Below are positions 1 to 64,000 of a DNA stretch of 64,000 nucleotides, piece by piece. The notes beneath the pieces were generated by a model, which was not told the origin of the DNA, ran no database searches, and saw only the letters and a list, made by a program, of their open reading frames with translations. The DNA is from Microbacteriaceae bacterium PS02068 (GTDB lineage: Bacteria; Actinomycetota; Actinomycetes; Actinomycetales; Microbacteriaceae): assembly GCA_029959325.1 (NCBI GenBank), contig JASCPF010000001.1:1-64000 (forward strand), given 5' to 3'. The first letter of the stretch is position 1; every line of letters starts with the position of its first letter. A program made the translations under genes and the position numbers.

Positions 1-417
1 TGTGGGGGCGCGGCCCCCCGCGCCCCCCCCCGGGGCGGGGGGGCCCCCCGCCGCCGAGCGCGCCGGCTGCGCGAGCGCCACGTGCGTGCTCACCGCCGCG
101 GCGATGGCCAAGGCGACCGCCGCGAGCGCCCACCGGGTCCGTGCCGGCTGCGCGGCGCGGGCCCCGCAGAAGGGGGCGATCAGCGCGAGGGCCCACGCGA
201 CGGTCGAGAACGCCACGGCCGCCTCGGGGTGGAGAATCGTCGCTGCGGCGCCCACCCATGCCAGCGCGGCCACGGGTACGAGGCGCGCATCTCGTCGGCG
301 CAGGCGCCGCAGACTCGGCCCGCGCCACGACGCATCTGCGGCCCCGCCCGCGGGCGGCGCAGTCGCTCCGGCCTCGGTCGCGCCGGCGGCGAGACGCGGC
401 GGCGCGGCCACGCTCAC
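1..417 (-). CDS. comEC: ComEC N-terminus (DNA uptake channel), partial
   Basis: The minus-strand reading frame starts with GTG at 417, overlapping the comEA stop by four bases (GTGA), and runs off the window start, giving 139 codons. After a basic, arginine-rich stretch the protein has two or three Ala/Val/Leu-rich membrane segments (about residues 50-115), as expected for the start of ComEC. ComEC forms the inner-membrane channel through which single-stranded DNA enters during competence. The assignment rests on position directly after comEA plus the membrane pattern; the conserved competence domain lies outside the window. The last ~20 codons (bases 1-60) become Gly/Pro-only because of long G and C runs, which is probably sequence error rather than real protein. 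Confidence 0.7.
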   Translation of the reverse strand, partial: MSVAAPPRLAAGATEAGATAPPAGGAADASWRGPSLRRLRRRDARLVPVAALAWVGAAATILHPEAAVAFSTVAWALALIAPFCGARAAQPARTRWALAAVALAIAAAVSTHVALAQPARSAAGGPPAPGGGAGGRAPT

Positions 418-1028
418 ACCGTGACCAGGTCGCGAAGGCCCGCGAGCATCTTGTCGCCGATCCCCGGCACCGAGAGCAGATCATCGACGCTCGTGAACCG
501 TCCGTTCGCCTCGCGCCAGTCGATGATGCGCTGCGCGATGGCGGGGCCCACCCGAGGCAGGGTGTCGAGCGCGGCGACATCGGCGGTGTTGAGGTTCACT
601 CTGCCGTCCGTGGCTATCCCGGGCGCGGCAGCGTCCGCCGGGGGCGCCGCGCCGAGCACGGGCACCTGCAGCTGCTCTCCGTCGGTGAGGCGCCGCGCAA
701 GGTTGACGGCCGTCGCATCGGCATCCGGCGTCATTCCGCCTGCCGCGGCGATGACGTCGACGACCCGCGCACCGTCTTCCAGTCGGTAGAGCCCCGGCCG
801 CGCGACCGCGCCGAACACGTGCACGTAGAGCGACGGCATGTCGACGCTGCCCGTTGCTCCGACGATGGCCTCCCCCGCCCCGGGCACGTCGGTCGCGCCC
901 CACGATCGCACGACGCCGATGCCGACCGACACCGCGAGCGCCACGACCACCACCACGATCGCCGCGCCGACCCCGAGGCGCCGGCGCGCGGGTGCGCGCC
1001 CCTCCAGAGTCGCTCCGCTCACCCGCAC
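414..1028 (-). CDS. comEA: ComEA-like helix-hairpin-helix DNA-binding protein
   Basis: The protein has 204 residues from a GTG start. An N-terminal basic stretch is followed by one membrane anchor (about residues 19-42, VVVVVALAVSVGIGVV). A SLBB-like soluble domain (about 65-130) comes next. The C-terminus has tandem helix-hairpin-helix motifs (NLNTADVAALDTLPRVGPAI and SVDDLLSVPGIGDKMLAGL), the part that binds double-stranded DNA non-specifically at the cell surface and hands it to ComEC. The gene overlaps comEC by four bases, so the two are translationally coupled. The start is uncertain because GTG codons also occur two codons later and no Shine-Dalgarno is evident. Many actinobacteria carry these genes without demonstrated competence. 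Confidence 0.9.
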   Translation of the reverse strand: MRVSGATLEGRAPARRRLGVGAAIVVVVVALAVSVGIGVVRSWGATDVPGAGEAIVGATGSVDMPSLYVHVFGAVARPGLYRLEDGARVVDVIAAAGGMTPDADATAVNLARRLTDGEQLQVPVLGAAPPADAAAPGIATDGRVNLNTADVAALDTLPRVGPAIAQRIIDWREANGRFTSVDDLLSVPGIGDKMLAGLRDLVTV

Positions 1029-1143
1029 ACACTGCCACCCCGCGCAGCGGCGTGAACGCCCTACCGACGGATCAGTGGACGGATGCCGAAATCAGCGCAC
1101 TGGGGAGGAGGCGCCGCCGCCGCGAACCGGCCGCCGCCCCGGC

Positions 1144-3732
1144 TCAGGCGGTGGTGAAGCTGACGACCTTCGGGGCACGGACCACGGCGCGGGCGATCTC
1201 GCGCCCGGCGAGCGACCGCACGATCTTCTCGTCGGCGCGCGCCAATGCCTCGAGCTCGTCCGGCGAGATGCGCGCCGGCACGGTCAGGGTGCCGCGCACC
1301 TTGCCGTCGACCTGCACGACCGCCGTCACCGATTCTTCGACGAGCAGCGTCGGGTCGGCCTGGCGCCAGGTCACGAGCCCGACGAACGGCGGGTAGCCGA
1401 GTCGCGACCACATCTCCTCCGCGGTGTGCGGAGCGAACAGATCGAGGATCATCGCGAGCGCTTCGGCCGCCTCGCGCACGGCGGGGTCATTCGCACCGGC
1501 GCCCGAGTCGATCGTCTTGCGGATCGCGTTGACGAGCTCCATCAGGCGCGCGACGACGACGTTGAACTTCGTCTGCTCGACGAGGCCCTGCACGTCGGCC
1601 CACAGGCGGTGCGTGACGCGGCGCAGCGCCGGGTCGCCTTCCGCCCAGATCACGTCGGGAGAGCTGTCGACCTCACTCGAGATGCGCAGCGCGCGCGCCA
1701 AGAACTTGGCGGCGCCGGTCGTCGAGACGTCGTTCCAGTCCTTGTCGTCCTCGACGGGCCCTGCGAAAGCGAGCGCGACGCGCAGCGCGTCGGCTCCGTG
1801 CGCGTTGAGCTCCTCTTGGAAGAGCACGAGGTTGCCCTTGCTCTTGCTCATCTTCGCGCCGTCGAGGATCACCATGCCCTGGTTGATCAGATTCGAGAAG
1901 GGCTCGGTGAACTCGACGAGTCCCATGTCGAACAGCGCCTTCGTGATGAAGCGCGCGTACAGCAGGTGCAGAATCGCGTGCTCGACGCCGCCGATGTAGA
2001 AGTCGACTGGCCCCCAGCGATCCGCTTCCCGCGACGAGAAGGCTTCGTTCCGGTCGCCCGGCGAGAGGAACCGCAGGAAGTACCACGAGCTGTCGACGAA
2101 GGTGTCCATCGTGTCGGGATCGCGCAGCGCCGGCTCGCCGGTCTCGGGATCGACCGTGCTCACCCACTCGGTCGCGGCGCCCAGCGGCGATGCGCCCTTG
2201 GGTGTCAGGTCGAGCCCTTCGACGGGCGGCAACTCGACGGGCAGCTGGTCGGCCGGGACGGGAACGATGCGGCCGTCCGCGGTGTGGATCATCGGGATCG
2301 GCGTGCCCCAGAAGCGCTGCCGCGAGATCAGCCAGTCACGCAGCCGGTAGGTCTTCGTGGCGCGACCGTTGCCGGATGCCTCGAGCTCTTCGATCACGCG
2401 GGCGATCGCGTTGCGCTTGCTCAGTCCGTCGAGCGAGCCCGAACCCGTCAGGCGTCCCTCGCCGGTCAGCGCGATGCCGGTGACGGCCGGGTCGATGTCG
2501 CCCAGGAAGGGTCCCGGATCGATCGGCACGCCCTCGTCGTCCAGCTCGATCACCGGGATCGCGCCCGTGACGGGCGCGGTCGTGTCCACGACCACCTTGA
2601 CGGGCAGATCGAACGCACGCGCGAAGTCGAGGTCGCGCTGGTCGTGGGCGGGCACGGCCATCACGGCGCCGTGGCCGTAGTCGGCCAGCACGTAGTCGGC
2701 GGCCCAGATCGGCAGGCGGGCGCCGTTGATCGGGTTGATCGCGAACCGCTCGAGGAACACGCCGGTCTTCGGGCGGTCGGCGGTCTGGCGTTCGATCTCA
2801 CTCGTCTTCTGCACCGCGCCGAGGTAGTCCTGGAAGCGCATACGCGCCTCGGCGGATGCCCCGGCAACGAGTTCGGCCGCCAGGTCGGAGTCGGGGGCGA
2901 CCACCATGAAGGTCGCCCCGTGCAGCGTGTCGGGGCGCGTCGAGAAGACGGTGACCTTCTCGTCCCGGCCCTCGATCTCGAAGTCGATGTCGGCGCCGAC
3001 CGAGCGCCCGATCCAGTTGCGCTGCATCTGCAGCACCTTGTGCGGCCAGAAGCCCTCGAGCTGGTTCAGATCATCGAGCAGACGGTCCGCGTAGTCGGTG
3101 ATCTTGAAGTACCACTGGGTCAGCTTCTTCTTGATGACCTCGGTGCCGCAGCGTTCGCACCGGCCGTCGACGACCTGCTCGTTCGCGAGCACGGTCTGGT
3201 CGTGCGGGCACCAGTTGACCGGGCTCTCCTTGCGATACGCCAGCCCGCGCTCGTGCAGCTTCTGGAACAGCCACTGGTTCCAGCGGTAGTACTCGGGATC
3301 GGAGGTGTGCAGCACCCGCGACCAGTCGAACGAGACACCGTACTGCTGCATGCTCGCTCGCTGCTGTGCGATGTTCTCGTAGGTCCAGCCGCGCGGCTCG
3401 GCCCCGCGCTTGATCGCGGCGTTCTCGGCCGGCAGCCCGAAGCTGTCCCACCCGATCGGGTTGAGCACGTTGTAGCCGCGGTGACGCCAGAAGCGCGCCA
3501 CGATGTCGGAGTACAAGTAGTTCTCGGCGTGCCCCATGTGCAGATCGCCCGAGGGATACGGGAACATCGCCAGCACGTACTTGCGGGGTCGCGTGTCGGC
3601 CTCGCCACCGGCGCGGAACGGGTCTTGCTCAGCCCAAAGCCGCTGCCACTTCTGCTGGATCTCGTGCGTCACGGCACGGGGATCGGGCGCGCTGCTGTCA
3701 GCGGCAGGAGCGGTATCGACGGGGCTGCTCAT
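1144..3732 (-). CDS. leuS: Leucyl-tRNA synthetase
   Basis: A class I synthetase of 862 residues that charges tRNA-Leu. The HIGH-type motif is HMGH at residues 65-68 (preceded by YPSGDL), the CP1 editing domain occupies roughly 230-430, and the KMSKS motif (KMSKSKGN) lies near residue 629. A zinc-type CPHD/CERC segment is visible around 190-220 ([15 protein letters not shown]). The C-terminal anticodon-binding helices and LeuRS tail ([15 protein letters not shown]) are complete. Upstream there is no Shine-Dalgarno. A TAGGTT box at 3745-3750 lies only ten bases before the ATG, suggesting a very short or leaderless mRNA. The 115 bp between its stop and comEA hold GC-rich inverted sequence but no convincing terminator. 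Confidence 0.98.
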
Positions 3733-3804
3733 GAGAAGGAAGAACCTATCGTGCGGGTGTGGGAAGCGCAGAACGCGCGTCTCCAGCCTACCGGACCGGC
3801 ACTT

Positions 3805-5139
3805 TCACCAGCCGTCGGGCAGGCTCGCTCCGAGCGCCGCCAACGGACCGCGCGCCTTGACGGCGACCTCCGCAACCTCGGCATCCGCATCCGACAGCCA
3901 GGTGATTCCGCCGCCCGCACCGACGTACGCTCCGCCGGGATGCACGACGATCGACCGGATCGTCATCGCGAGGTCGGCGCGTCCATCGTCACCGATCCAG
4001 CCGAAGCACCCGGCGTAGACACCGCGCGGACCGCCTTCGAGGCTCTGCAGGATCGTCATCGCCGACAGCTTCGGCGCACCCGTCATGCTGCCGGCGGGAA
4101 ACGCCGCCGCGAACAGCTCGCCGACGGTGGTTCCGGGCCGCAGCCTGCCCGCGACGGTACTCACGAGCTGATGCACGGCGGGGTACGACTCGATCTCGAG
4201 CAGCCGCTCGGCCGCGACCGCGCCGGGCACGCACACGCGTTGCAGATCGTTGCGCATGAGGTCGACGATCATCACGTTCTCGGCGCGCTCCTTGTCCGAC
4301 GCCGCGAGTTCTGCCGCCAGCGCGGCATCCACCTCCGGATCCTCGCTGCGCGGTCTCGTCCCCTTGATCGGCCGCGTACGCACGATGCCCTCGTCGACGT
4401 GCAGGAACTGCTCAGGGCTGGCCGACAGCAGCGCGTGCTCGCCGATCCGGATCAGTCCGCCGTGATGGCTTGGCTGAGTGTGTCGCAGGCGGCGGTAGAC
4501 GGCGACCGGGTCGATCGGTGTGGATGCCTCGACGCTGAACCGGGTCGTGAGGCAGAGCTGGTAGGCGTCGCCGGCGCGGATCGCAGCGCGACAGCGCTCG
4601 ATGAGGTCGGCGTACGCGCCCGAGGAGTGTCGGGAGTCGGCGATGTGGGATGCCTCGGCGGGCGGCTCGAGGTCGGATGCCTCGACGCGGCCTTGCCACT
4701 GCGCGAGGTCGCCCGCCGCCGCGCTCAGATCGCCCGCTGGTGCGATCAGCCAGCTCGTGCGCGTCGAGTGGTCGAACGCGATGAGCCGATCGACACGCAG
4801 CGCCGCGTGACGGGGGTCGGTCGGATCCTCCGACGCGGGAGCCCCCGCCCGTCGCGCTCCGCCGTCGTAGTCGCTCCAGCCGACCCAGCCGCCGCCGAAT
4901 CCGCCGGGGATCGCGTCCGCAGCATCCGCGGAACTGTCGATCGCTGTCGCGAGGGTCACGTCCGGCGCGAAGCCGGTCACGGGGCGGCCGCTGCCGATCC
5001 AGCTCCATCCCCGGGTGGCGCCCGGGCCGGCATCCAGCCAGAACGCATTCGACGCGCGGCCCGGACCGGCCAGGAAGAGCGCCTCGGGATCCGTCCACTC
5101 GATGCGCTGTGAGGCAGGAGCGGCAGGGGATGACGACAC
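3805..5139 (-). CDS. pabB: Chorismate-binding enzyme, aminodeoxychorismate synthase component I
   Basis: The protein has 444 residues of the anthranilate synthase component I family. Key stretches are RPIKGTRPR (about 270), the ENVMIVDLMRNDL block, HQLVSTVAGRL, GSMTGAPK and YAGCFGWIG near the C-terminus. The IKGT signature favours PabB, which converts chorismate to 4-amino-4-deoxychorismate for folate synthesis, over TrpE (usually PIAGT). No glutamine amidotransferase partner (pabA) or lyase (pabC) is adjacent. Start GTG 5139 is supported by a TAACGT box at 5146-5151, six bases upstream, which predicts a leaderless transcript. A salicylate or isochorismate synthase role is less likely given the PabB motif. 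Confidence 0.88.
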   Translation of the reverse strand: MSSSPAAPASQRIEWTDPEALFLAGPGRASNAFWLDAGPGATRGWSWIGSGRPVTGFAPDVTLATAIDSSADAADAIPGGFGGGWVGWSDYDGGARRAGAPASEDPTDPRHAALRVDRLIAFDHSTRTSWLIAPAGDLSAAAGDLAQWQGRVEASDLEPPAEASHIADSRHSSGAYADLIERCRAAIRAGDAYQLCLTTRFSVEASTPIDPVAVYRRLRHTQPSHHGGLIRIGEHALLSASPEQFLHVDEGIVRTRPIKGTRPRSEDPEVDAALAAELAASDKERAENVMIVDLMRNDLQRVCVPGAVAAERLLEIESYPAVHQLVSTVAGRLRPGTTVGELFAAAFPAGSMTGAPKLSAMTILQSLEGGPRGVYAGCFGWIGDDGRADLAMTIRSIVVHPGGAYVGAGGGITWLSDADAEVAEVAVKARGPLAALGASLPDGW

Positions 5140-5151
5140 GCGCCCACGTTA
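5140..5151 (-). promoter_or_regulatory. Leaderless -10 element of pabB
   Basis: On the minus strand TAACGT (5151-5146) is followed by six bases and then the GTG start at 5139, so the transcript would begin at or next to the start codon. Confidence 0.5.
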
Positions 5152-5235
5152 CCGGCCGCGGCATCGAGCGTGGCCGGGGCCGCCCGGCGTGAGAGCCCGA
5201 GGCATTCTTACAGGAGCGCGGCGGGGCGCGCGGAT

Positions 5236-5241
5236 TACGCT
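5236..5241 (+). promoter_or_regulatory. -10 element of the dedA-app1 operon
   Basis: TACGCT lies six bases before the GTG at 5248. No Shine-Dalgarno precedes that GTG, which supports leaderless expression from this start rather than from in-frame codons further upstream. Confidence 0.5.
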
Positions 5242-5247
5242 GGGGCG

Positions 5248-5928
5248 GTGAACGAGTTCTTGACGTGGCTGCTGGATGCCGTGCAGAGCGTCGATCCCGT
5301 TCTGCGCACCCTTCTCGCGGGCATCGCGATCATGCTCGAGACCAGCGTCTTGATCGGATTGATCGTGCCCGGCGACACGGTGGTGCTCGTCGCGGCGACT
5401 GCCGTCGATTCGTTCGCCGAGGGCGCGGTTCTCGTCGTCATCGTGATCATCGGCGCCCTCATCGGCGAGAGCATCGGGTTCTGGCTCGGCAGGTGGCTCG
5501 GCCCACGCATTCGCTTCTCGCGCCTCGGCAGGCGGCTCGGCGAAGACAACTGGGCGCGTTCCGAGCTCTATCTTCGGCGGCGCGGCGGCCCCGCGATCTT
5601 CCTGTCGCGATTCCTCCCCGTGCTGCACTCGCTCGTGCCACTCACCGTGGGGATGAGCGGCTTCTCGTACCGACGTTTTCTGGCGTGGACCGCGCCCGCG
5701 TGCACCGTCTGGGCGATCGCGTATGTGAGCGTGGGCGCCGCAGCGGCCGGAACATATCGCGAGCTGTCGAACCAGCTTCACTACGCCGGATACGTCTTCG
5801 TCGGCACCATCGCGGTGTTCCTCGTGCTGGCCTACGTGATCAAGCGCCTCATCGTGCGCAGTGAGGCGCGGCACATGGCGCACGAGCACGCCGACGACGA
5901 CACCGCTCCGGGCCGCGTGGGAGACTGA
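5248..5928 (+). CDS. DedA / SNARE-associated family membrane protein
   Basis: The protein has 226 residues from GTG 5248. It carries the DedA fold: an amphipathic first helix (LTWLLDAVQSVDP), re-entrant segments with the acidic and glycine-rich motif MLETSVLIGLIVPGDTVVL, the FxxRFxP-type motif (FLSRFLPVLHSLVPLTVG, about residues 117-135) and several further membrane helices. DedA proteins include flippases that return undecaprenyl phosphate or phosphatidylethanolamine across the membrane; which lipid this one moves cannot be told. The stop is four bases before the ATG of the App1-type phosphatase gene, so the two form an operon. The C-terminus is a charged cytoplasmic tail. Confidence 0.9.
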   Translation: MNEFLTWLLDAVQSVDPVLRTLLAGIAIMLETSVLIGLIVPGDTVVLVAATAVDSFAEGAVLVVIVIIGALIGESIGFWLGRWLGPRIRFSRLGRRLGEDNWARSELYLRRRGGPAIFLSRFLPVLHSLVPLTVGMSGFSYRRFLAWTAPACTVWAIAYVSVGAAAAGTYRELSNQLHYAGYVFVGTIAVFLVLAYVIKRLIVRSEARHMAHEHADDDTAPGRVGD

Positions 5929-5932
5929 TACG

Positions 5933-6967
5933 ATGTCTCCCGAACCCGCGCCCCGCACCAAGGTGCTGTGGATCGCGCGCCTGGAATACCGCTTCCACGC
6001 CTGGCGAGAGCGACGAGCCCGTGCGCGGGGCAACATGCCGAGCGTCGCAGGCTTCCCCGGCTACGGCGGCGAGGATTGGGTGCGGGTGCTCGGTCGTGTG
6101 CTGATCGTCCCGCCCGTGCCCACCAAGCATCGCGGCGAGTACGCCAGTGTGCGCGGGTGGCGCGCCTTCGCCTCGGTCCCCGTCGGCTACGCGCAGGCCA
6201 CCGTCACGATCGACGGGGTGAGCCACGATGTCGTCGCCGACCGCGGCGGCGTGATCGACACCGTGCTGCCGGCGCGCCTCGAGCCGGGCTGGCAGCCCGT
6301 GACGATGTCGGTCGAGGGCTCAGAACCCTTCGAGACGCGGGTGTTCATCGTGGCATCCGATGTGCGCTTCGGTGTCGTGTCCGACGTCGACGACACGGTG
6401 ATGGTCACCGCGCTGCCGCGGCCGTTCGTCGCGGCGTGGAACTCGTTCGTACTCGACGAGCATGCGCGCCAGCCGGTGCCTGGCATGGCGGTGCTCATCG
6501 AACGTCTGATGCGAGATCACCCGGGATCCCCCATCATCTATCTGTCGACCGGCGCATGGAACGTCGCGCCCACGCTGCAGCGCTTCATGCGGCGACACCT
6601 CTATCCGCCCGGTGCGCTGCTGCTGACCGACTGGGGTCCGACGCACGACCGCTGGTTCCGCAGCGGTCGCGAGCACAAGGAACACAACCTCCGGCGTCTG
6701 GCCCGCGAGTTCCCGCACGTGAAGTGGATGCTCATCGGCGATGACGGGCAGCACGACGACGATCTCTACACCGCCTTCACGAGCGAGTTCCCCGATCTCG
6801 TCACGGCGGTCGCCATCCGCCGCCTCTCCCCCACCGAGGCCGTTTTCGCCGGGGGCCGCACGGCGGTGAACGACCACTCGGCCGCCGGTGTGCCGTGGGT
6901 GTCGGAATCGGACGGTTCCGAACTGCTCGATCGCCTGACCGAGGCCGGTGTCATCGACGCCGACTGA
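5933..6967 (+). CDS. App1-type phosphatidate phosphatase (DUF2183)
   Basis: The protein has 344 residues from ATG 5933; longer upstream readings only add dedA sequence. The C-terminal half is the App1 catalytic domain of the HAD superfamily: the nucleophile motif DVDDTVMVT near residue 153, YLSTGAWN (motif II, the Ser/Thr region), a Lys-containing REHKEHNL stretch, and LIGDDGQHD (motif III). Yeast App1 is a Mg-dependent phosphatidate phosphatase; bacterial homologues are mostly uncharacterised. The N-terminal ~130 residues look like a beta-rich domain. No signal peptide is seen, so the enzyme is probably cytoplasmic or membrane-peripheral. Coupling to a DedA gene suggests shared work on a membrane lipid phosphate (inference). 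Confidence 0.88.
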   Translation: MSPEPAPRTKVLWIARLEYRFHAWRERRARARGNMPSVAGFPGYGGEDWVRVLGRVLIVPPVPTKHRGEYASVRGWRAFASVPVGYAQATVTIDGVSHDVVADRGGVIDTVLPARLEPGWQPVTMSVEGSEPFETRVFIVASDVRFGVVSDVDDTVMVTALPRPFVAAWNSFVLDEHARQPVPGMAVLIERLMRDHPGSPIIYLSTGAWNVAPTLQRFMRRHLYPPGALLLTDWGPTHDRWFRSGREHKEHNLRRLAREFPHVKWMLIGDDGQHDDDLYTAFTSEFPDLVTAVAIRRLSPTEAVFAGGRTAVNDHSAAGVPWVSESDGSELLDRLTEAGVIDAD

Positions 6968-6988
6968 TCCGGTGTCGGCGGGCACCCG

Positions 6989-6994
6989 TAGGCT
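6989..6994 (+). promoter_or_regulatory. -10 element of the SRAP gene
   Basis: TAGGCT ends seven bases before the ATG at 7002. This predicts a leaderless mRNA and decides the start, because SRAP proteins must begin Met-Cys. Confidence 0.55.
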
Positions 6995-7001
6995 GAGCGC
7001 C

Positions 7002-7715
7002 ATGTGTGGACGATTCGTCGTGGCAGCCCAGGGGTCCGAGCTCGTGAGCGTGCTCCGCGTCGATCTCGAGGCCGACGATCTGCCCGCGCCCTCGTACAAC
7101 GTGGCGCCGACCGATCGCGTCGCGATCGTGCTCGACTCGGCGAAGACCGAGCCGCCGACGAGGCGTCTCGAGGCGGCGCGGTGGGGGCTCATTCCCGCCT
7201 GGGCGAAAGACGTGTCGATCGGGTCGCGGGCGTTCAACGCGCGCTCGGAAGAGGTCGAAGACAAGCCGATGTTCCGGCAGGCGCTCATCAAGAGGCGAGC
7301 CGTCGTCCCGGCATCCGGCTACTACGAATGGCACACCCAAGACGGCGTGAAGACGCCGTACTACATCCACCCGGTCGACGACTCTCCGTTGCTGTTCGCG
7401 GGGCTGTACGAGTGGTGGAAGGATGCCTCGAAGCCCGACGACGATCCCGCGCGCTGGGTGCTGAGCTTCACCATCATGACGCGCGCCGCCACCGGCGATC
7501 TCGGGTCGATCCACGACCGCATGCCGCTGTTCATCGACGCCGACTACGCGGACGTCTGGCTCGACCCGACGACCGACAACGTCGGTGACCTGCTGGATGC
7601 CACGATCGACGCTGCGCCCGACATCGTCGACGGCCTGTCGCTGCGCCAGGTGGGCCCCGACGTCGGCAACGTGCGCAACAACGGGCCGGAGCTCATCGCC
7701 CCGGCCCGCCTCTGA
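7002..7715 (+). CDS. SRAP-domain protein (YedK/HMCES family)
   Basis: The protein has 237 residues and starts MCGRFVV. After Met removal the catalytic Cys2 becomes the N-terminus and forms a thiazolidine crosslink with abasic sites in single-stranded DNA, protecting them from cleavage. Other family residues are visible: the NVAPT segment (Asn, about residue 36), RWGLIPAWAKD, FNARSEE, RRAVVPASGYYEWH (catalytic Glu within YYEW) and SIHDRMPLFI (catalytic His). The start is fixed by the Met-Cys rule and a leaderless promoter. The gene is convergent with the PTS gene, six bases between stops, with no obvious terminator between them. Confidence 0.95.
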   Translation: MCGRFVVAAQGSELVSVLRVDLEADDLPAPSYNVAPTDRVAIVLDSAKTEPPTRRLEAARWGLIPAWAKDVSIGSRAFNARSEEVEDKPMFRQALIKRRAVVPASGYYEWHTQDGVKTPYYIHPVDDSPLLFAGLYEWWKDASKPDDDPARWVLSFTIMTRAATGDLGSIHDRMPLFIDADYADVWLDPTTDNVGDLLDATIDAAPDIVDGLSLRQVGPDVGNVRNNGPELIAPARL

Positions 7716-7721
7716 GCGCGG

Positions 7722-9743
7722 TCAGGAGAAGCTGACCGTCGCGTTCTCGTTGTTCAGCACGATCACCGGCGTGATCACCGACAGCCCCGCGGCGCGGATC
7801 TTGTCGCCATCGAAGCGGATCAGCGGCCTTCCTGCGGTGACCTTCTGGCCTGCCGTCACGAGGGTCTCGAAGCCGTCGCCCTTCAGGTTCACGGTGTCGA
7901 TGCCGATGTGGATGAGCAGCTCGGTGCCGTCATCGAGCAACAGCCCGATCGCGTGGCCCGTCGGGAAGATGGATGCCACCGTGGCGTCGGCCGGAGCGAT
8001 AACCGTGTCACCGCTCGGATCGATCGCCAGACCGGGGCCCATGGCGCCCTGCGCGAACATCGGGTCGGGCACCTCCGAGAGCGCGACGACCGTGCCCTCG
8101 AGCGGCTGGCGGAGCGTCACGGTGTTCGCGGTACGCTGCTGCGCGCGGGTGCGCTCTTCCACGGCGGCGCCGACGCCCATGGTCGCGGCCGCGATGTTCG
8201 GCACCCCGAGCAGCGTTGCGACCCCGGCAGCGACGCCCTTCTCGGCAGCTCCCGCACCCGGCAGGTCGCCGGCTGCCTCGGCGGCCTCGATCCGGGCGGT
8301 GCGGCCCGAGATGAGGTCTTCCATGGCATCCTTCACGAACTGCACGTTCAGGCCGTACACGACCTGCACCGCGTGACCTCCGGGCTTGATCGTGCCGGCC
8401 GCGCCGGCGCGCTTGAGGGCGTGCTCGTCGACCTTTGACGTGTCGGCGATCTCCATGCGGAGCCGGGTGGCGCAGTTGTCGACGTCGATGATGTTGTCTT
8501 TGCCACCGAGCGCCGCGATGAACTTCTCCGCGGTGCCGTGGTAGCCGGTCAGGCTCGTCTCGATGTTGTCCGCATCCTGCGTGTCGTCGTCGTCTTCGCG
8601 GCCCGGCGTCTTCAGGCGCCACCGCAGGATGACGAACCGGAACGTGAAGAAGTAGATGAAGAACCAGGCGACGCCCATGATCAGCAGGATCCACGGGTTC
8701 TGCGCGAGCGGGTTCGCCCATTGCAGCACCATGTCGATGAAGCCGCCCGAGAAACCGAACCCGAGGCGCGTCGGAAGGAGCGCCGCGATGCCCACCGAAA
8801 TGCCCGTGAACACGGCGTGGATCAGGTACAGCCACGGCGCCACGAACATGAACGCGAACTCCAGCGGCTCGGTGACGCCGACGAAGAAGGATGCCACGGC
8901 GGCCGACAGCATGATGCCGTAGGTGACCTTCTTGCGCTTCGTGTTCGCGGTGACGTACATCGCGAGCGCAGCGCCCGGCAGGCCGAACATCATGATCGGG
9001 AAGAAGCCCGACATGTACTGGCCCGTGACACCGTAGGTGCCGGTGTTGTTCAGGAAGTTGACGAGGTCGTTGATGCCGGCCACGTCGAACCAGAACACCG
9101 AGTTGAGCGCGTGGTGCAGGCCGGTGGGGATGAGCAGGCGGTTGAAGAAGCCGTACAGACCGGCGCCGAAGGGACCCATCGTCGAGATCCACTCACCGAA
9201 GGTGACGAGCGCGTTGTAGACGACCGGCCAGACGAACATCAGCACGACGGCGACCACCAACGAGATGCCCGCGGTGACGATCGCGACCGACCGCTTGCCG
9301 GAGAAGAACGACAGCGCATCGGGCAGCTTGGTGTCTTTGAACTTGTTGTAGCACCACGCGCCGATGAGGCCTGCGATGATGCCGACGAACACGTTCTGCA
9401 CCTTGCCGAATGCCGGGTCGACATCGGTGAGCTCGGCCGCGCCGGTGAGCTTCTGGATGGTCGCCGGCGACAGCAGCGTCGTGATGCTGAGCCACGAGAC
9501 GAGCCCCGCGAGCGCCGAGGTTCCGTCGGTCTTGTTGGCCATGCCGATCGAGATGCCGACCGCGAACAGCAACGGCATGTTGTCGAGCAATGCTCCACCG
9601 GCCGCGCCGAGGAACGCCGAGACGACGTTCGAGCCGCCTGTCGCGGAACTGATCCAGTACGAGATGCCCGAGAGGATCGCCGCGACGGGCAGCACTGCCA
9701 CCGGAAGCATGATCGATCGACCGAGGCGTTGGAAGAAGTTCAT
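7722..9743 (-). CDS. PTS system EIICBA, glucose/N-acetylglucosamine type
   Basis: A single 673-residue chain carries three PTS units in the order C-B-A. EIIC (about 1-380) starts NFFQRLGRSIMLPVAVLPVA and has roughly ten membrane helices plus the sugar-site motif GVTEPLEFAF. EIIB (about 400-490) has the phospho-cysteine motif CATRLR near residue 423. EIIA (about 535-670) is of the Glc type with the phospho-histidine segment LLIHIGIDTV near 610. The enzyme takes up and phosphorylates a hexose. The layout and the HALNSVFWFDVAG / GFFPIMMFGLPGAALAMY region resemble NagE more than PtsG, but specificity is not certain. Start ATG 9743 follows a GGAGAGAG ribosome site. EI and HPr are not in the window. 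Confidence 0.93.
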   Translation of the reverse strand: MNFFQRLGRSIMLPVAVLPVAAILSGISYWISSATGGSNVVSAFLGAAGGALLDNMPLLFAVGISIGMANKTDGTSALAGLVSWLSITTLLSPATIQKLTGAAELTDVDPAFGKVQNVFVGIIAGLIGAWCYNKFKDTKLPDALSFFSGKRSVAIVTAGISLVVAVVLMFVWPVVYNALVTFGEWISTMGPFGAGLYGFFNRLLIPTGLHHALNSVFWFDVAGINDLVNFLNNTGTYGVTGQYMSGFFPIMMFGLPGAALAMYVTANTKRKKVTYGIMLSAAVASFFVGVTEPLEFAFMFVAPWLYLIHAVFTGISVGIAALLPTRLGFGFSGGFIDMVLQWANPLAQNPWILLIMGVAWFFIYFFTFRFVILRWRLKTPGREDDDDTQDADNIETSLTGYHGTAEKFIAALGGKDNIIDVDNCATRLRMEIADTSKVDEHALKRAGAAGTIKPGGHAVQVVYGLNVQFVKDAMEDLISGRTARIEAAEAAGDLPGAGAAEKGVAAGVATLLGVPNIAAATMGVGAAVEERTRAQQRTANTVTLRQPLEGTVVALSEVPDPMFAQGAMGPGLAIDPSGDTVIAPADATVASIFPTGHAIGLLLDDGTELLIHIGIDTVNLKGDGFETLVTAGQKVTAGRPLIRFDGDKIRAAGLSVITPVIVLNNENATVSFS

Positions 9744-9831
9744 CTCTCTCTCCAGCCGCTGAGGAGCGCCCCTGTGGCGCCATGGAGCTACGTTACCGGG
9801 CACTCAGCTTTTTCACAGCTTGAATCGTCGG

Positions 9832-9838
9832 ATTATGA
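9832..9838. promoter_or_regulatory. Shared -10 region: PTS leader (-) and candidate small RNA (+)
   Basis: On the minus strand CATAAT (9837-9832) would start an ~85-nt PTS leader. On the plus strand TTATGA (9833-9838) sits 17 bp after TTTTCA (9810-9815). The sequence could serve either or both directions; I cannot decide which is used. Confidence 0.35.
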
Positions 9839-9844
9839 AGGCAT

Positions 9845-9946
9845 CCTAACAAACTAGTGCTGGGCGGGCGCAACCTCCCCCCCGAGGCGCCATCTGCCGC
9901 TCCTGGCACACGACGAGGAAAGCCCCCGGCCGATGGCCGGAGGCTT
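9845..9946 (+). ncRNA. Candidate C-rich-loop small RNA (6C-like)
   Basis: On the plus strand a hairpin CCTC-CCCCCC-GAGG (9874-9887) with six loop cytosines is clamped by an outer GGCG/CGCC (9867-9870 with 9888-9891). About 30 bases later comes a terminator-like stem AAGCCCCCGGCC/GGCCGGAGGCTT. Actinobacterial 6C RNAs carry C-rich loops of this kind that pair with G-rich ribosome sites. Only one clear C6 loop is seen here, while the 6C family normally shows two, so this is a hypothesis. The same DNA on the minus strand would be downstream of tRNA-Ala and upstream of the PTS gene. Confidence 0.3.
9920..9946. terminator. Hairpin terminator, tRNA-Ala side (-) or small RNA (+)
   Basis: AAGCCCCCGGCC (9920-9931), loop GAT, GGCCGGAGGCTT (9935-9946), one mismatch in 12 pairs. 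On the minus strand it lies ~60 bases after tRNA-Ala and is followed by TTCCTCG. It can work in both directions. Confidence 0.6.
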
Positions 9947-9953
9947 CGAAGAA

Positions 9954-9969
9954 CGTGACCTCTGTCACA
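9954..9969. promoter_or_regulatory. CRP/GlxR-like operator
   Basis: CGTGA-N6-TCACA matches the Crp/GlxR consensus TGTGA-N6-TCACA at nine of ten positions. It sits between tRNA-Ala and its terminator, about 210 bp upstream of the PTS gene start. A cAMP-type control of sugar uptake is possible but the distance is long. Confidence 0.35.
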
Positions 9970-10005
9970 ACTCACATGTCGCCTATGACGCGACTCACTA
10001 CACGG

Positions 10006-10078
10006 TGGACCTGAGGGGACTCGAACCCCTGACCCCCTGCATGCCATGCAGGTGCGCTACCAGCTGCGCCACAGGCCC
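10006..10078 (-). tRNA. tRNA-Ala (GGC)
   Basis: A 73-nt cloverleaf on the minus strand: acceptor GGGCCTG/CAGGTCC (one G-T pair), D stem GCGC/GCGC, anticodon stem CCTGC/GCAGG with loop ATGGCAT giving anticodon GGC, five-base variable loop, T stem AGGGG/CCCCT with loop TTCGAGT, discriminator A. The 3' CCA is not encoded. Confidence 0.97.
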
Positions 10079-10154
10079 ATTTCTGGGTCGTCACCGCTCT
10101 CGCGGCAACCCTTCGATCTTACTACATCCAGACGGATGCCACGAACCGGCGCAC

Positions 10155-10529
10155 CTATTCCGGGGCATCCACCGGGGCGGTCGTCGGCAATACTGGGCAG
10201 TCCTTCCAGAGCCGTTCCAGGCCGTAGAAGACGCGCTCCTGCTCGTGGAAGACGTGCACCACGACGTCGCCGAAATCGATCAGGATCCAGCGGGCTTCGT
10301 GCTTGCCCTCGCGCCGCAGGCGCTTGACGCCGTTCTCGAGCATCGCCTCTTCGACCGCATCGGCGATCGCGGCGACGTTGCGCTCACTGTTGCCCGTGGC
10401 GAGCAGGAAGGCGTCCACCAGCGGCAGCGGATCGGACACGTCGAACGCGACGAGATCCTCCGCACCCTTGCTTTCGGCCGCGGCCGCCGCGACCACCAGC
10501 AGTTCGCGCGTCCGCGCGGTCGCGGTCAT
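10155..10529 (-). CDS. rsfS: Ribosome silencing factor RsfS
   Basis: The protein has 124 residues of the RsfS/Iojap family, which binds L14 on the 50S subunit and blocks joining with 30S when nutrients run low. Family stretches visible are DVSDPLPLVDAFLLATGNSERNV split over residues 30-52, AIADAVEEAM, EGKHEARWILIDFGDVVVHVF and RVFYGLERLW (the Tyr-x-Leu-Glu-x-Leu-Trp block). It is the last gene of nadD-(membrane protein)-rsfS, overlapping the upstream stop by four bases (ATGA). The C-terminal tail after DCPV is short and unconserved. Confidence 0.95.
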   Translation of the reverse strand: MTATARTRELLVVAAAAAESKGAEDLVAFDVSDPLPLVDAFLLATGNSERNVAAIADAVEEAMLENGVKRLRREGKHEARWILIDFGDVVVHVFHEQERVFYGLERLWKDCPVLPTTAPVDAPE

Positions 10530-11659
10530 CGGAAGGCTCCGGTCACGAGGGCGACGATCAGCACCCCGGTCAGCGCCAGCGCCAACACACCCGCGGTGAT
10601 GACGAGTGCCATCATCAGCCTTCCGCCCTTCTCAGGGGCAGGTGGCTTGATGATGTCTTCCGCGGTCTTGATCGTGCTGATCGCTGCACTCGCGGCGATG
10701 GGCGTCGGCGACGATGAGGCGGGCAGCTCGCCATCGATGAGGATGGCATCGATCTCTTTGCCGTCGGACGACCCGCGCGAGGTGCCCGTCGAGCCGAACG
10801 ACTCGGGCAGGTTGTACATCCCGGTGATCAGCACCTCGCCGGTGGCGGCGATGGGTGACGTGAGCGAACCCGTTTCGGGCGTCTGCGACAGGATGAGCGC
10901 GTTCGAGGCCGCGAGCGATCCGGTCGCCGAACTGCCGCGCGTCAGAAGCTGATCGAAGGATGCCGGCAGCTCGATCTCCACGCCTTCGCCGGCCAGCAGG
11001 CCCGATCCGAACGTCGGTGCGACGACGGGACGCGCCTCCTCGGCGTCATCGCCAGCCTCCCCCTCGCTGAAGAGGAGCACCTCGTCGGCCGCGTCGACGG
11101 CCGGCTCGTCTTCGACGGCGGTGTCGTGCGAGGCATCCGCCGCGTCGGTGTCGGAATCGTGCGAGGCATCCGGAGCTTCGGCGACGGCAGCGGGCGCGAG
11201 CTCGGCATCGAGGATCTCGACCTCGGGGGCCTCGGCCTGCGCGTCGGCGAGAGCGTCGGCTGCGGCCTCGGCGTCGGCAATGCCGACGACGTCCTCACTC
11301 TCGGACGCGACCGCATCCGCAGCATCGAGCTCCACGGCGTCATCGAGCTCGCCGTCGGCTTCGGGGTCGTCGTCGACGGCACCGACGACGGGCACCGACG
11401 CGGTGCGCAGACGTTCCTGCTGACGCGCGGAACGGCGCGTGATCGCGGTCGACCCGAGGTCGATCTCGTCGTCGGCAGGTGGCTCTGCGGCCACGACTGT
11501 CGGTGCGGCCGCACGCGGCAACGGAGCGACCACGGGGGTCGCCTCGGCCGAGGCGGCTGCCTCTTCGGATGTGATGATCGGGTTCGAGGCGGTGTTGCGC
11601 AGTTCGCGCAACTGACGTCTCGTCAGCCGCGGGGCCTCAGGCTCTTCGGGTGTGCTCAT
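10526..11659 (-). CDS. Acidic, alanine-rich single-span membrane protein, function unknown
   Basis: The protein has 377 residues. The N-terminus is basic ([11 protein letters not shown]). A long low-complexity region (about 30-215) is rich in Ala, Glu and Asp and includes repeats around [16 protein letters not shown] more ordered segment follows (about 220-330, [20 protein letters not shown]). One membrane helix closes the chain (about 345-370, [20 protein letters not shown]), leaving a tiny outside tail. It overlaps both nadD and rsfS by four bases, so the three are co-translated. I do not recognise a domain. The topology suggests a cytoplasmic, disordered protein tethered to the membrane by its C-terminus. 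Confidence 0.8.
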
Positions 11660-12252
11660 GCCTCGCTCCGGTACAGGTGGTGCTTCGCAATGTATTGGAC
11701 GACGCCGTCAGGAACGAGATACCACACCGGGTTTCCGGAACGTACTCGTGCGCGGCAGTCGGTCGACGAGATCGCCAGGGCCGGGACCTCCAGTTGGCTC
11801 ACGTCTTCGCTGGGCAGACCTTCGGTGCTGAGAACGTGCCCAGGCCGCGAGACGGCGACAAAGTGTGCGAGATCCCACAGCTCGTCGTGATTGCGCCATC
11901 CGAGGATCTGCGCGATCGCGTCAGCACCCGTGATGAAGAAGAGATCGGCGTCGGGTCGAGCCTGCTTCAGGTCGCGCAGCGTGTCGATCGTGTAGGTCGG
12001 GCCGTTGCGGTCGATGTCGACCCGACTCACCGTGAACTGAGGGTTGGATGCCGTGGCGATCACCGTCATCAGATAGCGATGCTCGCCCTCGCTGACCTTC
12101 TCTTTCTGCCAGGGCAGACCTGTCGGGACGAACACGACTTCATCGAGATCGAAGTGCTGGGCGACTTCGCTGGCGGCGACCAGGTGCCCGTGGTGGATCG
12201 GGTCGAACGTGCCACCCATGACCCCGATCCGCGGGGTGCGCGCCGAAACCAT
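11656..12252 (-). CDS. nadD: Nicotinate-mononucleotide adenylyltransferase
   Basis: The protein has 198 residues from ATG 12252; a GTG two codons upstream is possible but sits too close to the GAGG ribosome site. It transfers AMP to nicotinate mononucleotide to give deamido-NAD in NAD synthesis. The nucleotidyltransferase motif [12 protein letters not shown] (T/HxGH type) is near the N-terminus; [22 protein letters not shown] and the C-terminal [13 protein letters not shown] (ISST motif) are all NadD hallmarks. The C-terminus overlaps the next gene by four bases. Confidence 0.96.
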
Positions 12253-12262
12253 AGACACAGCC

Positions 12263-12490
12263 TCAGTGGTGGCCGTGGCCCGCCTGGATCTGGTCGGCGG
12301 GGTGCGCCTTCGCGTAGGCGTCGGCCTTGTGCGCGTGGCGGTTCGCCACGTTGCGGTAGGACATGGTCACGGCGCCGAGCGCGAGGAACACCACGAAGGC
12401 GATGGCTCCGAAGATGAACGTCTGCCCCTGGACGTTGCCCTGGTGCTCAGTCGTCTCTGCAGCGAGAGCGACGATCATGGCGAGGGTCAT
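12263..12490 (-). CDS. Small single-span membrane protein, function unknown
   Basis: The protein has 75 residues: a short outside N-terminus, one membrane helix (about 26-46, [20 protein letters not shown]), and a hydrophilic tail that ends in a histidine-rich GHGHH. The His tail could bind metal but this is only composition. A CGGAG ribosome site precedes ATG 12490, and a TAAACT box about 35 bases upstream may be its promoter. It lies between proA and nadD on the same strand, ten bases before nadD. Confidence 0.75.
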
Positions 12491-12530
12491 TCGGACTCCG
12501 TTCGGTTCGGGTGACTCCAGTTTAGGCCGT

Positions 12531-13823
12531 TCACGCGCGGATCTGCCCCGCGCCGCGCGCGAGCCACTTGGTGCTCGTCAGTTCGGGCAGGCCCATCGGG
12601 CCACGCGCATGCAGCTTCTGAGTGGAAATGCCCACCTCGGCGCCGAAGCCGAACTCGCCCCCGTCGGTGAACCGCGTCGATGCGTTGGCCATGACCACGG
12701 CGGAGTCGACCTCGGCGAGGAAGCGCTCGGCGCGCTCGTCGTCGGCGGTCACGATCGACTCGGTGTGATGGGTCGAATAGCGGCGGATGTGCGCGAGCGC
12801 CTCGTCGAGATCGTCGACGACGCGCATCGACAGGTCGAGACTCATGTGCTCGGTCGCCCAGTCGTCATCTGTCGCGGGGACGGCGTGCGGAACAAGTCGC
12901 TGCACGGTGTCGTCGCCGTGGATCGTGACGCCGGCATCTTCGAGCGCGGCGGCAACGGGAGGAATCAGGCGCTCCGCGGCATCCCGCATCACCAGCACCG
13001 TCTCGACGGCGTTGCAGACGCTCGGGCGTTGCGCCTTGGCGTTCACGACGATCTGCTCGGCCCACTCGAGCGGCGCCGACGAGTCGAGCACGATGTGCAC
13101 GACGCCCGCCCCGGTCTCGATGACCGGCACGCTCGACTCGGTCACGACCGTCTCGATCAGCTGCGCACTCCCCCGCGGCACCAGGACGTCGACGAGTCCC
13201 CGCGCCTGCATCAGCGCGTTCGCTCCCTCGCGGCCGAAGTCGTCGACCGTCTGAATCGCCTCCGGGTCGATGCCCCGTTCAGACAGCGCGCCGCGCATCA
13301 CCGCGACGAGGGCGGCATTGGATGCCTGGGCGGCAGTCCCGCCGCGCAGCACCACGGCGTTGCCGGCGCGCAGGGCGAGGGCGGCGATGTCGACCGTCAC
13401 GTTCGGCCTGGCTTCATAGATCGAGCCGACGACGCCGAAGGGCACCGAGACCTTCTGCAGTGAGACCCCGCTCGGCAGCGTGCGCTCGTCGAGAATGCGA
13501 CCGACCGGGTCGGGAAGGTCAGCGACATCACGCACGGCGTCAGCGAGAGCCTGTACCCGGGCATCGTCGAGGCGCAGGCGGTCGAGCAAGCCGTCGGCCA
13601 GGCCGGACTCTCGCCCGCGGGCGAGGTCGTCGGCATTGGCGCTGACGATGGCGGCAAAGGCCGCCTCGAGGGCCGAGGCGATCGCACGGAGAGCATCGCT
13701 CTTCTGTGCGTCGCTGAGCAGTCCCACGGTGCGCGAGGCATCCTTCGCGAGCAACATGCGGTCGCGGGCGCTCGTCGCGGTGCTCGAAGCGCCGCTCGGC
13801 GCGGAGATGGTCGCGGAGGTCAT
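12531..13823 (-). CDS. proA: Gamma-glutamyl phosphate reductase
   Basis: The protein has 430 residues of the aldehyde dehydrogenase fold. It reduces gamma-glutamyl phosphate with NADPH to glutamate-5-semialdehyde, the second step of proline synthesis. The catalytic cysteine lies in KAQRPSVCNAVETVL (about residue 270). SVPFGVVGSIYEARPNVT, VLRGGTAAQASN and LHARGPMGLPELTSTKW are ProA family blocks. It follows proB after 50 bases and has its own leaderless promoter, so the two kinase/reductase genes need not be transcribed together. Confidence 0.97.
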   Translation of the reverse strand: MTSATISAPSGASSTATSARDRMLLAKDASRTVGLLSDAQKSDALRAIASALEAAFAAIVSANADDLARGRESGLADGLLDRLRLDDARVQALADAVRDVADLPDPVGRILDERTLPSGVSLQKVSVPFGVVGSIYEARPNVTVDIAALALRAGNAVVLRGGTAAQASNAALVAVMRGALSERGIDPEAIQTVDDFGREGANALMQARGLVDVLVPRGSAQLIETVVTESSVPVIETGAGVVHIVLDSSAPLEWAEQIVVNAKAQRPSVCNAVETVLVMRDAAERLIPPVAAALEDAGVTIHGDDTVQRLVPHAVPATDDDWATEHMSLDLSMRVVDDLDEALAHIRRYSTHHTESIVTADDERAERFLAEVDSAVVMANASTRFTDGGEFGFGAEVGISTQKLHARGPMGLPELTSTKWLARGAGQIRA

Positions 13824-13829
13824 CCGGCC

Positions 13830-13835
13830 AGTCTA
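13830..13835 (-). promoter_or_regulatory. -10 element of proA
   Basis: TAGACT on the minus strand, six bases before ATG 13823, with no Shine-Dalgarno between; a leaderless promoter inside the proB-proA gap. Confidence 0.55.
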
Positions 13836-13873
13836 GCGAGGGTGCCGGTGCGACTGGCGGGGTGGGAACGCCG

Positions 13874-16286
<2,413 letters not shown>

Positions 16287-16316
16287 GAAGTTGATCAATC
16301 GCGTCGCGCGTTCGGA

Positions 16317-16580
16317 CTACTCCGCGGCGACAGCGGCGACGATGTTGACGACCTTGCGGCCACCCTTCGTGCCGAACTCGACAGCGCCGGCCTCGAGGGC
16401 GAACAGCGTGTCATCGCCACCGCGACCGACGTTCGCGCCGGGGTGGAAGTGCGTGCCGCGCTGGCGGACGATGATCTCGCCGGCGAGGACCTTCTGGCCG
16501 CCGAAGCGCTTCACGCCCAGTCGCTGGGCGTTGGAGTCGCGACCGTTACGGGTGGAGCTTGCGCCCTTTTTGTGTGCCAT
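16317..16580 (-). CDS. rpmA: 50S ribosomal protein L27
   Basis: The protein has 87 residues and matches L27 throughout: [46 protein letters not shown] split over residues 39-60, and the [10 protein letters not shown] end. L27 reaches the peptidyl-transferase centre with its N-terminus. The protein begins directly MAHKKG, so there is no cleavable Firmicutes-type N-terminal extension. It is 18 bases after rplU on the same strand. Confidence 0.99.
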
Positions 16581-16598
16581 CTCTGCGTCTCCCGAGTC

Positions 16599-16907
16599 TT
16601 ACTTGATGCCGGTGATCTTGACGCGCGTGAGGTCCTGACGGTGGCCCTGGCGCTTCTTGTAACCGGTCTTGTTCTTGAACTTCTGGATCACGATCTTGGG
16701 ACCGCGCTCTTCGCCGAGGACCTCAGCGGTGACGGTCACCTTCGCGAGCTTGTCGGCGTCGGTCGTGACGGTGTCGCCGTCGACGAACAGCACGGCGGGC
16801 AGCTCGAGCTTCTCGCCGACCTTCGCCTTCTGACGGTCGAGGACGACGATCGTGCCGACCTGAACCTTCTCCTGACGGCCGCCGGCGCGCACAACTGCGT
16901 AAACCAC
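16599..16907 (-). CDS. rplU: 50S ribosomal protein L21
   Basis: The protein has 102 residues from GTG 16907 ([15 protein letters not shown]). The frame stays open far upstream, but only this start gives the L21 length and it has an AGGTG ribosome site six bases before it. [18 protein letters not shown]-type strands and the C-terminal [14 protein letters not shown] block bind 23S rRNA. It heads the rplU-rpmA unit. Confidence 0.98.
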
Positions 16908-17022
16908 TTCACACCTGTTTTTCTTCTGTGGAGCGCACGGCTCCAGTTGTCTTGTGAGACGGAAAGTCCTGAATGTCATTCGGTGCGGAGGCGGAACCTC
17001 GACGCACCAGGGATCTACTTTA
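16908..17022 (-). promoter_or_regulatory. rplU promoter and ~100-nt leader
   Basis: TAAAGT (17022-17017) is the probable -10 box, giving an mRNA start near 17010 and a leader of about 103 nt. A small hairpin TGGAGC/GCTCCA stands shortly before an A-rich stretch and the rplU ribosome site. A role as an L21 autogenous site is inference. Confidence 0.4.
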
Positions 17023-17074
17023 CCGGATGAGCGGCGTTCCGGCAAAAGCGGGCCGAGGGTGTGTCGCGCATCCG

Positions 17075-17080
17075 TAGCAT
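17075..17080 (+). promoter_or_regulatory. -10 element of the DUF4031 gene
   Basis: TAGCAT ends six bases before ATG 17087; leaderless. It is divergent from the rplU promoter 55 bases away. Confidence 0.45.
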
Positions 17081-17086
17081 GAGGGC

Positions 17087-17368
17087 ATGGCGATCTTGAT
17101 CGACGACGCCCGCTGGCCCGCACACGGCACGCTGTGGGCGCACCTCGTCAGCGACGAGAACCTGGCGGAACTGCACGCGTTCGCGGATGCTCAGGGCATC
17201 CCGCGGCGCGGCTTCGACCTCGATCACTACGACGTCCCGGCCGACGCGCTCCCCCGCCTGATCGCGGCGGGGGCAGAGCACGTCAGCGGGCACGAGCTCG
17301 TCCGAAGGCTCATCGCGTCGGGTCTGCGCGTCACCGCACGTCAGCGGCGCGCTGCTACGACTCCGTGA
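17087..17368 (+). CDS. DUF4031 domain protein
   Basis: The protein has 93 residues. It begins [20 protein letters not shown] and contains FDLDHYDVP and [14 protein letters not shown], the pattern of the small actinobacterial DUF4031 family. Conserved Asp, His and Arg residues hint at an enzyme or metal-binding protein, but the function is unknown. Its 3' end overlaps the 3' end of rne on the other strand by 14 bases. Confidence 0.85.
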
Positions 17369-19796
17369 TCTCGGGCGTGGCCGGAATCGGGGTGCCGCTC
17401 AGCGCCGCAGTGGTCACACGACGACGTCCACGGCCCTGGCCGGGAGCCTTGGGCTCGGGCAGGGCGCTCAGCACCGAGTCGAGCAGCACGTCCTTGTCGG
17501 TGCGGGGGGTGGATGCCCCGGCATCCGTCCGCTCGCCTCCGCGCTGACCCGATCGCGCCTCGCCGCGCTTGCGGCGCGGCTTCTTCGCGCCGTCGGCGGG
17601 CACGACCAGGGCATCGGACGCACCGGACGTCGCCGAAGCGCCGGCTGCGACGGGCAGATCGAGGGTCACGGCGGGCGCGGCGTCGGCCACTTCATCGTGC
17701 GTCCCGTGGATCGTCGACGCGGCGATCGCGGCGAGGGCCGACTTGGCGCCCTCGGTGATGACGTGTGTGCCGCCGTTGCCGTTCGTGCCGGAGGGCGATG
17801 ACGCGGGTCGCGACCGGCGCGCGTTGGACGACGGACCGGACTGCGCCGCGCTGCGGTGCTTGACGACGGGGTCGTGGTGCACGATGACCCCGCGCCCTGC
17901 ACAGACCTCGCACGGCTCGCTGAAGGTCTCGAGCAGTCCCAGGCCGAGCTTCTTGCGAGTCATCTGCACGAGGCCGAGCGAGGTGACCTCGGCCACCTGG
18001 TGCTTCGTGCGGTCGCGGCTCAGGCACTCGATGAGGCGCCGCAGCACGAGATCGCGGTTCGACTCGAGCACCATGTCGATGAAGTCGACGACGATGATGC
18101 CGCCGATGTCGCGCAGCCGCAGCTGGCGGACGATCTCTTCCGCGGCCTCGAGGTTGTTCTTCGTGACCGTCTCTTCGAGGTTGCCCCCCGAGCCGACGAA
18201 CTTGCCGGTGTTGACGTCGACGACCGTCATCGCCTCGGTGCGGTCGATCACGAGCGATCCGCCCGAGGGCAGCCAGACCTTGCGGTCGAGGGCTTTCTCG
18301 ATCTGCTCCGTCACGCGGAAGCGGTCAAACGGGTCTTGCTCGTCCTCATACTTCTCGATGCGCTCGAGCAGGTCGGGCGCGACGCCGGCGAGATACGCCG
18401 AGATCGTCTGGTGCGCTTCGTCGCCCTGGACCAGCATCTTCGTGAAGTCCTCGTTGAAGACGTCGCGGACGATCTTCACGAGCAGGTCGGGCTCGGAGTG
18501 CAGCAGCGCCGGAGCCTGGATGCTGTCGACCTGGGTGGAGATGTGCTCCCACTGGCTCGTGAGGCGCTGCACATCGCGGGTCAGCTGGTCTTCGGTCGCG
18601 CCCTCGGCCGCGGTGCGGACGATGACGCCGCTCGACTCGGGCAGAACCTCCTTGAGGATGCGCTTGAGGCGCGCGCGCTCGGTGTCAGGGAGCTTCCGCG
18701 AGATGCCGTTCATCGCACCGCCCGGGACGTACACGAGGTACCGGCCCGGCAGCGAGATCTGGCTCGTCAGGCGCGCGCCCTTGTGGCCGACGGGGTCTTT
18801 CGTGACCTGCACGAGCACCCGATCGCCGCTCTTGAGAGCGAGTTCGATGCGGCGGGGCTGATTGCCGGTCTCCACGGCATCCCAGTCGACCTCGCCCGAG
18901 TACAGCACCGCGTTGCGGCCGCGGCCGATGTCGACGAAGGCCGCCTCCATCGAGGGCAGCACGTTCTGCACGCGCCCGACGTAGACGTTGCCGATGAGCG
19001 ACGACTCCTGGCTGCGCGCCACGTAGTGCTCGACGAGCACGTTGTCTTCGAGCACGGCGATCTGGATGCGACCGTTCTTCGACCGCACGATCATGTCGCG
19101 GTCGACGGCCTCACGGCGCGCCAGGAACTCGGCCTCGGTCACCACGGTGCGGCGGCGACCGGCTTCGCGACCGTCGCGGCGGCGCTGCTTCTTGGCTTCC
19201 AGACGTGTGGAGCCCTTGATGCGCTGCGGCTCGGTGATGAGCTCGACGGCGCGCTGGCGCGGCTGCCGGACGTTGCGTTCGCCGCGGTCGCTCGGGCCCG
19301 CCTGCGGCTGCTCGTCGACGTCGGATGCCTGGTTCGCCCCGCCGCGGCGGCGGTTGCGGCGGCGTGCGCTCGAGCCGGGTTCGAATGCCTGGTCGTCGCG
19401 GTCGTCGCCTCGCCCGGGCAGCGCCGGAAGCGCAATGATCTCGGGCGCGTAGAACATCAGTTGGGTGGACACCTGCGAGACGAACTCTGCCGGCAGGAGT
19501 CCCAGTGAGACCGCGCTGACGGGCTCGTCGGCGATCGCCAGGATCTCTTCGGCGTCAGCGACGACCCCCTCCTCGGCGACCTCTTCGGCCACCGCAGCGT
19601 CGTCGACGATGCTCTCTGCGTCGGCGACGACCTCGGTCGCCGCGCCCTCTTCGATCGCGACGATCTGCTCAGCCTCGTCAACCACCTCAGCCGCAGCGAC
19701 GAGCTCGCCCTCAGCGATGCCCTCTGCGTCGGGCGTCAGCGGCTGGTCCGCATCGACGAATTCGGAATCACGGTTGTCATTGTGCTCATCGGCCAT
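17355..19796 (-). CDS. rne: Ribonuclease E/G
   Basis: The protein has 813 residues from ATG 19796, chosen for its AAGGAG ribosome site. An acidic, low-complexity N-terminal region (1-150, many AEE/VAD repeats) and a basic Arg-rich segment (about 165-235) precede the S1 domain (about 280-370, GNVYVGRVQNVLPSMEAAFVD). The catalytic half has VVDVNTGKFVG and IIVVDFIDM (metal-binding Asp residues) and the zinc-link CEVCAGRG. The C-terminal ~180 residues are disordered and Ala/Arg-rich. The enzyme cleaves single-stranded AU-rich RNA and matures rRNA and tRNA. The catalytic core between two disordered arms is the mycobacterial-type arrangement. Confidence 0.97.
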   Translation of the reverse strand: MADEHNDNRDSEFVDADQPLTPDAEGIAEGELVAAAEVVDEAEQIVAIEEGAATEVVADAESIVDDAAVAEEVAEEGVVADAEEILAIADEPVSAVSLGLLPAEFVSQVSTQLMFYAPEIIALPALPGRGDDRDDQAFEPGSSARRRNRRRGGANQASDVDEQPQAGPSDRGERNVRQPRQRAVELITEPQRIKGSTRLEAKKQRRRDGREAGRRRTVVTEAEFLARREAVDRDMIVRSKNGRIQIAVLEDNVLVEHYVARSQESSLIGNVYVGRVQNVLPSMEAAFVDIGRGRNAVLYSGEVDWDAVETGNQPRRIELALKSGDRVLVQVTKDPVGHKGARLTSQISLPGRYLVYVPGGAMNGISRKLPDTERARLKRILKEVLPESSGVIVRTAAEGATEDQLTRDVQRLTSQWEHISTQVDSIQAPALLHSEPDLLVKIVRDVFNEDFTKMLVQGDEAHQTISAYLAGVAPDLLERIEKYEDEQDPFDRFRVTEQIEKALDRKVWLPSGGSLVIDRTEAMTVVDVNTGKFVGSGGNLEETVTKNNLEAAEEIVRQLRLRDIGGIIVVDFIDMVLESNRDLVLRRLIECLSRDRTKHQVAEVTSLGLVQMTRKKLGLGLLETFSEPCEVCAGRGVIVHHDPVVKHRSAAQSGPSSNARRSRPASSPSGTNGNGGTHVITEGAKSALAAIAASTIHGTHDEVADAAPAVTLDLPVAAGASATSGASDALVVPADGAKKPRRKRGEARSGQRGGERTDAGASTPRTDKDVLLDSVLSALPEPKAPGQGRGRRRVTTAALSGTPIPATPEITES

Positions 19797-20002
19797 CTCT
19801 GGCTTACTCCTTGCGGGCGGCTCCGCGGGCCGTCCCGGGCAATCTGGCGGTGTCGCTCCGGTCCGGAGGATCCGCGAACTCATACGGTCTGCAACCTCAC
19901 CCGCTGCGTGGCGGGGCTCGTGCTGCCAAGGGCGTTCATCGCCCGAAGTCTTCGGTGATGCCAGTGGTGCGGCGCGGCCGCGGGGCATCGGCCCCCATTA
20001 TC
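19797..20002 (-). promoter_or_regulatory. rne promoter and long 5' leader
   Basis: GATAAT (20002-19997) is a strong -10 candidate. A start near 19990 would leave a ~190-nt leader with several possible hairpins (for example GGGCG...CGCCC). Long leaders of rne mRNAs mediate autoregulation in E. coli; here that is inference. No gene was found in this stretch. Confidence 0.4.
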
Positions 20003-20078
20003 GCACTTTCCCGCTCGAATTGCGCGGAAGGCGCCCCGCGTGCGCGACGGACGCGGTCTGGTCGGAGGCATCCGATGG

Positions 20079-20084
20079 GATAAT
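20079..20084 (+). promoter_or_regulatory. -10 element of the VKOR gene
   Basis: GATAAT lies six bases before ATG 20091. It fixes the start and predicts leaderless translation. Confidence 0.55.
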
Positions 20085-20090
20085 CGCGGC

Positions 20091-20708
20091 ATGCCCACCC
20101 GCACGATCGACAGCCGCCCGACCGTCCTCGCCGTGTGGCTCGTGATCGCCGGCGTCATCGGCTGGATCGCCGCGTTCGCCCTCACGATTGAGAAGTTCCA
20201 CGCACTCGCTAACCCGGATGGCGGGCCGGCGTCGTGCGACTTCAGTCCCCTCGTGCAGTGCACGAAGAACCTCGATTCGTGGCAGGGCAGCGTGTTCGGC
20301 TTCCCCAACCCCATCCTCGGACTCACCGGCTGGGCGGCGCCGATCGTCGTGGGCATGGCGATCCTGGCCGGCGCCAGATTCGCACGGTGGTTCTGGTGGG
20401 CCTTCGCCGCCGGCGTCACCTTCGCGTTCGGCTTCGTGGCATGGCTGATCACGCAGAGCATCTTCTCGCTCGGCACGCTGTGCCCCTGGTGCATGGTCAC
20501 GTGGCTCGTGACGATTCCGACGTTCTACGCCGTCTGGGTCCACCTCTTGCGGTCGGGCGTCGTCGCGGACGCCCCACGCGTGCGCGCCGTCGGAGCGGCA
20601 CTGGCGTCGTGGGTGCCGCTCATGGCGTTCGTCACCTACGCCGTCGTGCTGCTCATCGCACAGGTGAAGCTGAACGCCGTGCCCTACCTGCTCGACATCT
20701 TCTTCTGA
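20091..20708 (+). CDS. Vitamin K epoxide reductase family protein
   Basis: The protein has 205 residues with five or so membrane helices. The VKOR disulfide chemistry residues are visible: the loop pair in SCDFSPLVQC (about residues 45-55) and the active-site CPWC (about 130), plus the family GFPNPILGLTGW segment. Bacterial VKOR takes electrons from a periplasmic DsbA-like thioredoxin to quinone and so drives disulfide formation in exported proteins. No fused thioredoxin domain and no dsbA-like gene are nearby. Confidence 0.95.
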   Translation: MPTRTIDSRPTVLAVWLVIAGVIGWIAAFALTIEKFHALANPDGGPASCDFSPLVQCTKNLDSWQGSVFGFPNPILGLTGWAAPIVVGMAILAGARFARWFWWAFAAGVTFAFGFVAWLITQSIFSLGTLCPWCMVTWLVTIPTFYAVWVHLLRSGVVADAPRVRAVGAALASWVPLMAFVTYAVVLLIAQVKLNAVPYLLDIFF

Positions 20709-20738
20709 GCAGGGACTTCGACTGGCCGCCGCGCGCGC

Positions 20739-21152
20739 TCAGAACCAGATCGCGAGCTCGCGCGCCGCAGATTCCGGGCTGTCGCTGCCGTGCACGAGGT
20801 TCTGCTGCACCTTCAGGCCCCAGTCACGGCCGAAGTCACCGCGGATCGTCCCGGGGGCCGCGGTGGTGGGGTCGGTCGTGCCGGCGAGCGAGCGGAAGCC
20901 CTCGATCACGCGATTGCCCGCGAGGCGGATCGCGACCGACGGCCCCGACAGCATGAACTCGAGCAGGGGCTCGTAGAAGGGCTTGCCCTCGTGCTCGGCA
21001 TAGTGCTGCTCGAGCAGGTCGCGGTCGGGCTCGACGAGCTTGATGTCGACGAGCGCGTACCCCTTCGCCTCGATGCGGGCGAGGATCGCGCCGGTGAGGC
21101 CGCGGGCGACGCCGTCGGGCTTGACGAGGACGAGAGTCTCTTCGGTGGGCAT
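20739..21152 (-). CDS. ndk: Nucleoside diphosphate kinase
   Basis: The protein has 137 residues from ATG 21152 (MPTEETLVLVKPDG). It moves phosphate between nucleoside tri- and diphosphates through a phospho-histidine, here in the block NLVHGSDSPESAARE (active-site His near residue 117). RGLTGAILARIE, RLAGNRVIEGFRSLAGTTDP and GTIRGDFG are family blocks. The in-frame region upstream of the ATG does not fit the family. It is one base from the DUF4233 gene and part of the ileS-folC-DUF4233-ndk run. Confidence 0.98.
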   Translation of the reverse strand: MPTEETLVLVKPDGVARGLTGAILARIEAKGYALVDIKLVEPDRDLLEQHYAEHEGKPFYEPLLEFMLSGPSVAIRLAGNRVIEGFRSLAGTTDPTTAAPGTIRGDFGRDWGLKVQQNLVHGSDSPESAARELAIWF

Positions 21153-21153
21153 G

Positions 21154-21576
21154 TCAGTCTCCGTTCGTGGCGGCGCGTGCCGCATTGCGGCGGTCGAGAG
21201 CGCCTCCCTTGATCGTGGCATATGCGTACATCGCTCCGAAAATGAGCGCGACGATGGCGAGGGCGGGAACGAGGAACGCGCCGAGAAGAAGGATGCCCTG
21301 CAGCACCCAGCCGAGCACGATGCCCCACCGGTGCCGCACCAGCGCGGACGTCGCGATCATGGCGACCGCGAGCACCGCGCCGCCGACGATCCCCCACCAG
21401 TCCGCGATGCCGTCTGGCAGGGCGTGCAGACCATACACGGCGAGGCCGCCCAAGAAGACGATGATCGACTCGAAGCCGAGGACGATGGATGCCAGCGACT
21501 CCTGCGCCCCGCGCTGGCGACGCGCACGGGGTGGGCGTGCCGAGGCATCCGACCCGGTCGTCGCGTCGGCGCTCAC
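21154..21576 (-). CDS. DUF4233 membrane protein
   Basis: The protein has 140 residues from GTG 21576, overlapping the folC stop (GTGA). After a basic N-terminal ~30 residues it has four membrane helices (SLASIVLGFESIIVFLGGLA, WGIVGGAVLAVAMIAT, WGIVLGWVLQGILLLGAFL and ALAIVALIFGAMY). This family follows folC in many actinobacteria; its function is unknown. The charged C-terminal tail (RRNAARAATNGD) faces the cytoplasm. Confidence 0.88.
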   Translation of the reverse strand: MSADATTGSDASARPPRARRQRGAQESLASIVLGFESIIVFLGGLAVYGLHALPDGIADWWGIVGGAVLAVAMIATSALVRHRWGIVLGWVLQGILLLGAFLVPALAIVALIFGAMYAYATIKGGALDRRNAARAATNGD

Positions 21577-22925
21577 GCCCGCCACCCGTCTTTCCAATCT
21601 TCTGCGGCGGCCAGCTGCAGTGCCTCGCCCGCGAGGACGACGCTTCCCGCGATGACGACCGCGCGGCGGTCGGAGCTCGAGGCCCATTCGCGCGCGGCAT
21701 CGGCGGCCTCGGCAAGGTCGCGGTGCACGGTGACGTGGGCATCCGCAGCCTCGGCGAGGTCGGCGATCGCATCGGGCTCAGCGGCGCGGTCGGAGTCGGG
21801 CGCCGTCGCGAACACGTGGGTGGCGGCGGGGGCGAGCGTCGACACGATGCCCGCCAGGTCCTTGTCGCCGAAGGCGCCGAGCACGAGCCCCCACTCGTCG
21901 AAGTCGAACGAGTCGCCGAGCGCCTGCACGAGCGAACGTGCCCCGTGCGGGTTGTGTGCGCTGTCGACGAGGACGGTCGGGGCGACCCCGACCAGCTGCA
22001 GGCGCCCGGGCGAGGTCACCTGCGCAAGGCCGTCGGCGACGACATCGGGAGCGAGCGACCGCGACGCGCCGCCGATCAGCGACTCGACGGCGACGATCGC
22101 CAGCGCCGCATTGTGCCCCTGGTGCGCGCCGTACAGCGGCAGGTAGAGCTCGTCGTAGGTGCCGGCGAGGCCCTTCACCGAGATCTGCTGCCCGCCGACG
22201 GCGAGCCGCTGAGCGGTCAGACCGAACGCGTCGCCCTCGATCGCGAGCGATGCACCGCGGGCGGCTGCCGCCGTTGCCAACACCGTTGCCGCCGCCGGGT
22301 CCTGCTCGGCCGAGACCGCGGCGGCACCGTCCTTGATGATCCCCGACTTCACGGTCGCGATCTCGGCGATCGTGTCGCCCAGCTTGTCGGCGTGGTCGAT
22401 GTCGATCGGGGTGAACACGGCCACGTCGCCATCGGCGGTGTTGGTCGAATCCCACGAGCCGCCCATGCCGACCTCGATCACGGCGACATCGACGGGTGCG
22501 TCGGCGAAAGCCACGAAGGCGAGCACGGTCAGCAGTTCGAAGAACGTCAGCGACGCGTCGCCGGATGCCTGCAGCTCGGCATCCACGATGTCGACGAACG
22601 GCTCGATCTCGTCCCAGGCATCCGCGATCAGGCCGTCGTCGATCGGCTCGCCGTCGATCATGATCCGCTCGGTGAAGCGCTCGAGGTGCGGGCTGGTGAA
22701 CAGACCCGTGCGCAGGCCCGTCGCGCGAACGATCGACTCCGCGATGCGGGCGGTCGAGGTCTTGCCGTTCGTGCCCGTCACGTGGATCACGCGATAGGTG
22801 CGCTGCGGGTCGTCGAGATAGGTCAGCAGTCGTGCCGTGCGCTCGACGCGCGGCTGCACCCACTGCTCGCCCTGACGGCGCAGCAGCGCGGCGTAGACGG
22901 CGTCGGCTCTGTTCCTGTCGCTCAC
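21573..22925 (-). CDS. folC: Folylpolyglutamate / dihydrofolate synthase
   Basis: The protein has 450 residues of the Mur ligase-like ATPase family. The P-loop is [12 protein letters not shown] (about residues 48-59), followed by [24 protein letters not shown] (metal-binding Glu/His region variant) and [12 protein letters not shown] in the C-terminal domain. It joins glutamate to dihydropteroate and to reduced folates. It overlaps the ileS stop by four bases and the DUF4233 start by four bases. Confidence 0.96.
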
Positions 22926-25900
22926 GAGGTCGCTCCGATCCGTCCGACCGAGACCGTGAACGAACCCCGGTTGGCATAGGTGGCTTTGTCGATCACGTTC
23001 TCGAACTCGACGACGTCTGTGGCGATCGTTCCCATGTCGAGAAGAGTCTCGGTGCGAGAGCGCACCGAGCTGGCGAGCGCGAGTGTCTCGCCGGCGACGT
23101 CCGCCGCGGTGAACGCGGAGGTCACGGCCGCGGCATCCTCGTCGTCGTCGAACAGCAGCGTCAGACTGATCCGGTCGCTGACGTCGAAGCCGGCGGCCTT
23201 GCGGGTGTCCTGCACGGCGCGGATCACGTCGCGCGCCAGGCCCTCGGCCTCGAGCTCAGACGTCGTGGTCGTGTCGAGCAGGACGAACCCCCCTCCGCCG
23301 AGGAGCGAGATCGCCGTTCCCTCGGCGACTCCCCCGGCTTCGAGCGTGAGGTCGTACTCCCCCGCCTCGAGCGCGACACCGTCGACGACCACGGTGCCGT
23401 CCACGACGTCCCAGAGGCCCGCGCGGGCACCGGCGATGACGTGCTGCACCTGCTTGCCCAGGCGCGGTCCCGCGGCGCGGGCGTTCACGGCGAGGCGCTG
23501 GCTGATGCCGTAACGCTCGGCCAGCCCGTCAGTGAGTTCGACGAGATCGACCGACTTGACGTTGAGTTCATCACGCAGGATCGCCTCGAACTGGCCGAGC
23601 GCCGCGGCGTCCGTCACGGCCACCGTCAGAGCGGGCAGCGGCAGGCGCACGCGCTTGCCCTCCTTCTTGCGCAGCGCGTTCGCGACCGACGACACCTCTC
23701 GGACGGCATCCATCGCGGTGCGGATCTCGGGCGAGGCGGGGAAGGCACCCGCGTCGGGCCAGTCTTCGAGGTGCACGCTGCGGCCCCCGGTGAGCCCCTG
23801 CCAGATCCGCTCCGACACGAGCGGGATCAGCGGCGCCGCGACGCGCGTGAGCGTCTCGAGCACGGTGTACAGCGTGTCGAACGCCTCGGTCCCCGAGCCT
23901 GCCTCGGTCCCCGAGCTTGTCGAGGGGTCGACGCCCACCCAGAATCGGTCGCGCGAACGCCGGATGTACCAGTTGGTCAGCGCCTCGGCGAAATCGCGCA
24001 GCCGTGCCGCGGCCGTCGTCGAGTCGAGTGCGTCGAGGTCGACCGCGACGTCTCGCACGAGGTCGCCGAGCAGCGCCAGGATGTAGCGGTCGAGCACGTC
24101 GGTCGAGTCGGTGCGCCAGCGCGCCTCGTACCCCGAGCTCCCGCTTCCAGAGCCTGTGCCGTCGGTCCCTGAGCTTGTCGAAGGGCCGCCCGCCGCATTG
24201 GCATATGTCGCAAAGAAGTACCACGCGTTCCACACCGGCAGCAGGAACTCCCGCACGCCCGCACGGATGCCCTCCTCCGTGACGACGAGGTTCCCACCCC
24301 GCAGCACCGGCGAGGCCATCAGGAACCAGCGCATGGCATCCGACCCATCACGGTCGAAGACCTCGCTCACGTCGGGGTAGTTCCGCAGCGACTTCGACAT
24401 CTTCTGCCCGTCATTGCCGAGCACGATGCCGTGGCACGCGACACCCGAGAAGGCGGGGCGCTCGAACAGCGCGACCGACAGCACGTGCATGACGTAGAAC
24501 CAGCCGCGCGTCTGCCCGATGTACTCGACGATGAAGTCGGCGGGAGCATGCGCGTCGAACCACTCCTGGTTCTCGAACGGGTAGTGCACCTGCGCGTAGG
24601 GCATCGATCCCGAGTCGAACCACACGTCGAAGACGTCTTCGATGCGGCGCATCGTGGAGCGCCCGGTCGGGTCGTCCGGGTTCGGGCGCGTCAGATCGTC
24701 GATGTACGGACGGTGCAGATCGACCTCGCCGGCCTCGTTCAGGGGCAGGCGCCCAAAGTCGGCTTCGAGATCGGCGAGCGATCCGTAGACGTCGATGCGC
24801 GGGTACTCGGGGTTGTCGCTGCGCCACACCGGGATCGGCGAGCCCCAGAAGCGGTTGCGGCTGATCGACCAGTCGCGCGCGCCCTCGAGCCACTTGCCGA
24901 ACTGCCCGTGCTTGACGTTCTCAGGCGCCCACGTGATCTGCTCGTTCGCGGCGATCAGGTCGTCCTTGATGTCGGTGACGCGCACGAACCAGCTCGACAC
25001 GGCCTTGTAGATGAGCGGGTTCCGGCACCGCCAGCAGTGCGGGTAGGAGTGCTCGTAGGATGCCTCGCGCAGCAGGCGCCCCTCGGCCTTCAGCAGGCGG
25101 ATGAGGGGCCTGTTGGCATCCATCCACAGCTGCCCGGCGACGTCGGTGACCTGCGGCAGGAACTTTCCGCCGTCGTCGAGGCTCATGATCAGCGGGATGC
25201 CCGCGGCTTCCGTGACCCGCTGGTCGTCCTCGCCGTAGGCGGGGGCCTGGTGCACGATGCCCGTGCCGTCGGTGGTCGTCACGTAGTCGTCGACGAGGAT
25301 GCGCCAGGCGGTGCCGGTGCCCCACTTCTCGGCATCCGCGTAGTAGTCGAACAGCCGGTCGTAGTGCACGTCGGCGAGATCGGCGCCGAGGAGGGTGCGC
25401 TCGACGGCGGATGCCGCGTCGGCGGCCGACGCGTAGCCGAGTTCCTTCGCGTGGTTTCCCAGCAGATCGGCGGCCAGCAGGTAGCGGTGCGCGGTGGCGC
25501 TCTCGGGCTCGTCGCCCGTCGCGACGTCGGCGGCGCCGTGCGGTCCGCCCGGCACGACGACGTAGGAGATCGCGGGACCGACGGCCAGGGCGAGGTTCGT
25601 CGGCAGGGTCCAGGGCGTGGTGGTCCAGGCGAGCGCGCGCACCCCGGTGAGCCCGAGCGCCTCGGCCTTCTGGCCGACGAACGGGAACGTGACCGTCACC
25701 GACGGGTCCTGGCGCATCTTGTAGACGTCGTCGTCCATGCGAAGTTCGTGGTTGCTGAGCGGCGTCTCGTCGCGCCAGCAATACGGCAACACGCGATAGC
25801 CCTCGTAGGCGAGGCCCTTGTCCCACAGACTCTTGAACGCCCAGAGCACCGACTCCATGTACCCGGTGTCGAGCGTCTTGTAGCCGCGTTCGAAGTCGAC

Positions 25901-26413
25901 CCAGCGGGCCTGGCGGGTGACGTAGTCCTGCCACTGCGCGGTGTACTCGAGCACCGACTCCTTCGCCTTCGCGTTGAAGATGCCGATGCCCATCTCGACG
26001 ATCTCGTCCTTCTCGGTGAGCCCGAGCTGCTTCATCGCCTCGAGTTCGGCGGGCAGACCGTGCGTGTCCCAGCCGAAGACACGGTCGACCTTCTTGCCGC
26101 GCATCGTCTGGAAGCGCGGGAACAGGTCTTTCGCGTAGCCCGTCAGCAGGTGGCCGTAGTGCGGCAGGCCGTTCGCGAACGGCGGCCCGTCGTAGAAGAC
26201 CCACTCGTCGGCGCCCTCCCGCTGCGCGATAGATGCCCGGAACGTGTCGTCGCGCTGCCAGAAGGCGAGCACATCGCGCTCGATCTCGGGAAAGCGCGGG
26301 CTCGGCACGACCGCGTCGGCCGCGCGGCCGAAAGCGGATTCGGTCCCTGACGCGGCGCCGGTCCCTGACGAGGCACCGGTCCCTGAGCTTGTCGAAGGGC
26401 GGGGGTAGGTCAT
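22922..26413 (-). CDS. ileS: Isoleucyl-tRNA synthetase (eukaryote-like IleS2 type) with repeat-derived inserts
   Basis: The protein has 1163 residues, longer than the usual ~1040-1100. [16 protein letters not shown] (HYGH at residues 85-88) and [10 protein letters not shown] near 670 are the catalytic motifs; the first is in the form typical of mupirocin-resistant type 2 enzymes. The editing domain lies between (about 210-420, [11 protein letters not shown]). Three STSSGT-like, Gly/Ser/Thr-rich stretches are present: residues 7-25 at the N-terminus, about 742-755, and about 829-840. They are encoded by interspersed DNA repeats and sit in surface-type positions (before the catalytic core and in the C-terminal half). 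ATG 26413 has a GGAG site. Expression is controlled by the upstream T-box. Confidence 0.97.
23888..23926 (-). repeat. STSSGT repeat, ileS copy 3
   Basis: A full unit GGTCCCCGAGCTTGTCGAGG on the plus strand (23906-23926) is preceded by a shortened unit starting at 23888. On the coding strand it reads in frame as [17 protein letters not shown]. Confidence 0.8.
24164..24187 (-). repeat. STSSGT repeat, ileS copy 2
   Basis: GGTCCCTGAGCTTGTCGAAG and its continuation on the plus strand; coding-strand reading [19 protein letters not shown]. The neighbouring bases (24131-24160) are degenerate relatives of the same unit. Confidence 0.8.
26343..26400 (-). repeat. STSSGT repeat, ileS copy 1 with tandem 18-bp units
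   Basis: Three starts of GGTCCCTGA spaced 18 bp apart (from about 26343) end in the complete unit GGTCCCTGAGCTTGTCGAAG. The coding strand reads [19 protein letters not shown], so the array expands in whole codons at the protein's N-terminus. Confidence 0.8.
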
Positions 26414-26424
26414 GTCACTCCAGC

Positions 26425-26616
26425 AGGTTGCTCATGCTTTGCAGCGCTTCCTGCGAGGACGATCATGCGACCGCGGTACCACCTCGCTTGCCTCGTCGTC
26501 TCCGACTCCGAAGCCACTCTCCGACGGCTGTGACGGGCCTGCCCCGCGCGGTTCTACCTCTCGGCGAGCCGAGTCTCTTCCGCGAGCTCCCCGGTGATGG
26601 CCGGATCGATGCTGGT
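26425..26616 (-). promoter_or_regulatory. ileS T-box leader (ultrashort stem I)
   Basis: The leader contains the canonical T-box sequence AGGTGGTACCGCGG (26484-26471), whose TGGT pairs with the ACCA end of uncharged tRNA. Upstream, an ultrashort stem I CCGG-CCATCA-CCGG (26604-26591) holds the specifier ATC (Ile) at 26598-26596. Stem II/IIA-like hairpins lie between. There is no T-tract terminator before ATG 26413, so control is probably at translation initiation, as known for actinobacterial ileS T-boxes. When tRNA-Ile is uncharged the ribosome site is freed. A TATGAT -10 box lies at 26628-26623. Confidence 0.92.
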
Positions 26617-26622
26617 CCTGCC

Positions 26623-26628
26623 ATCATA
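26623..26628 (-). promoter_or_regulatory. -10 element of the ileS T-box transcript
   Basis: TATGAT on the minus strand, about 25 bases upstream of stem I. It is only ten bases from the divergent -10 box of the acetyltransferase gene, so the two promoters overlap. Confidence 0.55.
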
Positions 26629-26637
26629 CCGGCCGCC

Positions 26638-26643
26638 TAGGCT
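26638..26643 (+). promoter_or_regulatory. -10 element of the GNAT gene
   Basis: TAGGCT followed by seven bases and ATG 26651; leaderless. Confidence 0.5.
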
Positions 26644-26650
26644 GACCGAC

Positions 26651-27235
26651 ATGACCTCACCGAGCGGTCGCGGACGCGCAGTGAATCTCACGACGCACCG
26701 CCTGAGCCTTCGCGAACTGTCGTCGGCCGACCTTCCCGCACTCTCGATGATCCTCACCGACCCGATCGCGATGGCGGCGTACGAGGGTGCCTTCAGTGCT
26801 GGGGAGGTCATGGAGTGGCTGGAGCGCCAACAGGAGCGTTACGCGCGCGACGGCTTCGGTCTGTGGGCCGTCACCCTGCGCGAGACGGACGAGATGATCG
26901 GCCAGTGCGGCATCACGGTGCAGCGGATCGACGACGGCGAGGTCATCGAGGTCGGGTACCTCTTCCAGCGTGCGCAGTGGCACCGTGGCTACGCCCTCGA
27001 GGCAGCGAGCGCGTGCCGCGACTGGGCGTTCAGCACTCTCGCCATCGATGATCTCTATGCCAAGGTCCGCAGCACCAACGTGGCATCCATGAACGTGGCC
27101 ATCCGGCTCGGCATGACGGTGCGCCGAACCTTCACCACGCGCTACCGCGGGGTGGATATGCCGCATCTGGCCTTCTCGCTCTCGCGCAGCCAGTGGGAGC
27201 GCCGCGCGCGAGCGACCCCTACCATCGACGTGTGA
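26651..27235 (+). CDS. GNAT family N-acetyltransferase (RimJ/RimL-like)
   Basis: The protein has 194 residues of the Acetyltransf_3 type: TTHRLSLRELSSADLPAL at the N-terminus, DGFGLWAVTLRETDEMIGQCG (strand beta 2-3), the acetyl-CoA loop region YLFQRAQWHRGYALEAASA (Q/R-x-x-G-Y/A), and the C-terminal NVASMNVAIRLGM block (Asn-x-x-Ser). This group includes ribosomal protein acetylases and antibiotic-modifying enzymes; the substrate here is unknown. It overlaps the next gene by four bases (GTGA). It is divergent from ileS with interlocked promoters. Confidence 0.9.
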   Translation: MTSPSGRGRAVNLTTHRLSLRELSSADLPALSMILTDPIAMAAYEGAFSAGEVMEWLERQQERYARDGFGLWAVTLRETDEMIGQCGITVQRIDDGEVIEVGYLFQRAQWHRGYALEAASACRDWAFSTLAIDDLYAKVRSTNVASMNVAIRLGMTVRRTFTTRYRGVDMPHLAFSLSRSQWERRARATPTIDV

Positions 27236-28044
27236 GCCGACGAGAGACCGATGCCGCCCAGCGACGGGCGACGCCGGTGACGACTCGCTCCGCACGACGG
27301 GAAGCGCGACGTGCGGCCACGCGGCGCCCGGGCGAAACCGCTGAACTCTGGTCGGGACTCTCGCTCTTCGTGCTCGACGTGGTGTGCCAACTCGTACTGA
27401 TCGGTCTCGGCCTGTACATCGTCTTCGGCGATGTCTCCGCCGCCGAAGCCGATGACCATACCAGCGTCGTCGGCTTCCTCACACTCTGGTGTTCTTTCGG
27501 CACGGTGTACTGGGTCGGGGCAGTCGTGGCGGCGTTCGTGTCGTCGCGGAGACATCCCGTTCCGCTCGGAACCGTGGCGGCAGATCGACCACTCCAGCGC
27601 TTTCGGGAGTGGTTGGAGCTTCACCCCATCGTCGGCGCGATCACGACGACGGCCACTTTCCTCGCCAGCTTCGTCGGCCTCACGGCCGCGGTGGAACTTC
27701 TCCTGCTGCGAAACGACCCCGAGTGGGGGGTGATCGTCAAGGTCGTCGCAGTGTGGACGATGCTGCTGTCGTGGGCGCTGTTCCACTGGGGCTACGCGAA
27801 CCTTTATGCCCGCGCGTATCGCCGGGCCGACGCCGTCAAGCCCCTCGCGTTCCCCGGCGGCGACGAGCCGGGGCTCGCCGACTTCGTGTACTTCTCTTTC
27901 ACGACCGCCGCGGCGTTCTCCGCCTCGGACGTCTCGGTCATGACCCGCCGGATGCGGTGGACCGTCGTGTGGCACTCGATCCTGAGCTTCTTCTTCAACT
28001 CACTCATCATCGTGCTGGCGATCAACACCCTGACCCAGGTGTGA
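27232..28044 (+). CDS. DUF1345 family membrane protein
   Basis: The protein has 270 residues from GTG 27232. An Arg-rich cytoplasmic N-terminus (about 1-35) leads to six membrane helices, including LFVLDVVCQLVLIGLGLYIV, TLWCSFGTVYWVGAVVAAFV and FFFNSLIIVLAINTLTQV. The family block FVYFSFTTAAAFSASDVSVMTRRMRWTVVWHSILSF, split over residues 218-253, resembles a potassium-channel-like pore turn. Function is unknown. The GTGA overlap couples it to the acetyltransferase. Confidence 0.85.
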   Translation: MSRRETDAAQRRATPVTTRSARREARRAATRRPGETAELWSGLSLFVLDVVCQLVLIGLGLYIVFGDVSAAEADDHTSVVGFLTLWCSFGTVYWVGAVVAAFVSSRRHPVPLGTVAADRPLQRFREWLELHPIVGAITTTATFLASFVGLTAAVELLLLRNDPEWGVIVKVVAVWTMLLSWALFHWGYANLYARAYRRADAVKPLAFPGGDEPGLADFVYFSFTTAAAFSASDVSVMTRRMRWTVVWHSILSFFFNSLIIVLAINTLTQV

Positions 28045-28091
28045 GCGGGGTCGGCGGTGGAGTGCGGTCGTTCGGTCGCGGCAGCCCGACG

Positions 28092-28097
28092 TAGGCT
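28092..28097 (+). promoter_or_regulatory. -10 element of the pentapeptide-like gene
   Basis: TAGGCT, six bases before ATG 28104; leaderless. Confidence 0.5.
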
Positions 28098-28103
28098 CTG
28101 CCC

Positions 28104-28763
28104 ATGGCTCGACGTTCCGACTCTCCCGCGGCGCCGCGGACGCCTGCGCCCGACCTTCCGGCCGTGCTCGAGCCGCAGCACGGGCTCGCGCCGCGCCTCG
28201 ATGTGCGGGTCGTACGCGTCGAGGGGCTCGACGGCGACGTGTCGGCCGCGCACGGGCACCTCATCGAGACGCGGGTCGACGGGGCATCCGTCGGCCGCTT
28301 CGACCTCACCGGCGCGACGCTCGTCGATGTCGCTATGAGCGACCTGCGCGCCGCAGAGATCACCGCCCGCGACGGCTCGTGGCGGAGCGTCGAGATCGTC
28401 GGCGGCCGCATCGGATCGCTCGACGCGCTGCGCGGCGGATGGGATGCCGTGACGCTCCGCGACCTGCGCATCGACTACGTGTCGCTGCCCTCTGCCGAGG
28501 TCACCGATGTGCTGTTCGCCAACTGCCAGATCGGGACGCTCGACGTGCCCGACGCACGCCTGACCCGGGTGCGCTTCGAAGGGTGTCGCGTCGACGAGGT
28601 CGACACCCGCGGGCTCCGCGCCGTCGACCTAGACTTGCGTGGCCTCGAGGCGCTCTCGTTCACCGACGCGAAAGCGCTGACCGGCGCCTGGCTCGCCCCG
28701 CGGCAGGCAGAGCTGCACGCGGCCGCGTTCGCGGCGGCGCTCGGCATCCGCATCGCGGACTGA
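28104..28763 (+). CDS. Pentapeptide-repeat-like protein
   Basis: The protein has 219 residues. After a ~35-residue Pro/Ala-rich start it shows repeating hydrophobic strands with the A(D/N)LxX flavour (FDLTGATLVDVAMSDLRAAE, VLFANCQIGTLDVPDARL, VRFEGCRVDEVDTRGLRA, LDLRGLEALSFTDAKAL) that fold as a quadrilateral beta-helix. Such proteins can mimic DNA and bind gyrase (Qnr, MfpA) but many have unknown roles; repeats here are imperfect. It stands alone between the DUF1345 gene and valS. Confidence 0.8.
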   Translation: MARRSDSPAAPRTPAPDLPAVLEPQHGLAPRLDVRVVRVEGLDGDVSAAHGHLIETRVDGASVGRFDLTGATLVDVAMSDLRAAEITARDGSWRSVEIVGGRIGSLDALRGGWDAVTLRDLRIDYVSLPSAEVTDVLFANCQIGTLDVPDARLTRVRFEGCRVDEVDTRGLRAVDLDLRGLEALSFTDAKALTGAWLAPRQAELHAAAFAAALGIRIAD

Positions 28764-28826
28764 CGCGCACCGCGGCGGTGGCGCGGGCGTCACGCGGCGA
28801 ATGTCGTCGCAACGCAGTGGCTCCCA

Positions 28827-28844
28827 GACGCTGACGTCAGCGTC
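28827..28844. promoter_or_regulatory. 18-bp perfect palindrome upstream of valS
   Basis: GACGCTGACGTCAGCGTC is a loopless perfect palindrome centred at 28835.5, about 70 bp before the probable valS mRNA start. It has the form of a site for a dimeric regulator. I do not recognise the protein. Confidence 0.5.
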
Positions 28845-28892
28845 CCAGCTCTGTAGCACGTGACGGCGGGGTCGCAACCGCATGCCCGACGA

Positions 28893-28898
28893 TAGACT
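28893..28898 (+). promoter_or_regulatory. -10 element of valS
   Basis: TAGACT, giving a start near 28905 and a leader of about 58 nt with a GAGGAGA ribosome site. No T-box sequence is in this leader. Confidence 0.5.
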
Positions 28899-28962
28899 GG
28901 GGGCACAACCCACACTCAGGCACGCTCACACAGTGCCGCACATATCGCTCGAGGAGATCACG

Positions 28963-31545
28963 ATGTCGACCATTCCCGACAAGCCCGCCCTGGAAGGCCT
29001 CGAGCAGAAGTGGGATGCCGCGTGGGCGGCACAGGGCACCTACCTGTTCGATCGCGACGCTGCCAAGGCCAAGGGACGGGCGGGCGTCTTCTCGGTCGAC
29101 ACTCCCCCGCCGACCGCGTCGGGCAGCCTGCACATCGGGCACGTGTTCAGCTACACGCACACCGATGTGAAGACGCGCTTCGAGCGCATGCGCGGCAAGA
29201 CGGTGTTCTACCCGATGGGCTGGGACGACAACGGCCTGCCCACCGAGCGCCGCGTGCAGAACTACTACGGCGTGCGCTGCGACACCTCGCTGCCGTACGA
29301 GCCCGACTTCACGCCGCCCTTCCACGGCGACGCGAAGAGCCTCAAGCCCGCCGACCAGGTGCCGATCAGCCGCCGCAACTTCATCGAGCTCTGCGAGGCC
29401 CTGACCCTCGAAGACGAGAAGGCGTTCGAGGACGTCTTCCGCCAGCTCGGACTCTCGGTCGACTGGACGCAGACGTACCGGACGATCTCCGACGACACGA
29501 TCCGCACGAGCCAGCTCGCCTTCCTGCGCAACCTTGAGCGCGGCGAGGCCTACCAGGCGATGGCCCCGACCCTGTGGGACATCGACTTCCGCTCGGCGAT
29601 CGCGCAGGCCGAGCTCGAAGACCGCGAGCAGCAGGCGAGCTATCACCGCATCGCCTTCCACAAGACCGACGGCTCGGGCGACATCCACATCGAGACGACG
29701 CGCCCCGAGCTGCTTGCGGCGTGCGTCGCTCTCGTCGCCAACCCCGGCGACGAGCGCTACCAGCCGTCCTTCGGTACGACGGTGCGGACGCCGATCTTTG
29801 ACGTCGAGGTGCCCGTGCTCGCGCACCCGCTCGCCCAGCAGGACAAGGGCTCGGGCATCGCCATGGTCTGCACCTTCGGCGACGTGACCGACATCATCTG
29901 GTGGCGCGAGCTCGACCTGCCCAACCGCACGATCCTGGGCCAGGATGGCCGCATCCTGCCCGACGCGCCCGATGCGCTGACGACGGATGCCGCGAAGGCG
30001 GCCTACGGCGAGATCGCCGGGCTCACGGTCTTCAGCGCCAAGAAGAAGATGGTCGAGATGCTCGAGGCATCCGGCGAGCTTCTCGAGGTGTCGAAGCCGT
30101 TCAGCCACCCGGTGAAGTTCTACGAGAAGGGCGATCGCGCGCTCGAGATCGTCTCGACCCGGCAGTGGTACCTGCGCAACGGCGCCCGTGACGAGGTCTT
30201 CCGCGAGAAGCTCATCGCTCTCGGCGCGGGCATGGACTGGCATCCCGACTTCATGCGCGTGCGCTACGAGAACTGGACGAACGGCCTCACCGGCGACTGG
30301 CTGATCAGCCGGCAGCGGTTCTTCGGTGTGCCGATCCCGGTCTGGTACCCGCTCGACGAGAACGGCGAGCGAGTGGTCGACGGCGTCATCACGCCCGACC
30401 CCGCGAGCCTGCCCGTCGACCCCACGACCGACGTGCCGCCGGGCTTCACCGAAGCGCAGCGAGGGATCGCCGGCGGCTTCGAGGGCGAGAAGGACATCTT
30501 CGACACGTGGGCGACCTCGTCGCTGACCCCGCAGCTGGCCGGCGGGTGGCAGCGAGATGACGAGCTGTGGAACCTCGTCGCGCCGTTCGATCTGCGTCCG
30601 CAGGGGCAGGACATCATCCGCACGTGGCTCTTCTCGACGATGGTCCGCTCGGCGCTCGAGGACGACCGCGCACCGTGGACCGATGCCGCCATCAGCGGCT
30701 TCATCGTCGACCCCGACCGCAAGAAGATGTCGAAGTCGAAGGGCAACGTCGTGACGCCCGCCGACATCCTCGAGGCGCACGGCACCGACGCGGTGCGCTA
30801 CTGGTCGGCATCCAGCCGCCTCGGCGCCGACGCGGCGTTCGACCCGCAGAACCCGACGCAGGTGAAAATCGGCCGCCGTCTGGCGATCAAGGTGCTCAAC
30901 GCCGCGAAGTTCGTGCTGTCGTTCCCGGTGCCCGAGGGCGCGCAGGTCACGCACGCGCTGGATGCCGCGATGCTGGCTACCCTCGACCAGGTCGTGCGCG
31001 ACGCGACGAAGGCCTTCGAGGCCTACGACCACGCGCGCGCGCTGGAAGTGACCGAGTCGTTTTTCTGGACGTTCTGCGACGACTACCTCGAGCTCGTCAA
31101 GGAGCGCGCCTACAACCAGGCCGACGTCGGCCAGGCATCCGCCGCCCTCGCCCTGCGCCTCGCACTCTCGACCCTGTTGCGCCTGCTCGCCCCGGTGCTC
31201 GCGTTCGCGACCGAAGAGGCGTGGTCGTGGTTCGAGGAGGGCTCGATCCACACCGCGAGCTGGCCCGAGCCCCTCGGCATCGAGGGCGACCCGGCCGTGC
31301 TGAACGCCGCGAGCGCCGCGCTCATCGGCATCCGCCGCGCCAAGACCGAGGCGAAGGCCTCGCAGAAGACGCCCGTCGCACGGCTCGTGCTGCGGGCATC
31401 CGATGCCACGGCCGCAGCCCTGGGCCTCGCCGACGGCGACCTGAAGGCGGTCGGTCGCATCGAGAGCCTGGAGATCCTCGGCGGCGGCGAGGGACTCGTC
31501 GTCGAGAGCGTGGAACTCGCGCCGCAGCCCGAGACGGGAGTCTGA
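28963..31545 (+). CDS. valS: Valyl-tRNA synthetase
   Basis: The protein has 860 residues from ATG 28963. The HIGH motif is HIGH at residues 57-60 (PPPTASGSLHIGH) and KMSKSKGN lies near 588. The block GWDDNGLPTERRVQNYYGVR identifies ValRS. The editing domain (HIETTRPELLAACVALVA) is present. The chain ends soon after the anticodon-binding helices, without the long C-terminal coiled coil of the ~950-residue E. coli enzyme; this shorter form occurs in several actinobacteria. The closely spaced downstream small gene is likely co-transcribed. Confidence 0.97.
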   Translation: MSTIPDKPALEGLEQKWDAAWAAQGTYLFDRDAAKAKGRAGVFSVDTPPPTASGSLHIGHVFSYTHTDVKTRFERMRGKTVFYPMGWDDNGLPTERRVQNYYGVRCDTSLPYEPDFTPPFHGDAKSLKPADQVPISRRNFIELCEALTLEDEKAFEDVFRQLGLSVDWTQTYRTISDDTIRTSQLAFLRNLERGEAYQAMAPTLWDIDFRSAIAQAELEDREQQASYHRIAFHKTDGSGDIHIETTRPELLAACVALVANPGDERYQPSFGTTVRTPIFDVEVPVLAHPLAQQDKGSGIAMVCTFGDVTDIIWWRELDLPNRTILGQDGRILPDAPDALTTDAAKAAYGEIAGLTVFSAKKKMVEMLEASGELLEVSKPFSHPVKFYEKGDRALEIVSTRQWYLRNGARDEVFREKLIALGAGMDWHPDFMRVRYENWTNGLTGDWLISRQRFFGVPIPVWYPLDENGERVVDGVITPDPASLPVDPTTDVPPGFTEAQRGIAGGFEGEKDIFDTWATSSLTPQLAGGWQRDDELWNLVAPFDLRPQGQDIIRTWLFSTMVRSALEDDRAPWTDAAISGFIVDPDRKKMSKSKGNVVTPADILEAHGTDAVRYWSASSRLGADAAFDPQNPTQVKIGRRLAIKVLNAAKFVLSFPVPEGAQVTHALDAAMLATLDQVVRDATKAFEAYDHARALEVTESFFWTFCDDYLELVKERAYNQADVGQASAALALRLALSTLLRLLAPVLAFATEEAWSWFEEGSIHTASWPEPLGIEGDPAVLNAASAALIGIRRAKTEAKASQKTPVARLVLRASDATAAALGLADGDLKAVGRIESLEILGGGEGLVVESVELAPQPETGV

Positions 31546-31546
31546 G

Positions 31547-31795
31547 ATGCAACTCGGAACCAGATGGACCAGCGGCGACGAGCCGCCCGCTGCGGTGCCC
31601 GCCGTCCTGCGGGCGCAGATCGCTGCGGTCGACCGATCGATGCCGACCGACGACCTCGGCCAGCCCCGCCCGCGCTGGACGCTGACCTTCCTCGAGGGAC
31701 GACCCATCGCCGAGCTCGACACCGGCGTCATCGTCGAGCAGCACGCATCCGGCACTGTCATCGTGCGCCACGACGACGAGGACGAGTTCGCCTGA
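31547..31795 (+). CDS. Small acidic protein downstream of valS, function unknown
   Basis: The protein has 82 residues beginning one base after the valS stop. It has regular alternating strands (RPRWTLTFLEGRPIAELDTGVI) and ends in an acidic run DDEDEF. There is no membrane segment or cysteine. I do not recognise a family. Base composition matches its neighbours and the spacing argues for a real co-transcribed gene. Confidence 0.65.
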   Translation: MQLGTRWTSGDEPPAAVPAVLRAQIAAVDRSMPTDDLGQPRPRWTLTFLEGRPIAELDTGVIVEQHASGTVIVRHDDEDEFA

Positions 31796-31814
31796 GCGAC
31801 GCAGGCGTCTGCGC

Positions 31815-32033
31815 TCAGCGAATGCCGAGCAGGTAGGCGCGGGCGCGGTTCTCGTCGCGGGCCGCGGCGAGACTCTCCGTGCGCACCTGCGCGGCATGAG
31901 CGCTCGTCGCGCGCCGGTGCCGGCGCTCGATGCGCTGCGCGACGAGAAGCGATATCCAGGCTGCGACGGTCAACGCAAGGCGCTCCGCCGGTGTCGGTTG
32001 CAGGCGTGCGCGAGAGGTGTCGAGCAGGGCCAT
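31815..32033 (-). CDS. Small membrane-associated protein, function unknown
   Basis: The protein has 72 residues: a basic start, one hydrophobic helix (about 18-36, RLALTVAAWISLLVAQRI) and a basic, Arg/His/Ala-rich helix. Its ATG overlaps the last base of the stop codon of the ArsR-type regulator (TGATG), so it is translated with it. I do not recognise a family. Confidence 0.6.
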   Translation of the reverse strand: MALLDTSRARLQPTPAERLALTVAAWISLLVAQRIERRHRRATSAHAAQVRTESLAAARDENRARAYLLGIR

Positions 32034-32650
32034 CAGCTGCCTTCCTCCGCGCGCGGAGTGTCGATCGGGAACATGTCGAGACGAATGAGGTACGGCCGTG
32101 CGTCGTCGTCATTCTGATCGCGGTACAGCTGGACGGCCTCGGTGATGACCTCGGTCAGGCGAGCTCTGATCTCGTCGAACTGTGCTCTGGTCAGCCGCGT
32201 GGTGGCCGTGGAGAGCTCGGCCGGTTCGTCGGAGTCCTCGTCGGAACTCCACGAGCGTGACAGGTACCGCATGAGCTGCTCGTGACGCTGACGGTAGGTC
32301 TCTGTCACGACGATCTGCTGCGCGGCCAAGCCCGACGGCGTGCGTGCAGAGTCTGGCGTCGAGATCGTGATCGTTCCGCGAGGTCGCTCCCACCAGCGTT
32401 CGCGTGCGGTGCCGCGCCCCTCGACCTCTCGGATCAGCTCGCGCGCGGCCAGCGCGCGCAGGTGGTAGCTGGTCGACCCGCTCGACTCTCCGAGCTGCTC
32501 GGCGAGCGAACTCGCCGTCTGCGGGCCCTGTTGGCTGAGGATGTCGAAGATCCGCACCCGCAGAGGATGCGCGAGCGCCTTCAACGCCCCCGCGTCGAGA
32601 ACCCGATTCTCTCCGGGGCGCACTTCGCCGCTCGCTTCGCTGGTGACCAT
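32033..32650 (-). CDS. ArsR-family winged-helix regulator
   Basis: The protein has 205 residues from ATG 32650; longer in-frame readings only cross the divergent dcp gene. The winged helix is at about 20-95: ALKALAHPLRVRIFDILSQQ, then helix-turn-helix SSLAEQLGESSGSTSYHLRAL, then the wing VEGRGTARERWWERP. The C-terminal half (about 110-205) is helical and may bind a ligand or dimerise; no metal-binding Cys/His cluster is seen. A leaderless TACGCT/TTGCAA promoter (17-bp spacing) overlaps the TGCAAA operator, suggesting autorepression and control of dcp. Confidence 0.88.
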   Translation of the reverse strand: MVTSEASGEVRPGENRVLDAGALKALAHPLRVRIFDILSQQGPQTASSLAEQLGESSGSTSYHLRALAARELIREVEGRGTARERWWERPRGTITISTPDSARTPSGLAAQQIVVTETYRQRHEQLMRYLSRSWSSDEDSDEPAELSTATTRLTRAQFDEIRARLTEVITEAVQLYRDQNDDDARPYLIRLDMFPIDTPRAEEGS

Positions 32651-32656
32651 GGGTCC

Positions 32657-32727
32657 AGCGTAGCTATGCAAAGGATTGTTTGCAACTGTCTCTTTGCAAA
32701 ACTCTCTTGGCACTCCACGCGTAAGCT
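32657..32727. promoter_or_regulatory. Divergent promoters and TGCAAA operator (regulator / dcp)
   Basis: Minus-strand promoter: TTGCAA (32685-32680), 17 bp, TACGCT (32662-32657), then ATG 32650. Plus-strand -10: TAAGCT (32722-32727), seven bases before ATG 32735. An inverted repeat TGCAAA-N6-TTTGCA (32667-32684) and a further palindrome TTTGCAAA (32693-32700) make three half-site pairs within 34 bp. Confidence 0.65.
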
Positions 32728-32734
32728 GGGCACC

Positions 32735-34786
32735 ATGGCTGACGCGAATCCCCTGCTCGTTCCCTCGCCCCTCCCCTACGCTCTGCCCGACTATCGCAGC
32801 ATCGATCCCTCGCACTACCTGCCGGCATTCGAGGCGGCATTCGACGCCCACCGCGGCGAGATCGACGCCATCACGGCGCAGGATGAGCCGCCGACCTTCG
32901 AGAACACGTTGGTCGCACTCGAACGCTCGGGTGAACTGCTGGGTACCGTCGCACGGACCTTCTACACCGTCTCGTCTGCCGGTGCGACCGACGACATCCA
33001 GCAGGTCGACGAAGCCCTCGCGCCGCTGATGTCTGCGCATCACGATGCGATCCAGCTGGACGCCGCGCTCTACACGCGGATTTCCGCGCTCTACGAGGTG
33101 CGCGACACACTGGGCCTCGACCCCGAGTCGGCCTATCTGCTCGAGCGGACGTTCCGCGAGATGACGCACGCGGGCGCCGCTCTCGATGATGCGCAGAAGG
33201 CGGAGCTCACCGACCTCAACACGCGTCTGTCGGTGCTGACGAACACCTTCGAGAAGAACCTCCTCGCCGACACCAACGATCTCGCCGTGGTCTTCGACGA
33301 CCCTGCCGAGCTCGACGGGCTCACTCCGGGCGAGCTCTCGGCGGCTGCGAGCAACGCCGCAGACCGCGGGATGCCCGGGGGCTACGTCGTCACGCTGACG
33401 CTGTTCACGGGGCATCCCTACCTCTCCACCCTCACCGATCGGGGCAGTCGTCGACGCCTGCTGGATGCCTCGCGCGCGCGAGGATCTCGCGGTGGCGAGC
33501 ACGACAACCGCAGCGTCCTGCGCGAGATCGTGCGGCTGCGGGCACGTCGTGCAGAGCTGCTCGGCTACGCGTCGCACGCGGCCTACGTCACGAGCGACGA
33601 GACGGCCGGCTCACCGGAAGCCGTTCACGCCCTGCTGCGCGAACTCGCGGCTCCCGCCGCGGCCAACGCACGTCGCGAGCAGGCGGCGCTGCAGGCGATC
33701 GTCGACGCCGACCCCGAGCCGTTCGCGGTCGAGGCGCACGACTGGGCGTTCTACACCGAACGCGTGCGACAGGCCGAGTACGACCTCGACCGCACGGCAC
33801 TGCGGCCCTGGTTCGAGGCCGAGCGCGTGCTGCAGGACGGCGTCTTCCGCGCGGCGACACAGCTCTACGGCATCACCTTCACCGAACGGCCCGACCTCCC
33901 CGGCTATCACCCCGACGTGCGGGTTTTCGAGATCCACAACGAAGACGGGTCGGCGCTCGGTCTGTTCCTGCTCGACCTGTATACGCGCGACACCAAGCGC
34001 GGCGGCGCCTGGATGAACTCGATCGTGTCGCAGTCGCGGTTGCGGGGCACGGATCCGGTGGTCGTCAACAACCTCAACGTGCCGAAGCCGGCGCCCGGCG
34101 AACCGACGCTGCTGACGCTCGACGAGGTGACGACGCTGTTCCACGAGTTCGGCCACGCCCTGCACGGCCTGTTCGCGACGGTGACCTATCCCCACTTCGC
34201 CGGGACGGCGGTGTTCCGCGACTTCGTCGAGTTCCCGAGTCAGGTCAATGAGATGTGGATCCTCTGGCCCGAGGTGCTCACCACCTACGCGCGCCACGTC
34301 GAGACCGGCGAGCCGCTGCCGGGCGAGGTCATCGAGAAGCTGCAGGCCTCTGAGGCGTTCAACCAGGGCTTCGCGACCAGCGAGTATCTCGCTGCGTCGT
34401 GGATCGACCAGGCGTGGCACTCGCTGAGCGCCGACGGGGCGGCCGCGGAGATCGACGTCGCGGCATTCGAGGCGTGCGCACTGGCCGACATCGGCCTCGA
34501 CAACCCCGCCGTGCCGACGCGGTACTCGTCGACATACTTCGCGCACGTGTTCTCGGGCGGCTACAGCGCCGGGTACTACTCCTACATCTGGAGCGAGGTG
34601 CTCGACGCCGACACGGTCGAGTGGTTCAAGGAGAACGGCGGACTCACCCGCGCGAACGGCGAGCGGTTCCGCGAGCGTCTGCTCGGCGTCGGCGGCTCGA
34701 AAGACCCGCTCCAGGCGTACCGCGACTTCCGCGGTCGCGACGCCGTGATCGCTCCGCTGCTGAAGCGCCGCGGGCTCGACGTCTGA
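32735..34786 (+). CDS. dcp: M3 family peptidyl-dipeptidase
   Basis: The protein has 683 residues of the thimet oligopeptidase family. The zinc site is HEFGHALHGL (about residue 470) with the downstream Glu in FVEFPSQVNEMW. PKPAPGEPTLLTLDEV and FAHVFSGGYSAGYYSYIWSEVLDA are Dcp/OpdA family blocks. It removes dipeptides from the C-terminus of cytoplasmic peptides, including signal peptide remnants. No signal peptide. ATG 32735 is leaderless. Confidence 0.95.
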   Translation: MADANPLLVPSPLPYALPDYRSIDPSHYLPAFEAAFDAHRGEIDAITAQDEPPTFENTLVALERSGELLGTVARTFYTVSSAGATDDIQQVDEALAPLMSAHHDAIQLDAALYTRISALYEVRDTLGLDPESAYLLERTFREMTHAGAALDDAQKAELTDLNTRLSVLTNTFEKNLLADTNDLAVVFDDPAELDGLTPGELSAAASNAADRGMPGGYVVTLTLFTGHPYLSTLTDRGSRRRLLDASRARGSRGGEHDNRSVLREIVRLRARRAELLGYASHAAYVTSDETAGSPEAVHALLRELAAPAAANARREQAALQAIVDADPEPFAVEAHDWAFYTERVRQAEYDLDRTALRPWFEAERVLQDGVFRAATQLYGITFTERPDLPGYHPDVRVFEIHNEDGSALGLFLLDLYTRDTKRGGAWMNSIVSQSRLRGTDPVVVNNLNVPKPAPGEPTLLTLDEVTTLFHEFGHALHGLFATVTYPHFAGTAVFRDFVEFPSQVNEMWILWPEVLTTYARHVETGEPLPGEVIEKLQASEAFNQGFATSEYLAASWIDQAWHSLSADGAAAEIDVAAFEACALADIGLDNPAVPTRYSSTYFAHVFSGGYSAGYYSYIWSEVLDADTVEWFKENGGLTRANGERFRERLLGVGGSKDPLQAYRDFRGRDAVIAPLLKRRGLDV

Positions 34787-34811
34787 GGCGGGCTGTGACG
34801 CTGCTGCGGTG

Positions 34812-36080
34812 TCAGGCGCTCTTGCGCTTGCGCTCCAGCACGAGGGTCGGCTCGGCACCCTCGGTGACCGCGGCGCGCGTGACGATGACCTTCGCGACGT
34901 CGTCGAGTGACGGGATCTCGAACATGATCGGGCCGAGCACGTCTTCGAGGATCGCGCGCAGCCCCCGGGCGCCGGTCTTGCGGGCGACGGCGAGGTCGGC
35001 GATCGCCAGCAGGGCGTCGTCGTCGAACTCGAGCTCCGCGCCGTCGAGCTGGAACATCCGCTGATACTGCTTGACGAAGGCGTTCTTCGGGCCGGTGAGG
35101 ATCTCGATGAGCGCGGTCTGGTCGAGCGGCGCGACCGAGGTCACGACGGGCAGGCGACCGATGAACTCGGGGATGAGCCCGAACTTGTGCAGGTCTTCGG
35201 GCTCGACCTCGCTGAACAGGTCGAGTTCCTTGCCCTTCTCCTGGAGGGGCGCCCCGAAGCCGACACCGTGCTTGCCGACGCGCGACGAGATGATGTCTTC
35301 GAGACCGGCGAAGGCGCCCGCGACGATGAACAGCACGTTCGTCGTGTCGATCTGGATGAACTCCTGATGCGGATGCTTCCGCCCGCCCTGCGGCGGAACG
35401 GATGCCACGGTGCCCTCGAGGATCTTCAGCAGCGCCTGCTGCACGCCCTCACCCGACACGTCGCGCGTGATCGAGGGGTTCTCGGCCTTGCGGGCGATCT
35501 TGTCGACCTCGTCGATGTAGATGATGCCCGTCTCGGCGCGCTTCACGTCGAAGTCGGCAGCCTGCAGCAGCTTCAGCAGGATGTTCTCGACGTCTTCGCC
35601 GACGTAGCCGGCCTCGGTCAGCGCCGTGGCATCCGCGACGGCGAACGGCACGTTCAGGCGCTTGGCGAGCGTCTGCGCGAGATAGGTCTTGCCGCAGCCC
35701 GTCGGGCCGAGCAGCAGGATGTTGCTCTTCGCGATCTCGACCTCGTCAGCCCGCGCCTCGGCGGGCTGCAGCGTGCCGTGCGCGCGCACACGCTTGTAGT
35801 GGTTGTAGACGGCGACGGAGAGTGCCTTCTTCGCGGCATCCTGACCGACGACATACTCCTCGAGGAAGGCGAAGATCTCGCGCGGCTTCGGCAGATCGAA
35901 GTCGGAGACGGCGCCCTCGCCGGCCTCGGCCATGCGCTCTTCGATGATCTCGTTGCACAGCTCGACGCACTCGTCGCAGATGTAGACGCCGGGGCCGGCG
36001 ATGAGCTGCTGCACCTGCTTCTGGCTCTTGCCGCAGAAGGAGCATTTGAAAAGGTCGGCACTCTCACCGATGCGAGCCAT
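34812..36080 (-). CDS. clpX: ClpX ATPase
   Basis: The protein has 422 residues. ATG 36080 is chosen over the GTG two codons earlier because GGAG lies five bases upstream of it. The zinc-binding domain has C13, C16, C35 and C38 (CSFC, CDEC). The AAA+ core has [14 protein letters not shown] (Walker A, ~125), [10 protein letters not shown] (Walker B), sensor loops, and the ClpP-docking loop IGF-equivalent near GFGAPLQ. It unfolds tagged proteins and feeds ClpP. A terminator upstream separates it from clpP2. Confidence 0.98.
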
Positions 36081-36161
36081 GACCACTCCTTCAGAGAACT
36101 CTCAGGGATTCGAGCCTAACCGCTGGCCACGACATCCCGACGGATTGCGACGCGCAATGTG

Positions 36162-36194
36162 GAAGAAGCCCCGCCGTCGTGGCGGGGCTTCTTC
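36162..36194 (-). terminator. Terminator between clpP2 and clpX
   Basis: A perfect 14-bp stem GAAGAAGCCCCGCC/GGCGGGGCTTCTTC with five-base loop. On the minus strand it ends CTTCTTCC. It stands ten bases after the clpP2 stop, so clpX needs its own promoter or read-through. Confidence 0.8.
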
Positions 36195-36203
36195 GAGCGG
36201 GGA

Positions 36204-36881
36204 TCAGGACGTGATCGCCGCGGGCGTGCGCTTGCGCGAGGTGAGCACCTGGTCGACGATGCCGTAGTCCAGAGCCTCTTGCGCGGAGAGGATCTTGTCG
36301 CGGTCGATGTCCTTGTTGACCTCGGCCTGCGTCTTGTTCGTGTGCCGCGCCATGGTCTCTTCGAGCCACGTGCGCATGCGCAGGATCTCTGCGGCCTGGA
36401 TCTCGATGTCGGATGCCTGGCCGTGCCCGGCCTCGCCGACGGCGGGCTGGTGGATGAGGATGCGCGCGTTCGGCAGCGCCAGGCGCTTGCCGGGCGCACC
36501 GGCGGCGAGCAGCACCGACGCGGCCGAGGCCGCCTGGCCGAGCACCACGGTCTGGATCTGCGGCGAGACGTACTGCATCGTGTCGTAGATCGCGGTCATC
36601 GCGGTGAACGAGCCACCGGGCGAGTTGATGTACATGATGATGTCGCGGTCGGGGTCCTGCGACTCGAGCACGAGCAGCTGGGCCATGACGTCGTCGGCCG
36701 AGGCGTCGTCGACCTGCACGCCGAGGAAGATCACGCGGTCTTCGAACAGCTTGTTGTACGGGTCCTGGCGCTTGTAGCCGTAGGCCGTGCGCTCCTCGAA
36801 CTGGGGCAGGATGTAGCGGCTGGACGGCATCTGCAGTCCGGTTGCCGAGTGCATCGGGGCGCCGAAGGCGGGGGTGTTCAT
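36204..36881 (-). CDS. clpP2: ATP-dependent Clp protease subunit ClpP2
   Basis: The protein has 225 residues. The catalytic Ser is in LGQAASAASVLLAAG and the His in ILIHQPAVGEAG; DRDKILSAQEALDYGIVD carries the Asp. The N-terminal ~35 residues (SATGLQMPSSRYILPQFEE) look like a propeptide removed on maturation. In actinobacteria ClpP1 and ClpP2 form a mixed two-ring chamber that works only together. It follows clpP1 by 17 bases. Confidence 0.96.
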   Translation of the reverse strand: MNTPAFGAPMHSATGLQMPSSRYILPQFEERTAYGYKRQDPYNKLFEDRVIFLGVQVDDASADDVMAQLLVLESQDPDRDIIMYINSPGGSFTAMTAIYDTMQYVSPQIQTVVLGQAASAASVLLAAGAPGKRLALPNARILIHQPAVGEAGHGQASDIEIQAAEILRMRTWLEETMARHTNKTQAEVNKDIDRDKILSAQEALDYGIVDQVLTSRKRTPAAITS

Positions 36882-36898
36882 TCGTGTAGTCCTTCGGG

Positions 36899-37492
36899 TC
36901 AGTTCGCGGTCGTGTCGGTGCCGCCGCCGCCGATGACGTCGGAGGCCGATTCGCGGATGTGGTCGACGAAGCCGTAGGCCAGCGCCTCGTCGGCGGTGAA
37001 CCAGCGGTCGCGGTCTCCGTCGGCGTTGACCTGCTCGACCGACTTGCCGGTCTGCGCAGCGGTGATCTCGGCGAGACGCTTCTTCATGTCGAGGATGAGC
37101 TGAGCCTGCGTCTGGATGTCGCTCGAGGTGCCGCCGAACCCGCCGTGCGGCTGGTGCAGCAGGACGCGGGCGTTGGGCGTGATGTAGCGCTTGCCCTTCG
37201 TGCCGGCGGTCAGCAGCAGCTGCCCCATCGAGGCGGCCATGCCGATGCCGACGGTGACGATGTCGTTCGGCACGAACTGCATCGTGTCGTAGATCGCCAT
37301 GCCCGCGGTGATCGAGCCGCCGGGCGAGTTCACGTAGAGGAAGATGTCCTTCTCGGAGTCTTCGGCCGCGAGCAGCAGGATCTTCGCGCAGATCTCGTTG
37401 GCGTTCTCGTCGCGCACCTCCGACCCGAGCCAAATGATGCGGTCTCTCAACAGCCTGTCGAAGACGCTCGTCGCGACAAGTGGTTCTGCCAT
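36899..37492 (-). CDS. clpP1: ATP-dependent Clp protease subunit ClpP1
   Basis: The protein has 197 residues from ATG 37492, which has AGGAG five bases upstream. Ser in [13 protein letters not shown], His in [12 protein letters not shown] and Asp in [19 protein letters not shown] form the triad. The N-terminal propeptide is short. It is the first gene of clpP1-clpP2 and lies just behind a terminator that ends tig, so it has a separate promoter in the ~100 bp between them. Confidence 0.96.
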
Positions 37493-37593
37493 GGGTACTC
37501 CTGGTTCCGGGTTGCGGTTCGTGATCGAATCTACCGACGCGCGGAGCACCCCCTGCCCGTGTTCGCCGTCGGCGGAGCGCGTGTCGGAAACGA

Positions 37594-37629
37594 CGAAGGG
37601 GTCGCATGCCTCGGCATCCGACCCCTTCG
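37594..37629 (-). terminator. tig terminator
   Basis: CGAAGGGGTCG/CGACCCCTTCG, 11 perfect pairs, with an inner ATGCC/GGCAT. On the minus strand it is followed by TCGTTTCC, 15 bases after the tig stop. The loop is built from the heptamer GGATGCC. Confidence 0.85.
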
Positions 37630-37643
37630 CTCTGCGGCGCTGA

Positions 37644-39116
37644 TTACTCGGCGTCGGCCTTCTTCGCGGGAGCCTTCTTCGCGGCGGGCTTCTTGGCGGC
37701 GGGTTCCTTCGCATCGGACTTCTTCGCGGCCGGCTTCTTGGCGGCGGGCTTCTTGGCCGGCTTCTCGGCGGCGGCCTCGTCGGCGTCGGCGGCCGCGTCA
37801 GCGATCTCCTGCGCCTCTTCCACGACCTCATCCTCGTCATCGACGGCGGCGAAGCCGGTCAGGTCGACCGCCTTGCCGTTGGTGTCGACGACGGTGACCT
37901 TGCCGAGGGCGATCGCGAGGGCCTTGTTGCGGGCGACCTCGCCGACCATCGCGGGCAGCTGGTTCCCCTGCTGCAGCGCATCGACGAACTCCTGCGGCGC
38001 CATGCCGTACTGCGCCGCCGACTGGATCAGGTACTGCGTGAGCTCTTCCTGCGAGACCTGCACGTCGTGCGCCTCGGCCAGCTTGTCGAGGATCATCTGC
38101 GTGCGGAACTGCTTCTCGCTCGCCTCGGTCACCTCGGCGCGGTGCACGTCGTCTTCGAGACGGCCCTCGCCCTCGAGGTGCTGGTGCACCTCGTCCTCGA
38201 CGAGCTGCGCGGGCACGGGGATCTCGACCGCGGCGATGAGCGCCTCGACGAGCTTGTCGCGCGCCGCGGCGCCCTGCGTGAACACCGACTGCTCGGCGAC
38301 GCGCTCGGCCAGGCTCTCGCGCAGCTCGGCGATCGTGTCGAACTCGCTCGCCATCTGGGCGAAGTCGTCGTCGGCGTCGGGCAGCTCGCGCTCCTTGACG
38401 GCCGTCACCGAGACAGCGACCTCGGCTTCGTCACCGGCGTGGTCGCCGCCGACCAGCGTCGAGCGGAACGTGGTGTCCTCACCGGCGGTGAGCGAGTCGA
38501 TGGCCTCGTCGATGCCCTCGAGCAGCTCGCCCGAGCCGACCTCGTACGATACGCCCTCGGCGCGGTCGATCTCGGTGCCGTCGATCGTTGCGACGAGGTT
38601 CAGCTCGACGAAGTCGCCCTTCGCGGCGGGGCGGTCGACCGTGATCAGTGTGCCGAAGCGGCCACGCAGGCGGTCGAGCTCGGCGTCGATGGCGGCCTCG
38701 TCGGTCTCGACCGCGTCGATCTCGACGGTCACGCCCGAGAGCTCGGGCAGATCGAACTCGGGACGGACGTCGACCTCGACCTCGACCTTGAGGTCACCCG
38801 AGAAGTCCTTCTCGTTCGGCCACTCGATGACCTCGGCGGCGGGGCGACCCACGGTGCGCACCTCGTTCGCGGTGACCGCCTCACGGAAGTAGCCGTCGAG
38901 ACCCTCGCTGACCGCGTGCTCGATGACCGCGGTGCGGCCGACGCGCTGGTCGATGATCGGGGCGGGGACCTTGCCCTTGCGGAAGCCGGGGATCTGGATG
39001 TCCTGCGCGATGTGCTCGTAGGCGTGCGCGATCGCGGGCTTGAGCTCGTCCGGGGTGACCGAGATGTGCAGCTTGACCCGCGTGGGGCTGAGCTTCTCGA
39101 CGGTGCTGGTGACCAT
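37644..39116 (-). CDS. tig: Trigger factor with a lysine-rich tail
   Basis: The protein has 490 residues. The ribosome-binding loop GFRKGKVP (GFRxGxxP signature, about residue 44) docks on L23. The FKBP-type peptidyl-prolyl isomerase domain spans about 155-240 ([17 protein letters not shown]), followed by the helical chaperone arms. After the normal end the chain continues for ~75 residues: an acidic stretch ([14 protein letters not shown]) and then repeats of AAKKPAAKK, like the tail of histone H1. The tail may add RNA or ribosome affinity; that is inference. Confidence 0.96.
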
Positions 39117-39197
39117 GCCTGTTCGTTCTCCTCGTGTTCGGCCGCAGGGCAGCGCGGCCGGGTGTGGGTCTGGGTTTCTGAAGTACGGGGGCCGATG

Positions 39198-39271
39198 TCG
39201 GGGCGACAGGATTTGAACCTGCGGCCTCCCGCTCCCAAAGCGGGCGCTCTACCAAGCTGAGCTACGCCCCG
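39198..39271 (-). tRNA. tRNA-Pro (TGG)
   Basis: A 74-nt cloverleaf: acceptor CGGGGCG/CGCCCCG, anticodon stem CCCGC/GCGGG with loop TTTGGGA giving anticodon TGG, T arm GCAGG-TTCAAAT-CCTGT, discriminator A. CCA is not encoded. Confidence 0.97.
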
Positions 39272-39310
39272 GGCGCGCACGTCGCCGTGCGCCGAAAACG
39301 GCCGTTGGTC

Positions 39311-39337
39311 AGTCTAGCCGACTCGACCTTGTAGACT
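39311..39337. promoter_or_regulatory. Divergent promoter pair for tRNA-Pro and tRNA-Gly
   Basis: AGTCTA (39311-39316, a TAGACT box on the minus strand facing tRNA-Pro) and TAGACT (39332-39337, facing tRNA-Gly) form an inverted pair 15 bp apart. A 14-bp palindrome CCACACGCGTGTGG follows at 39348-39361 in the tRNA-Gly leader. Confidence 0.5.
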
Positions 39338-39412
39338 CTTCGGGATGCCACACGCGTGTGGTCTCAACCGAAACGCAGATGGTCGGGATTCTCCCGGTAG
39401 GACGCGGTTTTC

Positions 39413-39483
39413 GGGGCTGTAGCTTAGTGGTAAAGCCTTAGTCTTCCAAACTAATGATGCGGGTTCGATTCCCGTCAGCCCCT
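39413..39483 (+). tRNA. tRNA-Gly (TCC)
   Basis: A 71-nt cloverleaf: acceptor GGGGCTG/CAGCCCC, D arm GCTT-AGTGGTAA-AGC, anticodon stem TTAGT/ACTAA with loop CTTCCAA giving anticodon TCC, T arm CGGG-TTCGATT-CCCG, discriminator T. CCA is not encoded. Confidence 0.97.
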
Positions 39484-39498
39484 CCATCGATATGCCCC

Positions 39499-39504
39499 TA
39501 CAGT
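39499..39504 (+). promoter_or_regulatory. -10 element of the DUF5684 gene
   Basis: TACAGT, seven bases before ATG 39512; leaderless. It lies 15 bases after tRNA-Gly. Confidence 0.45.
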
Positions 39505-39511
39505 TGGGCGC

Positions 39512-39901
39512 ATGGACGTCAACAGCACAGCCGACTGGACCAACTCCGTCTTCGGCACCGGCGGTACCCTCGTGGGTTTCGCGATCTACATCCTCTTCGT
39601 CGTCGCGATGTGGAAGGTGTTCACCAAGGCGGGTCGCCCGGGCATCCTGGCGATCATCCCGATCGTGAACGCGTTCGTGCTCGTGTCGATCGCCGGTTTC
39701 AGCAAGTGGCTGACGCTGCTCTATCTGATCCCGATCGTGAACGTCGTGTTCGCCTTCTTCGTCGCGCTGCGGCTCGGCCGCGCGTTCGACAAGGGCACCG
39801 TCTTCTCGGTCGTGCTGCTGTGGCTCTTCTCGGCGATCGGGCTGCTCATCGTGGGCTTCGACGGCTCGCGCTACAACCGCGCGGCGGTCGAGAACCTCTG
39901 A
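39512..39901 (+). CDS. DUF5684-like small membrane protein
   Basis: The protein has 129 residues with about four membrane helices (VGFAIYILFVVAMWKVFT, AGRPGILAIIPIVNAFVLVS, WLTLLYLIPIVNVVFAFFVA, VFSVVLLWLFSAIGLLIVGF). The repeated IPIVN turns and the KAGRPGILAIIPIVN motif match proteins labelled DUF5684, some of which accompany signal peptidases. Function is unknown. The C-terminus YNRAAVENL is cytoplasmic or short. Confidence 0.82.
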   Translation: MDVNSTADWTNSVFGTGGTLVGFAIYILFVVAMWKVFTKAGRPGILAIIPIVNAFVLVSIAGFSKWLTLLYLIPIVNVVFAFFVALRLGRAFDKGTVFSVVLLWLFSAIGLLIVGFDGSRYNRAAVENL

Positions 39902-39926
39902 CGCAGCGCGCGTCGCGCCCGACCAC

Positions 39927-40463
39927 TCAGGCGGGCGCGGCCTGCGCGTGGTTCGCGGAGTGCAGCCGGTAGACCTGCGCGTTTCGCAGGATGCCGGCCC
40001 GCTCGTCGTCCGTCAGAGAGCGGCGCACCTTCGCCGGCACGCCGGCCACGAGCGACCCGTCGGGAATGACACTGCCTTCGAGCACGACCGCTCCCCCGGC
40101 GACGAGGCATCCCGCGCCGATCACCGCGCCCGACAGCACGACGCTGCCCATGCCGATGAGCGAGCCGTCGCCGATCGTGCAGCCGTGCACGACGGCGTTG
40201 TGACCCACCGAGACGTTCTCACCGATCACGACGGGCGAGGCCGCGTCGACGTGCACCGACACGTTGTCTTGCAGGTTGCTGCCCGCGCCGAGAGTGATCG
40301 AGGCGCTGTCGCCGCGGACGACGGCGTTGTACCAGACGCTCGCCCCCTCGGCGATCGTGACGTCGCCGACGACGCGCGCGCCCGCGGCGATGAACGCGGT
40401 CTCGTCGACGCGGGGGGTCAGGCCTGCGACAGCCAGGACAGAAGCACCTTCGGCGATTGTCAT
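39927..40463 (-). CDS. Gamma-carbonic anhydrase-like hexapeptide protein
   Basis: The protein has 178 residues from ATG 40463; longer in-frame readings fall in the divergent gene's upstream region. It is a left-handed beta-helix of hexapeptide repeats (VVGDVTIAEGASVWYNAVVR, NLQDNVSVHVD, VVIGENVSVGHNAVVHGCTI, LVAGGAVVLEGSVI). Three histidines in the positions of gamma-class carbonic anhydrases are seen (SVHVD, VGHNAVVHG). Such YrdA/PaaY relatives bind zinc or iron; activity varies. A TATCGT box seven bases upstream of the ATG predicts a leaderless mRNA. Confidence 0.88.
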   Translation of the reverse strand: MTIAEGASVLAVAGLTPRVDETAFIAAGARVVGDVTIAEGASVWYNAVVRGDSASITLGAGSNLQDNVSVHVDAASPVVIGENVSVGHNAVVHGCTIGDGSLIGMGSVVLSGAVIGAGCLVAGGAVVLEGSVIPDGSLVAGVPAKVRRSLTDDERAGILRNAQVYRLHSANHAQAAPA

Positions 40464-40593
40464 GACGCCGACGATAGCGCGGCTGAGACGAACTGAGCCG
40501 AGCCTTGGCTTGCTTGCGGAATGCCCTCGACTGAGTAGCGTTGACATAGATGTGGGGCGCGGCGCGCCCCGAAACCGTGGAGGAGAACCGAAA

Positions 40594-41079
40594 ATGACCA
40601 AGACGCAGACGATCTCGACGACCGCAGCAGGCCCCGAGGCATCCGCCAGCACGGCTCAGTTCCTCACGCCGGTCGTGCTCGGCCTCCAGGCGCTCGCCGT
40701 GAACGGCAAGCAGGCGCACTGGAACGTGCGAGGCACGAACTTCATCGCGATCCACGAGCTGCTCGATGGCGTCGTCACTCACGCGCAGGACTTCGCCGAC
40801 CTCGCGGCCGAGCGCATCGTCGCCCTGGGCCTGCCGATCGACGCGCGCGTGTCGACGGTCGCCGAGAAGACGAAGGCGACCGCTGTGCCCGCCGGCTTCA
40901 CGCAGTGGCAGGACATCATCGTGGCGGTCGTCACCGACATGGATGCCGTCATCGCCGACGTCCAGGCCGCCATCGACGGCCTCGACGAGACCGACCTCAC
41001 CAGCCAGGACGCGGCCATCGCGATCAAAGCGGGCCTTGAGAAGGACCGCTGGTTCCTCACCGCGCACCTCGCAGCCTGA
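40594..41079 (+). CDS. dps: Dps-family DNA-protection ferritin
   Basis: The protein has 161 residues from ATG 40594, with GGAGGAGA as ribosome site. The Dps dodecamer ferroxidase residues are visible: His in QAHWNVRG, His in FIAIHELLDG, and Asp/Glu in HAQDFADLAAERIVALG. It oxidises iron(II) with peroxide and stores iron, protecting DNA. The N-terminal ~18 residues (TKTQTISTTAAGPEASAST) are flexible. The 130 bp upstream are shared with the divergent carbonic anhydrase-like gene. Confidence 0.95.
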   Translation: MTKTQTISTTAAGPEASASTAQFLTPVVLGLQALAVNGKQAHWNVRGTNFIAIHELLDGVVTHAQDFADLAAERIVALGLPIDARVSTVAEKTKATAVPAGFTQWQDIIVAVVTDMDAVIADVQAAIDGLDETDLTSQDAAIAIKAGLEKDRWFLTAHLAA

Positions 41080-41094
41080 TCGGCACACGCTGAC

Positions 41095-41135
41095 ACGACG
41101 GATGCCCCGGGCCTGAAGCCCGGGGCATCCGTCGT
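41095..41135. terminator. dps terminator, 18-bp stem
   Basis: ACGACGGATGCCCCGGGC, loop CTGAA, then its perfect complement. It lies 15 bases after the dps stop and could also close the opposing amidohydrolase unit. The stem contains GGATGCC on one arm and GGCATCC on the other. Confidence 0.85.
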
Positions 41136-41160
41136 CTGTCTGCACGCCGCTCGCACTCAG

Positions 41161-41200
41161 GCGCTCAGATGCTGTGGCGCTCAGATGCTGTGGCGCTCAG
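41161..41200. repeat. 16-bp tandem duplication at the amidohydrolase 3' end
   Basis: GCGCTCAGATGCTGTG occurs twice without change (41161-41176, 41177-41192) and its first half a third time (41193-41200), where it contains the stop codon of the minus-strand gene. Confidence 0.9.
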
Positions 41201-42705
41201 GCGACGTGCGTCAATCGACCTTCGAGCAGTGCGGCGAGCACCGTCGTCGCGCGGAGGTCGTCGCCTCCGGCGGTGAGCGGATCACGATCGACGACGATCA
41301 GGTCGGCGAGGTCACCGGGAGCGAGCGTCGCGCGCGCGAGCGACCCCTCGGCGGTCGAGGCGGCGAGGGCCGTCGCGGCGTCGATACCCTGCTCGGGCCG
41401 CCACGCCGGGCGCCCGCCCCGAGTCCGGAAGACCGCGGCGGCCATGGCGGCCCAGGGGTCGAGCGGCGCGACCGGGGCATCCGATCCGAACAGCAGGGTC
41501 GCCCCGGCGTCGGCCAGGGCGCGCAGCGGATACGCGAGCGCGGTCTGATCCGCCCAGATGCTGTCGGTCATGTCGCGATCGTCGATCGCGTGCTCGGGCT
41601 GCACGCTGGCTCCGATGCCCAAGCGCGCGAAGCGCGGGATGTCGGCGTGAGCGACCAGCTGCGCGTGCTCGATGGTCCCGGTCGCCCCCGTCGCGGCGAA
41701 CGCGTCGAGCGCGTGCGAGTTCGCGATGTCGCCGATGGCGTGCACGGCGCAGCTGAGCCCGCCTCCGGTGGCGCGGGTCATCAGCTCGACGAGCTCGTGG
41801 GGCGGCACGGTGAGCATGCCGTGGTTGTGCGAGTCACCCGGGTAAGCGTGCGAGCACGCGGCGGTGCGGGTGCCGAGCGATCCGTCGGTGATCACCTTGA
41901 GCGACCCGACCTGCACGAGCCCGCCCGCGTCAAGGGCATCCCCTGTCTGCAGGCCCTCCGTGAGCGCACGCTCCAGCTGCGCCGGGTAGATCCCGAAACG
42001 GATCCGCGTCGTGTCGAAGCCGCCGGCAAGGCGTCGCGCCCAGGCCTCGGCATTCCACGCCATGTCGAGGTCGACGACGCCGACGATGCCCCGCGATGCC
42101 GCGGCCTGCAACGATTGCGCGACGAGGCGATCACCCACGACGGGGTCGGCGGCGTTGAGCCGCCGCGAGATCTCGAACGCGGGCTCCTCCCGCAACAGGC
42201 CGGATGCCTCGGGCGCGAACCCCTCGCGCCGGAACGCGGCCGAGTTCAGCCACACGCTGTGCACGTCGGCGTTGATCAGGTAGGTCGGCACCTCGCCTGT
42301 CGCCGCGTCGAGCAGCGCGAGCGTGGGTTCGTCGGTCCACAGCGCGTCGCGGAACCCCGTGCCGACGCGGCGCCTGTCCTCGAGCACGGGCGCGCGAACC
42401 ATCAGCGCGGCGGCCTCCGCCGCCGACGACGCGGCGCCGAGACTCTCGCGCTGCGCGACGAGCGCCCACTGCACCGTGTGCACGTGGTGGTCCCACAGTC
42501 CGGGCAGCAGCCAGCCGCCGTCCGCGTCGACGACGGGGCCGCGCGGATGGGCTAGGGCGCCGGCCGGCGCGATGTCGACGATGCGCCCGCCGGCCAGGTG
42601 CACGTCGACCGGGTCGTCGCCGAACGGATCCAGACGCCCCGCGCCGGTGAGTCGCGCGTTGGTGATGACCGCGGGGCGGTCACCTCGCTGTCCCGAACTC
42701 CTCAA
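41197..42705 (-). CDS. YtcJ-like amidohydrolase
   Basis: The protein has 502 residues if TTG 42705 is the start; this TTG overlaps the stop of the upstream gene (TTGA). No ATG or GTG precedes the first beta-strand VITNARLTG in frame. Metal-dependent hydrolase motifs: LLPGLWDHHVHTVQ (HxH), CAVHAIGDIANSHAL, IEHAQL, and LLFGSDAPVAPLDPW (the metal Asp). Homologues include N-substituted formamide deformylase; the substrate is unknown. A long conserved ending (SLARATLAPGDLADLIVVDRD) shows it is intact. Confidence 0.88.
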   Translation of the reverse strand: MRSSGQRGDRPAVITNARLTGAGRLDPFGDDPVDVHLAGGRIVDIAPAGALAHPRGPVVDADGGWLLPGLWDHHVHTVQWALVAQRESLGAASSAAEAAALMVRAPVLEDRRRVGTGFRDALWTDEPTLALLDAATGEVPTYLINADVHSVWLNSAAFRREGFAPEASGLLREEPAFEISRRLNAADPVVGDRLVAQSLQAAASRGIVGVVDLDMAWNAEAWARRLAGGFDTTRIRFGIYPAQLERALTEGLQTGDALDAGGLVQVGSLKVITDGSLGTRTAACSHAYPGDSHNHGMLTVPPHELVELMTRATGGGLSCAVHAIGDIANSHALDAFAATGATGTIEHAQLVAHADIPRFARLGIGASVQPEHAIDDRDMTDSIWADQTALAYPLRALADAGATLLFGSDAPVAPLDPWAAMAAAVFRTRGGRPAWRPEQGIDAATALAASTAEGSLARATLAPGDLADLIVVDRDPLTAGGDDLRATTVLAALLEGRLTHVA

Positions 42706-43436
42706 GATCGGTCCTCGCGCGCGCCGGAACCGGCTTCTGGGGCCGCATCGCCACCGGATTGGAGGAGTTCGGACCGGGCCGGTGAGCCCGCGCCGGGTCG
42801 CGCGGCGCGCAGCGCCTCGTGCGCCCGACGCATCTCGCCGGGCAGACGCGCGTCTGCGTAGGGGCTTTCGCCGGCCTCGAGCTCGGCGATGATCGTGTCG
42901 ACGACCTCGGCGGGCTTGTTCTGGCTGAGCTTTCGCTTGGCGACGACCCTCGTCGGCGTGAGCCGGAAACCCACCGTGCCCCGCTCGAGCCGGCGCACGT
43001 AGTCCTCGTCGTTCGGCGGCTGCCACATGAGCCGCGGTTGCGGCAGGGCCTGTTCGAACCGCGCCACCAGGCGCTCGAGCACGACCAGATTCTCCGCGGG
43101 GCTCAGGATCTCGGGCACGCCGCTCAGGTGCACCGAGACGAAGTTCCACGTCGGCACACTCGGGGTCTCGCCGTACCAGCCGGGCGAGATGTACCCGTGC
43201 GGGCCCTGCACGATGACGAGCAGCTCGCGCTCCCCCAAGCCGTGGATCGCGTCGTCGGGCTTGCCGACGTGGCCGACGATCGTGAGGTCGTCGCGGTCGT
43301 CGTCGAGCAGCACGGCGTAGTGCGACGCGACGAGTCCGTCGGCGGTGTCACTGACGAGGGTCATCCACGGGTTGGCGTCGATGACGCGGCGAAGCTCGAC
43401 GACGTCGGTCATCGTGAAGCTGGGGTTCTGTCTCAT
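42702..43436 (-). CDS. PaiB-like FMN-binding protein
   Basis: The protein has 244 residues from ATG 43436. It starts MRQNPSFTMTDVVELRRVID and has the PaiB blocks ANPWMTLVSD, ASHYAVLLDDD, HVGKPDDAIHGL, VIVQGPHGYISPGWY and VPTWNFVSVHLSG. The fold is a split-barrel flavin binder; B. subtilis PaiB is described as a regulator of sporulation and protease genes, but most relatives are untested. The last ~40 residues are low-complexity. It is between the nei-like gene (seven bases) and the amidohydrolase gene (overlap). Confidence 0.9.
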   Translation of the reverse strand: MRQNPSFTMTDVVELRRVIDANPWMTLVSDTADGLVASHYAVLLDDDRDDLTIVGHVGKPDDAIHGLGERELLVIVQGPHGYISPGWYGETPSVPTWNFVSVHLSGVPEILSPAENLVVLERLVARFEQALPQPRLMWQPPNDEDYVRRLERGTVGFRLTPTRVVAKRKLSQNKPAEVVDTIIAELEAGESPYADARLPGEMRRAHEALRAARPGAGSPARSELLQSGGDAAPEAGSGAREDRS

Positions 43437-43443
43437 GGCATCC

Positions 43444-44466
43444 TCACTTCTGACACGACGGGCACCAGTAGAGCTTCCGGGCGGCCATCTCTTCGACGAC
43501 GATCTCGGTCCCGCACACGCGACACGGCAGGCCCGCGCGGTGGTAGACCCAGTGGCGGTCGTCGCGGCTGGCCATCGCACGCCGGTAGGCCTCGGGGTCG
43601 AGGTCGTCCATCGTCATCATCTGCCCGGTCTCGACGCCGATCGCCAGCAGCCGCACCCAGTCTCGCCAGATCGCGCGGACGACATCTTCGGGCACGAGCT
43701 TCCCGGGGGTGTGCGGGTCGAGCAGAGCTCGGTACAGCAGCTCAGCGCGGTAGACGTTGCCGATGCCGCTCACGACCCCCTGATCCATCAGCAGCAGGCC
43801 GATGGGCGTGGGCTTGCGGCGGACGATCTGCGTGAACCGCTCTTCGCCCTCGGCGGGGTCGTCGACGAGGGGGTCGGGCCCGAGCCTCGCAATGGTCGCC
43901 TGCACCTGATCGGGGCTCTGCAGCTCGCAGGCGGTGGGCCCGCGCAGGTCGGCGCACGTGCGGTCGGTCAGCAGCCGCAGCCGCACCTGGCCCACAACCG
44001 GCGGCGGCCAGTCCATCAGTTCGTCGTCGTCGAGTCCGCGGGTCTGCTCACTCATGCGCACGCGCCCGCGCGCCCGCCGCGGCGCCCCGATGGAGCTCAG
44101 CGAGTTCTCGCCCGCCGCGTCGAAGACGGGCTCTGCGGATGCCTCGTCGCCGCCTGCCAGGTCGGTTCCCCGCTGGTTGGTCTGTCCCATACGCCCATTG
44201 GCCGACGCGATCGTCGGGTCGACGAGGATCTCACCTGCGAAATCCCACGCGCCGTACATGCCGAGGTGCACGCGCAGCCACAGGTCGCCGTCGAACGCGA
44301 GGAACATCTGTTTGCCGACGGCGCGCACGCCGACGGCCTCGCGGCCATCGAGGAGCGACGCTCCCTCGGCGAAACGGCCCTGCGGGCTGGATGCCGCGAC
44401 GCGCTGCCCCACGATGTTGCGATCGAACTGGCGCGCGATGCGGTGGACGGAATGACCTTCAGGCAT
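43444..44466 (-). CDS. nei: Nei/Fpg-family DNA glycosylase with a linker insert
   Basis: The protein has 340 residues, about 70 more than usual. N-terminal PEGHSVHRIA has the catalytic Pro/Glu; the Ser after PEGH fits endonuclease VIII relatives of actinobacteria. HLGMYGAWDF, GIGNVYRAELL (helix-two-turn-helix) and the C-terminal zinc finger CRVC...CPSC are intact. The extra ~65 residues (about 88-155, many Gly, Ala and Arg) lie in the N-terminal domain. It excises oxidised bases and nicks abasic sites. It shares the strand and spacing of the paiB-like and amidohydrolase genes. Confidence 0.92.
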   Translation of the reverse strand: MPEGHSVHRIARQFDRNIVGQRVAASSPQGRFAEGASLLDGREAVGVRAVGKQMFLAFDGDLWLRVHLGMYGAWDFAGEILVDPTIASANGRMGQTNQRGTDLAGGDEASAEPVFDAAGENSLSSIGAPRRARGRVRMSEQTRGLDDDELMDWPPPVVGQVRLRLLTDRTCADLRGPTACELQSPDQVQATIARLGPDPLVDDPAEGEERFTQIVRRKPTPIGLLLMDQGVVSGIGNVYRAELLYRALLDPHTPGKLVPEDVVRAIWRDWVRLLAIGVETGQMMTMDDLDPEAYRRAMASRDDRHWVYHRAGLPCRVCGTEIVVEEMAARKLYWCPSCQK

Positions 44467-44507
44467 GAGAGAAGAGGCGCATGGAGGGGCTCAGACCAAG
44501 AGGGCGA

Positions 44508-45065
44508 TCAGCCGGCTTCAGGATCGAAGGCGTCCGCCGACTCGCCGCCGCTCGGCGCGCCTTGCGGTGAACCGGCGACCGCGGCGCGCGGGTCGGGCAG
44601 CAGCGTGCCGTCGCTCTCGTACGCGGCGATCTGCGCGATGCGGCGGACGTGCCGCTCTTCGCCCGAGAACGGTGTGGCGATGAAGCGATCGATGAACGTG
44701 ACCGCCTCATCGAACGTGTGCTGGCGGGCACCGATCGCGATGACGTTGGCGTCGTTGTGCTCGCGCGCGAGTTCGGCCGTGGGGATGTTCCAGACGAGGG
44801 CGGCGCGGATGCCCCGCACCTTGTTCGCCGCCATCTGCTCGCCGTTGCCCGACCCGCCGAACACGACACCCAGCGTCTCGATGCCGAGCGCCTGGTCGCG
44901 CACGACCGCCTCGGCCGCACGGATGCAGAATGCCGGGTAGTCATCCAGCGCGTCGTACTCGATCGGACCGTGATCGTGTACGTCGTGCCCCTGCGCCGCG
45001 AGATGGTGCTGCAACTGGGTGGAGAACTCGAGCCCGGCGTGGTCGGTCGCGATGTGGATGCGCAT
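44508..45065 (-). CDS. rpiB: Ribose-5-phosphate isomerase B
   Basis: The protein has 185 residues from ATG 45065. An ATG three codons upstream overlaps the -10 box and is unlikely. MRIHIATDHAGLEF is the N-terminal active-site strand; VVFGGSGNGEQMAANKVRGIRAAL has the phosphate loop with Glu as base in place of Cys, the mycobacterial type. HNDANVIAIGARQH is conserved. It interconverts ribose-5- and ribulose-5-phosphate. The C-terminal ~30 residues are low-complexity. Confidence 0.94.
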   Translation of the reverse strand: MRIHIATDHAGLEFSTQLQHHLAAQGHDVHDHGPIEYDALDDYPAFCIRAAEAVVRDQALGIETLGVVFGGSGNGEQMAANKVRGIRAALVWNIPTAELAREHNDANVIAIGARQHTFDEAVTFIDRFIATPFSGEERHVRRIAQIAAYESDGTLLPDPRAAVAGSPQGAPSGGESADAFDPEAG

Positions 45066-45072
45066 GTCGTCC

Positions 45073-45078
45073 ATCCTA
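45073..45078 (-). promoter_or_regulatory. -10 element of rpiB
   Basis: TAGGAT on the minus strand followed by seven bases and ATG 45065; leaderless. It decides between the two candidate start codons. Confidence 0.55.
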
Positions 45079-45118
45079 GGGACGCCGGATGCTCGAGGAT
45101 CATCGTCGCGAGTCGCGG

Positions 45119-45135
45119 TATGATGGATCCATCAT
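45119..45135. promoter_or_regulatory. ArsR operator and -10 element at arsR-sulP
   Basis: TATGAT (45119-45124) is the -10 box. ATGATGGATCCATCAT (45120-45135) is a 16-bp perfect palindrome spanning the box and the first bases of the ATG at 45134. Binding here would block its own promoter. Confidence 0.65.
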
Positions 45136-45502
45136 GCCATTGACCCAGACGGAGCGACCCCTGTACGAGGTCAAGGCGAACCTCTTCAAGGGGCTCGCCC
45201 ACCCTTTCCGGATCCGCCTTCTCGAACTGCTCGCGGCGGTGCCCGAGCGCAGCGTTGCCGACCTCCAGCGCGAGACCGGCTTGGAGGCCTCGCACCTGTC
45301 GCAGCATCTCTCGGTGCTGCGCCGCCACCGGCTGGTCGAGTCGGAACGCCGTGCCAGCCACGTCTTCTACCGGCTGTCCGATCCGCGGGTCGCTGATCTG
45401 CTGTCTGCGGCGAGAGAGCTGCTCCTCGGCATCCTGAGCGCCGACGGCGATCTGCTGACCGAAGCGCGCGCACTGCCCGCCCTGCCGGCGAGCCGCTCGT
45501 GA
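45134..45502 (+). CDS. ArsR-family repressor of the sulP operon
   Basis: The protein has 122 residues from ATG 45134. Winged helix: LFKGLAHPFRIRLLELLAAV, then VADLQRETGLEASHLSQHLSVLRRHRL (recognition helix with SHLSQHL), then the wing ESERRASHVFYRLSD. No Cys-based metal site is seen; the ELLLGIL dimer helix is present. Its stop overlaps the sulP start (GTGA), so the pair is one operon. The ligand is unknown; relatives beside SulP genes suggest an anion or sulfur signal (inference). Confidence 0.9.
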   Translation: MPLTQTERPLYEVKANLFKGLAHPFRIRLLELLAAVPERSVADLQRETGLEASHLSQHLSVLRRHRLVESERRASHVFYRLSDPRVADLLSAARELLLGILSADGDLLTEARALPALPASRS

Positions 45503-47145
45503 GCGGCCAGTTCCGCCGACTGCTGCCGTCGGTCCGCGATTACGCCGCACTGCCCCGAACCTGGCGCGGCGATCTGCTCGCCGGCCTGACCGTCGGCATC
45601 GTCGCGCTTCCGCTCGCCCTGGGTTTCGGTGTCAGCGCCGGCCTCACCCCCGAAGCAGGGTTGATCACGGCGATCGTCGCCGGCGTGGTCGCTGCGGTGT
45701 TCGGCGGATCGCACGTGCAGGTGTCGGGCCCCACCGGCGCGATGGTCGTCGTCCTGGTGCCGATCGTGGCGACGCAGGGCCCGGGCGCGGTGATCACGGT
45801 GAGCCTGCTGGCGGGCGTGTTCGTCGTCGCGGCCGGTGCGCTGCGGCTCGGTCGCGCCGTCTCGTTCATTCCGTGGCCGGTGATCGAGGGGTTCACGCTC
45901 GGCATCGCCGCCATCATCTTCGCCCAGCAAGTCCCGGCGCTCGTCTCGCCGCACACCGCCGCGGCCTCCGAGCACTCGTCGAACGCGCTCGTCGCCGCGG
46001 TGCAGTCTTTCGGGCGACTCGACCCGGCGTACCTTCTCTGGGCGCTGGGCACCGTCGCGATCGTCGCCGTGTGCATGCTCGGCGCTCCGCGCATCCATCG
46101 AGCGCTGCCCGGCTCGCTCGTCGGGATCATCGTCGTCACCGTGCTGAGCCTCGTCCTTCCGGGCCCGCTCGCGCGCATCGGCGCTCTCCCCGCGACCCTC
46201 CCCGCCCCGGCTCTGCCCCTGCTCGACCCGACGGCGCTCGGATCGCTGGTCGCTCCCGCGCTGACCGTCGCCGCGCTGGCCGCGATCGAGTCGCTGCTGT
46301 CCGGGCGGGTCGCCTCGACTCTCGCCGACACCGGCGAGTTCGATCCCGATCGCGAACTCGTGGGTCAGGGGCTGGCATCCATCGCCTCGTCGCTGTTCGG
46401 CGGGATGCCGGCGACCGGCGCGATCGCCCGCACCGCGGTCAACGTCCGCTCGGGCGGCCGCACCCGCCTCGCGGCGATCACGCACTCGGTCATCCTGCTG
46501 CTGGTCGTCCTCGCCGTCTCGGGCCCGATCGGGCAGATCCCCCTCGCCGCCCTCGCCGGTGTGCTGATGGTCACGGCGGTGCGCATGGTCAATCCGGAGG
46601 CGGTGCGGGCGATCCTCCGTTCCACGCGCGCAGACGCCCTGGCGTTCGTCGTCACGGTGCTGATCACCGTGTCGTTCGACCTCATCGTGGCCGTCGTCAT
46701 CGGGGTCGTCCTGGCCGGTATCGTCGCGCTGCGGAACCTCTCCCGCGGGGCAGACGTCCGCCGCGAGCCCATCGCCGGCACGGCCGAGCCGGGCGACGAG
46801 CGCATCGCCGTGCTCGGACTTCGCGGGCCGCTCTTCTTCGCCGCAGCCGACCGCATCGCCGCCGAAGTCGACGACATCCGGGGCGTGTCGGTGGTGATCC
46901 TGCGGATGAGCCAGCTCGAGCTGGTCGACGCGACCGGCGCCCGCACGCTCGGCGAGATCGTCCAGGCGCTCGAACGTCGTGGTGTCACGGTGCTGATCAA
47001 GGGGGTGCAGCCGCGGCACGAGAGCCTGTTCCGCACGGTCGGCGTCCTCGATGCCCTGCGCGACCATCGCCACCTGTTCACCGACCTTCCCGCCGCGATC
47101 GCGCACGCACGCAGTCACGTGCGGCGCGAAACGGCGACCGCGTAG
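45499..47145 (+). CDS. SulP-family anion transporter with STAS domain
   Basis: The protein has 548 residues from GTG 45499. About 11-14 membrane helices occupy residues 1-410; SulP motifs include GDLLAGLTVGIVALPLALGF (first pore helix), VSGPTGAMVVVL and FGGMPATGAIARTAVNVRSG. The C-terminal STAS domain (about 430-545, ILRMSQLELVDATGARTLGE) is complete. These carriers move sulfate, bicarbonate or other anions; the exact substrate is not clear. Co-transcription with an ArsR repressor is the main context clue. Its stop TAG is part of a TAGGCT box that may serve pepN. Confidence 0.93.
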   Translation: MSGQFRRLLPSVRDYAALPRTWRGDLLAGLTVGIVALPLALGFGVSAGLTPEAGLITAIVAGVVAAVFGGSHVQVSGPTGAMVVVLVPIVATQGPGAVITVSLLAGVFVVAAGALRLGRAVSFIPWPVIEGFTLGIAAIIFAQQVPALVSPHTAAASEHSSNALVAAVQSFGRLDPAYLLWALGTVAIVAVCMLGAPRIHRALPGSLVGIIVVTVLSLVLPGPLARIGALPATLPAPALPLLDPTALGSLVAPALTVAALAAIESLLSGRVASTLADTGEFDPDRELVGQGLASIASSLFGGMPATGAIARTAVNVRSGGRTRLAAITHSVILLLVVLAVSGPIGQIPLAALAGVLMVTAVRMVNPEAVRAILRSTRADALAFVVTVLITVSFDLIVAVVIGVVLAGIVALRNLSRGADVRREPIAGTAEPGDERIAVLGLRGPLFFAAADRIAAEVDDIRGVSVVILRMSQLELVDATGARTLGEIVQALERRGVTVLIKGVQPRHESLFRTVGVLDALRDHRHLFTDLPAAIAHARSHVRRETATA

Positions 47146-47148
47146 GCT
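47143..47148 (+). promoter_or_regulatory. -10 element of pepN
   Basis: TAGGCT overlaps the sulP stop codon. It predicts an mRNA start near 47155 and a ~60-nt leader with a GGGAG ribosome site before GTG 47217. Confidence 0.4.
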
Positions 47149-47216
47149 GGAGCGGTTGCCGTCGGCGCCAGCAGCGCCGCGCCACTTTTCGCACCCTTAT
47201 CCCTGGGAGTACCGCA

Positions 47217-49781
47217 GTGCCTGGACAGAACCTCACCCGCATCGAGGCGCAGGAGCGCCGCGCGATCGTCGACACGCAGTCGTACGACATCGCCCTCGAC
47301 CTGACGAAGGGTGCCGAGGTCTTCGGATCGCGCGCCGTCGTCCGCTTCACCGCCACTCCGGGATCGTCGACGTTCATCGACCTGATCGCCCGGGATATCC
47401 GCGAGATCACCCTCAACGGCGAGGCGATCGACCCGGCATCCGTGTACGCCGACTCGCGCATTGCGCTCGAGAACCTGTCGGCAGACAACGAGCTCATCGT
47501 CGACGCCCACTGCGAATACACGAACACGGGCGAGGGCCTGCACCGCTTCGTCGATCCGGTCGATGGCGAGGTGTATCTCTACTCGCAGTTCGAGGTGCCC
47601 GACTCGCGGCGCGTCTTCGCGGTGTTCGAGCAGCCCGATCTCAAGGCCGAGTTCTCCTTCACGGTGACGGCACCCGCGGCCTGGAAGGTCATCTCCAACT
47701 CCCCCACTCCCGAGCCGGTGCCGGGCGGCCTTTCGACAAGCTCAGGCACCGAGACCGCCACGTGGGCGTTCGAGCCCACCCCGCGCATCTCGTCGTACAT
47801 CACCGCGATCATCGCCGGCCCGTACGAAGAGACTTTCTCGGAGCTCACGAGCGCCTCGGGTCGGGTCATCCCGCTCGGCGTCTATGGCCGCAAGAGCCTC
47901 TGGAAGGACCTCGACGCCGACTACATCTTCGACAAGACCCGCGAGGGCTTCGCGTACTACGAAGAGAAATTCGGCGTGCCGTATCCGTTCGCGAAGTACG
48001 ACCAGCTCTTCGTGCCCGAGTTCAACGCGGGCGCCATGGAGAACGCGGGCGCGGTGACCTTCACCGAGACCTACGTGTTCCGCAGCAAGGTCACCGACGC
48101 CGTCAAGGAGCGCCGCGTCGTCACGATCCTGCACGAGCTCGCGCACATGTGGTTCGGCGACCTCGTCACGATGAAGTGGTGGAACGACCTCTGGCTCAAC
48201 GAGTCGTTCGCCGAATGGGCCTCGACGATCGCGACGGCCGAGGCCACCGAGTGGACCGAGGCGTGGACGACCTTCAACGCGATGGAGAAGACCTGGGCCT
48301 ACCGTCAGGACCAGCTGCCCTCGACCCACCCCGTCGTCGCGCAGATCAACGATCTCGACGACGTGCAGGTCAACTTCGACGGCATCACCTACGCCAAGGG
48401 CGGGTCGGTGCTCAAGCAGCTCGCCGCCTGGGTCGGCATCGAGGCGTTCTTCGCCGGCGTCGGCGCCTACTTCCAGAAGCACCAGTGGGGCAACACCGAG
48501 CTCTCCGACCTGCTCGTCGAGCTCGAGGCCACGAGCGGCCGTGAGCTGTCGACCTGGTCGAAGAAGTGGCTCGAGACGGCCGGCGTGAACACGCTGACGC
48601 CGGAGCTGAAGACGGATGCCACGGGCACCCTCACCCGCTTCGCGATCGTGCAGACGGCGCCCGCCGACTACCCGACGATCCGTCCGCACCGCCTCGGCGT
48701 CGGGTTCTACAGCCTCGAGGGTGACGCGCTCGTGCGCACGCACCACGTCGAGATCGACGTGGACGGCGACCTGACCGACGTGCCCGAGCTGGTCGGTCTC
48801 GCGCAGCCCGACCTCGTGCTGCTCAACGACGAAGACCTCGCCTACGCCAAGATCCGCCTCGACGAGCGCTCGCTGCAGACCGCCATCGCGCACCTGGGCG
48901 GCATCAGCGATCCGCTCGCGCGCTCGCTCGTGTGGGGTGCGGCCTGGGACCAGACGCGGGATGCCGAGGCATCCGCGTCGGACTACATCGACCTCGTGCT
49001 GCGCAACATCGGCGCAGAAACCGAGTCGACGACCGTCCGCACGACGCTCGCCCAGCTGCAGCTCGCGGCGAACTCCTACGTCGCGCCCCACAAGCGCGCC
49101 GCCTCGCGCGAGCGCGTGGCCGACGGACTGTGGAGCCTGGCGCAGGCGGCCGAGGCCGGCAGTGACAGCCAGCTGCAGTTCGTCACGGCGTTCGCCTCGG
49201 CGGCGTCGACACCGTCGCAGTGGGAGCAGGTGCGCGCGCTCCGCGACGGCACGGTCTCGCTGCCGCAGCTCGAGATCGACGCCGACCTCTCGTGGGCGCT
49301 GCTGGTCTCGCTCGCGGCGGGTGGCCTCGTCGAGGCACGCGACATCGACGCCGCGCTCGCGGCAGACAACACCGCGAAGGGCGGCGAGTTCGCGGCGCAG
49401 GCGAAGGCCGCGCTGCCGACGGTGGATGCCAAGCGCGCGGCCTGGTCGTCGCTCATCGACACCGCCGACCTGCCGAACACGGTCGTCCGCTCCGCGGCGC
49501 TCGGGTTCGTGCACCCCGCCGGCGTCGAGGTGCTCGCGTCGTTCGTCGAGCCGTACTTCGACATGCTGCTGCCGATCTGGAACGGACGCTCGTACCAGAT
49601 CGCGAACTACCTCATCACGGGCCTCTTCCCCGCGCCGCTCGCGAGCGTCGAGCTGCGCGACGCGACCCGGGGATGGCTGAGCGTGCACGCCGACGCCCCG
49701 GCCGCTCTGCGTCGCCTCGTGAACGAGAACCTCGCGGGGGTCGAGCGCGCCCTCGCTGTGCAGGAGCGCGACGCGGAGTAG
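47217..49781 (+). CDS. pepN: M1 aminopeptidase N
   Basis: The protein has 854 residues from GTG 47217, with GGGAG upstream; longer in-frame readings cross sulP. The exopeptidase motif GAMENAGAVTF is near residue 270 and the zinc site HELAHMWFGD near 304 with the third ligand in NESFAEW. The C-terminal helical domain is complete. It trims N-terminal residues from peptides in the cytoplasm. At about residues 171-178 the sequence GGLSTSSGTETATW contains a DNA-repeat-encoded insert, the same as in ileS, in the N-terminal beta domain. Confidence 0.96.
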   Translation: MPGQNLTRIEAQERRAIVDTQSYDIALDLTKGAEVFGSRAVVRFTATPGSSTFIDLIARDIREITLNGEAIDPASVYADSRIALENLSADNELIVDAHCEYTNTGEGLHRFVDPVDGEVYLYSQFEVPDSRRVFAVFEQPDLKAEFSFTVTAPAAWKVISNSPTPEPVPGGLSTSSGTETATWAFEPTPRISSYITAIIAGPYEETFSELTSASGRVIPLGVYGRKSLWKDLDADYIFDKTREGFAYYEEKFGVPYPFAKYDQLFVPEFNAGAMENAGAVTFTETYVFRSKVTDAVKERRVVTILHELAHMWFGDLVTMKWWNDLWLNESFAEWASTIATAEATEWTEAWTTFNAMEKTWAYRQDQLPSTHPVVAQINDLDDVQVNFDGITYAKGGSVLKQLAAWVGIEAFFAGVGAYFQKHQWGNTELSDLLVELEATSGRELSTWSKKWLETAGVNTLTPELKTDATGTLTRFAIVQTAPADYPTIRPHRLGVGFYSLEGDALVRTHHVEIDVDGDLTDVPELVGLAQPDLVLLNDEDLAYAKIRLDERSLQTAIAHLGGISDPLARSLVWGAAWDQTRDAEASASDYIDLVLRNIGAETESTTVRTTLAQLQLAANSYVAPHKRAASRERVADGLWSLAQAAEAGSDSQLQFVTAFASAASTPSQWEQVRALRDGTVSLPQLEIDADLSWALLVSLAAGGLVEARDIDAALAADNTAKGGEFAAQAKAALPTVDAKRAAWSSLIDTADLPNTVVRSAALGFVHPAGVEVLASFVEPYFDMLLPIWNGRSYQIANYLITGLFPAPLASVELRDATRGWLSVHADAPAALRRLVNENLAGVERALAVQERDAE
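47729..47750 (+). repeat. STSSGT repeat in pepN
   Basis: CCTTTCGACAAGCTCAGGCA followed by CC; same unit as in ileS with two or three base changes. It reads in frame as LSTSSGT. Confidence 0.8.
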
Positions 49782-49803
49782 TCCGGCCCGGCGCACCACG
49801 CGC

Positions 49804-49839
49804 AGCGCCCCGGCGGTTCTCAGGAGCCGCCGGGGCGCT
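49804..49839 (+). terminator. pepN terminator
   Basis: AGCGCCCCGGCGG/CCGCCGGGGCGCT, 13 perfect pairs, ten-base loop, 22 bases after the pepN stop and just before the mscS promoter. Confidence 0.8.
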
Positions 49840-49845
49840 GCTCGT

Positions 49846-49851
49846 TAGAAT
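49846..49851 (+). promoter_or_regulatory. -10 element of mscS
   Basis: TAGAAT, six bases before ATG 49858; leaderless. Confidence 0.5.
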
Positions 49852-49857
49852 CGATCG

Positions 49858-50991
49858 ATGCCTTCTTCGCTTCTCACCCCCGTCTTCGCGGAGGTCGCAC
49901 CCGACCCGGCGCCCGCCACTGACTTCTGGTCGATCGCTGGCAAAACCGCGACCGAGGCAGGCATCCAGCTGGCCACGGTGGCGGCCATCATCGTCGGGGC
50001 GGCCCTGCTCTCGTGGGTGCTGAGGCTCGTCATCAGGCGCGTCGTGCGCCGCATCGTCGAGGGTGCGAAGACGAAGGCTCATGCCGACGATACGCGCGCG
50101 ATCGAGGTGTCGCCCCTCGCGCAGGTGCGCATCGTCCAGCGCACCCGCACACTGGGATCGATCCTGCAGAACATCGTCAACGTGACGGTCGTGATCATCG
50201 CGCTGCTGCTCATCATCCAGATCCTCAACAAGGACCTGCTCGGCTCGCTCACGCTGCTGACGGCGGCGATCGGCGCGGGCCTCGGTTTCGGCGCGCAGAA
50301 CATCGTCAAGGACGTCCTCAACGGCATCTTCATCGTCGCCGAGGACCAGATCGGCATCGGCGACGTCGTCGACCTGGGGCTCGCGACCGGCATCGTCGAG
50401 TCGGTGTCGGTGCGCATCACGACCGTGCGGGATGTCAACGGCACACTGTGGTTCGTGCGCAACGGCGAGGTGCTGCGCATCGGCAACATGTCGATGGGCT
50501 GGTCGCGTGTGATCGTCGACCTCGCCGTGCCCGCCGACGCCGACATCGACGAGGTCGAGAAGGTGATGCTCGCCACTGCGAAGACCCTGGCGAAGGACGC
50601 GAAGTGGCGCTCCCGTGTGCTCGAGCAGCCCGAGATCTGGGGCCTCGAGTCGATCTCGGGCGATGCCCTCGTCATCCGGCTCGTCATGAAGACGCGTGTC
50701 GGCGCGAAGGACGATGTCGCCCGCGAGCTGCGCATGCGCCTCAAGCACGCGATCGACGCGCTCGGCATCGCCCTGCCGCAGCTGAACTCGATCACCCTCA
50801 CCGGCCTCGAGGGCGCGCAGCGCATCCGCGGCGCGAACCCGCCGAAGACCAAGCCGGTGCCCACCGCCGACGCGCCGCCGACGACGAAGAAGCCGGCCAA
50901 GGCGCCCCGGTCGGCCAAGGTCGACCCGGACCCGGTGTGGAAGCCGAAGCAGGATGCCTCGCCCCACCCTGACACGGAGTCGCCCTCATGA
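49858..50991 (+). CDS. mscS: Small-conductance mechanosensitive channel (MscS)
   Basis: The protein has 377 residues. Membrane helices at about 38-60 and 92-125, then the pore helix TM3 with the Ala/Gly pattern LLTAAIGAGLGFGAQNIVKDVLNGIFIV (split 129-156). The cytoplasmic beta domain has IGIGDVVDLG and GLATGIVESVSVRITTVRD and the NGEVLRIGN block. It opens on hypo-osmotic shock. The C-terminal ~50 residues are Pro/Lys-rich and unstructured. It overlaps the truncated haemoglobin gene by four bases. Confidence 0.95.
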   Translation: MPSSLLTPVFAEVAPDPAPATDFWSIAGKTATEAGIQLATVAAIIVGAALLSWVLRLVIRRVVRRIVEGAKTKAHADDTRAIEVSPLAQVRIVQRTRTLGSILQNIVNVTVVIIALLLIIQILNKDLLGSLTLLTAAIGAGLGFGAQNIVKDVLNGIFIVAEDQIGIGDVVDLGLATGIVESVSVRITTVRDVNGTLWFVRNGEVLRIGNMSMGWSRVIVDLAVPADADIDEVEKVMLATAKTLAKDAKWRSRVLEQPEIWGLESISGDALVIRLVMKTRVGAKDDVARELRMRLKHAIDALGIALPQLNSITLTGLEGAQRIRGANPPKTKPVPTADAPPTTKKPAKAPRSAKVDPDPVWKPKQDASPHPDTESPS

Positions 50992-51443
50992 CCGAGGTTC
51001 GGCCGTCGAGCTTCTACGACGAGGTCGGTGGGCACGACACGTTCGTGCGTCTGGTCGACGCCTTCTATCGCGGGGTCGCCACCGACGAGGTCCTGAAGCC
51101 GATGTACCCCGAAGAAGATCTCGGCCCCGCCGCCGTGCGGCTCACGATGTTCCTCGAGCAGTACTGGGGCGGACCATCCGCCTACAGCGAGCAGCGCGGT
51201 CACCCGCGCCTGCGCATGCGCCACATGCCGTTCCACGTGAACCCTGATGCGCGTGACCGCTGGCTGGCCCACATGCACGCGGCCGTCGATGAACTCGGTT
51301 TGTCGCCGCTGCACGAAGCCACCCTGTGGGACTACCTGCAACGAGCCGCGCATGCGATGGTGAACACCTTCGAACCGACGGGCATCGGCCCGTCACGACC
51401 CGCAGGATCCTCCGCGCTGCCGGTGCATCCCGACACCGCGTAG
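50988..51443 (+). CDS. glbO: Truncated haemoglobin, group II (trHbO type)
   Basis: The protein has 151 residues. SSFYDEVGGHDTFVRLVDAFYRGVA and LKPMYPEEDLGPAAVRLTMFLEQYWGGP are the 2-on-2 globin A-E helices; HPRLRMRHMPFHV has the proximal His region, and the distal Tyr (FYDEVGG... / QYWGGP Trp and Tyr) is in the trHbO pattern. It binds O2/NO/CO. The C-terminal ~25 residues are disordered. Its ATG overlaps the mscS stop (ATGA). Confidence 0.93.
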   Translation: MTEVRPSSFYDEVGGHDTFVRLVDAFYRGVATDEVLKPMYPEEDLGPAAVRLTMFLEQYWGGPSAYSEQRGHPRLRMRHMPFHVNPDARDRWLAHMHAAVDELGLSPLHEATLWDYLQRAAHAMVNTFEPTGIGPSRPAGSSALPVHPDTA

Positions 51444-51478
51444 CCGCCGAACTCCCCCACACGACGAAGGAGTCGCCC

Positions 51479-53143
51479 ATGGCCGCCCTCACCCACCAGG
51501 CCGATGTGCTCGTGATCGGCTGGGGCCTCGCCGGGCTCGTGGCGGCGTCCGAGGCATCCGCCGCCGGCAAACGCGTCGTGATCGTCGACCAAGAACCGCG
51601 CCCGAACCTCGGCGGCCAAGCGTTCTGGTCGTTCGGCGGGCTCTTCTTCATCGACTCGCCCGAGCAGCGCCGCATGGGCATCAAAGATTCCGTCGAGCTC
51701 GCCCGCCAGGACTGGTTCGCCACGGCCGGCTTCGATCGCGACGAAGACCACTGGCCGCGCCGGTGGGCAGAGGCCTATCTGCAGTTCGCGCACGGCGAGA
51801 AACGCGCGTGGCTGCGCGAGAAGGGCGTCGGGTTCTTCCCGGTCGTCGGCTGGGCCGAGCGCGGCGGCTACACCGCGACCGGGCCGGGCAACTCGGTGCC
51901 CCGGTTCCACATCACGTGGGGCACCGGGCCGGGGCTGGTGGCCCCGTTCCAGGCCGAGGTCGAGCGCGGCGAGGCCGAGGGGCGCATCACCGTGCTCCCC
52001 CGGCACAAGGTGACGGCGCTCACTGTGCAGGACGGCACGGTCGTCGGGGCGTCGGGCGACGTTCTGGCCCCGTCGGGCGCCGTGCGGGGCGCGCCGACCT
52101 CGCGCGAGGTCGTCGACACCTTCGAGATCAGCGCGGGCGCCACGATCGTCTCGTCGGGCGGCATCGGCGGCAACCACGACCTCGTGCGCGCGCAGTGGCC
52201 CGCGCGGCTGGGGTCTGCGCCCGAGACGATGATCACGGGCGTCCCCGCGTTCGTCGACGGGTCGATGCAGCCGGTGTCGGCGGCGGCGGGCGCACATCTG
52301 ATCAACGGCGACCGCATGTGGCACTACGTCGAAGGCATCCAGAACTGGGATCCGATCTGGCCGCAGCACGGCATCCGCATCCTGCCCGGCCCGTCGTCGA
52401 TCTGGCTGGATGCCACGGGCGCGCGCCTTCCCGTGCCGCTGTTCCCGGGGTTCGACACCCTGGGGACGCTGGCGCACCTGCGCCAGACCGGCCACGACCA
52501 CTCGTGGTTCGTGCTCTCGCAGCAGATCGTGGAGAAGGAGTTCACACTCTCGGGCAGTGAGCAGAACCCCGATCTCACGGGCAAGGATGTTCCGCTGCTG
52601 CTGCGCTCACGCCTCGGCAAGGGTGCCGCGGGGCCGGTGCAGGCGTTCCTCGACCACGGCGCCGACTTCGTCGTGCGCCGCACGCTCGATGAGCTGATAG
52701 CGGGCATGCAGGAGCTGCCCGGCGGCGATGCGCTCGACGCCGCTCTCGTGCGGCGCGAGGTCGAGGCGCGTGATCGCGAGATGGACAACGACTTCACGAA
52801 GGATGCCCAGATCGCCATGCTCCGCTCGGCGCGCGCGTATCGCGGCGACCGGCTCATCCGCACCGCGGCTCCGCACAAGATCCTCGATCCGGCGGCCGGT
52901 CCGCTGATCGCCGTCAAGCTGCACGTGCTGACCCGTAAGTCGCTCGGCGGCATCGAGACCGATCTGTCCGGCCGCGCGCTGGGCGCGGGCGGCGCACCCG
53001 TGCAGGGACTGTACGCAGCCGGCGAGGCCTCGGGATTCGGTGGCGGCGGCGTGCACGGCTACCGCGCGCTCGAGGGAACATTCGTCGGTGGATGCCTGTT
53101 CTCGGGCCGCACCGCGGGTCGCGCGGCGGCTGCGGCGGTCTGA
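51479..53143 (+). CDS. FAD-binding dehydrogenase (KstD / fumarate-reductase fold)
   Basis: The protein has 554 residues from ATG 51479, with GAAGGAG upstream. N-terminal Rossmann motif VIGWGLAGLVAASEASAAGK, then NLGGQAFWSFGGLFF. TIVSSGGIGGNHDLVR and the C-terminal GLYAAGEASGFGGGGVHGYRALEGTFVGGC (split over 517-547) are FAD contacts. It resembles the 3-ketosteroid-delta1-dehydrogenase group but a steroid role is not established. It starts 35 bases after the haemoglobin gene and may share its transcript. Confidence 0.9.
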   Translation: MAALTHQADVLVIGWGLAGLVAASEASAAGKRVVIVDQEPRPNLGGQAFWSFGGLFFIDSPEQRRMGIKDSVELARQDWFATAGFDRDEDHWPRRWAEAYLQFAHGEKRAWLREKGVGFFPVVGWAERGGYTATGPGNSVPRFHITWGTGPGLVAPFQAEVERGEAEGRITVLPRHKVTALTVQDGTVVGASGDVLAPSGAVRGAPTSREVVDTFEISAGATIVSSGGIGGNHDLVRAQWPARLGSAPETMITGVPAFVDGSMQPVSAAAGAHLINGDRMWHYVEGIQNWDPIWPQHGIRILPGPSSIWLDATGARLPVPLFPGFDTLGTLAHLRQTGHDHSWFVLSQQIVEKEFTLSGSEQNPDLTGKDVPLLLRSRLGKGAAGPVQAFLDHGADFVVRRTLDELIAGMQELPGGDALDAALVRREVEARDREMDNDFTKDAQIAMLRSARAYRGDRLIRTAAPHKILDPAAGPLIAVKLHVLTRKSLGGIETDLSGRALGAGGAPVQGLYAAGEASGFGGGGVHGYRALEGTFVGGCLFSGRTAGRAAAAAV

Positions 53144-53198
53144 GCCGCCGCCTTCGCCCTCACGGCGACGCCGCGCGGGGTGAGCCCAAGGCGGCTCA
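53141..53198. terminator. Bidirectional terminator that includes both stop codons
   Basis: TGAGCCGCC (53141-53149) and GGCGGCTCA (53190-53198) form the base of a long imperfect stem. Its outer ends are the stop TGA of the plus-strand dehydrogenase gene and the stop of the minus-strand gene. CGCCCTCAC and GTGAGCCC in the middle can pair further. Confidence 0.65.
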
Positions 53199-53864
53199 GC
53201 TGGCGCCCGTGGCCCGCACCGCAGTGAGCCCCGACCGCACGGTGCCGCGGGTCAAGACGTGCCCGCGTGTCAGCGTGACACGCGTCCAGGGGCCGCTGCG
53301 ACGGATCGTCGCCGACTCCTCCCCCGCGATGAACCCGAGGGCGAACGCGGCGAACGCGACGCCGAGCGGCAGCCCGGCGAGTTCGTCGTCGGCGGCGCCC
53401 CAGATCGCCGAGCGCACCGCGTGCACGGCGTCATCCCCGGCATCCACGGGCACCGCCTCGGCCACGCTCGCGATGCCCCACTGCGCGCGCGCCGCGAGAG
53501 TGGATGCCGCAAGCTCCCCCTCAGCCGCCCAACCTGCGCGCGGCGGCGAGATGCCCGCCCAGCTGGCGGTGACGGCGGTGTCGGGCAGGGCGAGCGCGAG
53601 GGGATCGTCGGATGCCTGCACCGACTCGCCGGGCACCACCAGGTCGCACACGAGCTCGGGGTCGACGCGCACGATCCGCATGCCGAGCACCGTCGGCGTC
53701 GCTTCGAGCAGCGTGCGGGGAGCGAGCGGCGCGGTCGTGAGCTGCAGCGCCCCGCCCTGGGCTTTCAGCCGCACGGTGCCGTCGCCGAGCCTCGTGGACC
53801 GCTCGGCGAACACGAGCGCATCGGCGGCGGAGAGGGCGTCGGGGAAGAGAAGGCGCTGTGACAT
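53196..53864 (-). CDS. Conserved-looking soluble protein, function unknown
   Basis: The protein has 222 residues, rich in Ala, Leu and Val. It starts MSQRLLFPDALSAADALVFAERS. Several alternating strand-like stretches (TVRLKAQGGALQLTTAPLAP, VLGMRIVRVDPELVCDLVVP) are followed by a helical middle (LAFAAFALGFIAG) and the strand-rich end TRVTLTRGHVLTRG. A hydrophobic stretch near 175-190 might be one membrane helix. I do not recognise a domain. A TAGTTT box seven bases before ATG 53864 predicts a leaderless mRNA. Confidence 0.75.
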   Translation of the reverse strand: MSQRLLFPDALSAADALVFAERSTRLGDGTVRLKAQGGALQLTTAPLAPRTLLEATPTVLGMRIVRVDPELVCDLVVPGESVQASDDPLALALPDTAVTASWAGISPPRAGWAAEGELAASTLAARAQWGIASVAEAVPVDAGDDAVHAVRSAIWGAADDELAGLPLGVAFAAFALGFIAGEESATIRRSGPWTRVTLTRGHVLTRGTVRSGLTAVRATGAS

Positions 53865-53941
53865 CCGCCCTAAACTACCAAGCGTCCGCGCCTTGCCTGC
53901 GACGCGTGACGGGATGCGCGCGACAGGATGACGGGAGCGAC

Positions 53942-54802
53942 GTGAGCGAAACGATGCCGGATGCGGCGATCCATGATCCGGTGGCGATGATGCTCGACGT
54001 CCTCGACCTCGACTCTGGCGCGGCGCGCACGACAGAGGACATCTTCACGGGCGCCTCGCACCCGATGCCCACGGGGCGCATCTTCGGCGGACAGGTGCTC
54101 GCGCAGGCGATCATCGCCGCCGACCGCACCACGGGCGACGACCGCATTCCGCACTCCATGCACGGCTACTTCCTGCGTCCGGGTGACGCGAGCCAGGGCC
54201 TGACGCTGTCGGTCGACCGCATCCACGACGGCCGCTCGTTCTCGACGCGGCGCACGCAGGCCTTTCAGCAGGGCGTGCCGATCTTCTCGATGATCTCGTC
54301 GTTCGAACGGGAGGACCCGGGGCTCGAGCACCAGGCATCCGCTCCACGTGACGTGCTCTCCCCCGAGGCCGCACAGGAGAGATTCGCCGGAGTGGCACTG
54401 CACCCGCTGTCGCGCCGACTCCTCACCGACAGCCCGATCGAGGTCGTGCACGCCGACGGCGCGATCTACGACCGCGTCGAGGGCGATGCGTCGGCACAGC
54501 AGAACGTCTGGATGCGCACCCGCCGCCCGATCGGCGACGATCCCGCGCTGCACCGCGCCGTGCTCGCGTACATGAGCGACCTGACGATCCAGGAGACGGT
54601 GCTCCGTGCGCACGGGGTGGCGTGGTCGAGCCCGGGCCTCAAGGTCGCCAGCCTCGATCATGCGATGTGGTGGCACCGTCCGGCACGCGTCGACGAATGG
54701 CTGCTCTACGCGCAGGAATCGCCGAGCGCGCGCGGCGGACGAGGCCTCGCCACTGGGCGGCTCTTCACGCGCGATGGCGAACGCGTCCCCGACGCGGACT
54801 GA
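53942..54802 (+). CDS. tesB: Acyl-CoA thioesterase II
   Basis: The protein has 286 residues from GTG 53942 (GGGAG four bases upstream), equal to the usual TesB length. Double hot-dog fold: MPTGRIFGGQVLAQAIIAAD in the first half; AYMSDLTIQETVLRAHG (catalytic Asp region, with the following Thr/Gln), SLDHAMWWHRP and LYAQESPSARGGRGLATGRLF in the second half. It hydrolyses medium and long acyl-CoAs. Convergent with another thioesterase gene. Confidence 0.95.
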   Translation: MSETMPDAAIHDPVAMMLDVLDLDSGAARTTEDIFTGASHPMPTGRIFGGQVLAQAIIAADRTTGDDRIPHSMHGYFLRPGDASQGLTLSVDRIHDGRSFSTRRTQAFQQGVPIFSMISSFEREDPGLEHQASAPRDVLSPEAAQERFAGVALHPLSRRLLTDSPIEVVHADGAIYDRVEGDASAQQNVWMRTRRPIGDDPALHRAVLAYMSDLTIQETVLRAHGVAWSSPGLKVASLDHAMWWHRPARVDEWLLYAQESPSARGGRGLATGRLFTRDGERVPDAD

Positions 54803-54819
54803 TCGTTCACCGGCGCGCC

Positions 54820-54857
54820 TCAATCGCTCGGCGGCGGCTCGATCGCTCAGCGGCGGC
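54820..54857. repeat. 19-bp tandem duplication at the thioesterase 3' end
   Basis: TCAATCGCTCGGCGGCGGC (54820-54838) and TCGATCGCTCAGCGGCGGC (54839-54857) differ at two positions. The second copy carries the stop and last codons of the minus-strand gene. Confidence 0.85.
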
Positions 54858-55312
54858 TGAACGCGACCGGCTCGCCCAGGTAGGGCGCCCAGGCATCCCG
54901 CATGCGCGCACTGAGCCGCACGGGGCGGAACGTCTGCGCGTCGACCAGGACGACAGCCGAGGATGCCCGCGCGTACAGCGTCTGGTCGGCATCGCTCTGC
55001 GGGCTGTACACCTCGTAGCAGACCTCGATGCTCGAGCCGCCGATCTTGCCGAACCACATCTGCACATCGAGAGGATCACGGCGATACGGCACCGGAGCGA
55101 GGTACTCGATCTCCTGTCGCGCGATGAGGGTCAGCTCGCCGGCATCCACTCCCGCTTCGATCACCGCGGTGTCCGGCGCCTCTTCGCCCACGATGGGGCT
55201 CCAGAAGACGCGCACGCGCGCCTCTTCGAGGAGTTTCAGCATCGTCGCGTTGTTCACATGGTTGAACGCGTCGAGGTCGCCCCATCTCAGGTGGATGGGG
55301 ACGTGGATGCGC

Positions 55313-55320
<8 letters not shown>
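54847..55320 (-). CDS. Acyl-CoA thioesterase, 4HBT / YbgC type
   Basis: The protein has 157 residues from GTG 55320, overlapping the ettA stop region by eight bases. Single hot-dog domain with WGDLDAFNHVNNATMLKLLEEAR (catalytic Asp of the 4HBT type) and a strand-rich second half (EIEYLAPVPYRRDPLDVQMWF). It hydrolyses short acyl- or hydroxybenzoyl-CoA thioesters; substrate unknown. Overlap makes it translationally tied to ettA. Confidence 0.9.
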
Positions 55321-56992
<1,672 letters not shown>

Positions 56993-57033
56993 AACGGGCC
57001 AAGTCTACGCGGAGCGCGGCTCGTGCCCGGCGC

Positions 57034-57519
57034 TCACCAGTCGATCGGGCGGGTCTGTCCGATCAAGCAGGTGTCCCCCGGTACCAGCGGCAGCACCAGC
57101 GCGGTCGGCGCCGGCGTCGATGGCCCGACCTGCCCGACGAGGCATTCGTCGTCCCACCGCACCGAGAACTGAATCGAGTCGGCGGGGTTTCCGACCGTGG
57201 TCAGGTCGTTGGTGACTTCCATGGCTGCCTTGGGGAAGCCCGCTGCGACGAGGGCGTCGATGTATGCGCGGCCCTGCACGCGGGCATCCGTTGCGGCGAC
57301 CTGATTCATCACGGCCGCGAACAGAGGCAGATTGTCGGTAGCCGTTCCTTCGGGCATGAGGACAGGACCGGTAGGTGTCGGCGAGGCGCTGGCCGTCTCG
57401 GAGCGCGTCGGCGACGGAGCTGGCTCGGGAGATGCCGTGCAGCCGACCATGACGAGTGCGCCGATCGCGATCACTGCTGCGGCCGGTCGTCGCAGCGAGC
57501 CGGAAGGAAATCGACGCAC
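57034..57519 (-). CDS. Secreted lipoprotein, function unknown
   Basis: The protein has 161 residues from GTG 57519. A basic start and hydrophobic core (RRPAAAVIAIGALVMVGC) end in lipobox LVMVGC with the Cys at about residue 27. A Ser/Thr/Pro-rich linker (~28-55) leads to a small domain (about 60-161) with two cysteines (DDECLVGQ, GDTCLIGQ) that could form a disulfide. It resembles actinobacterial lipoproteins named only by DUF (possibly DUF6993). A TAGAAT box six bases upstream gives a leaderless GTG start. Confidence 0.82.
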   Translation of the reverse strand: MRRFPSGSLRRPAAAVIAIGALVMVGCTASPEPAPSPTRSETASASPTPTGPVLMPEGTATDNLPLFAAVMNQVAATDARVQGRAYIDALVAAGFPKAAMEVTNDLTTVGNPADSIQFSVRWDDECLVGQVGPSTPAPTALVLPLVPGDTCLIGQTRPIDW

Positions 57520-57525
57520 TCGTTG

Positions 57526-57531
57526 ATTCTA
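57526..57531 (-). promoter_or_regulatory. -10 element of the lipoprotein gene
   Basis: TAGAAT on the minus strand, six bases before GTG 57519; leaderless. Confidence 0.55.
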
Positions 57532-57564
57532 GGTTGAGGAGCCGAGCGGCCCGCGCGAGTCGAT

Positions 57565-58113
57565 TCAGAACGGCGTGACGTCTTCCTCCATCGGGGCGCT
57601 CCACCCGCCCGCGCCGACGAGCTGCCGCGCGCCGTCCTGCTCGTCGCCCTCGGCCGAGTGCTCGATGCCTGCGCCGTGGATCTCTCCCGTCGAGGCATCC
57701 ACTGAACCGCTCGCGGCCCACTCCTCCCCAGGAGCCGGCGGCACCTCGGCTGACGGGGTCGCGCGCCCGTCCTTGACGAAGGTGGCCACACCGAACATCA
57801 GGTCGGGGCCGAGACTGGTGGCCTCGAGGTCTGCACTCGTGCCGCTGCGGCCGTTCGCCTCCCACTGGCGCAGTTTGAGCTTGCCCTGGATGATCACGCG
57901 CTGGCCCCTCTCGAGCGATTGCAGTGCGTGATCGGCCAGCCGGCGGAACACCGACACGTTGTAGTAGTTCGTGTGCGCATCCACCCAGTTGCCGTCGACG
58001 AAGCGACGCTCGGTGCTGGCGAGGCCGAAGGTCACCATGGTGACGCCTCCGGAAACCGCTCGCCGTTCGGGTGCAGAGGTGAGATTGCCGGTGACGGCGA
58101 TCTGATCGGTCAT
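57565..58113 (-). CDS. ssb: Single-stranded DNA-binding protein, second type
   Basis: The protein has 182 residues from ATG 58113; an ATG three codons earlier leaves too little room after AAAGGA. The OB fold is at about 3-105 (QIAVTGNLTSAPERRAVSGG, TNYYNVSVFRRLADHALQSL, RGQRVIIQGKLKLRQWE). The C-terminal region is low-complexity and ends EEDVTPF, a changed form of the acidic tip DDDIPF that recruits partners. The SSB next to rpsF and rplI is not in the window, so this is probably the paralogue used in repair or natural transformation. Confidence 0.9.
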   Translation of the reverse strand: MTDQIAVTGNLTSAPERRAVSGGVTMVTFGLASTERRFVDGNWVDAHTNYYNVSVFRRLADHALQSLERGQRVIIQGKLKLRQWEANGRSGTSADLEATSLGPDLMFGVATFVKDGRATPSAEVPPAPGEEWAASGSVDASTGEIHGAGIEHSAEGDEQDGARQLVGAGGWSAPMEEDVTPF

Positions 58114-58157
58114 TGCTGTCATCCTTTCGATACTCGGCGCACAGACTCTCTGCGGGC

Positions 58158-58193
58158 CGCTCCGACGCCCGCGTGCCCAGTCGGGCGTCGGAG
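58158..58193 (-). promoter_or_regulatory. 13-bp hairpin in the ssb upstream region
   Basis: GCTCCGACGCCCG/CGGGCGTCGGAGC, perfect, with a ten-base loop. It lies 45 bases upstream of the ssb start. No T-tract follows on either strand, so a leader structure is more likely than a terminator. Confidence 0.5.
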
Positions 58194-58254
58194 CACGATC
58201 AGAATCGCCGATCGCCGCCTGTGAACAGGCCGTCGCAGGCCGATCTGTGGATGG

Positions 58255-58272
58255 ATCGACGAGATTGTCGAT
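58255..58272. promoter_or_regulatory. Inverted repeat between ssb and the 81-residue gene
   Basis: ATCGAC-N6-GTCGAT in the 232-bp divergent region. It has the size of a dimer site; no regulator is recognised. Confidence 0.4.
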
Positions 58273-58345
58273 TGTGGAGGAACTGACGCGGCCCTCCCCG
58301 CGCAATGTCCGAGCCCGTAGATATGTTCAATTCAGGAGGTGGACT

Positions 58346-58591
58346 ATGGCAATCATCCACGAGATCGAAGCGCCCCTCGTGCGGGGTGTGACGCTGCGAC
58401 CGGTGTCCAAGAAGCGGTGGCGCGTGCTCGACCGCGCGGGTCGCGTCATCGGGCATCTGCGCGCCGATCAGGAACGCGACGGCGTGCGCTTCCACGCCGA
58501 GCGCTTCGACATGGCTGCGGCACGGCTGCGCGACCCCGGCGCCTTCTGGAGCGCACGCGAGGCGGTCGAGTGTCTCCGCTACCTCCGCTGA
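58346..58591 (+). CDS. Small basic protein, function unknown
   Basis: The protein has 81 residues from ATG 58346 with a strong AGGAGG site. It is rich in Arg and Val with alternating strands (GVTLRPVSKKRWRVLDRAGR, VIGHLRADQERDGVRFHAER) and a C-terminal helix (FWSAREAVECLRYLR). No membrane segment. The regular strands and Arg pattern suggest a small compact domain. It is divergent from ssb and convergent with the mocR-type gene. Not recognised. Confidence 0.7.
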   Translation: MAIIHEIEAPLVRGVTLRPVSKKRWRVLDRAGRVIGHLRADQERDGVRFHAERFDMAAARLRDPGAFWSAREAVECLRYLR

Positions 58592-58616
58592 GGGCGCCCC
58601 GCGTGATCCGGGGCGA

Positions 58617-60035
58617 TCACACGATCGCCTCGGCGAGGTCTGCCGCGTGTACCGGCGCTGCTGCCCGCACGGCAGGCCATGCCGCCGCGAGCACCGCAAC
58701 CGCGCGACGCAGTTCGGCGGTCGGAGCCGTGAAGGGGATGCGAAGGTGGCTGTCATGCGCGCCGTCGACCGAGAAACGCGCCCCCGCCGACAGGTACACG
58801 CCTTCCGCGCGTGCCGCCAACACGAGCCCAGAACTCAGCGGCGCGTCCAGCCCCACCCACATCGCGACACCGCCCTCGACACGCGGGACGTGCCATTCGG
58901 GGAGGTCAAACGCGAGCGCGGATGCCAGGGTGTCGCGCCCCTCGCGCAGGACCTGCGCGCGTTGCGCGAGGATCTCGGGCATGCGGTGGAGCAGCCGCAC
59001 AGCGACCGCCTGCTCGAACTCGGGGGGGCCGAGGTCGCGCGGCGGGCGCGCAGAGATCAACCGCCCGATCACGTCGGCGTCGGCGCGGATCCACCCGATG
59101 CGCAGTCCGCCCCAGACCGTCTTGCCGAGCGAACCCACGCGGACCACGGGCTCAGCGGCGAAGGCCGGCCCGGCGGCGACGCCATCGTCGATCGCGAGAT
59201 CCGCCGTCGTCTCGTCGACGATCAGCAGGGTACCCGCGCGCGAGGCGGCGTCGGCGATCTGCGCTTCGTCCGCTCCGCTGGTCGATCTGCCCGTCGGATT
59301 CTGGAAGCGAGGCATGAGATAGGCCAGGCGCGGCGTGGTGCGCGCGAAGGCCTGCGTCGCACGATCGAGATCCCACCCGTCCTCCGTGGTCACGGGCACG
59401 CCCACGAGCCGCATGCCGGCGCCGCGAAGCGCCTCGGCCGCGTGCGGATACGTGGGGGTTTCGATGAGGGCGCGATCACCTCTGCGCGTGAGCGTCTGCG
59501 CGAGCAGGTGGATCGCGGCTTGTGCGCCGGTGGTCACCATGACCTCGTCGGGCGATGTCGGGATGCCGGCCGCGTCGTACCGGTCGGCGATTGCGCGCCG
59601 CAGCGCGGCCGATCCGCGAACGTCGTATCCGGCTCGCGCGACGAGCGACGCGGCATCCGCCGCGACCTCGCTCATCACCCCGGCAAGCCCCGGCCACGCC
59701 GCCGGACTCGCCTGCTGCAGGTCGATCGCGTCGTCTTCGACGGCGACGCGGCCAGGCTCGCGGCCACGTCGTGGAAGAGTGACGCTGCCCGACCCGCGCA
59801 CGCTCTCGATATGCCCGCTGTCGCGGAGGCTGCGATAGGCGGTGGCGACGGTCGTGCGACTGATGCGCAGGGCGGCCGCCAGCTCGCGTTCGGCCGGCAG
59901 AGCGGTGCGCGCAGCCAGACGGTTGTCGAGGCAGAGCAGTCGGATGCCGTCGGCCAGCGCCTCGTACGCGGGTTCACGCGTGCGCCACCCGCCAAGCGAG
60001 GCTGACAACGCGCGAGCCGTGATCCGAGAGTCCAT
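58617..60035 (-). CDS. MocR-family regulator (GntR HTH + aminotransferase domain), YczR type
   Basis: The protein has 472 residues from ATG 60035, set by a TATGGT box six bases upstream. GntR winged helix: YEALADGIRLLCLDNRLAAR, ALPAERELAAALRISRTTVATAYRSL, SVRGSGSVTL (about 25-90). The aminotransferase-like domain (about 130-470) has the PLP lysine in RVGSLGKTVWGGLRIGW and DETTADL. Its partner, divergently encoded, is YczE, the usual YczR/YczE pair. It probably binds the inverted repeat between them. The effector is unknown; PLP is a candidate. Confidence 0.93.
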   Translation of the reverse strand: MDSRITARALSASLGGWRTREPAYEALADGIRLLCLDNRLAARTALPAERELAAALRISRTTVATAYRSLRDSGHIESVRGSGSVTLPRRGREPGRVAVEDDAIDLQQASPAAWPGLAGVMSEVAADAASLVARAGYDVRGSAALRRAIADRYDAAGIPTSPDEVMVTTGAQAAIHLLAQTLTRRGDRALIETPTYPHAAEALRGAGMRLVGVPVTTEDGWDLDRATQAFARTTPRLAYLMPRFQNPTGRSTSGADEAQIADAASRAGTLLIVDETTADLAIDDGVAAGPAFAAEPVVRVGSLGKTVWGGLRIGWIRADADVIGRLISARPPRDLGPPEFEQAVAVRLLHRMPEILAQRAQVLREGRDTLASALAFDLPEWHVPRVEGGVAMWVGLDAPLSSGLVLAARAEGVYLSAGARFSVDGAHDSHLRIPFTAPTAELRRAVAVLAAAWPAVRAAAPVHAADLAEAIV

Positions 60036-60041
60036 GCGGCC

Positions 60042-60090
60042 ACCATAACGCAATTGGCCTGGTTCGAAAGGTCCAATCTCGCGCTACCGT
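60042..60090. promoter_or_regulatory. Divergent promoters and MocR operator
   Basis: The 25-bp inverted repeat ATTGGCCT...AGGTCCAAT (60053-60077, centre TTCGAA) covers both -35 regions. Minus -10: TATGGT (60047-60042); plus -10: TACCGT (60085-60090). Both genes are leaderless from here. Confidence 0.65.
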
Positions 60091-60096
60091 GTGGGC

Positions 60097-60756
60097 ATGA
60101 CGAAGCGGATCGCTCAGTTGTTGGTCGGGCTGGTGCTCTATGGCGCAGGCTGCGCGATCATGGTGCGCGCCGAGATCGGCCTCGACCCCTGGACCGTCTT
60201 CGCGCAGGGCCTCTCGCAGCAGACCGGCATCGGCATCGGCTGGATCACGAACATCGTCGGCTTCCTCGTCCTGCTGTTGTGGATTCCGCTGCGGCAACGT
60301 CCGGGCGTCGGAACGCTCGCCAACATCCTCCTCGTCGGCACGAGCATGCAAGCGACTCTCGCGGTCGTTCCGCCGGTGCACGGCGTCGGCGTCCCGGGGT
60401 TCGCGCTGCAGCTGGCTGTGTTCGTCGGAGGAATGCTGCTGCTGGCGATCGCGTCGGGTCTCTACATCGGCGCCGACTTCGGACCGGGGCCGCGCGACGG
60501 TCTCATGACGGGTCTGAACGCGCGCCTCGGCTGGCCGATCTGGGCGGCACGGCTCGGCGTCGAGGCATCCGTCCTTCTTGCCGGGTGGCTCCTCGGCGGC
60601 ACGATCGGACTCGGGACGGTCATCTTCGCGGCCGGGATCGGACCGCTGGTGCACCGCACGCTGCCGCTCTTCGATCGGCGCCTCCGCGCGACCGGAACGC
60701 CTGCCACTGCTCGCACCAACACGAGCTCCAGCGAGACCGCCGCTCATCCCGTCTGA
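60097..60756 (+). CDS. yczE: YczE/YyaS-like membrane protein
   Basis: The protein has 219 residues with five or six membrane helices (IAQLLVGLVLYGAGCAIMV, IGWITNIVGFLVLLLWIPL, FALQLAVFVGGMLLLAIASG, WAARLGVEASVLLAGWLLGG). The family marks GLDPWTVFAQGLS and GLYIGADFGPGPRDGLM are present. Function is unknown; such proteins are controlled by adjacent MocR regulators and may export a small molecule (inference). The C-terminal tail is Ser/Thr/Ala-rich. Confidence 0.92.
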   Translation: MTKRIAQLLVGLVLYGAGCAIMVRAEIGLDPWTVFAQGLSQQTGIGIGWITNIVGFLVLLLWIPLRQRPGVGTLANILLVGTSMQATLAVVPPVHGVGVPGFALQLAVFVGGMLLLAIASGLYIGADFGPGPRDGLMTGLNARLGWPIWAARLGVEASVLLAGWLLGGTIGLGTVIFAAGIGPLVHRTLPLFDRRLRATGTPATARTNTSSSETAAHPV

Positions 60757-60780
60757 GGGCGTGGCAGGTCGTCCGCTGCG

Positions 60781-60990
60781 TCAGTGCTCCTGGAAGCGGG
60801 GCCACTCGGACCCGGGCGGCAAGTGGCCGTGCAGCGCGCTCTTCGCGATCTCCATCGTCGGGTACGTGCCGAGGCTGCTGTCGGCGTCGGCGATCGTGGT
60901 GGTGTAGCCCTCACCGTCGTGCCGGATCATGCCGACGACTTCGCCGTCCGATCCATAGGCGACCCATAGAGCCGGGGATGTCGTGTCCAC
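60781..60990 (-). CDS. Small soluble protein, function unknown
   Basis: The protein has 69 residues from GTG 60990 (GGGAG five bases upstream). VAYGSDGEVVGMIRHDGEGY and a helix at the end (TMEIAKSALHGHLP) form a small alpha-beta domain. It resembles short actinobacterial proteins seen next to metabolic genes but I do not recognise a family. It lies between yczE (convergent) and the mannosidase gene. Confidence 0.65.
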   Translation of the reverse strand: MDTTSPALWVAYGSDGEVVGMIRHDGEGYTTTIADADSSLGTYPTMEIAKSALHGHLPPGSEWPRFQEH

Positions 60991-61025
60991 AATGGCTCCC
61001 TTCCGTCATCGTTGACGCTACGCCG

Positions 61026-64000
61026 TCACGCGTGCAGACGGAAGGTGCGCACCTGAAACGGACGGAAGGTCAGCGACGCGAGGTCGACCACGGCATCCCC
61101 GGTCTCGAGCATGTCCGTCTCGACGACACGAGAGTGTGTGAAGGTCGTATCGACGCGCGTCGTGAGCGTCTTCCCGAGGCTCTCGTAGAGGCGCAACACG
61201 ACGCCGTCGCCGTCTTCCGCCGGTTTGATCGTCTCGATGACGACGCCCGGCTCGCTGGACGTCGCGGCACTCGGTCGATCGGCGCCGCCCACGACTCTCA
61301 GCGGGTTGTTCAGTCGGTACCCTTCGCGGATGGCGGCCGACACGTCGTCGCCCACGAGCGGCAGGAACGCATAGGTGAACTCGTGCGCCCCGCGATCCAC
61401 CGTGGGATCAGGGAACGTGGGGGCGCGCAGCAGGTTGAGGCTCAGCAGCCCGCCCTTGGCCCGGTGCCCGTACTTCGCGTCGTTCAGCAGCGCGAATCCG
61501 GCGCGCTCATCGCCGACGGCGATCCACTTGTGTGCGCAGATCTCGAACTGCGCACGCTCGGCATCGGTCAGCTCGGTCGTGCGGCGTTCGATGTGACCGA
61601 ACTGGATCTCGCACCGCACGGTGTCACCGAAGTGCGCCGGGCGGAATTCGGCGCGCAGCATGTGGTGCTTCTGGCGCCATTCGACCTTCGTGTGACAGCG
61701 CACGACAGATGACTCCGACTCGAGCACGAGCGTCTGCACCACCTCGACTGCCGGGCCGCGATAGCGCGTGCGGCGCACCGCGGTCGGTCCATCGACCGCG
61801 TGCTCGACGCGTACCGGCTTCAGCACAATGGGCCGCGTGTCGACGTAGCCCGGGTCGATATCCCAGGCGTTGAAGGGGAAGACGTACGGATCCTTGTGCA
61901 GTACGAGCCGGTTCAGCCCGGCGCCGGCATGATCGACGCCCTCCGCGTCGATGCAGGACGAGATCGAGCCGTCCGCCGCGAAGTGGAGGGTGAGGATGCC
62001 ATTGCCGATCGACCCGGCAGAGGTGAACAGGCCGCTCGGCGATGGGCTGGGCGACAGGTGCGCCGCCGCGTACGGCCCAACCTCCGCGACATGCCAGACG
62101 CCCTCGACCCGAACGTGCTCGCGCCGGGCGAAGGAGGTCAGGTTGAGTGCCGCGGATGACGATGCTGGCTGATCGGCGGCTGTCGTGGCATCCCCGATGT
62201 GCGTGTCGTGCCGGGTGAGCAGGTCGATCCGCTCCGCGATGTCGGCCTCGAGCGCCTCCTCCACGCGCGCGTAGACGACCGCGGCTTCGCGATTGACCCG
62301 CTCGATCGATGAGCCGGGGATGATGTCGTGGAACTGGTTCAGGAGCACGTCCCGCCACAGCGGATCGAGGGCTTCGCGCGAAGACGCCCCCGTCATGGCA
62401 GCGAGAGCCTCGGCCTCGTGCAGCAGTCGCTCGCTGCGCCGGTTGCTGCGCTTGGTGGCGGCCGCCGTCGTGTACGTGCCCTGATGCGCCTCGAGGTAGA
62501 GCTCCCCACGGTGATGCGGCAGGGTGAGCGCTTCCGCAGATTCGCGTTCTTCGAGTGTACGGAAGAAGGCGTCCGACGTTCCCGGCATCACATGAGGCAA
62601 GCCACGCAGCGAACGCTCTCGACGCTGCAGCTCGAGGTGGATCTCGCCCGGTCCTCCCCCGCCGTCGCCCGACCCGAAGACGAGCAGCGCGGTGCCGAGA
62701 TCGCGCTCGGGGTACTGCGCGATCCCCCGCAGCAGACCATCGGCGGCGCCGCGGCTGTTGTAGTCGCCCTCGGGAGGCATGTGCACGAGCACGTCGGTAC
62801 CGTCGATCCCCTCCCAGCGGAACGTGCGGTGCGGGAACGTCGTGACCTTGTTCCAGGCGAGCTTGATGGTCTGGAAGTAGTCCATGCCCGTGCCGCGCAG
62901 GATCTGCGGCAGGTTCCCGCTGTAGCCGAACGTGTCGGGCAGCCAGCACACGCGCAGCTGTTCGCGAGTGATGCCGAACTCCTCCTCCCAGAAGCGCCTC
63001 CCGAACAGCGCCTGGCGGATCAGCGACTCGCCGCTCGGCAGGTTGGTGTCGGGCTCGACCCAGAAGGCGCCCTGCAACTCGAGGCGACCGGCCGCCGCGG
63101 CATCCTTCAGACGCGCGAAGAGCGCGGGCTGCTCCTGCTTCATCCAGAGCAGCTGTTGCGGCTGGCTCGTGCCGTACACGAAGTCGGGCTCAGCCTCGAT
63201 GTTGTTCAGCTGCCGCACGTAGGTACGCGCCGCCTTGCGATGTGTCTCGCGCAGCGGCCAGAGCCACGCCATGTCGAGGTGGCCGTGGCCGATGGCGGTG
63301 TACGTGAAGTCGCTCTCCGACCGGGCAGCCAGGTGCGGCGCGAGCGCGGTTCGCGCGCCGACGAGGTCACCCGCCGTGAAGCGCGCGTAGGCGTCGGCCA
63401 GCGCGTCGCGCAGGGCTGCCGCGAGGGCGGGGTCGTCCGTGGCATCGGCGAGGACGAGCAGCGCCATGTAGTCGTAGTAGAGCGCGAACGCCGTCTCATC
63501 TCGCTCCGCGAGCCACGCGCCGTGATAGCGGGCCTTGCCGACCTCATACAGGATGAACCCGTTGTGCGCCACGTCTGCATAGAGGTGCACGCGCCCGTTC
63601 GAGAGATCGACGCCGCGCACGGGGCGATATCTGCCGCCCGAGTGCGGCAGGTCGGCCTGCTGGAATACGGTCGTCACGGCATCCAGCGGCACGCCATCCG
63701 CGTCATACACGAGGCCCTCACCACGGATGCCGAGCAGAACGACCGGATCGACCGCATCAGCCGGGATCGTGCCGGTCAGCTCGACCCAGGCACACTCGAA
63801 CACTCCGCCCCACGCCGTGCCGGGCTGCAGCGGGACGAACTCCGATCGGTCGAGATCTGCGAAGCGCAGCGGCTCGGCGGACCGGTGGATACGCGCCTCG
63901 AGCGTCGCGAGGCGTCGGTAGATCGACGCCCGGATGCCGAGCAGTCGCCGGTACTCGCGGGGATTGCTGGCGGCGAGCCCGAACAGGAAGACGGCGAAGT
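61026..64000 (-). CDS. Alpha-mannosidase, GH38, N-terminus beyond window
   Basis: At least 991 residues; the frame is open to the window end and no ATG or GTG there fits, so the start lies upstream. GHGHLDMAWLWPLRE has the zinc ligands His and Asp; the nucleophile Asp is in VCWLPDTFGYSGNLPQIL; LLNQFHDIIPGSS has the third zinc His. A beta-sandwich domain occupies the C-terminal half and ends RPFQVRTFRLHA. GH38 enzymes trim mannose from glycans. No secretion signal can be judged. Other carbohydrate genes are not visible here. Confidence 0.93.
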   Translation of the reverse strand, partial: FAVFLFGLAASNPREYRRLLGIRASIYRRLATLEARIHRSAEPLRFADLDRSEFVPLQPGTAWGGVFECAWVELTGTIPADAVDPVVLLGIRGEGLVYDADGVPLDAVTTVFQQADLPHSGGRYRPVRGVDLSNGRVHLYADVAHNGFILYEVGKARYHGAWLAERDETAFALYYDYMALLVLADATDDPALAAALRDALADAYARFTAGDLVGARTALAPHLAARSESDFTYTAIGHGHLDMAWLWPLRETHRKAARTYVRQLNNIEAEPDFVYGTSQPQQLLWMKQEQPALFARLKDAAAAGRLELQGAFWVEPDTNLPSGESLIRQALFGRRFWEEEFGITREQLRVCWLPDTFGYSGNLPQILRGTGMDYFQTIKLAWNKVTTFPHRTFRWEGIDGTDVLVHMPPEGDYNSRGAADGLLRGIAQYPERDLGTALLVFGSGDGGGGPGEIHLELQRRERSLRGLPHVMPGTSDAFFRTLEERESAEALTLPHHRGELYLEAHQGTYTTAAATKRSNRRSERLLHEAEALAAMTGASSREALDPLWRDVLLNQFHDIIPGSSIERVNREAAVVYARVEEALEADIAERIDLLTRHDTHIGDATTAADQPASSSAALNLTSFARREHVRVEGVWHVAEVGPYAAAHLSPSPSPSGLFTSAGSIGNGILTLHFAADGSISSCIDAEGVDHAGAGLNRLVLHKDPYVFPFNAWDIDPGYVDTRPIVLKPVRVEHAVDGPTAVRRTRYRGPAVEVVQTLVLESESSVVRCHTKVEWRQKHHMLRAEFRPAHFGDTVRCEIQFGHIERRTTELTDAERAQFEICAHKWIAVGDERAGFALLNDAKYGHRAKGGLLSLNLLRAPTFPDPTVDRGAHEFTYAFLPLVGDDVSAAIREGYRLNNPLRVVGGADRPSAATSSEPGVVIETIKPAEDGDGVVLRLYESLGKTLTTRVDTTFTHSRVVETDMLETGDAVVDLASLTFRPFQVRTFRLHA

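Follow-up and report, generated by a model that had tools for sequence, protein, structure and literature searches.

The isoleucyl-tRNA synthetase gene (ileS) of the Microbacteriaceae bacterium PS02068 carries three in-frame copies of a short unit, and we consider it quite probable that this unit is a dispersed, REP-like DNA stem-loop, which would have spread through the genome and whose copies within genes would have survived according to reading frame and site. The unit would thus represent an actinobacterial class of REP-like elements that has no RAYT and that ileS tolerates by virtue of frame and site; proteins of the DUF222-HNH type are a candidate mover. It also provides a clear case of mobile-type hairpins giving an essential enzyme in-frame linkers, at the same loops and independently in several species.

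The window, by which we mean the whole stretch of DNA analysed, comprises 64,000 nt of contig JASCPF010000001.1 (assembly GCA_029959325.1), positions 1 to 64,000 of the forward strand. Its relevant features are as follows.

22922..26413, minus strand: ileS, isoleucyl-tRNA synthetase, 1163 aa, bearing the three inserts (ORF; Pfam tRNA-synt_1 and Anticodon_1)
26379..26398, minus strand: hairpin copy 1, N-terminal, stem type T-A (CCCT/AGGG), reading PSTSSGT (pattern match, frame read)
26341..26378, minus strand: two outer-end partial copies adjoining copy 1, 18-bp period (by eye)
24165..24184, minus strand: hairpin copy 2, stem type T-A, in the loop preceding the anticodon-binding domain, reading PSTSSGT (pattern match)
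24130..24164, minus strand: Gly/Ser-rich degenerate stretch adjoining copy 2 (by eye; alignment)
23907..23926, minus strand: hairpin copy 3, stem type C-G (CCCC/GGGG), in a loop within the anticodon-binding domain, reading PSTSSGT
23887..23906, minus strand: one outer-end partial copy adjoining copy 3, 18-bp period (by eye)
47730..47749, plus strand: fourth, decayed hairpin copy, in frame (STSSGT) in an ORF with M1 peptidase domains, 45873-49781 (pattern match; Pfam)

A search of the window finds CCTTCGACAAGCTCAGGGAC exactly at 26379-26398(-) and 24165-24184(-); the copy at 23907-23926(-), CCCTCGACAAGCTCGGGGAC, and that at 47730-47749(+) each differ from the unit at two positions, and no match to the unit arose in 100 shuffles of the window. 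An earlier note on this DNA had located the unit at the three ileS sites, correctly save that its coordinates were one base too low, and had described partial copies beside each. Those beside the first and third copies are confirmed: the outer end CGGTCCCTGA (plus strand) recurs at 26341, 26359 and 26377, giving three units of 18-bp period including the end of the full copy, and CGGTCCCCGA stands at 23887 and 23905, again 18 bp apart. Beside the second copy there is only the degenerate stretch. The best PDB sequence matches of the ileS product include IleRS chains, and the insert sites coincide with places where the solved IleRS structures are shorter or unaligned.

The 20-bp unit occurs in 181 copies (88 + 93, at up to three mismatches) in the 3.49-Mb Microbacterium genome of PS02068, and the reversed pattern, searched in the same way, gave no match. 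It forms a stem-loop in which the 11-nt loop, TCGACARGCTC, is rigid and the complementary stem, of 4-7 bp, varies; in PS02068 the stem is 4 bp and the element ends read CGACC...GGGACCG. Among 116 strict copies from this genome, positions 3 and 15 are paired as T-A in 58, C-G in 57, T-G in one and C-A in none, a split that could on its own reflect two inherited lineages, so that the structural case rests on other genomes. There, stem pairs 1-4 and 6 each occur in more than one complementary type, and pair 3 is C-G in 53 and G-C in 30 of 90 copies, some loci overlapping. With the exact loop, a stem of at least 4 bp accompanies 40/47 copies in genome G021 and 35/41 in G140; with a loop two mismatches off it accompanies 10/774 and 4/425, respectively, part of the stretches having been picked near known copies. 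A single PS02068 hairpin is weak on its own (-1.7 kcal/mol, z 0.25), and an inverted doublet can fold as one long hairpin (-27.9 kcal/mol, z -8.2). No Rfam family reached its gathering score for the hairpin in the four loci submitted (L010, L026, L011 and L255), and plasmid and phage records gave weak partial matches to the paired hairpin, in two records each.

Distribution among relatives is patchy: at least one match is present in 111 of 198 genus genomes and in 21 of the 150 family genomes sampled, with 0 to 381 matches per genome in the genus and 0 to 613 in the family sample, which bears out the proposal that the unit is dispersed and of a spreading type. The three inserts occur together in none of 77 relatives with a readable ileS, so the sharing by all relatives that would have spoken against insertion is not observed. 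The ileS copies are gains in length relative to these relatives, and several species have independent hairpin copies at the same ileS sites, some with other stems; in one (L078) the N-terminal copy reads LRQAQGP. The stretch at 24130-24164 is absent from most of the relatives among the rows listed. Because the closest ileS relative is only about 85% identical in protein sequence, the insert borders are placed by eye, at 18-21 bp, and the genomes compared revealed neither an exact empty site nor any transposition event.

For the reading frames we examined 139 copies in the PS02068 genome, using home-made gene calls based on codon log-odds: 42 are in-frame genic, and the 97 outside this class comprise 15 non-coding copies, 81 that are coding on one side or switch frame or gene, and one at a stretch end. 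The 42 genic copies, all classifiable, fall 27, 10 and 0 in the sense frames and 3 and 2 in antisense; PSTSSGT is read by 27 and FDKLRDR by none (p = 5e-10, assuming five open frames equally likely). Frames are therefore not random across genes, and the statement that the unit always reads STSSGT, true of all three ileS copies, does not extend to the genome. In genomes G211 and G236 a mere 3 of 85 copies are genic, one each reading VPELVEG, FDKLRDR and PSTSSGT, so that the frame bias is demonstrated for PS02068 alone. We infer that an insertion into a gene survives if its site is a loop or a terminus and its frame gives PSTSSGT (or LRQAQGP), purifying selection doing the sorting; this agrees with the earlier suggestion of tolerance through frame, the "flexible, soluble" nature of the linker being a prediction from its composition.

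Inverted neighbours carry different stems in 74 of 77 pairs from five genomes (within 80 bp, 14/14 in PS02068, 17/17 in G021, 38/38 in G211, 1/1 in G236 and 4/7 in G140), although many such pairs sit in tandem arrays and the counts are not independent. Most of the 126 PS02068 hairpins read are singlets, with 10 inner-facing and four outer-facing inverted pairs; in G211 inverted pairs are commoner (20 inner-facing, 18 outer-facing). Partial copies are one-sided, adjoining the outer, GGGACCG-side end in 58 of 128 PS02068 copies read and the inner end in two, against 8/128 in each wrong-side control (full copies were excluded from the tests and kept in the controls). The 18-bp array at the N-terminus of ileS, real as it is, is thus not peculiar to this gene. 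Such arrays would arise by secondary tandem duplication, through slippage, of the element end and its flank. An apparent strand polarity in G140, where all listed matches along 1.5 Mb were '+', was produced by the listing; the stretches read gave '-' copies too.

The hairpin itself would spread through a DNA mobilisation step that recognises it, by an enzyme which is probably not a Y1/RAYT transposase of the PS02068 genome and for which the best candidate is a protein of the DUF222-HNH type. In some related genera, though not in other repeat-rich genomes, genes of this type are found between inverted copies. It is possible, if still doubtful, that these 13E12-type genes are the mobile partner, either moving the hairpins or homing into pairs of them, with hairpin-gene-hairpin as the full element and lone hairpins and pairs as short derivatives. 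Five of 38 ORFs between hairpins are of this type, four of them Pfam-checked. A '-' hairpin stands no more than 250 bp upstream, at near-constant distance, in all eight motif matches read (of 16) in G050, in 5/5 in G140, in 4/4 genes read in G021 and in 1/1 in PS02068; overall the nearest upstream hairpin is '-' in 24/26 rows, or 22/24 without duplicate places. Hairpins flank both sides in 4/5 testable cases in G050, 3/3 in G021, 1/2 in G134, 1/1 in PS02068 and 5/5 further genes of G071.

Against this, motif matches in a number of repeat-bearing genomes mostly have no upstream hairpin (0/6 in G037 and in G236, 0/5 in G154 and in G071, 3/13 in G108, 1/4 in G033, and 0/1 in each of G211, G218, G258, G297 and G332), and the DUF222 loci read in G211, G236 and G332 have none. 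In PS02068 itself a hairpin accompanies one of seven DUF222 loci read (of 11 matches). The downstream side is less regular, the nearest hairpin being '+' in 12/17 rows, and in G140 it holds no inverted partner. Within a genome, paralogues and their hairpins may have been duplicated together, so that within-genome counts and density-based chances are not independent, and three of the four G021 genes came from stretches chosen near hairpins. G164 has three paralogues and no hairpin, and on a 132-row tree 11 changes are needed to account for the hairpin-flanked label. The 50 top-scoring DUF222 loci (L271-L320), judged on hairpin positions alone since the gene pattern found few genes there, have at most one hairpin each and so none flanked on both sides. 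DUF222 is present in 195/198 genus genomes (best 10 or fewer candidates scored per genome), which makes its mere presence an uninformative predictor of copy number. A leader of these genes, AATGTCRGTGG-N19-ATG, is not on its own predictive of hairpins, and part of its matches lie at non-DUF222 genes.

That the units are classical REPs mobilised by a RAYT transposase since lost seems very unlikely. Escherichia coli BIMEs are likewise inverted, dimorphic hairpins, as far as the excerpted accounts go, but the REP-associated transposase that the earlier note proposed to look for is absent from our search of PS02068: Y1_Tnp (PF01797) matched 0 times there, in 1/150 family and in 1/198 genus genomes, against repeat matches in 111 of the latter, the search being positive in 5/14 named control genomes. 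The sole genus genome with a Y1_Tnp match (G189) has one repeat match, and GTAG or CTAC lies at most 8 nt from an end in just 3/162 copies.

We regard it as comparably improbable that selection keeps the sequence as a recognition site with a function, whether in uptake, as a Chi-like element or as a terminator; this would suit the highly uniform loop and the many PS02068 copies close to gene ends, but not the swing from 0 to 613 (family) or 381 (genus) matches per genome, nor the gains in length in ileS. Slippage of a Gly/Ser low-complexity linker in ileS, with no mobile unit, would account for the clean 18-bp arrays and for the local expansions at the same ileS loop in L084 and L036, but is exceedingly improbable and, as a sole explanation, refuted by the recurrence of the same 20-mer in either strand at 181 places, some of them outside genes; for the arrays it remains likely.

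Returning to the REP-like reading, REP and BIME elements are described, in the portions of the sources to hand, as short high-copy hairpins whose stems vary in a complementary way, which come in inverted pairs of two types, form clusters and at times occupy intragenic positions (PMC2817692; PMC3733652). The PS02068 unit shares the hairpin form, the stem covariation, the clustering, the inverted two-type pairs (the different stems of inverted neighbours recalling the Y and Z REPs of BIMEs), the intragenic cases and the high copy number. REPs are mainly extragenic; here 42/139 copies in PS02068 and 3/85 in G211 and G236 are genic. It differs in having a fixed 11-nt loop with a variable stem, no GTAG tag and no Y1/RAYT gene: RAYT genes are likewise located between inverted hairpins, and here the gene so placed is DUF222-HNH, in some genomes only. 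CGTC-tagged REPs, said in part of PMC3733652 to have 8-9 bp stems, loops of mostly 4-5 nt, no dedicated transposase and some intragenic copies, share the latter two properties and not the stem and loop (4-7 bp, 4 bp in PS02068, and 11 nt here); CGTC or GACG stands no farther than 8 nt from an end in 48/162 copies, a minority and in varying flank, which tests the tag itself weakly. As in REPINs (PMC3116915, seen in excerpt), an inverted doublet can form a long hairpin, but the main unit in PS02068 is the singlet. In comparison with MITEs, no exact empty site was seen and a candidate larger unit exists in some genera only. Rickettsia palindromic elements, by a partial account (PMC10969869), are likewise palindromic DNA sitting in frame inside genes whose function is known, but are set apart by length (~150 bp against ~20 bp) and phylum. 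The main texts of PMC2817692 and PMC3733652, in the parts available, make no mention of Actinobacteria, and searches of the available literature for RAYT-type systems with Actinobacteria, and for two of the unit's encoded peptides together, found none, while 14-mers of the unit turned up one paper, on miRNA.

REP13E12 of Mycobacterium tuberculosis, named as a repetitive element with DUF222, HNH proteins (PMC10589994, in excerpt), belongs to the same protein family; hairpins go unmentioned in that excerpt, and its relation to those of PS02068 is a lead only. More tentatively still, we suggest a RAYT-independent kind of REP, in which fixed-loop hairpins would be moved by, or be homing sites of, DUF222-HNH endonucleases, the flanked genes being an autonomous form re-formed many times by different DUF222 lineages, and the hairpins providing in-frame linkers in essential proteins; the DUF222-HNH genes, which are very common, would thereby gain a possible role. 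Known REPs, in the accounts excerpted, are either linked to RAYT transposases or without a known mover (PMC2817692; PMC3733652; PMC3116915), and with hundreds of fixed-loop, Y1-less, REP-like copies in Actinobacteria, movement without RAYTs becomes testable.

The repeat unit lies three times in ileS of the window (22922-26413, minus strand), always on the minus strand and always read as PSTSSGT, in line with the STSSGT of the earlier note; 100 shuffled sequences gave no match to the unit. Pattern matching placed the copies as follows:

26379-26398, minus strand: first ileS copy, unit CCTTCGACAAGCTCAGGGAC
24165-24184, minus strand: second ileS copy, unit CCTTCGACAAGCTCAGGGAC
23907-23926, minus strand: third ileS copy, unit with two changes
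47730-47749: decayed fourth copy

By eye, partial copies with an 18-bp period follow the first and third ileS copies. The whole PS02068 assembly (3,487,444 bp in 190 contigs) contains 88 + 93 matches with at most three mismatches, and none to the reversed pattern.

We gathered copies from other genomes by the loop TCGACARGCTC alone (47 from genome G021, 41 from genome G140, 90 from 30 loci, 35 from IMG/VR contigs and 23 from ileS relatives), and stem pairs 1-4 and 6 each show more than one complementary type. The sets are partly non-independent, as the 30 loci overlap in part, the IMG/VR set holds one copy per contig found via stem and loop jointly, and the second G140 stem type may derive from few arrays. 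Because these complementary types vary in other genomes, we read the stem structurally. The exact loop comes with a stem of 4 bp or more in 40/47 cases in G021 and 35/41 in G140, falling to 12/96 and 5/62 with one loop mismatch and to 10/774 and 4/425 with two, in stretches some of which were picked close to known copies. Taken with the complementary stem types, this makes the unit a hairpin whose 11-nt loop is rigid and whose stem is free to vary. A pattern allowing any Y/R combination finds 127 copies in PS02068; positions 3 and 15 of 116 strict copies, drawn from 303 kb around copies, read T-A 58 times, C-G 57, T-G once and C-A never, a split that within this genome alone could represent two inherited lineages. 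The predicted fold of the single PS02068 hairpin is weak (-1.7 kcal/mol, z 0.25), that of the G021 form better (-5.3 kcal/mol, z -2.4) and that of an inverted pair strong (-27.9 kcal/mol, z -8.2).

Most of the 126 PS02068 hairpins read are singlets, since close neighbours form 14 inverted pairs and 6 direct ones. Inverted neighbours within 80 bp carry different stems (14/14 in PS02068, 17/17 in G021, 38/38 in G211, 1/1 in G236, 4/7 in G140), resembling the Y/Z pattern of BIMEs, and direct neighbours in G211 share a stem in 22/24 pairs. Among 128 PS02068 copies with sufficient flank, partial copies follow the GGGACCG end within 60 bp in 58, most commonly at a spacing of 18 bp (30/58), and lie on the opposite side in 2; the wrong-side control gave 8/128 per motif. 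The spacers appear to be locus-specific and similar inside one array, as expected if these outer-end arrays arose by tandem duplication of the element end plus flank. One hairpin array (L026, about 1461-2236) adjoins the small SRP RNA gene of PS02068.

With one mismatch allowed, the unit matched 21/150 family genomes (0 to 613 matches each) and 111/198 genus genomes (0 to 381, often just one or two); an exact, shorter pattern matched 7/396 phylum genomes, counting PS02068 and two congeners. IMG/VR holds the unit in 19 stretches.

A classifier of codon log-odds, for which 19 ORFs of the window served as training set, sorted 139 PS02068 copies (at most two mismatches): 42 are genic and in frame, 15 are non-coding, 45 have coding sequence on one flank, 36 have it on both flanks but in differing frames or genes, and one lies at a stretch end. 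The 42 in-frame copies bear out the non-random frame proposed earlier, with PSTSSGT 27 times (p = 5e-10 against a one-in-five expectation), LRQAQGP 10, FDKLRDR 0, VPELVEG 3 and SLSLSKG 2. A further 20 copies near possible start codons, the ileS N-terminal copy among them, comprise 12 in the first frame and 8 in the second, some calls being doubtful. Across 20 stretches from G211 and G236, just 3/85 copies are genic, one in each of three frames, FDKLRDR included; frame bias and heavy genic use are therefore shown for PS02068 only.

The best-matching named ileS loci are Microbacterium almost throughout. Of 80 loci from relatives, 77 gave a readable ORF (three were left out), and none of these has the three-insert set of the window; sharing by all relatives, which would have counted against the earlier note, is not seen. 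The loop (at most one mismatch) with a stem of at least 3 bp occurs in 13/77, by alignment at these sites:

Site 1, N terminus: hairpin in L063, L084 and L078; degenerate hairpins in L036 and L081
Site 2 (window 24165-24184): L036 (five in tandem), L063, L079 and L084
Site 3 (window 23907-23926): L078, L081 and L087
Codon 356: extra hairpin of L081

The rest of the 13 (L034, antisense; L037, L067, L076, L086, L111) are weak, elsewhere or unplaced. The ileS copies of L036, L063 (site 2), L084 (site 2) and L087 have a GCT/AGC stem that is absent at these sites in the window, so they are parallel insertions at tolerant sites. Aligned with T. thermophilus IleRS (1ile), whose chain is shorter at sites 2 and 3, site 1 precedes the start of the alignment. 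A Microbacterium-like ileS with 78% identity to that of the window occurs on a contig labelled Stenotrophomonas maltophilia (L057), probably a contaminated assembly. The ileS leader (26440-26560, minus strand) contains TGGTACCGCGG, which we take to be T-box-like; Rfam at gathering score matched zero families in 26300-26900.

The REP-associated transposase suggested earlier did not materialise: Y1_Tnp (PF01797, RAYT family) was not found in PS02068 and occurs in 1/150 family and 1/198 genus genomes. The sole genus match (G189 C15:20980-21342, L221) is in a genome with one repeat match.

DUF222-HNH genes make up five of 38 ORFs located between hairpins (four of the five were run through Pfam), and all five share the leader AATGTCRGTGG-N19-ATG. 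Loci with such genes between hairpins, from some Microbacteriaceae genera (G050, G071, G134, G021) and once from PS02068 (contig C18), are:

L346, L357, L360, L362, L420, L425, L430
L435, L438, L255, L258, L262, L345, L340

The leader was searched in 33 genomes, some matches being non-DUF222 genes. A hairpin within 250 bp upstream, the nearest being '-', was found in G050 at 8/8 matches read (of 16), G140 5/5, PS02068 1/1, G021 4/4 genes read (three from stretches chosen near hairpins), G108 3/13, G033 1/4 and G134 1/2; none was found within that distance in G037 (0/6), G154 (0/5), G236 (0/6), G071 (0/5) or G211, G218, G258, G297 and G332 (0/1 each). Both flanks carry hairpins in G050 (4/5 testable), G021 (3/3), G134 (1/2), PS02068 (1/1) and five more G071 DUF222 genes that are without the exact leader; in G140 what lies downstream is no inverted partner. 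Our 132 DUF222 ORF rows form 120 groups once rows with a common exact 80-residue stretch are joined, at least two places having been fetched twice. Hairpins lie upstream in 26 rows, downstream in 17 and on both sides in 13; the nearest is '-' upstream in 24/26 (22/24 without double places), the two '+' cases looking like chance, and '+' downstream in 12/17. The hairpin-flanked label requires 11 changes on the DUF222 tree (FastTree, several long branches), so different lineages have arrived many times beside or between inverted hairpins.

Such repeated placement of distinct lineages is compatible with DUF222-HNH genes homing into hairpin pairs, or mobilising hairpins, and either reading fits; against this, repeat-bearing genomes also contain DUF222 genes without hairpins. 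The DUF222 loci read from G211, G236 and G332 have none, and PS02068 has a hairpin at 1/7 loci read (of 11 matches). These empty cases forbid the claim that DUF222-HNH moved every copy. Three DUF222 paralogues in G164 (L364, L365, L366) share by eye a leader of ~70 bp, with no hairpins and with unrelated flanks beyond the stop codon, which suggests that DUF222 genes multiply on their own. In G181 (L367), where the unit has no match, another tandem repeat of about 23 bp, CGTTCGTCGAGCTCGCTCAAC, lies upstream of a DUF222 gene.

Compared with the REP/BIME system, the PS02068 hairpins are alike in architecture but differ in enzyme, tag and loop. The hairpin repeat works in the manner of a REP/BIME system, and we would class it as a distinct variant of that type.
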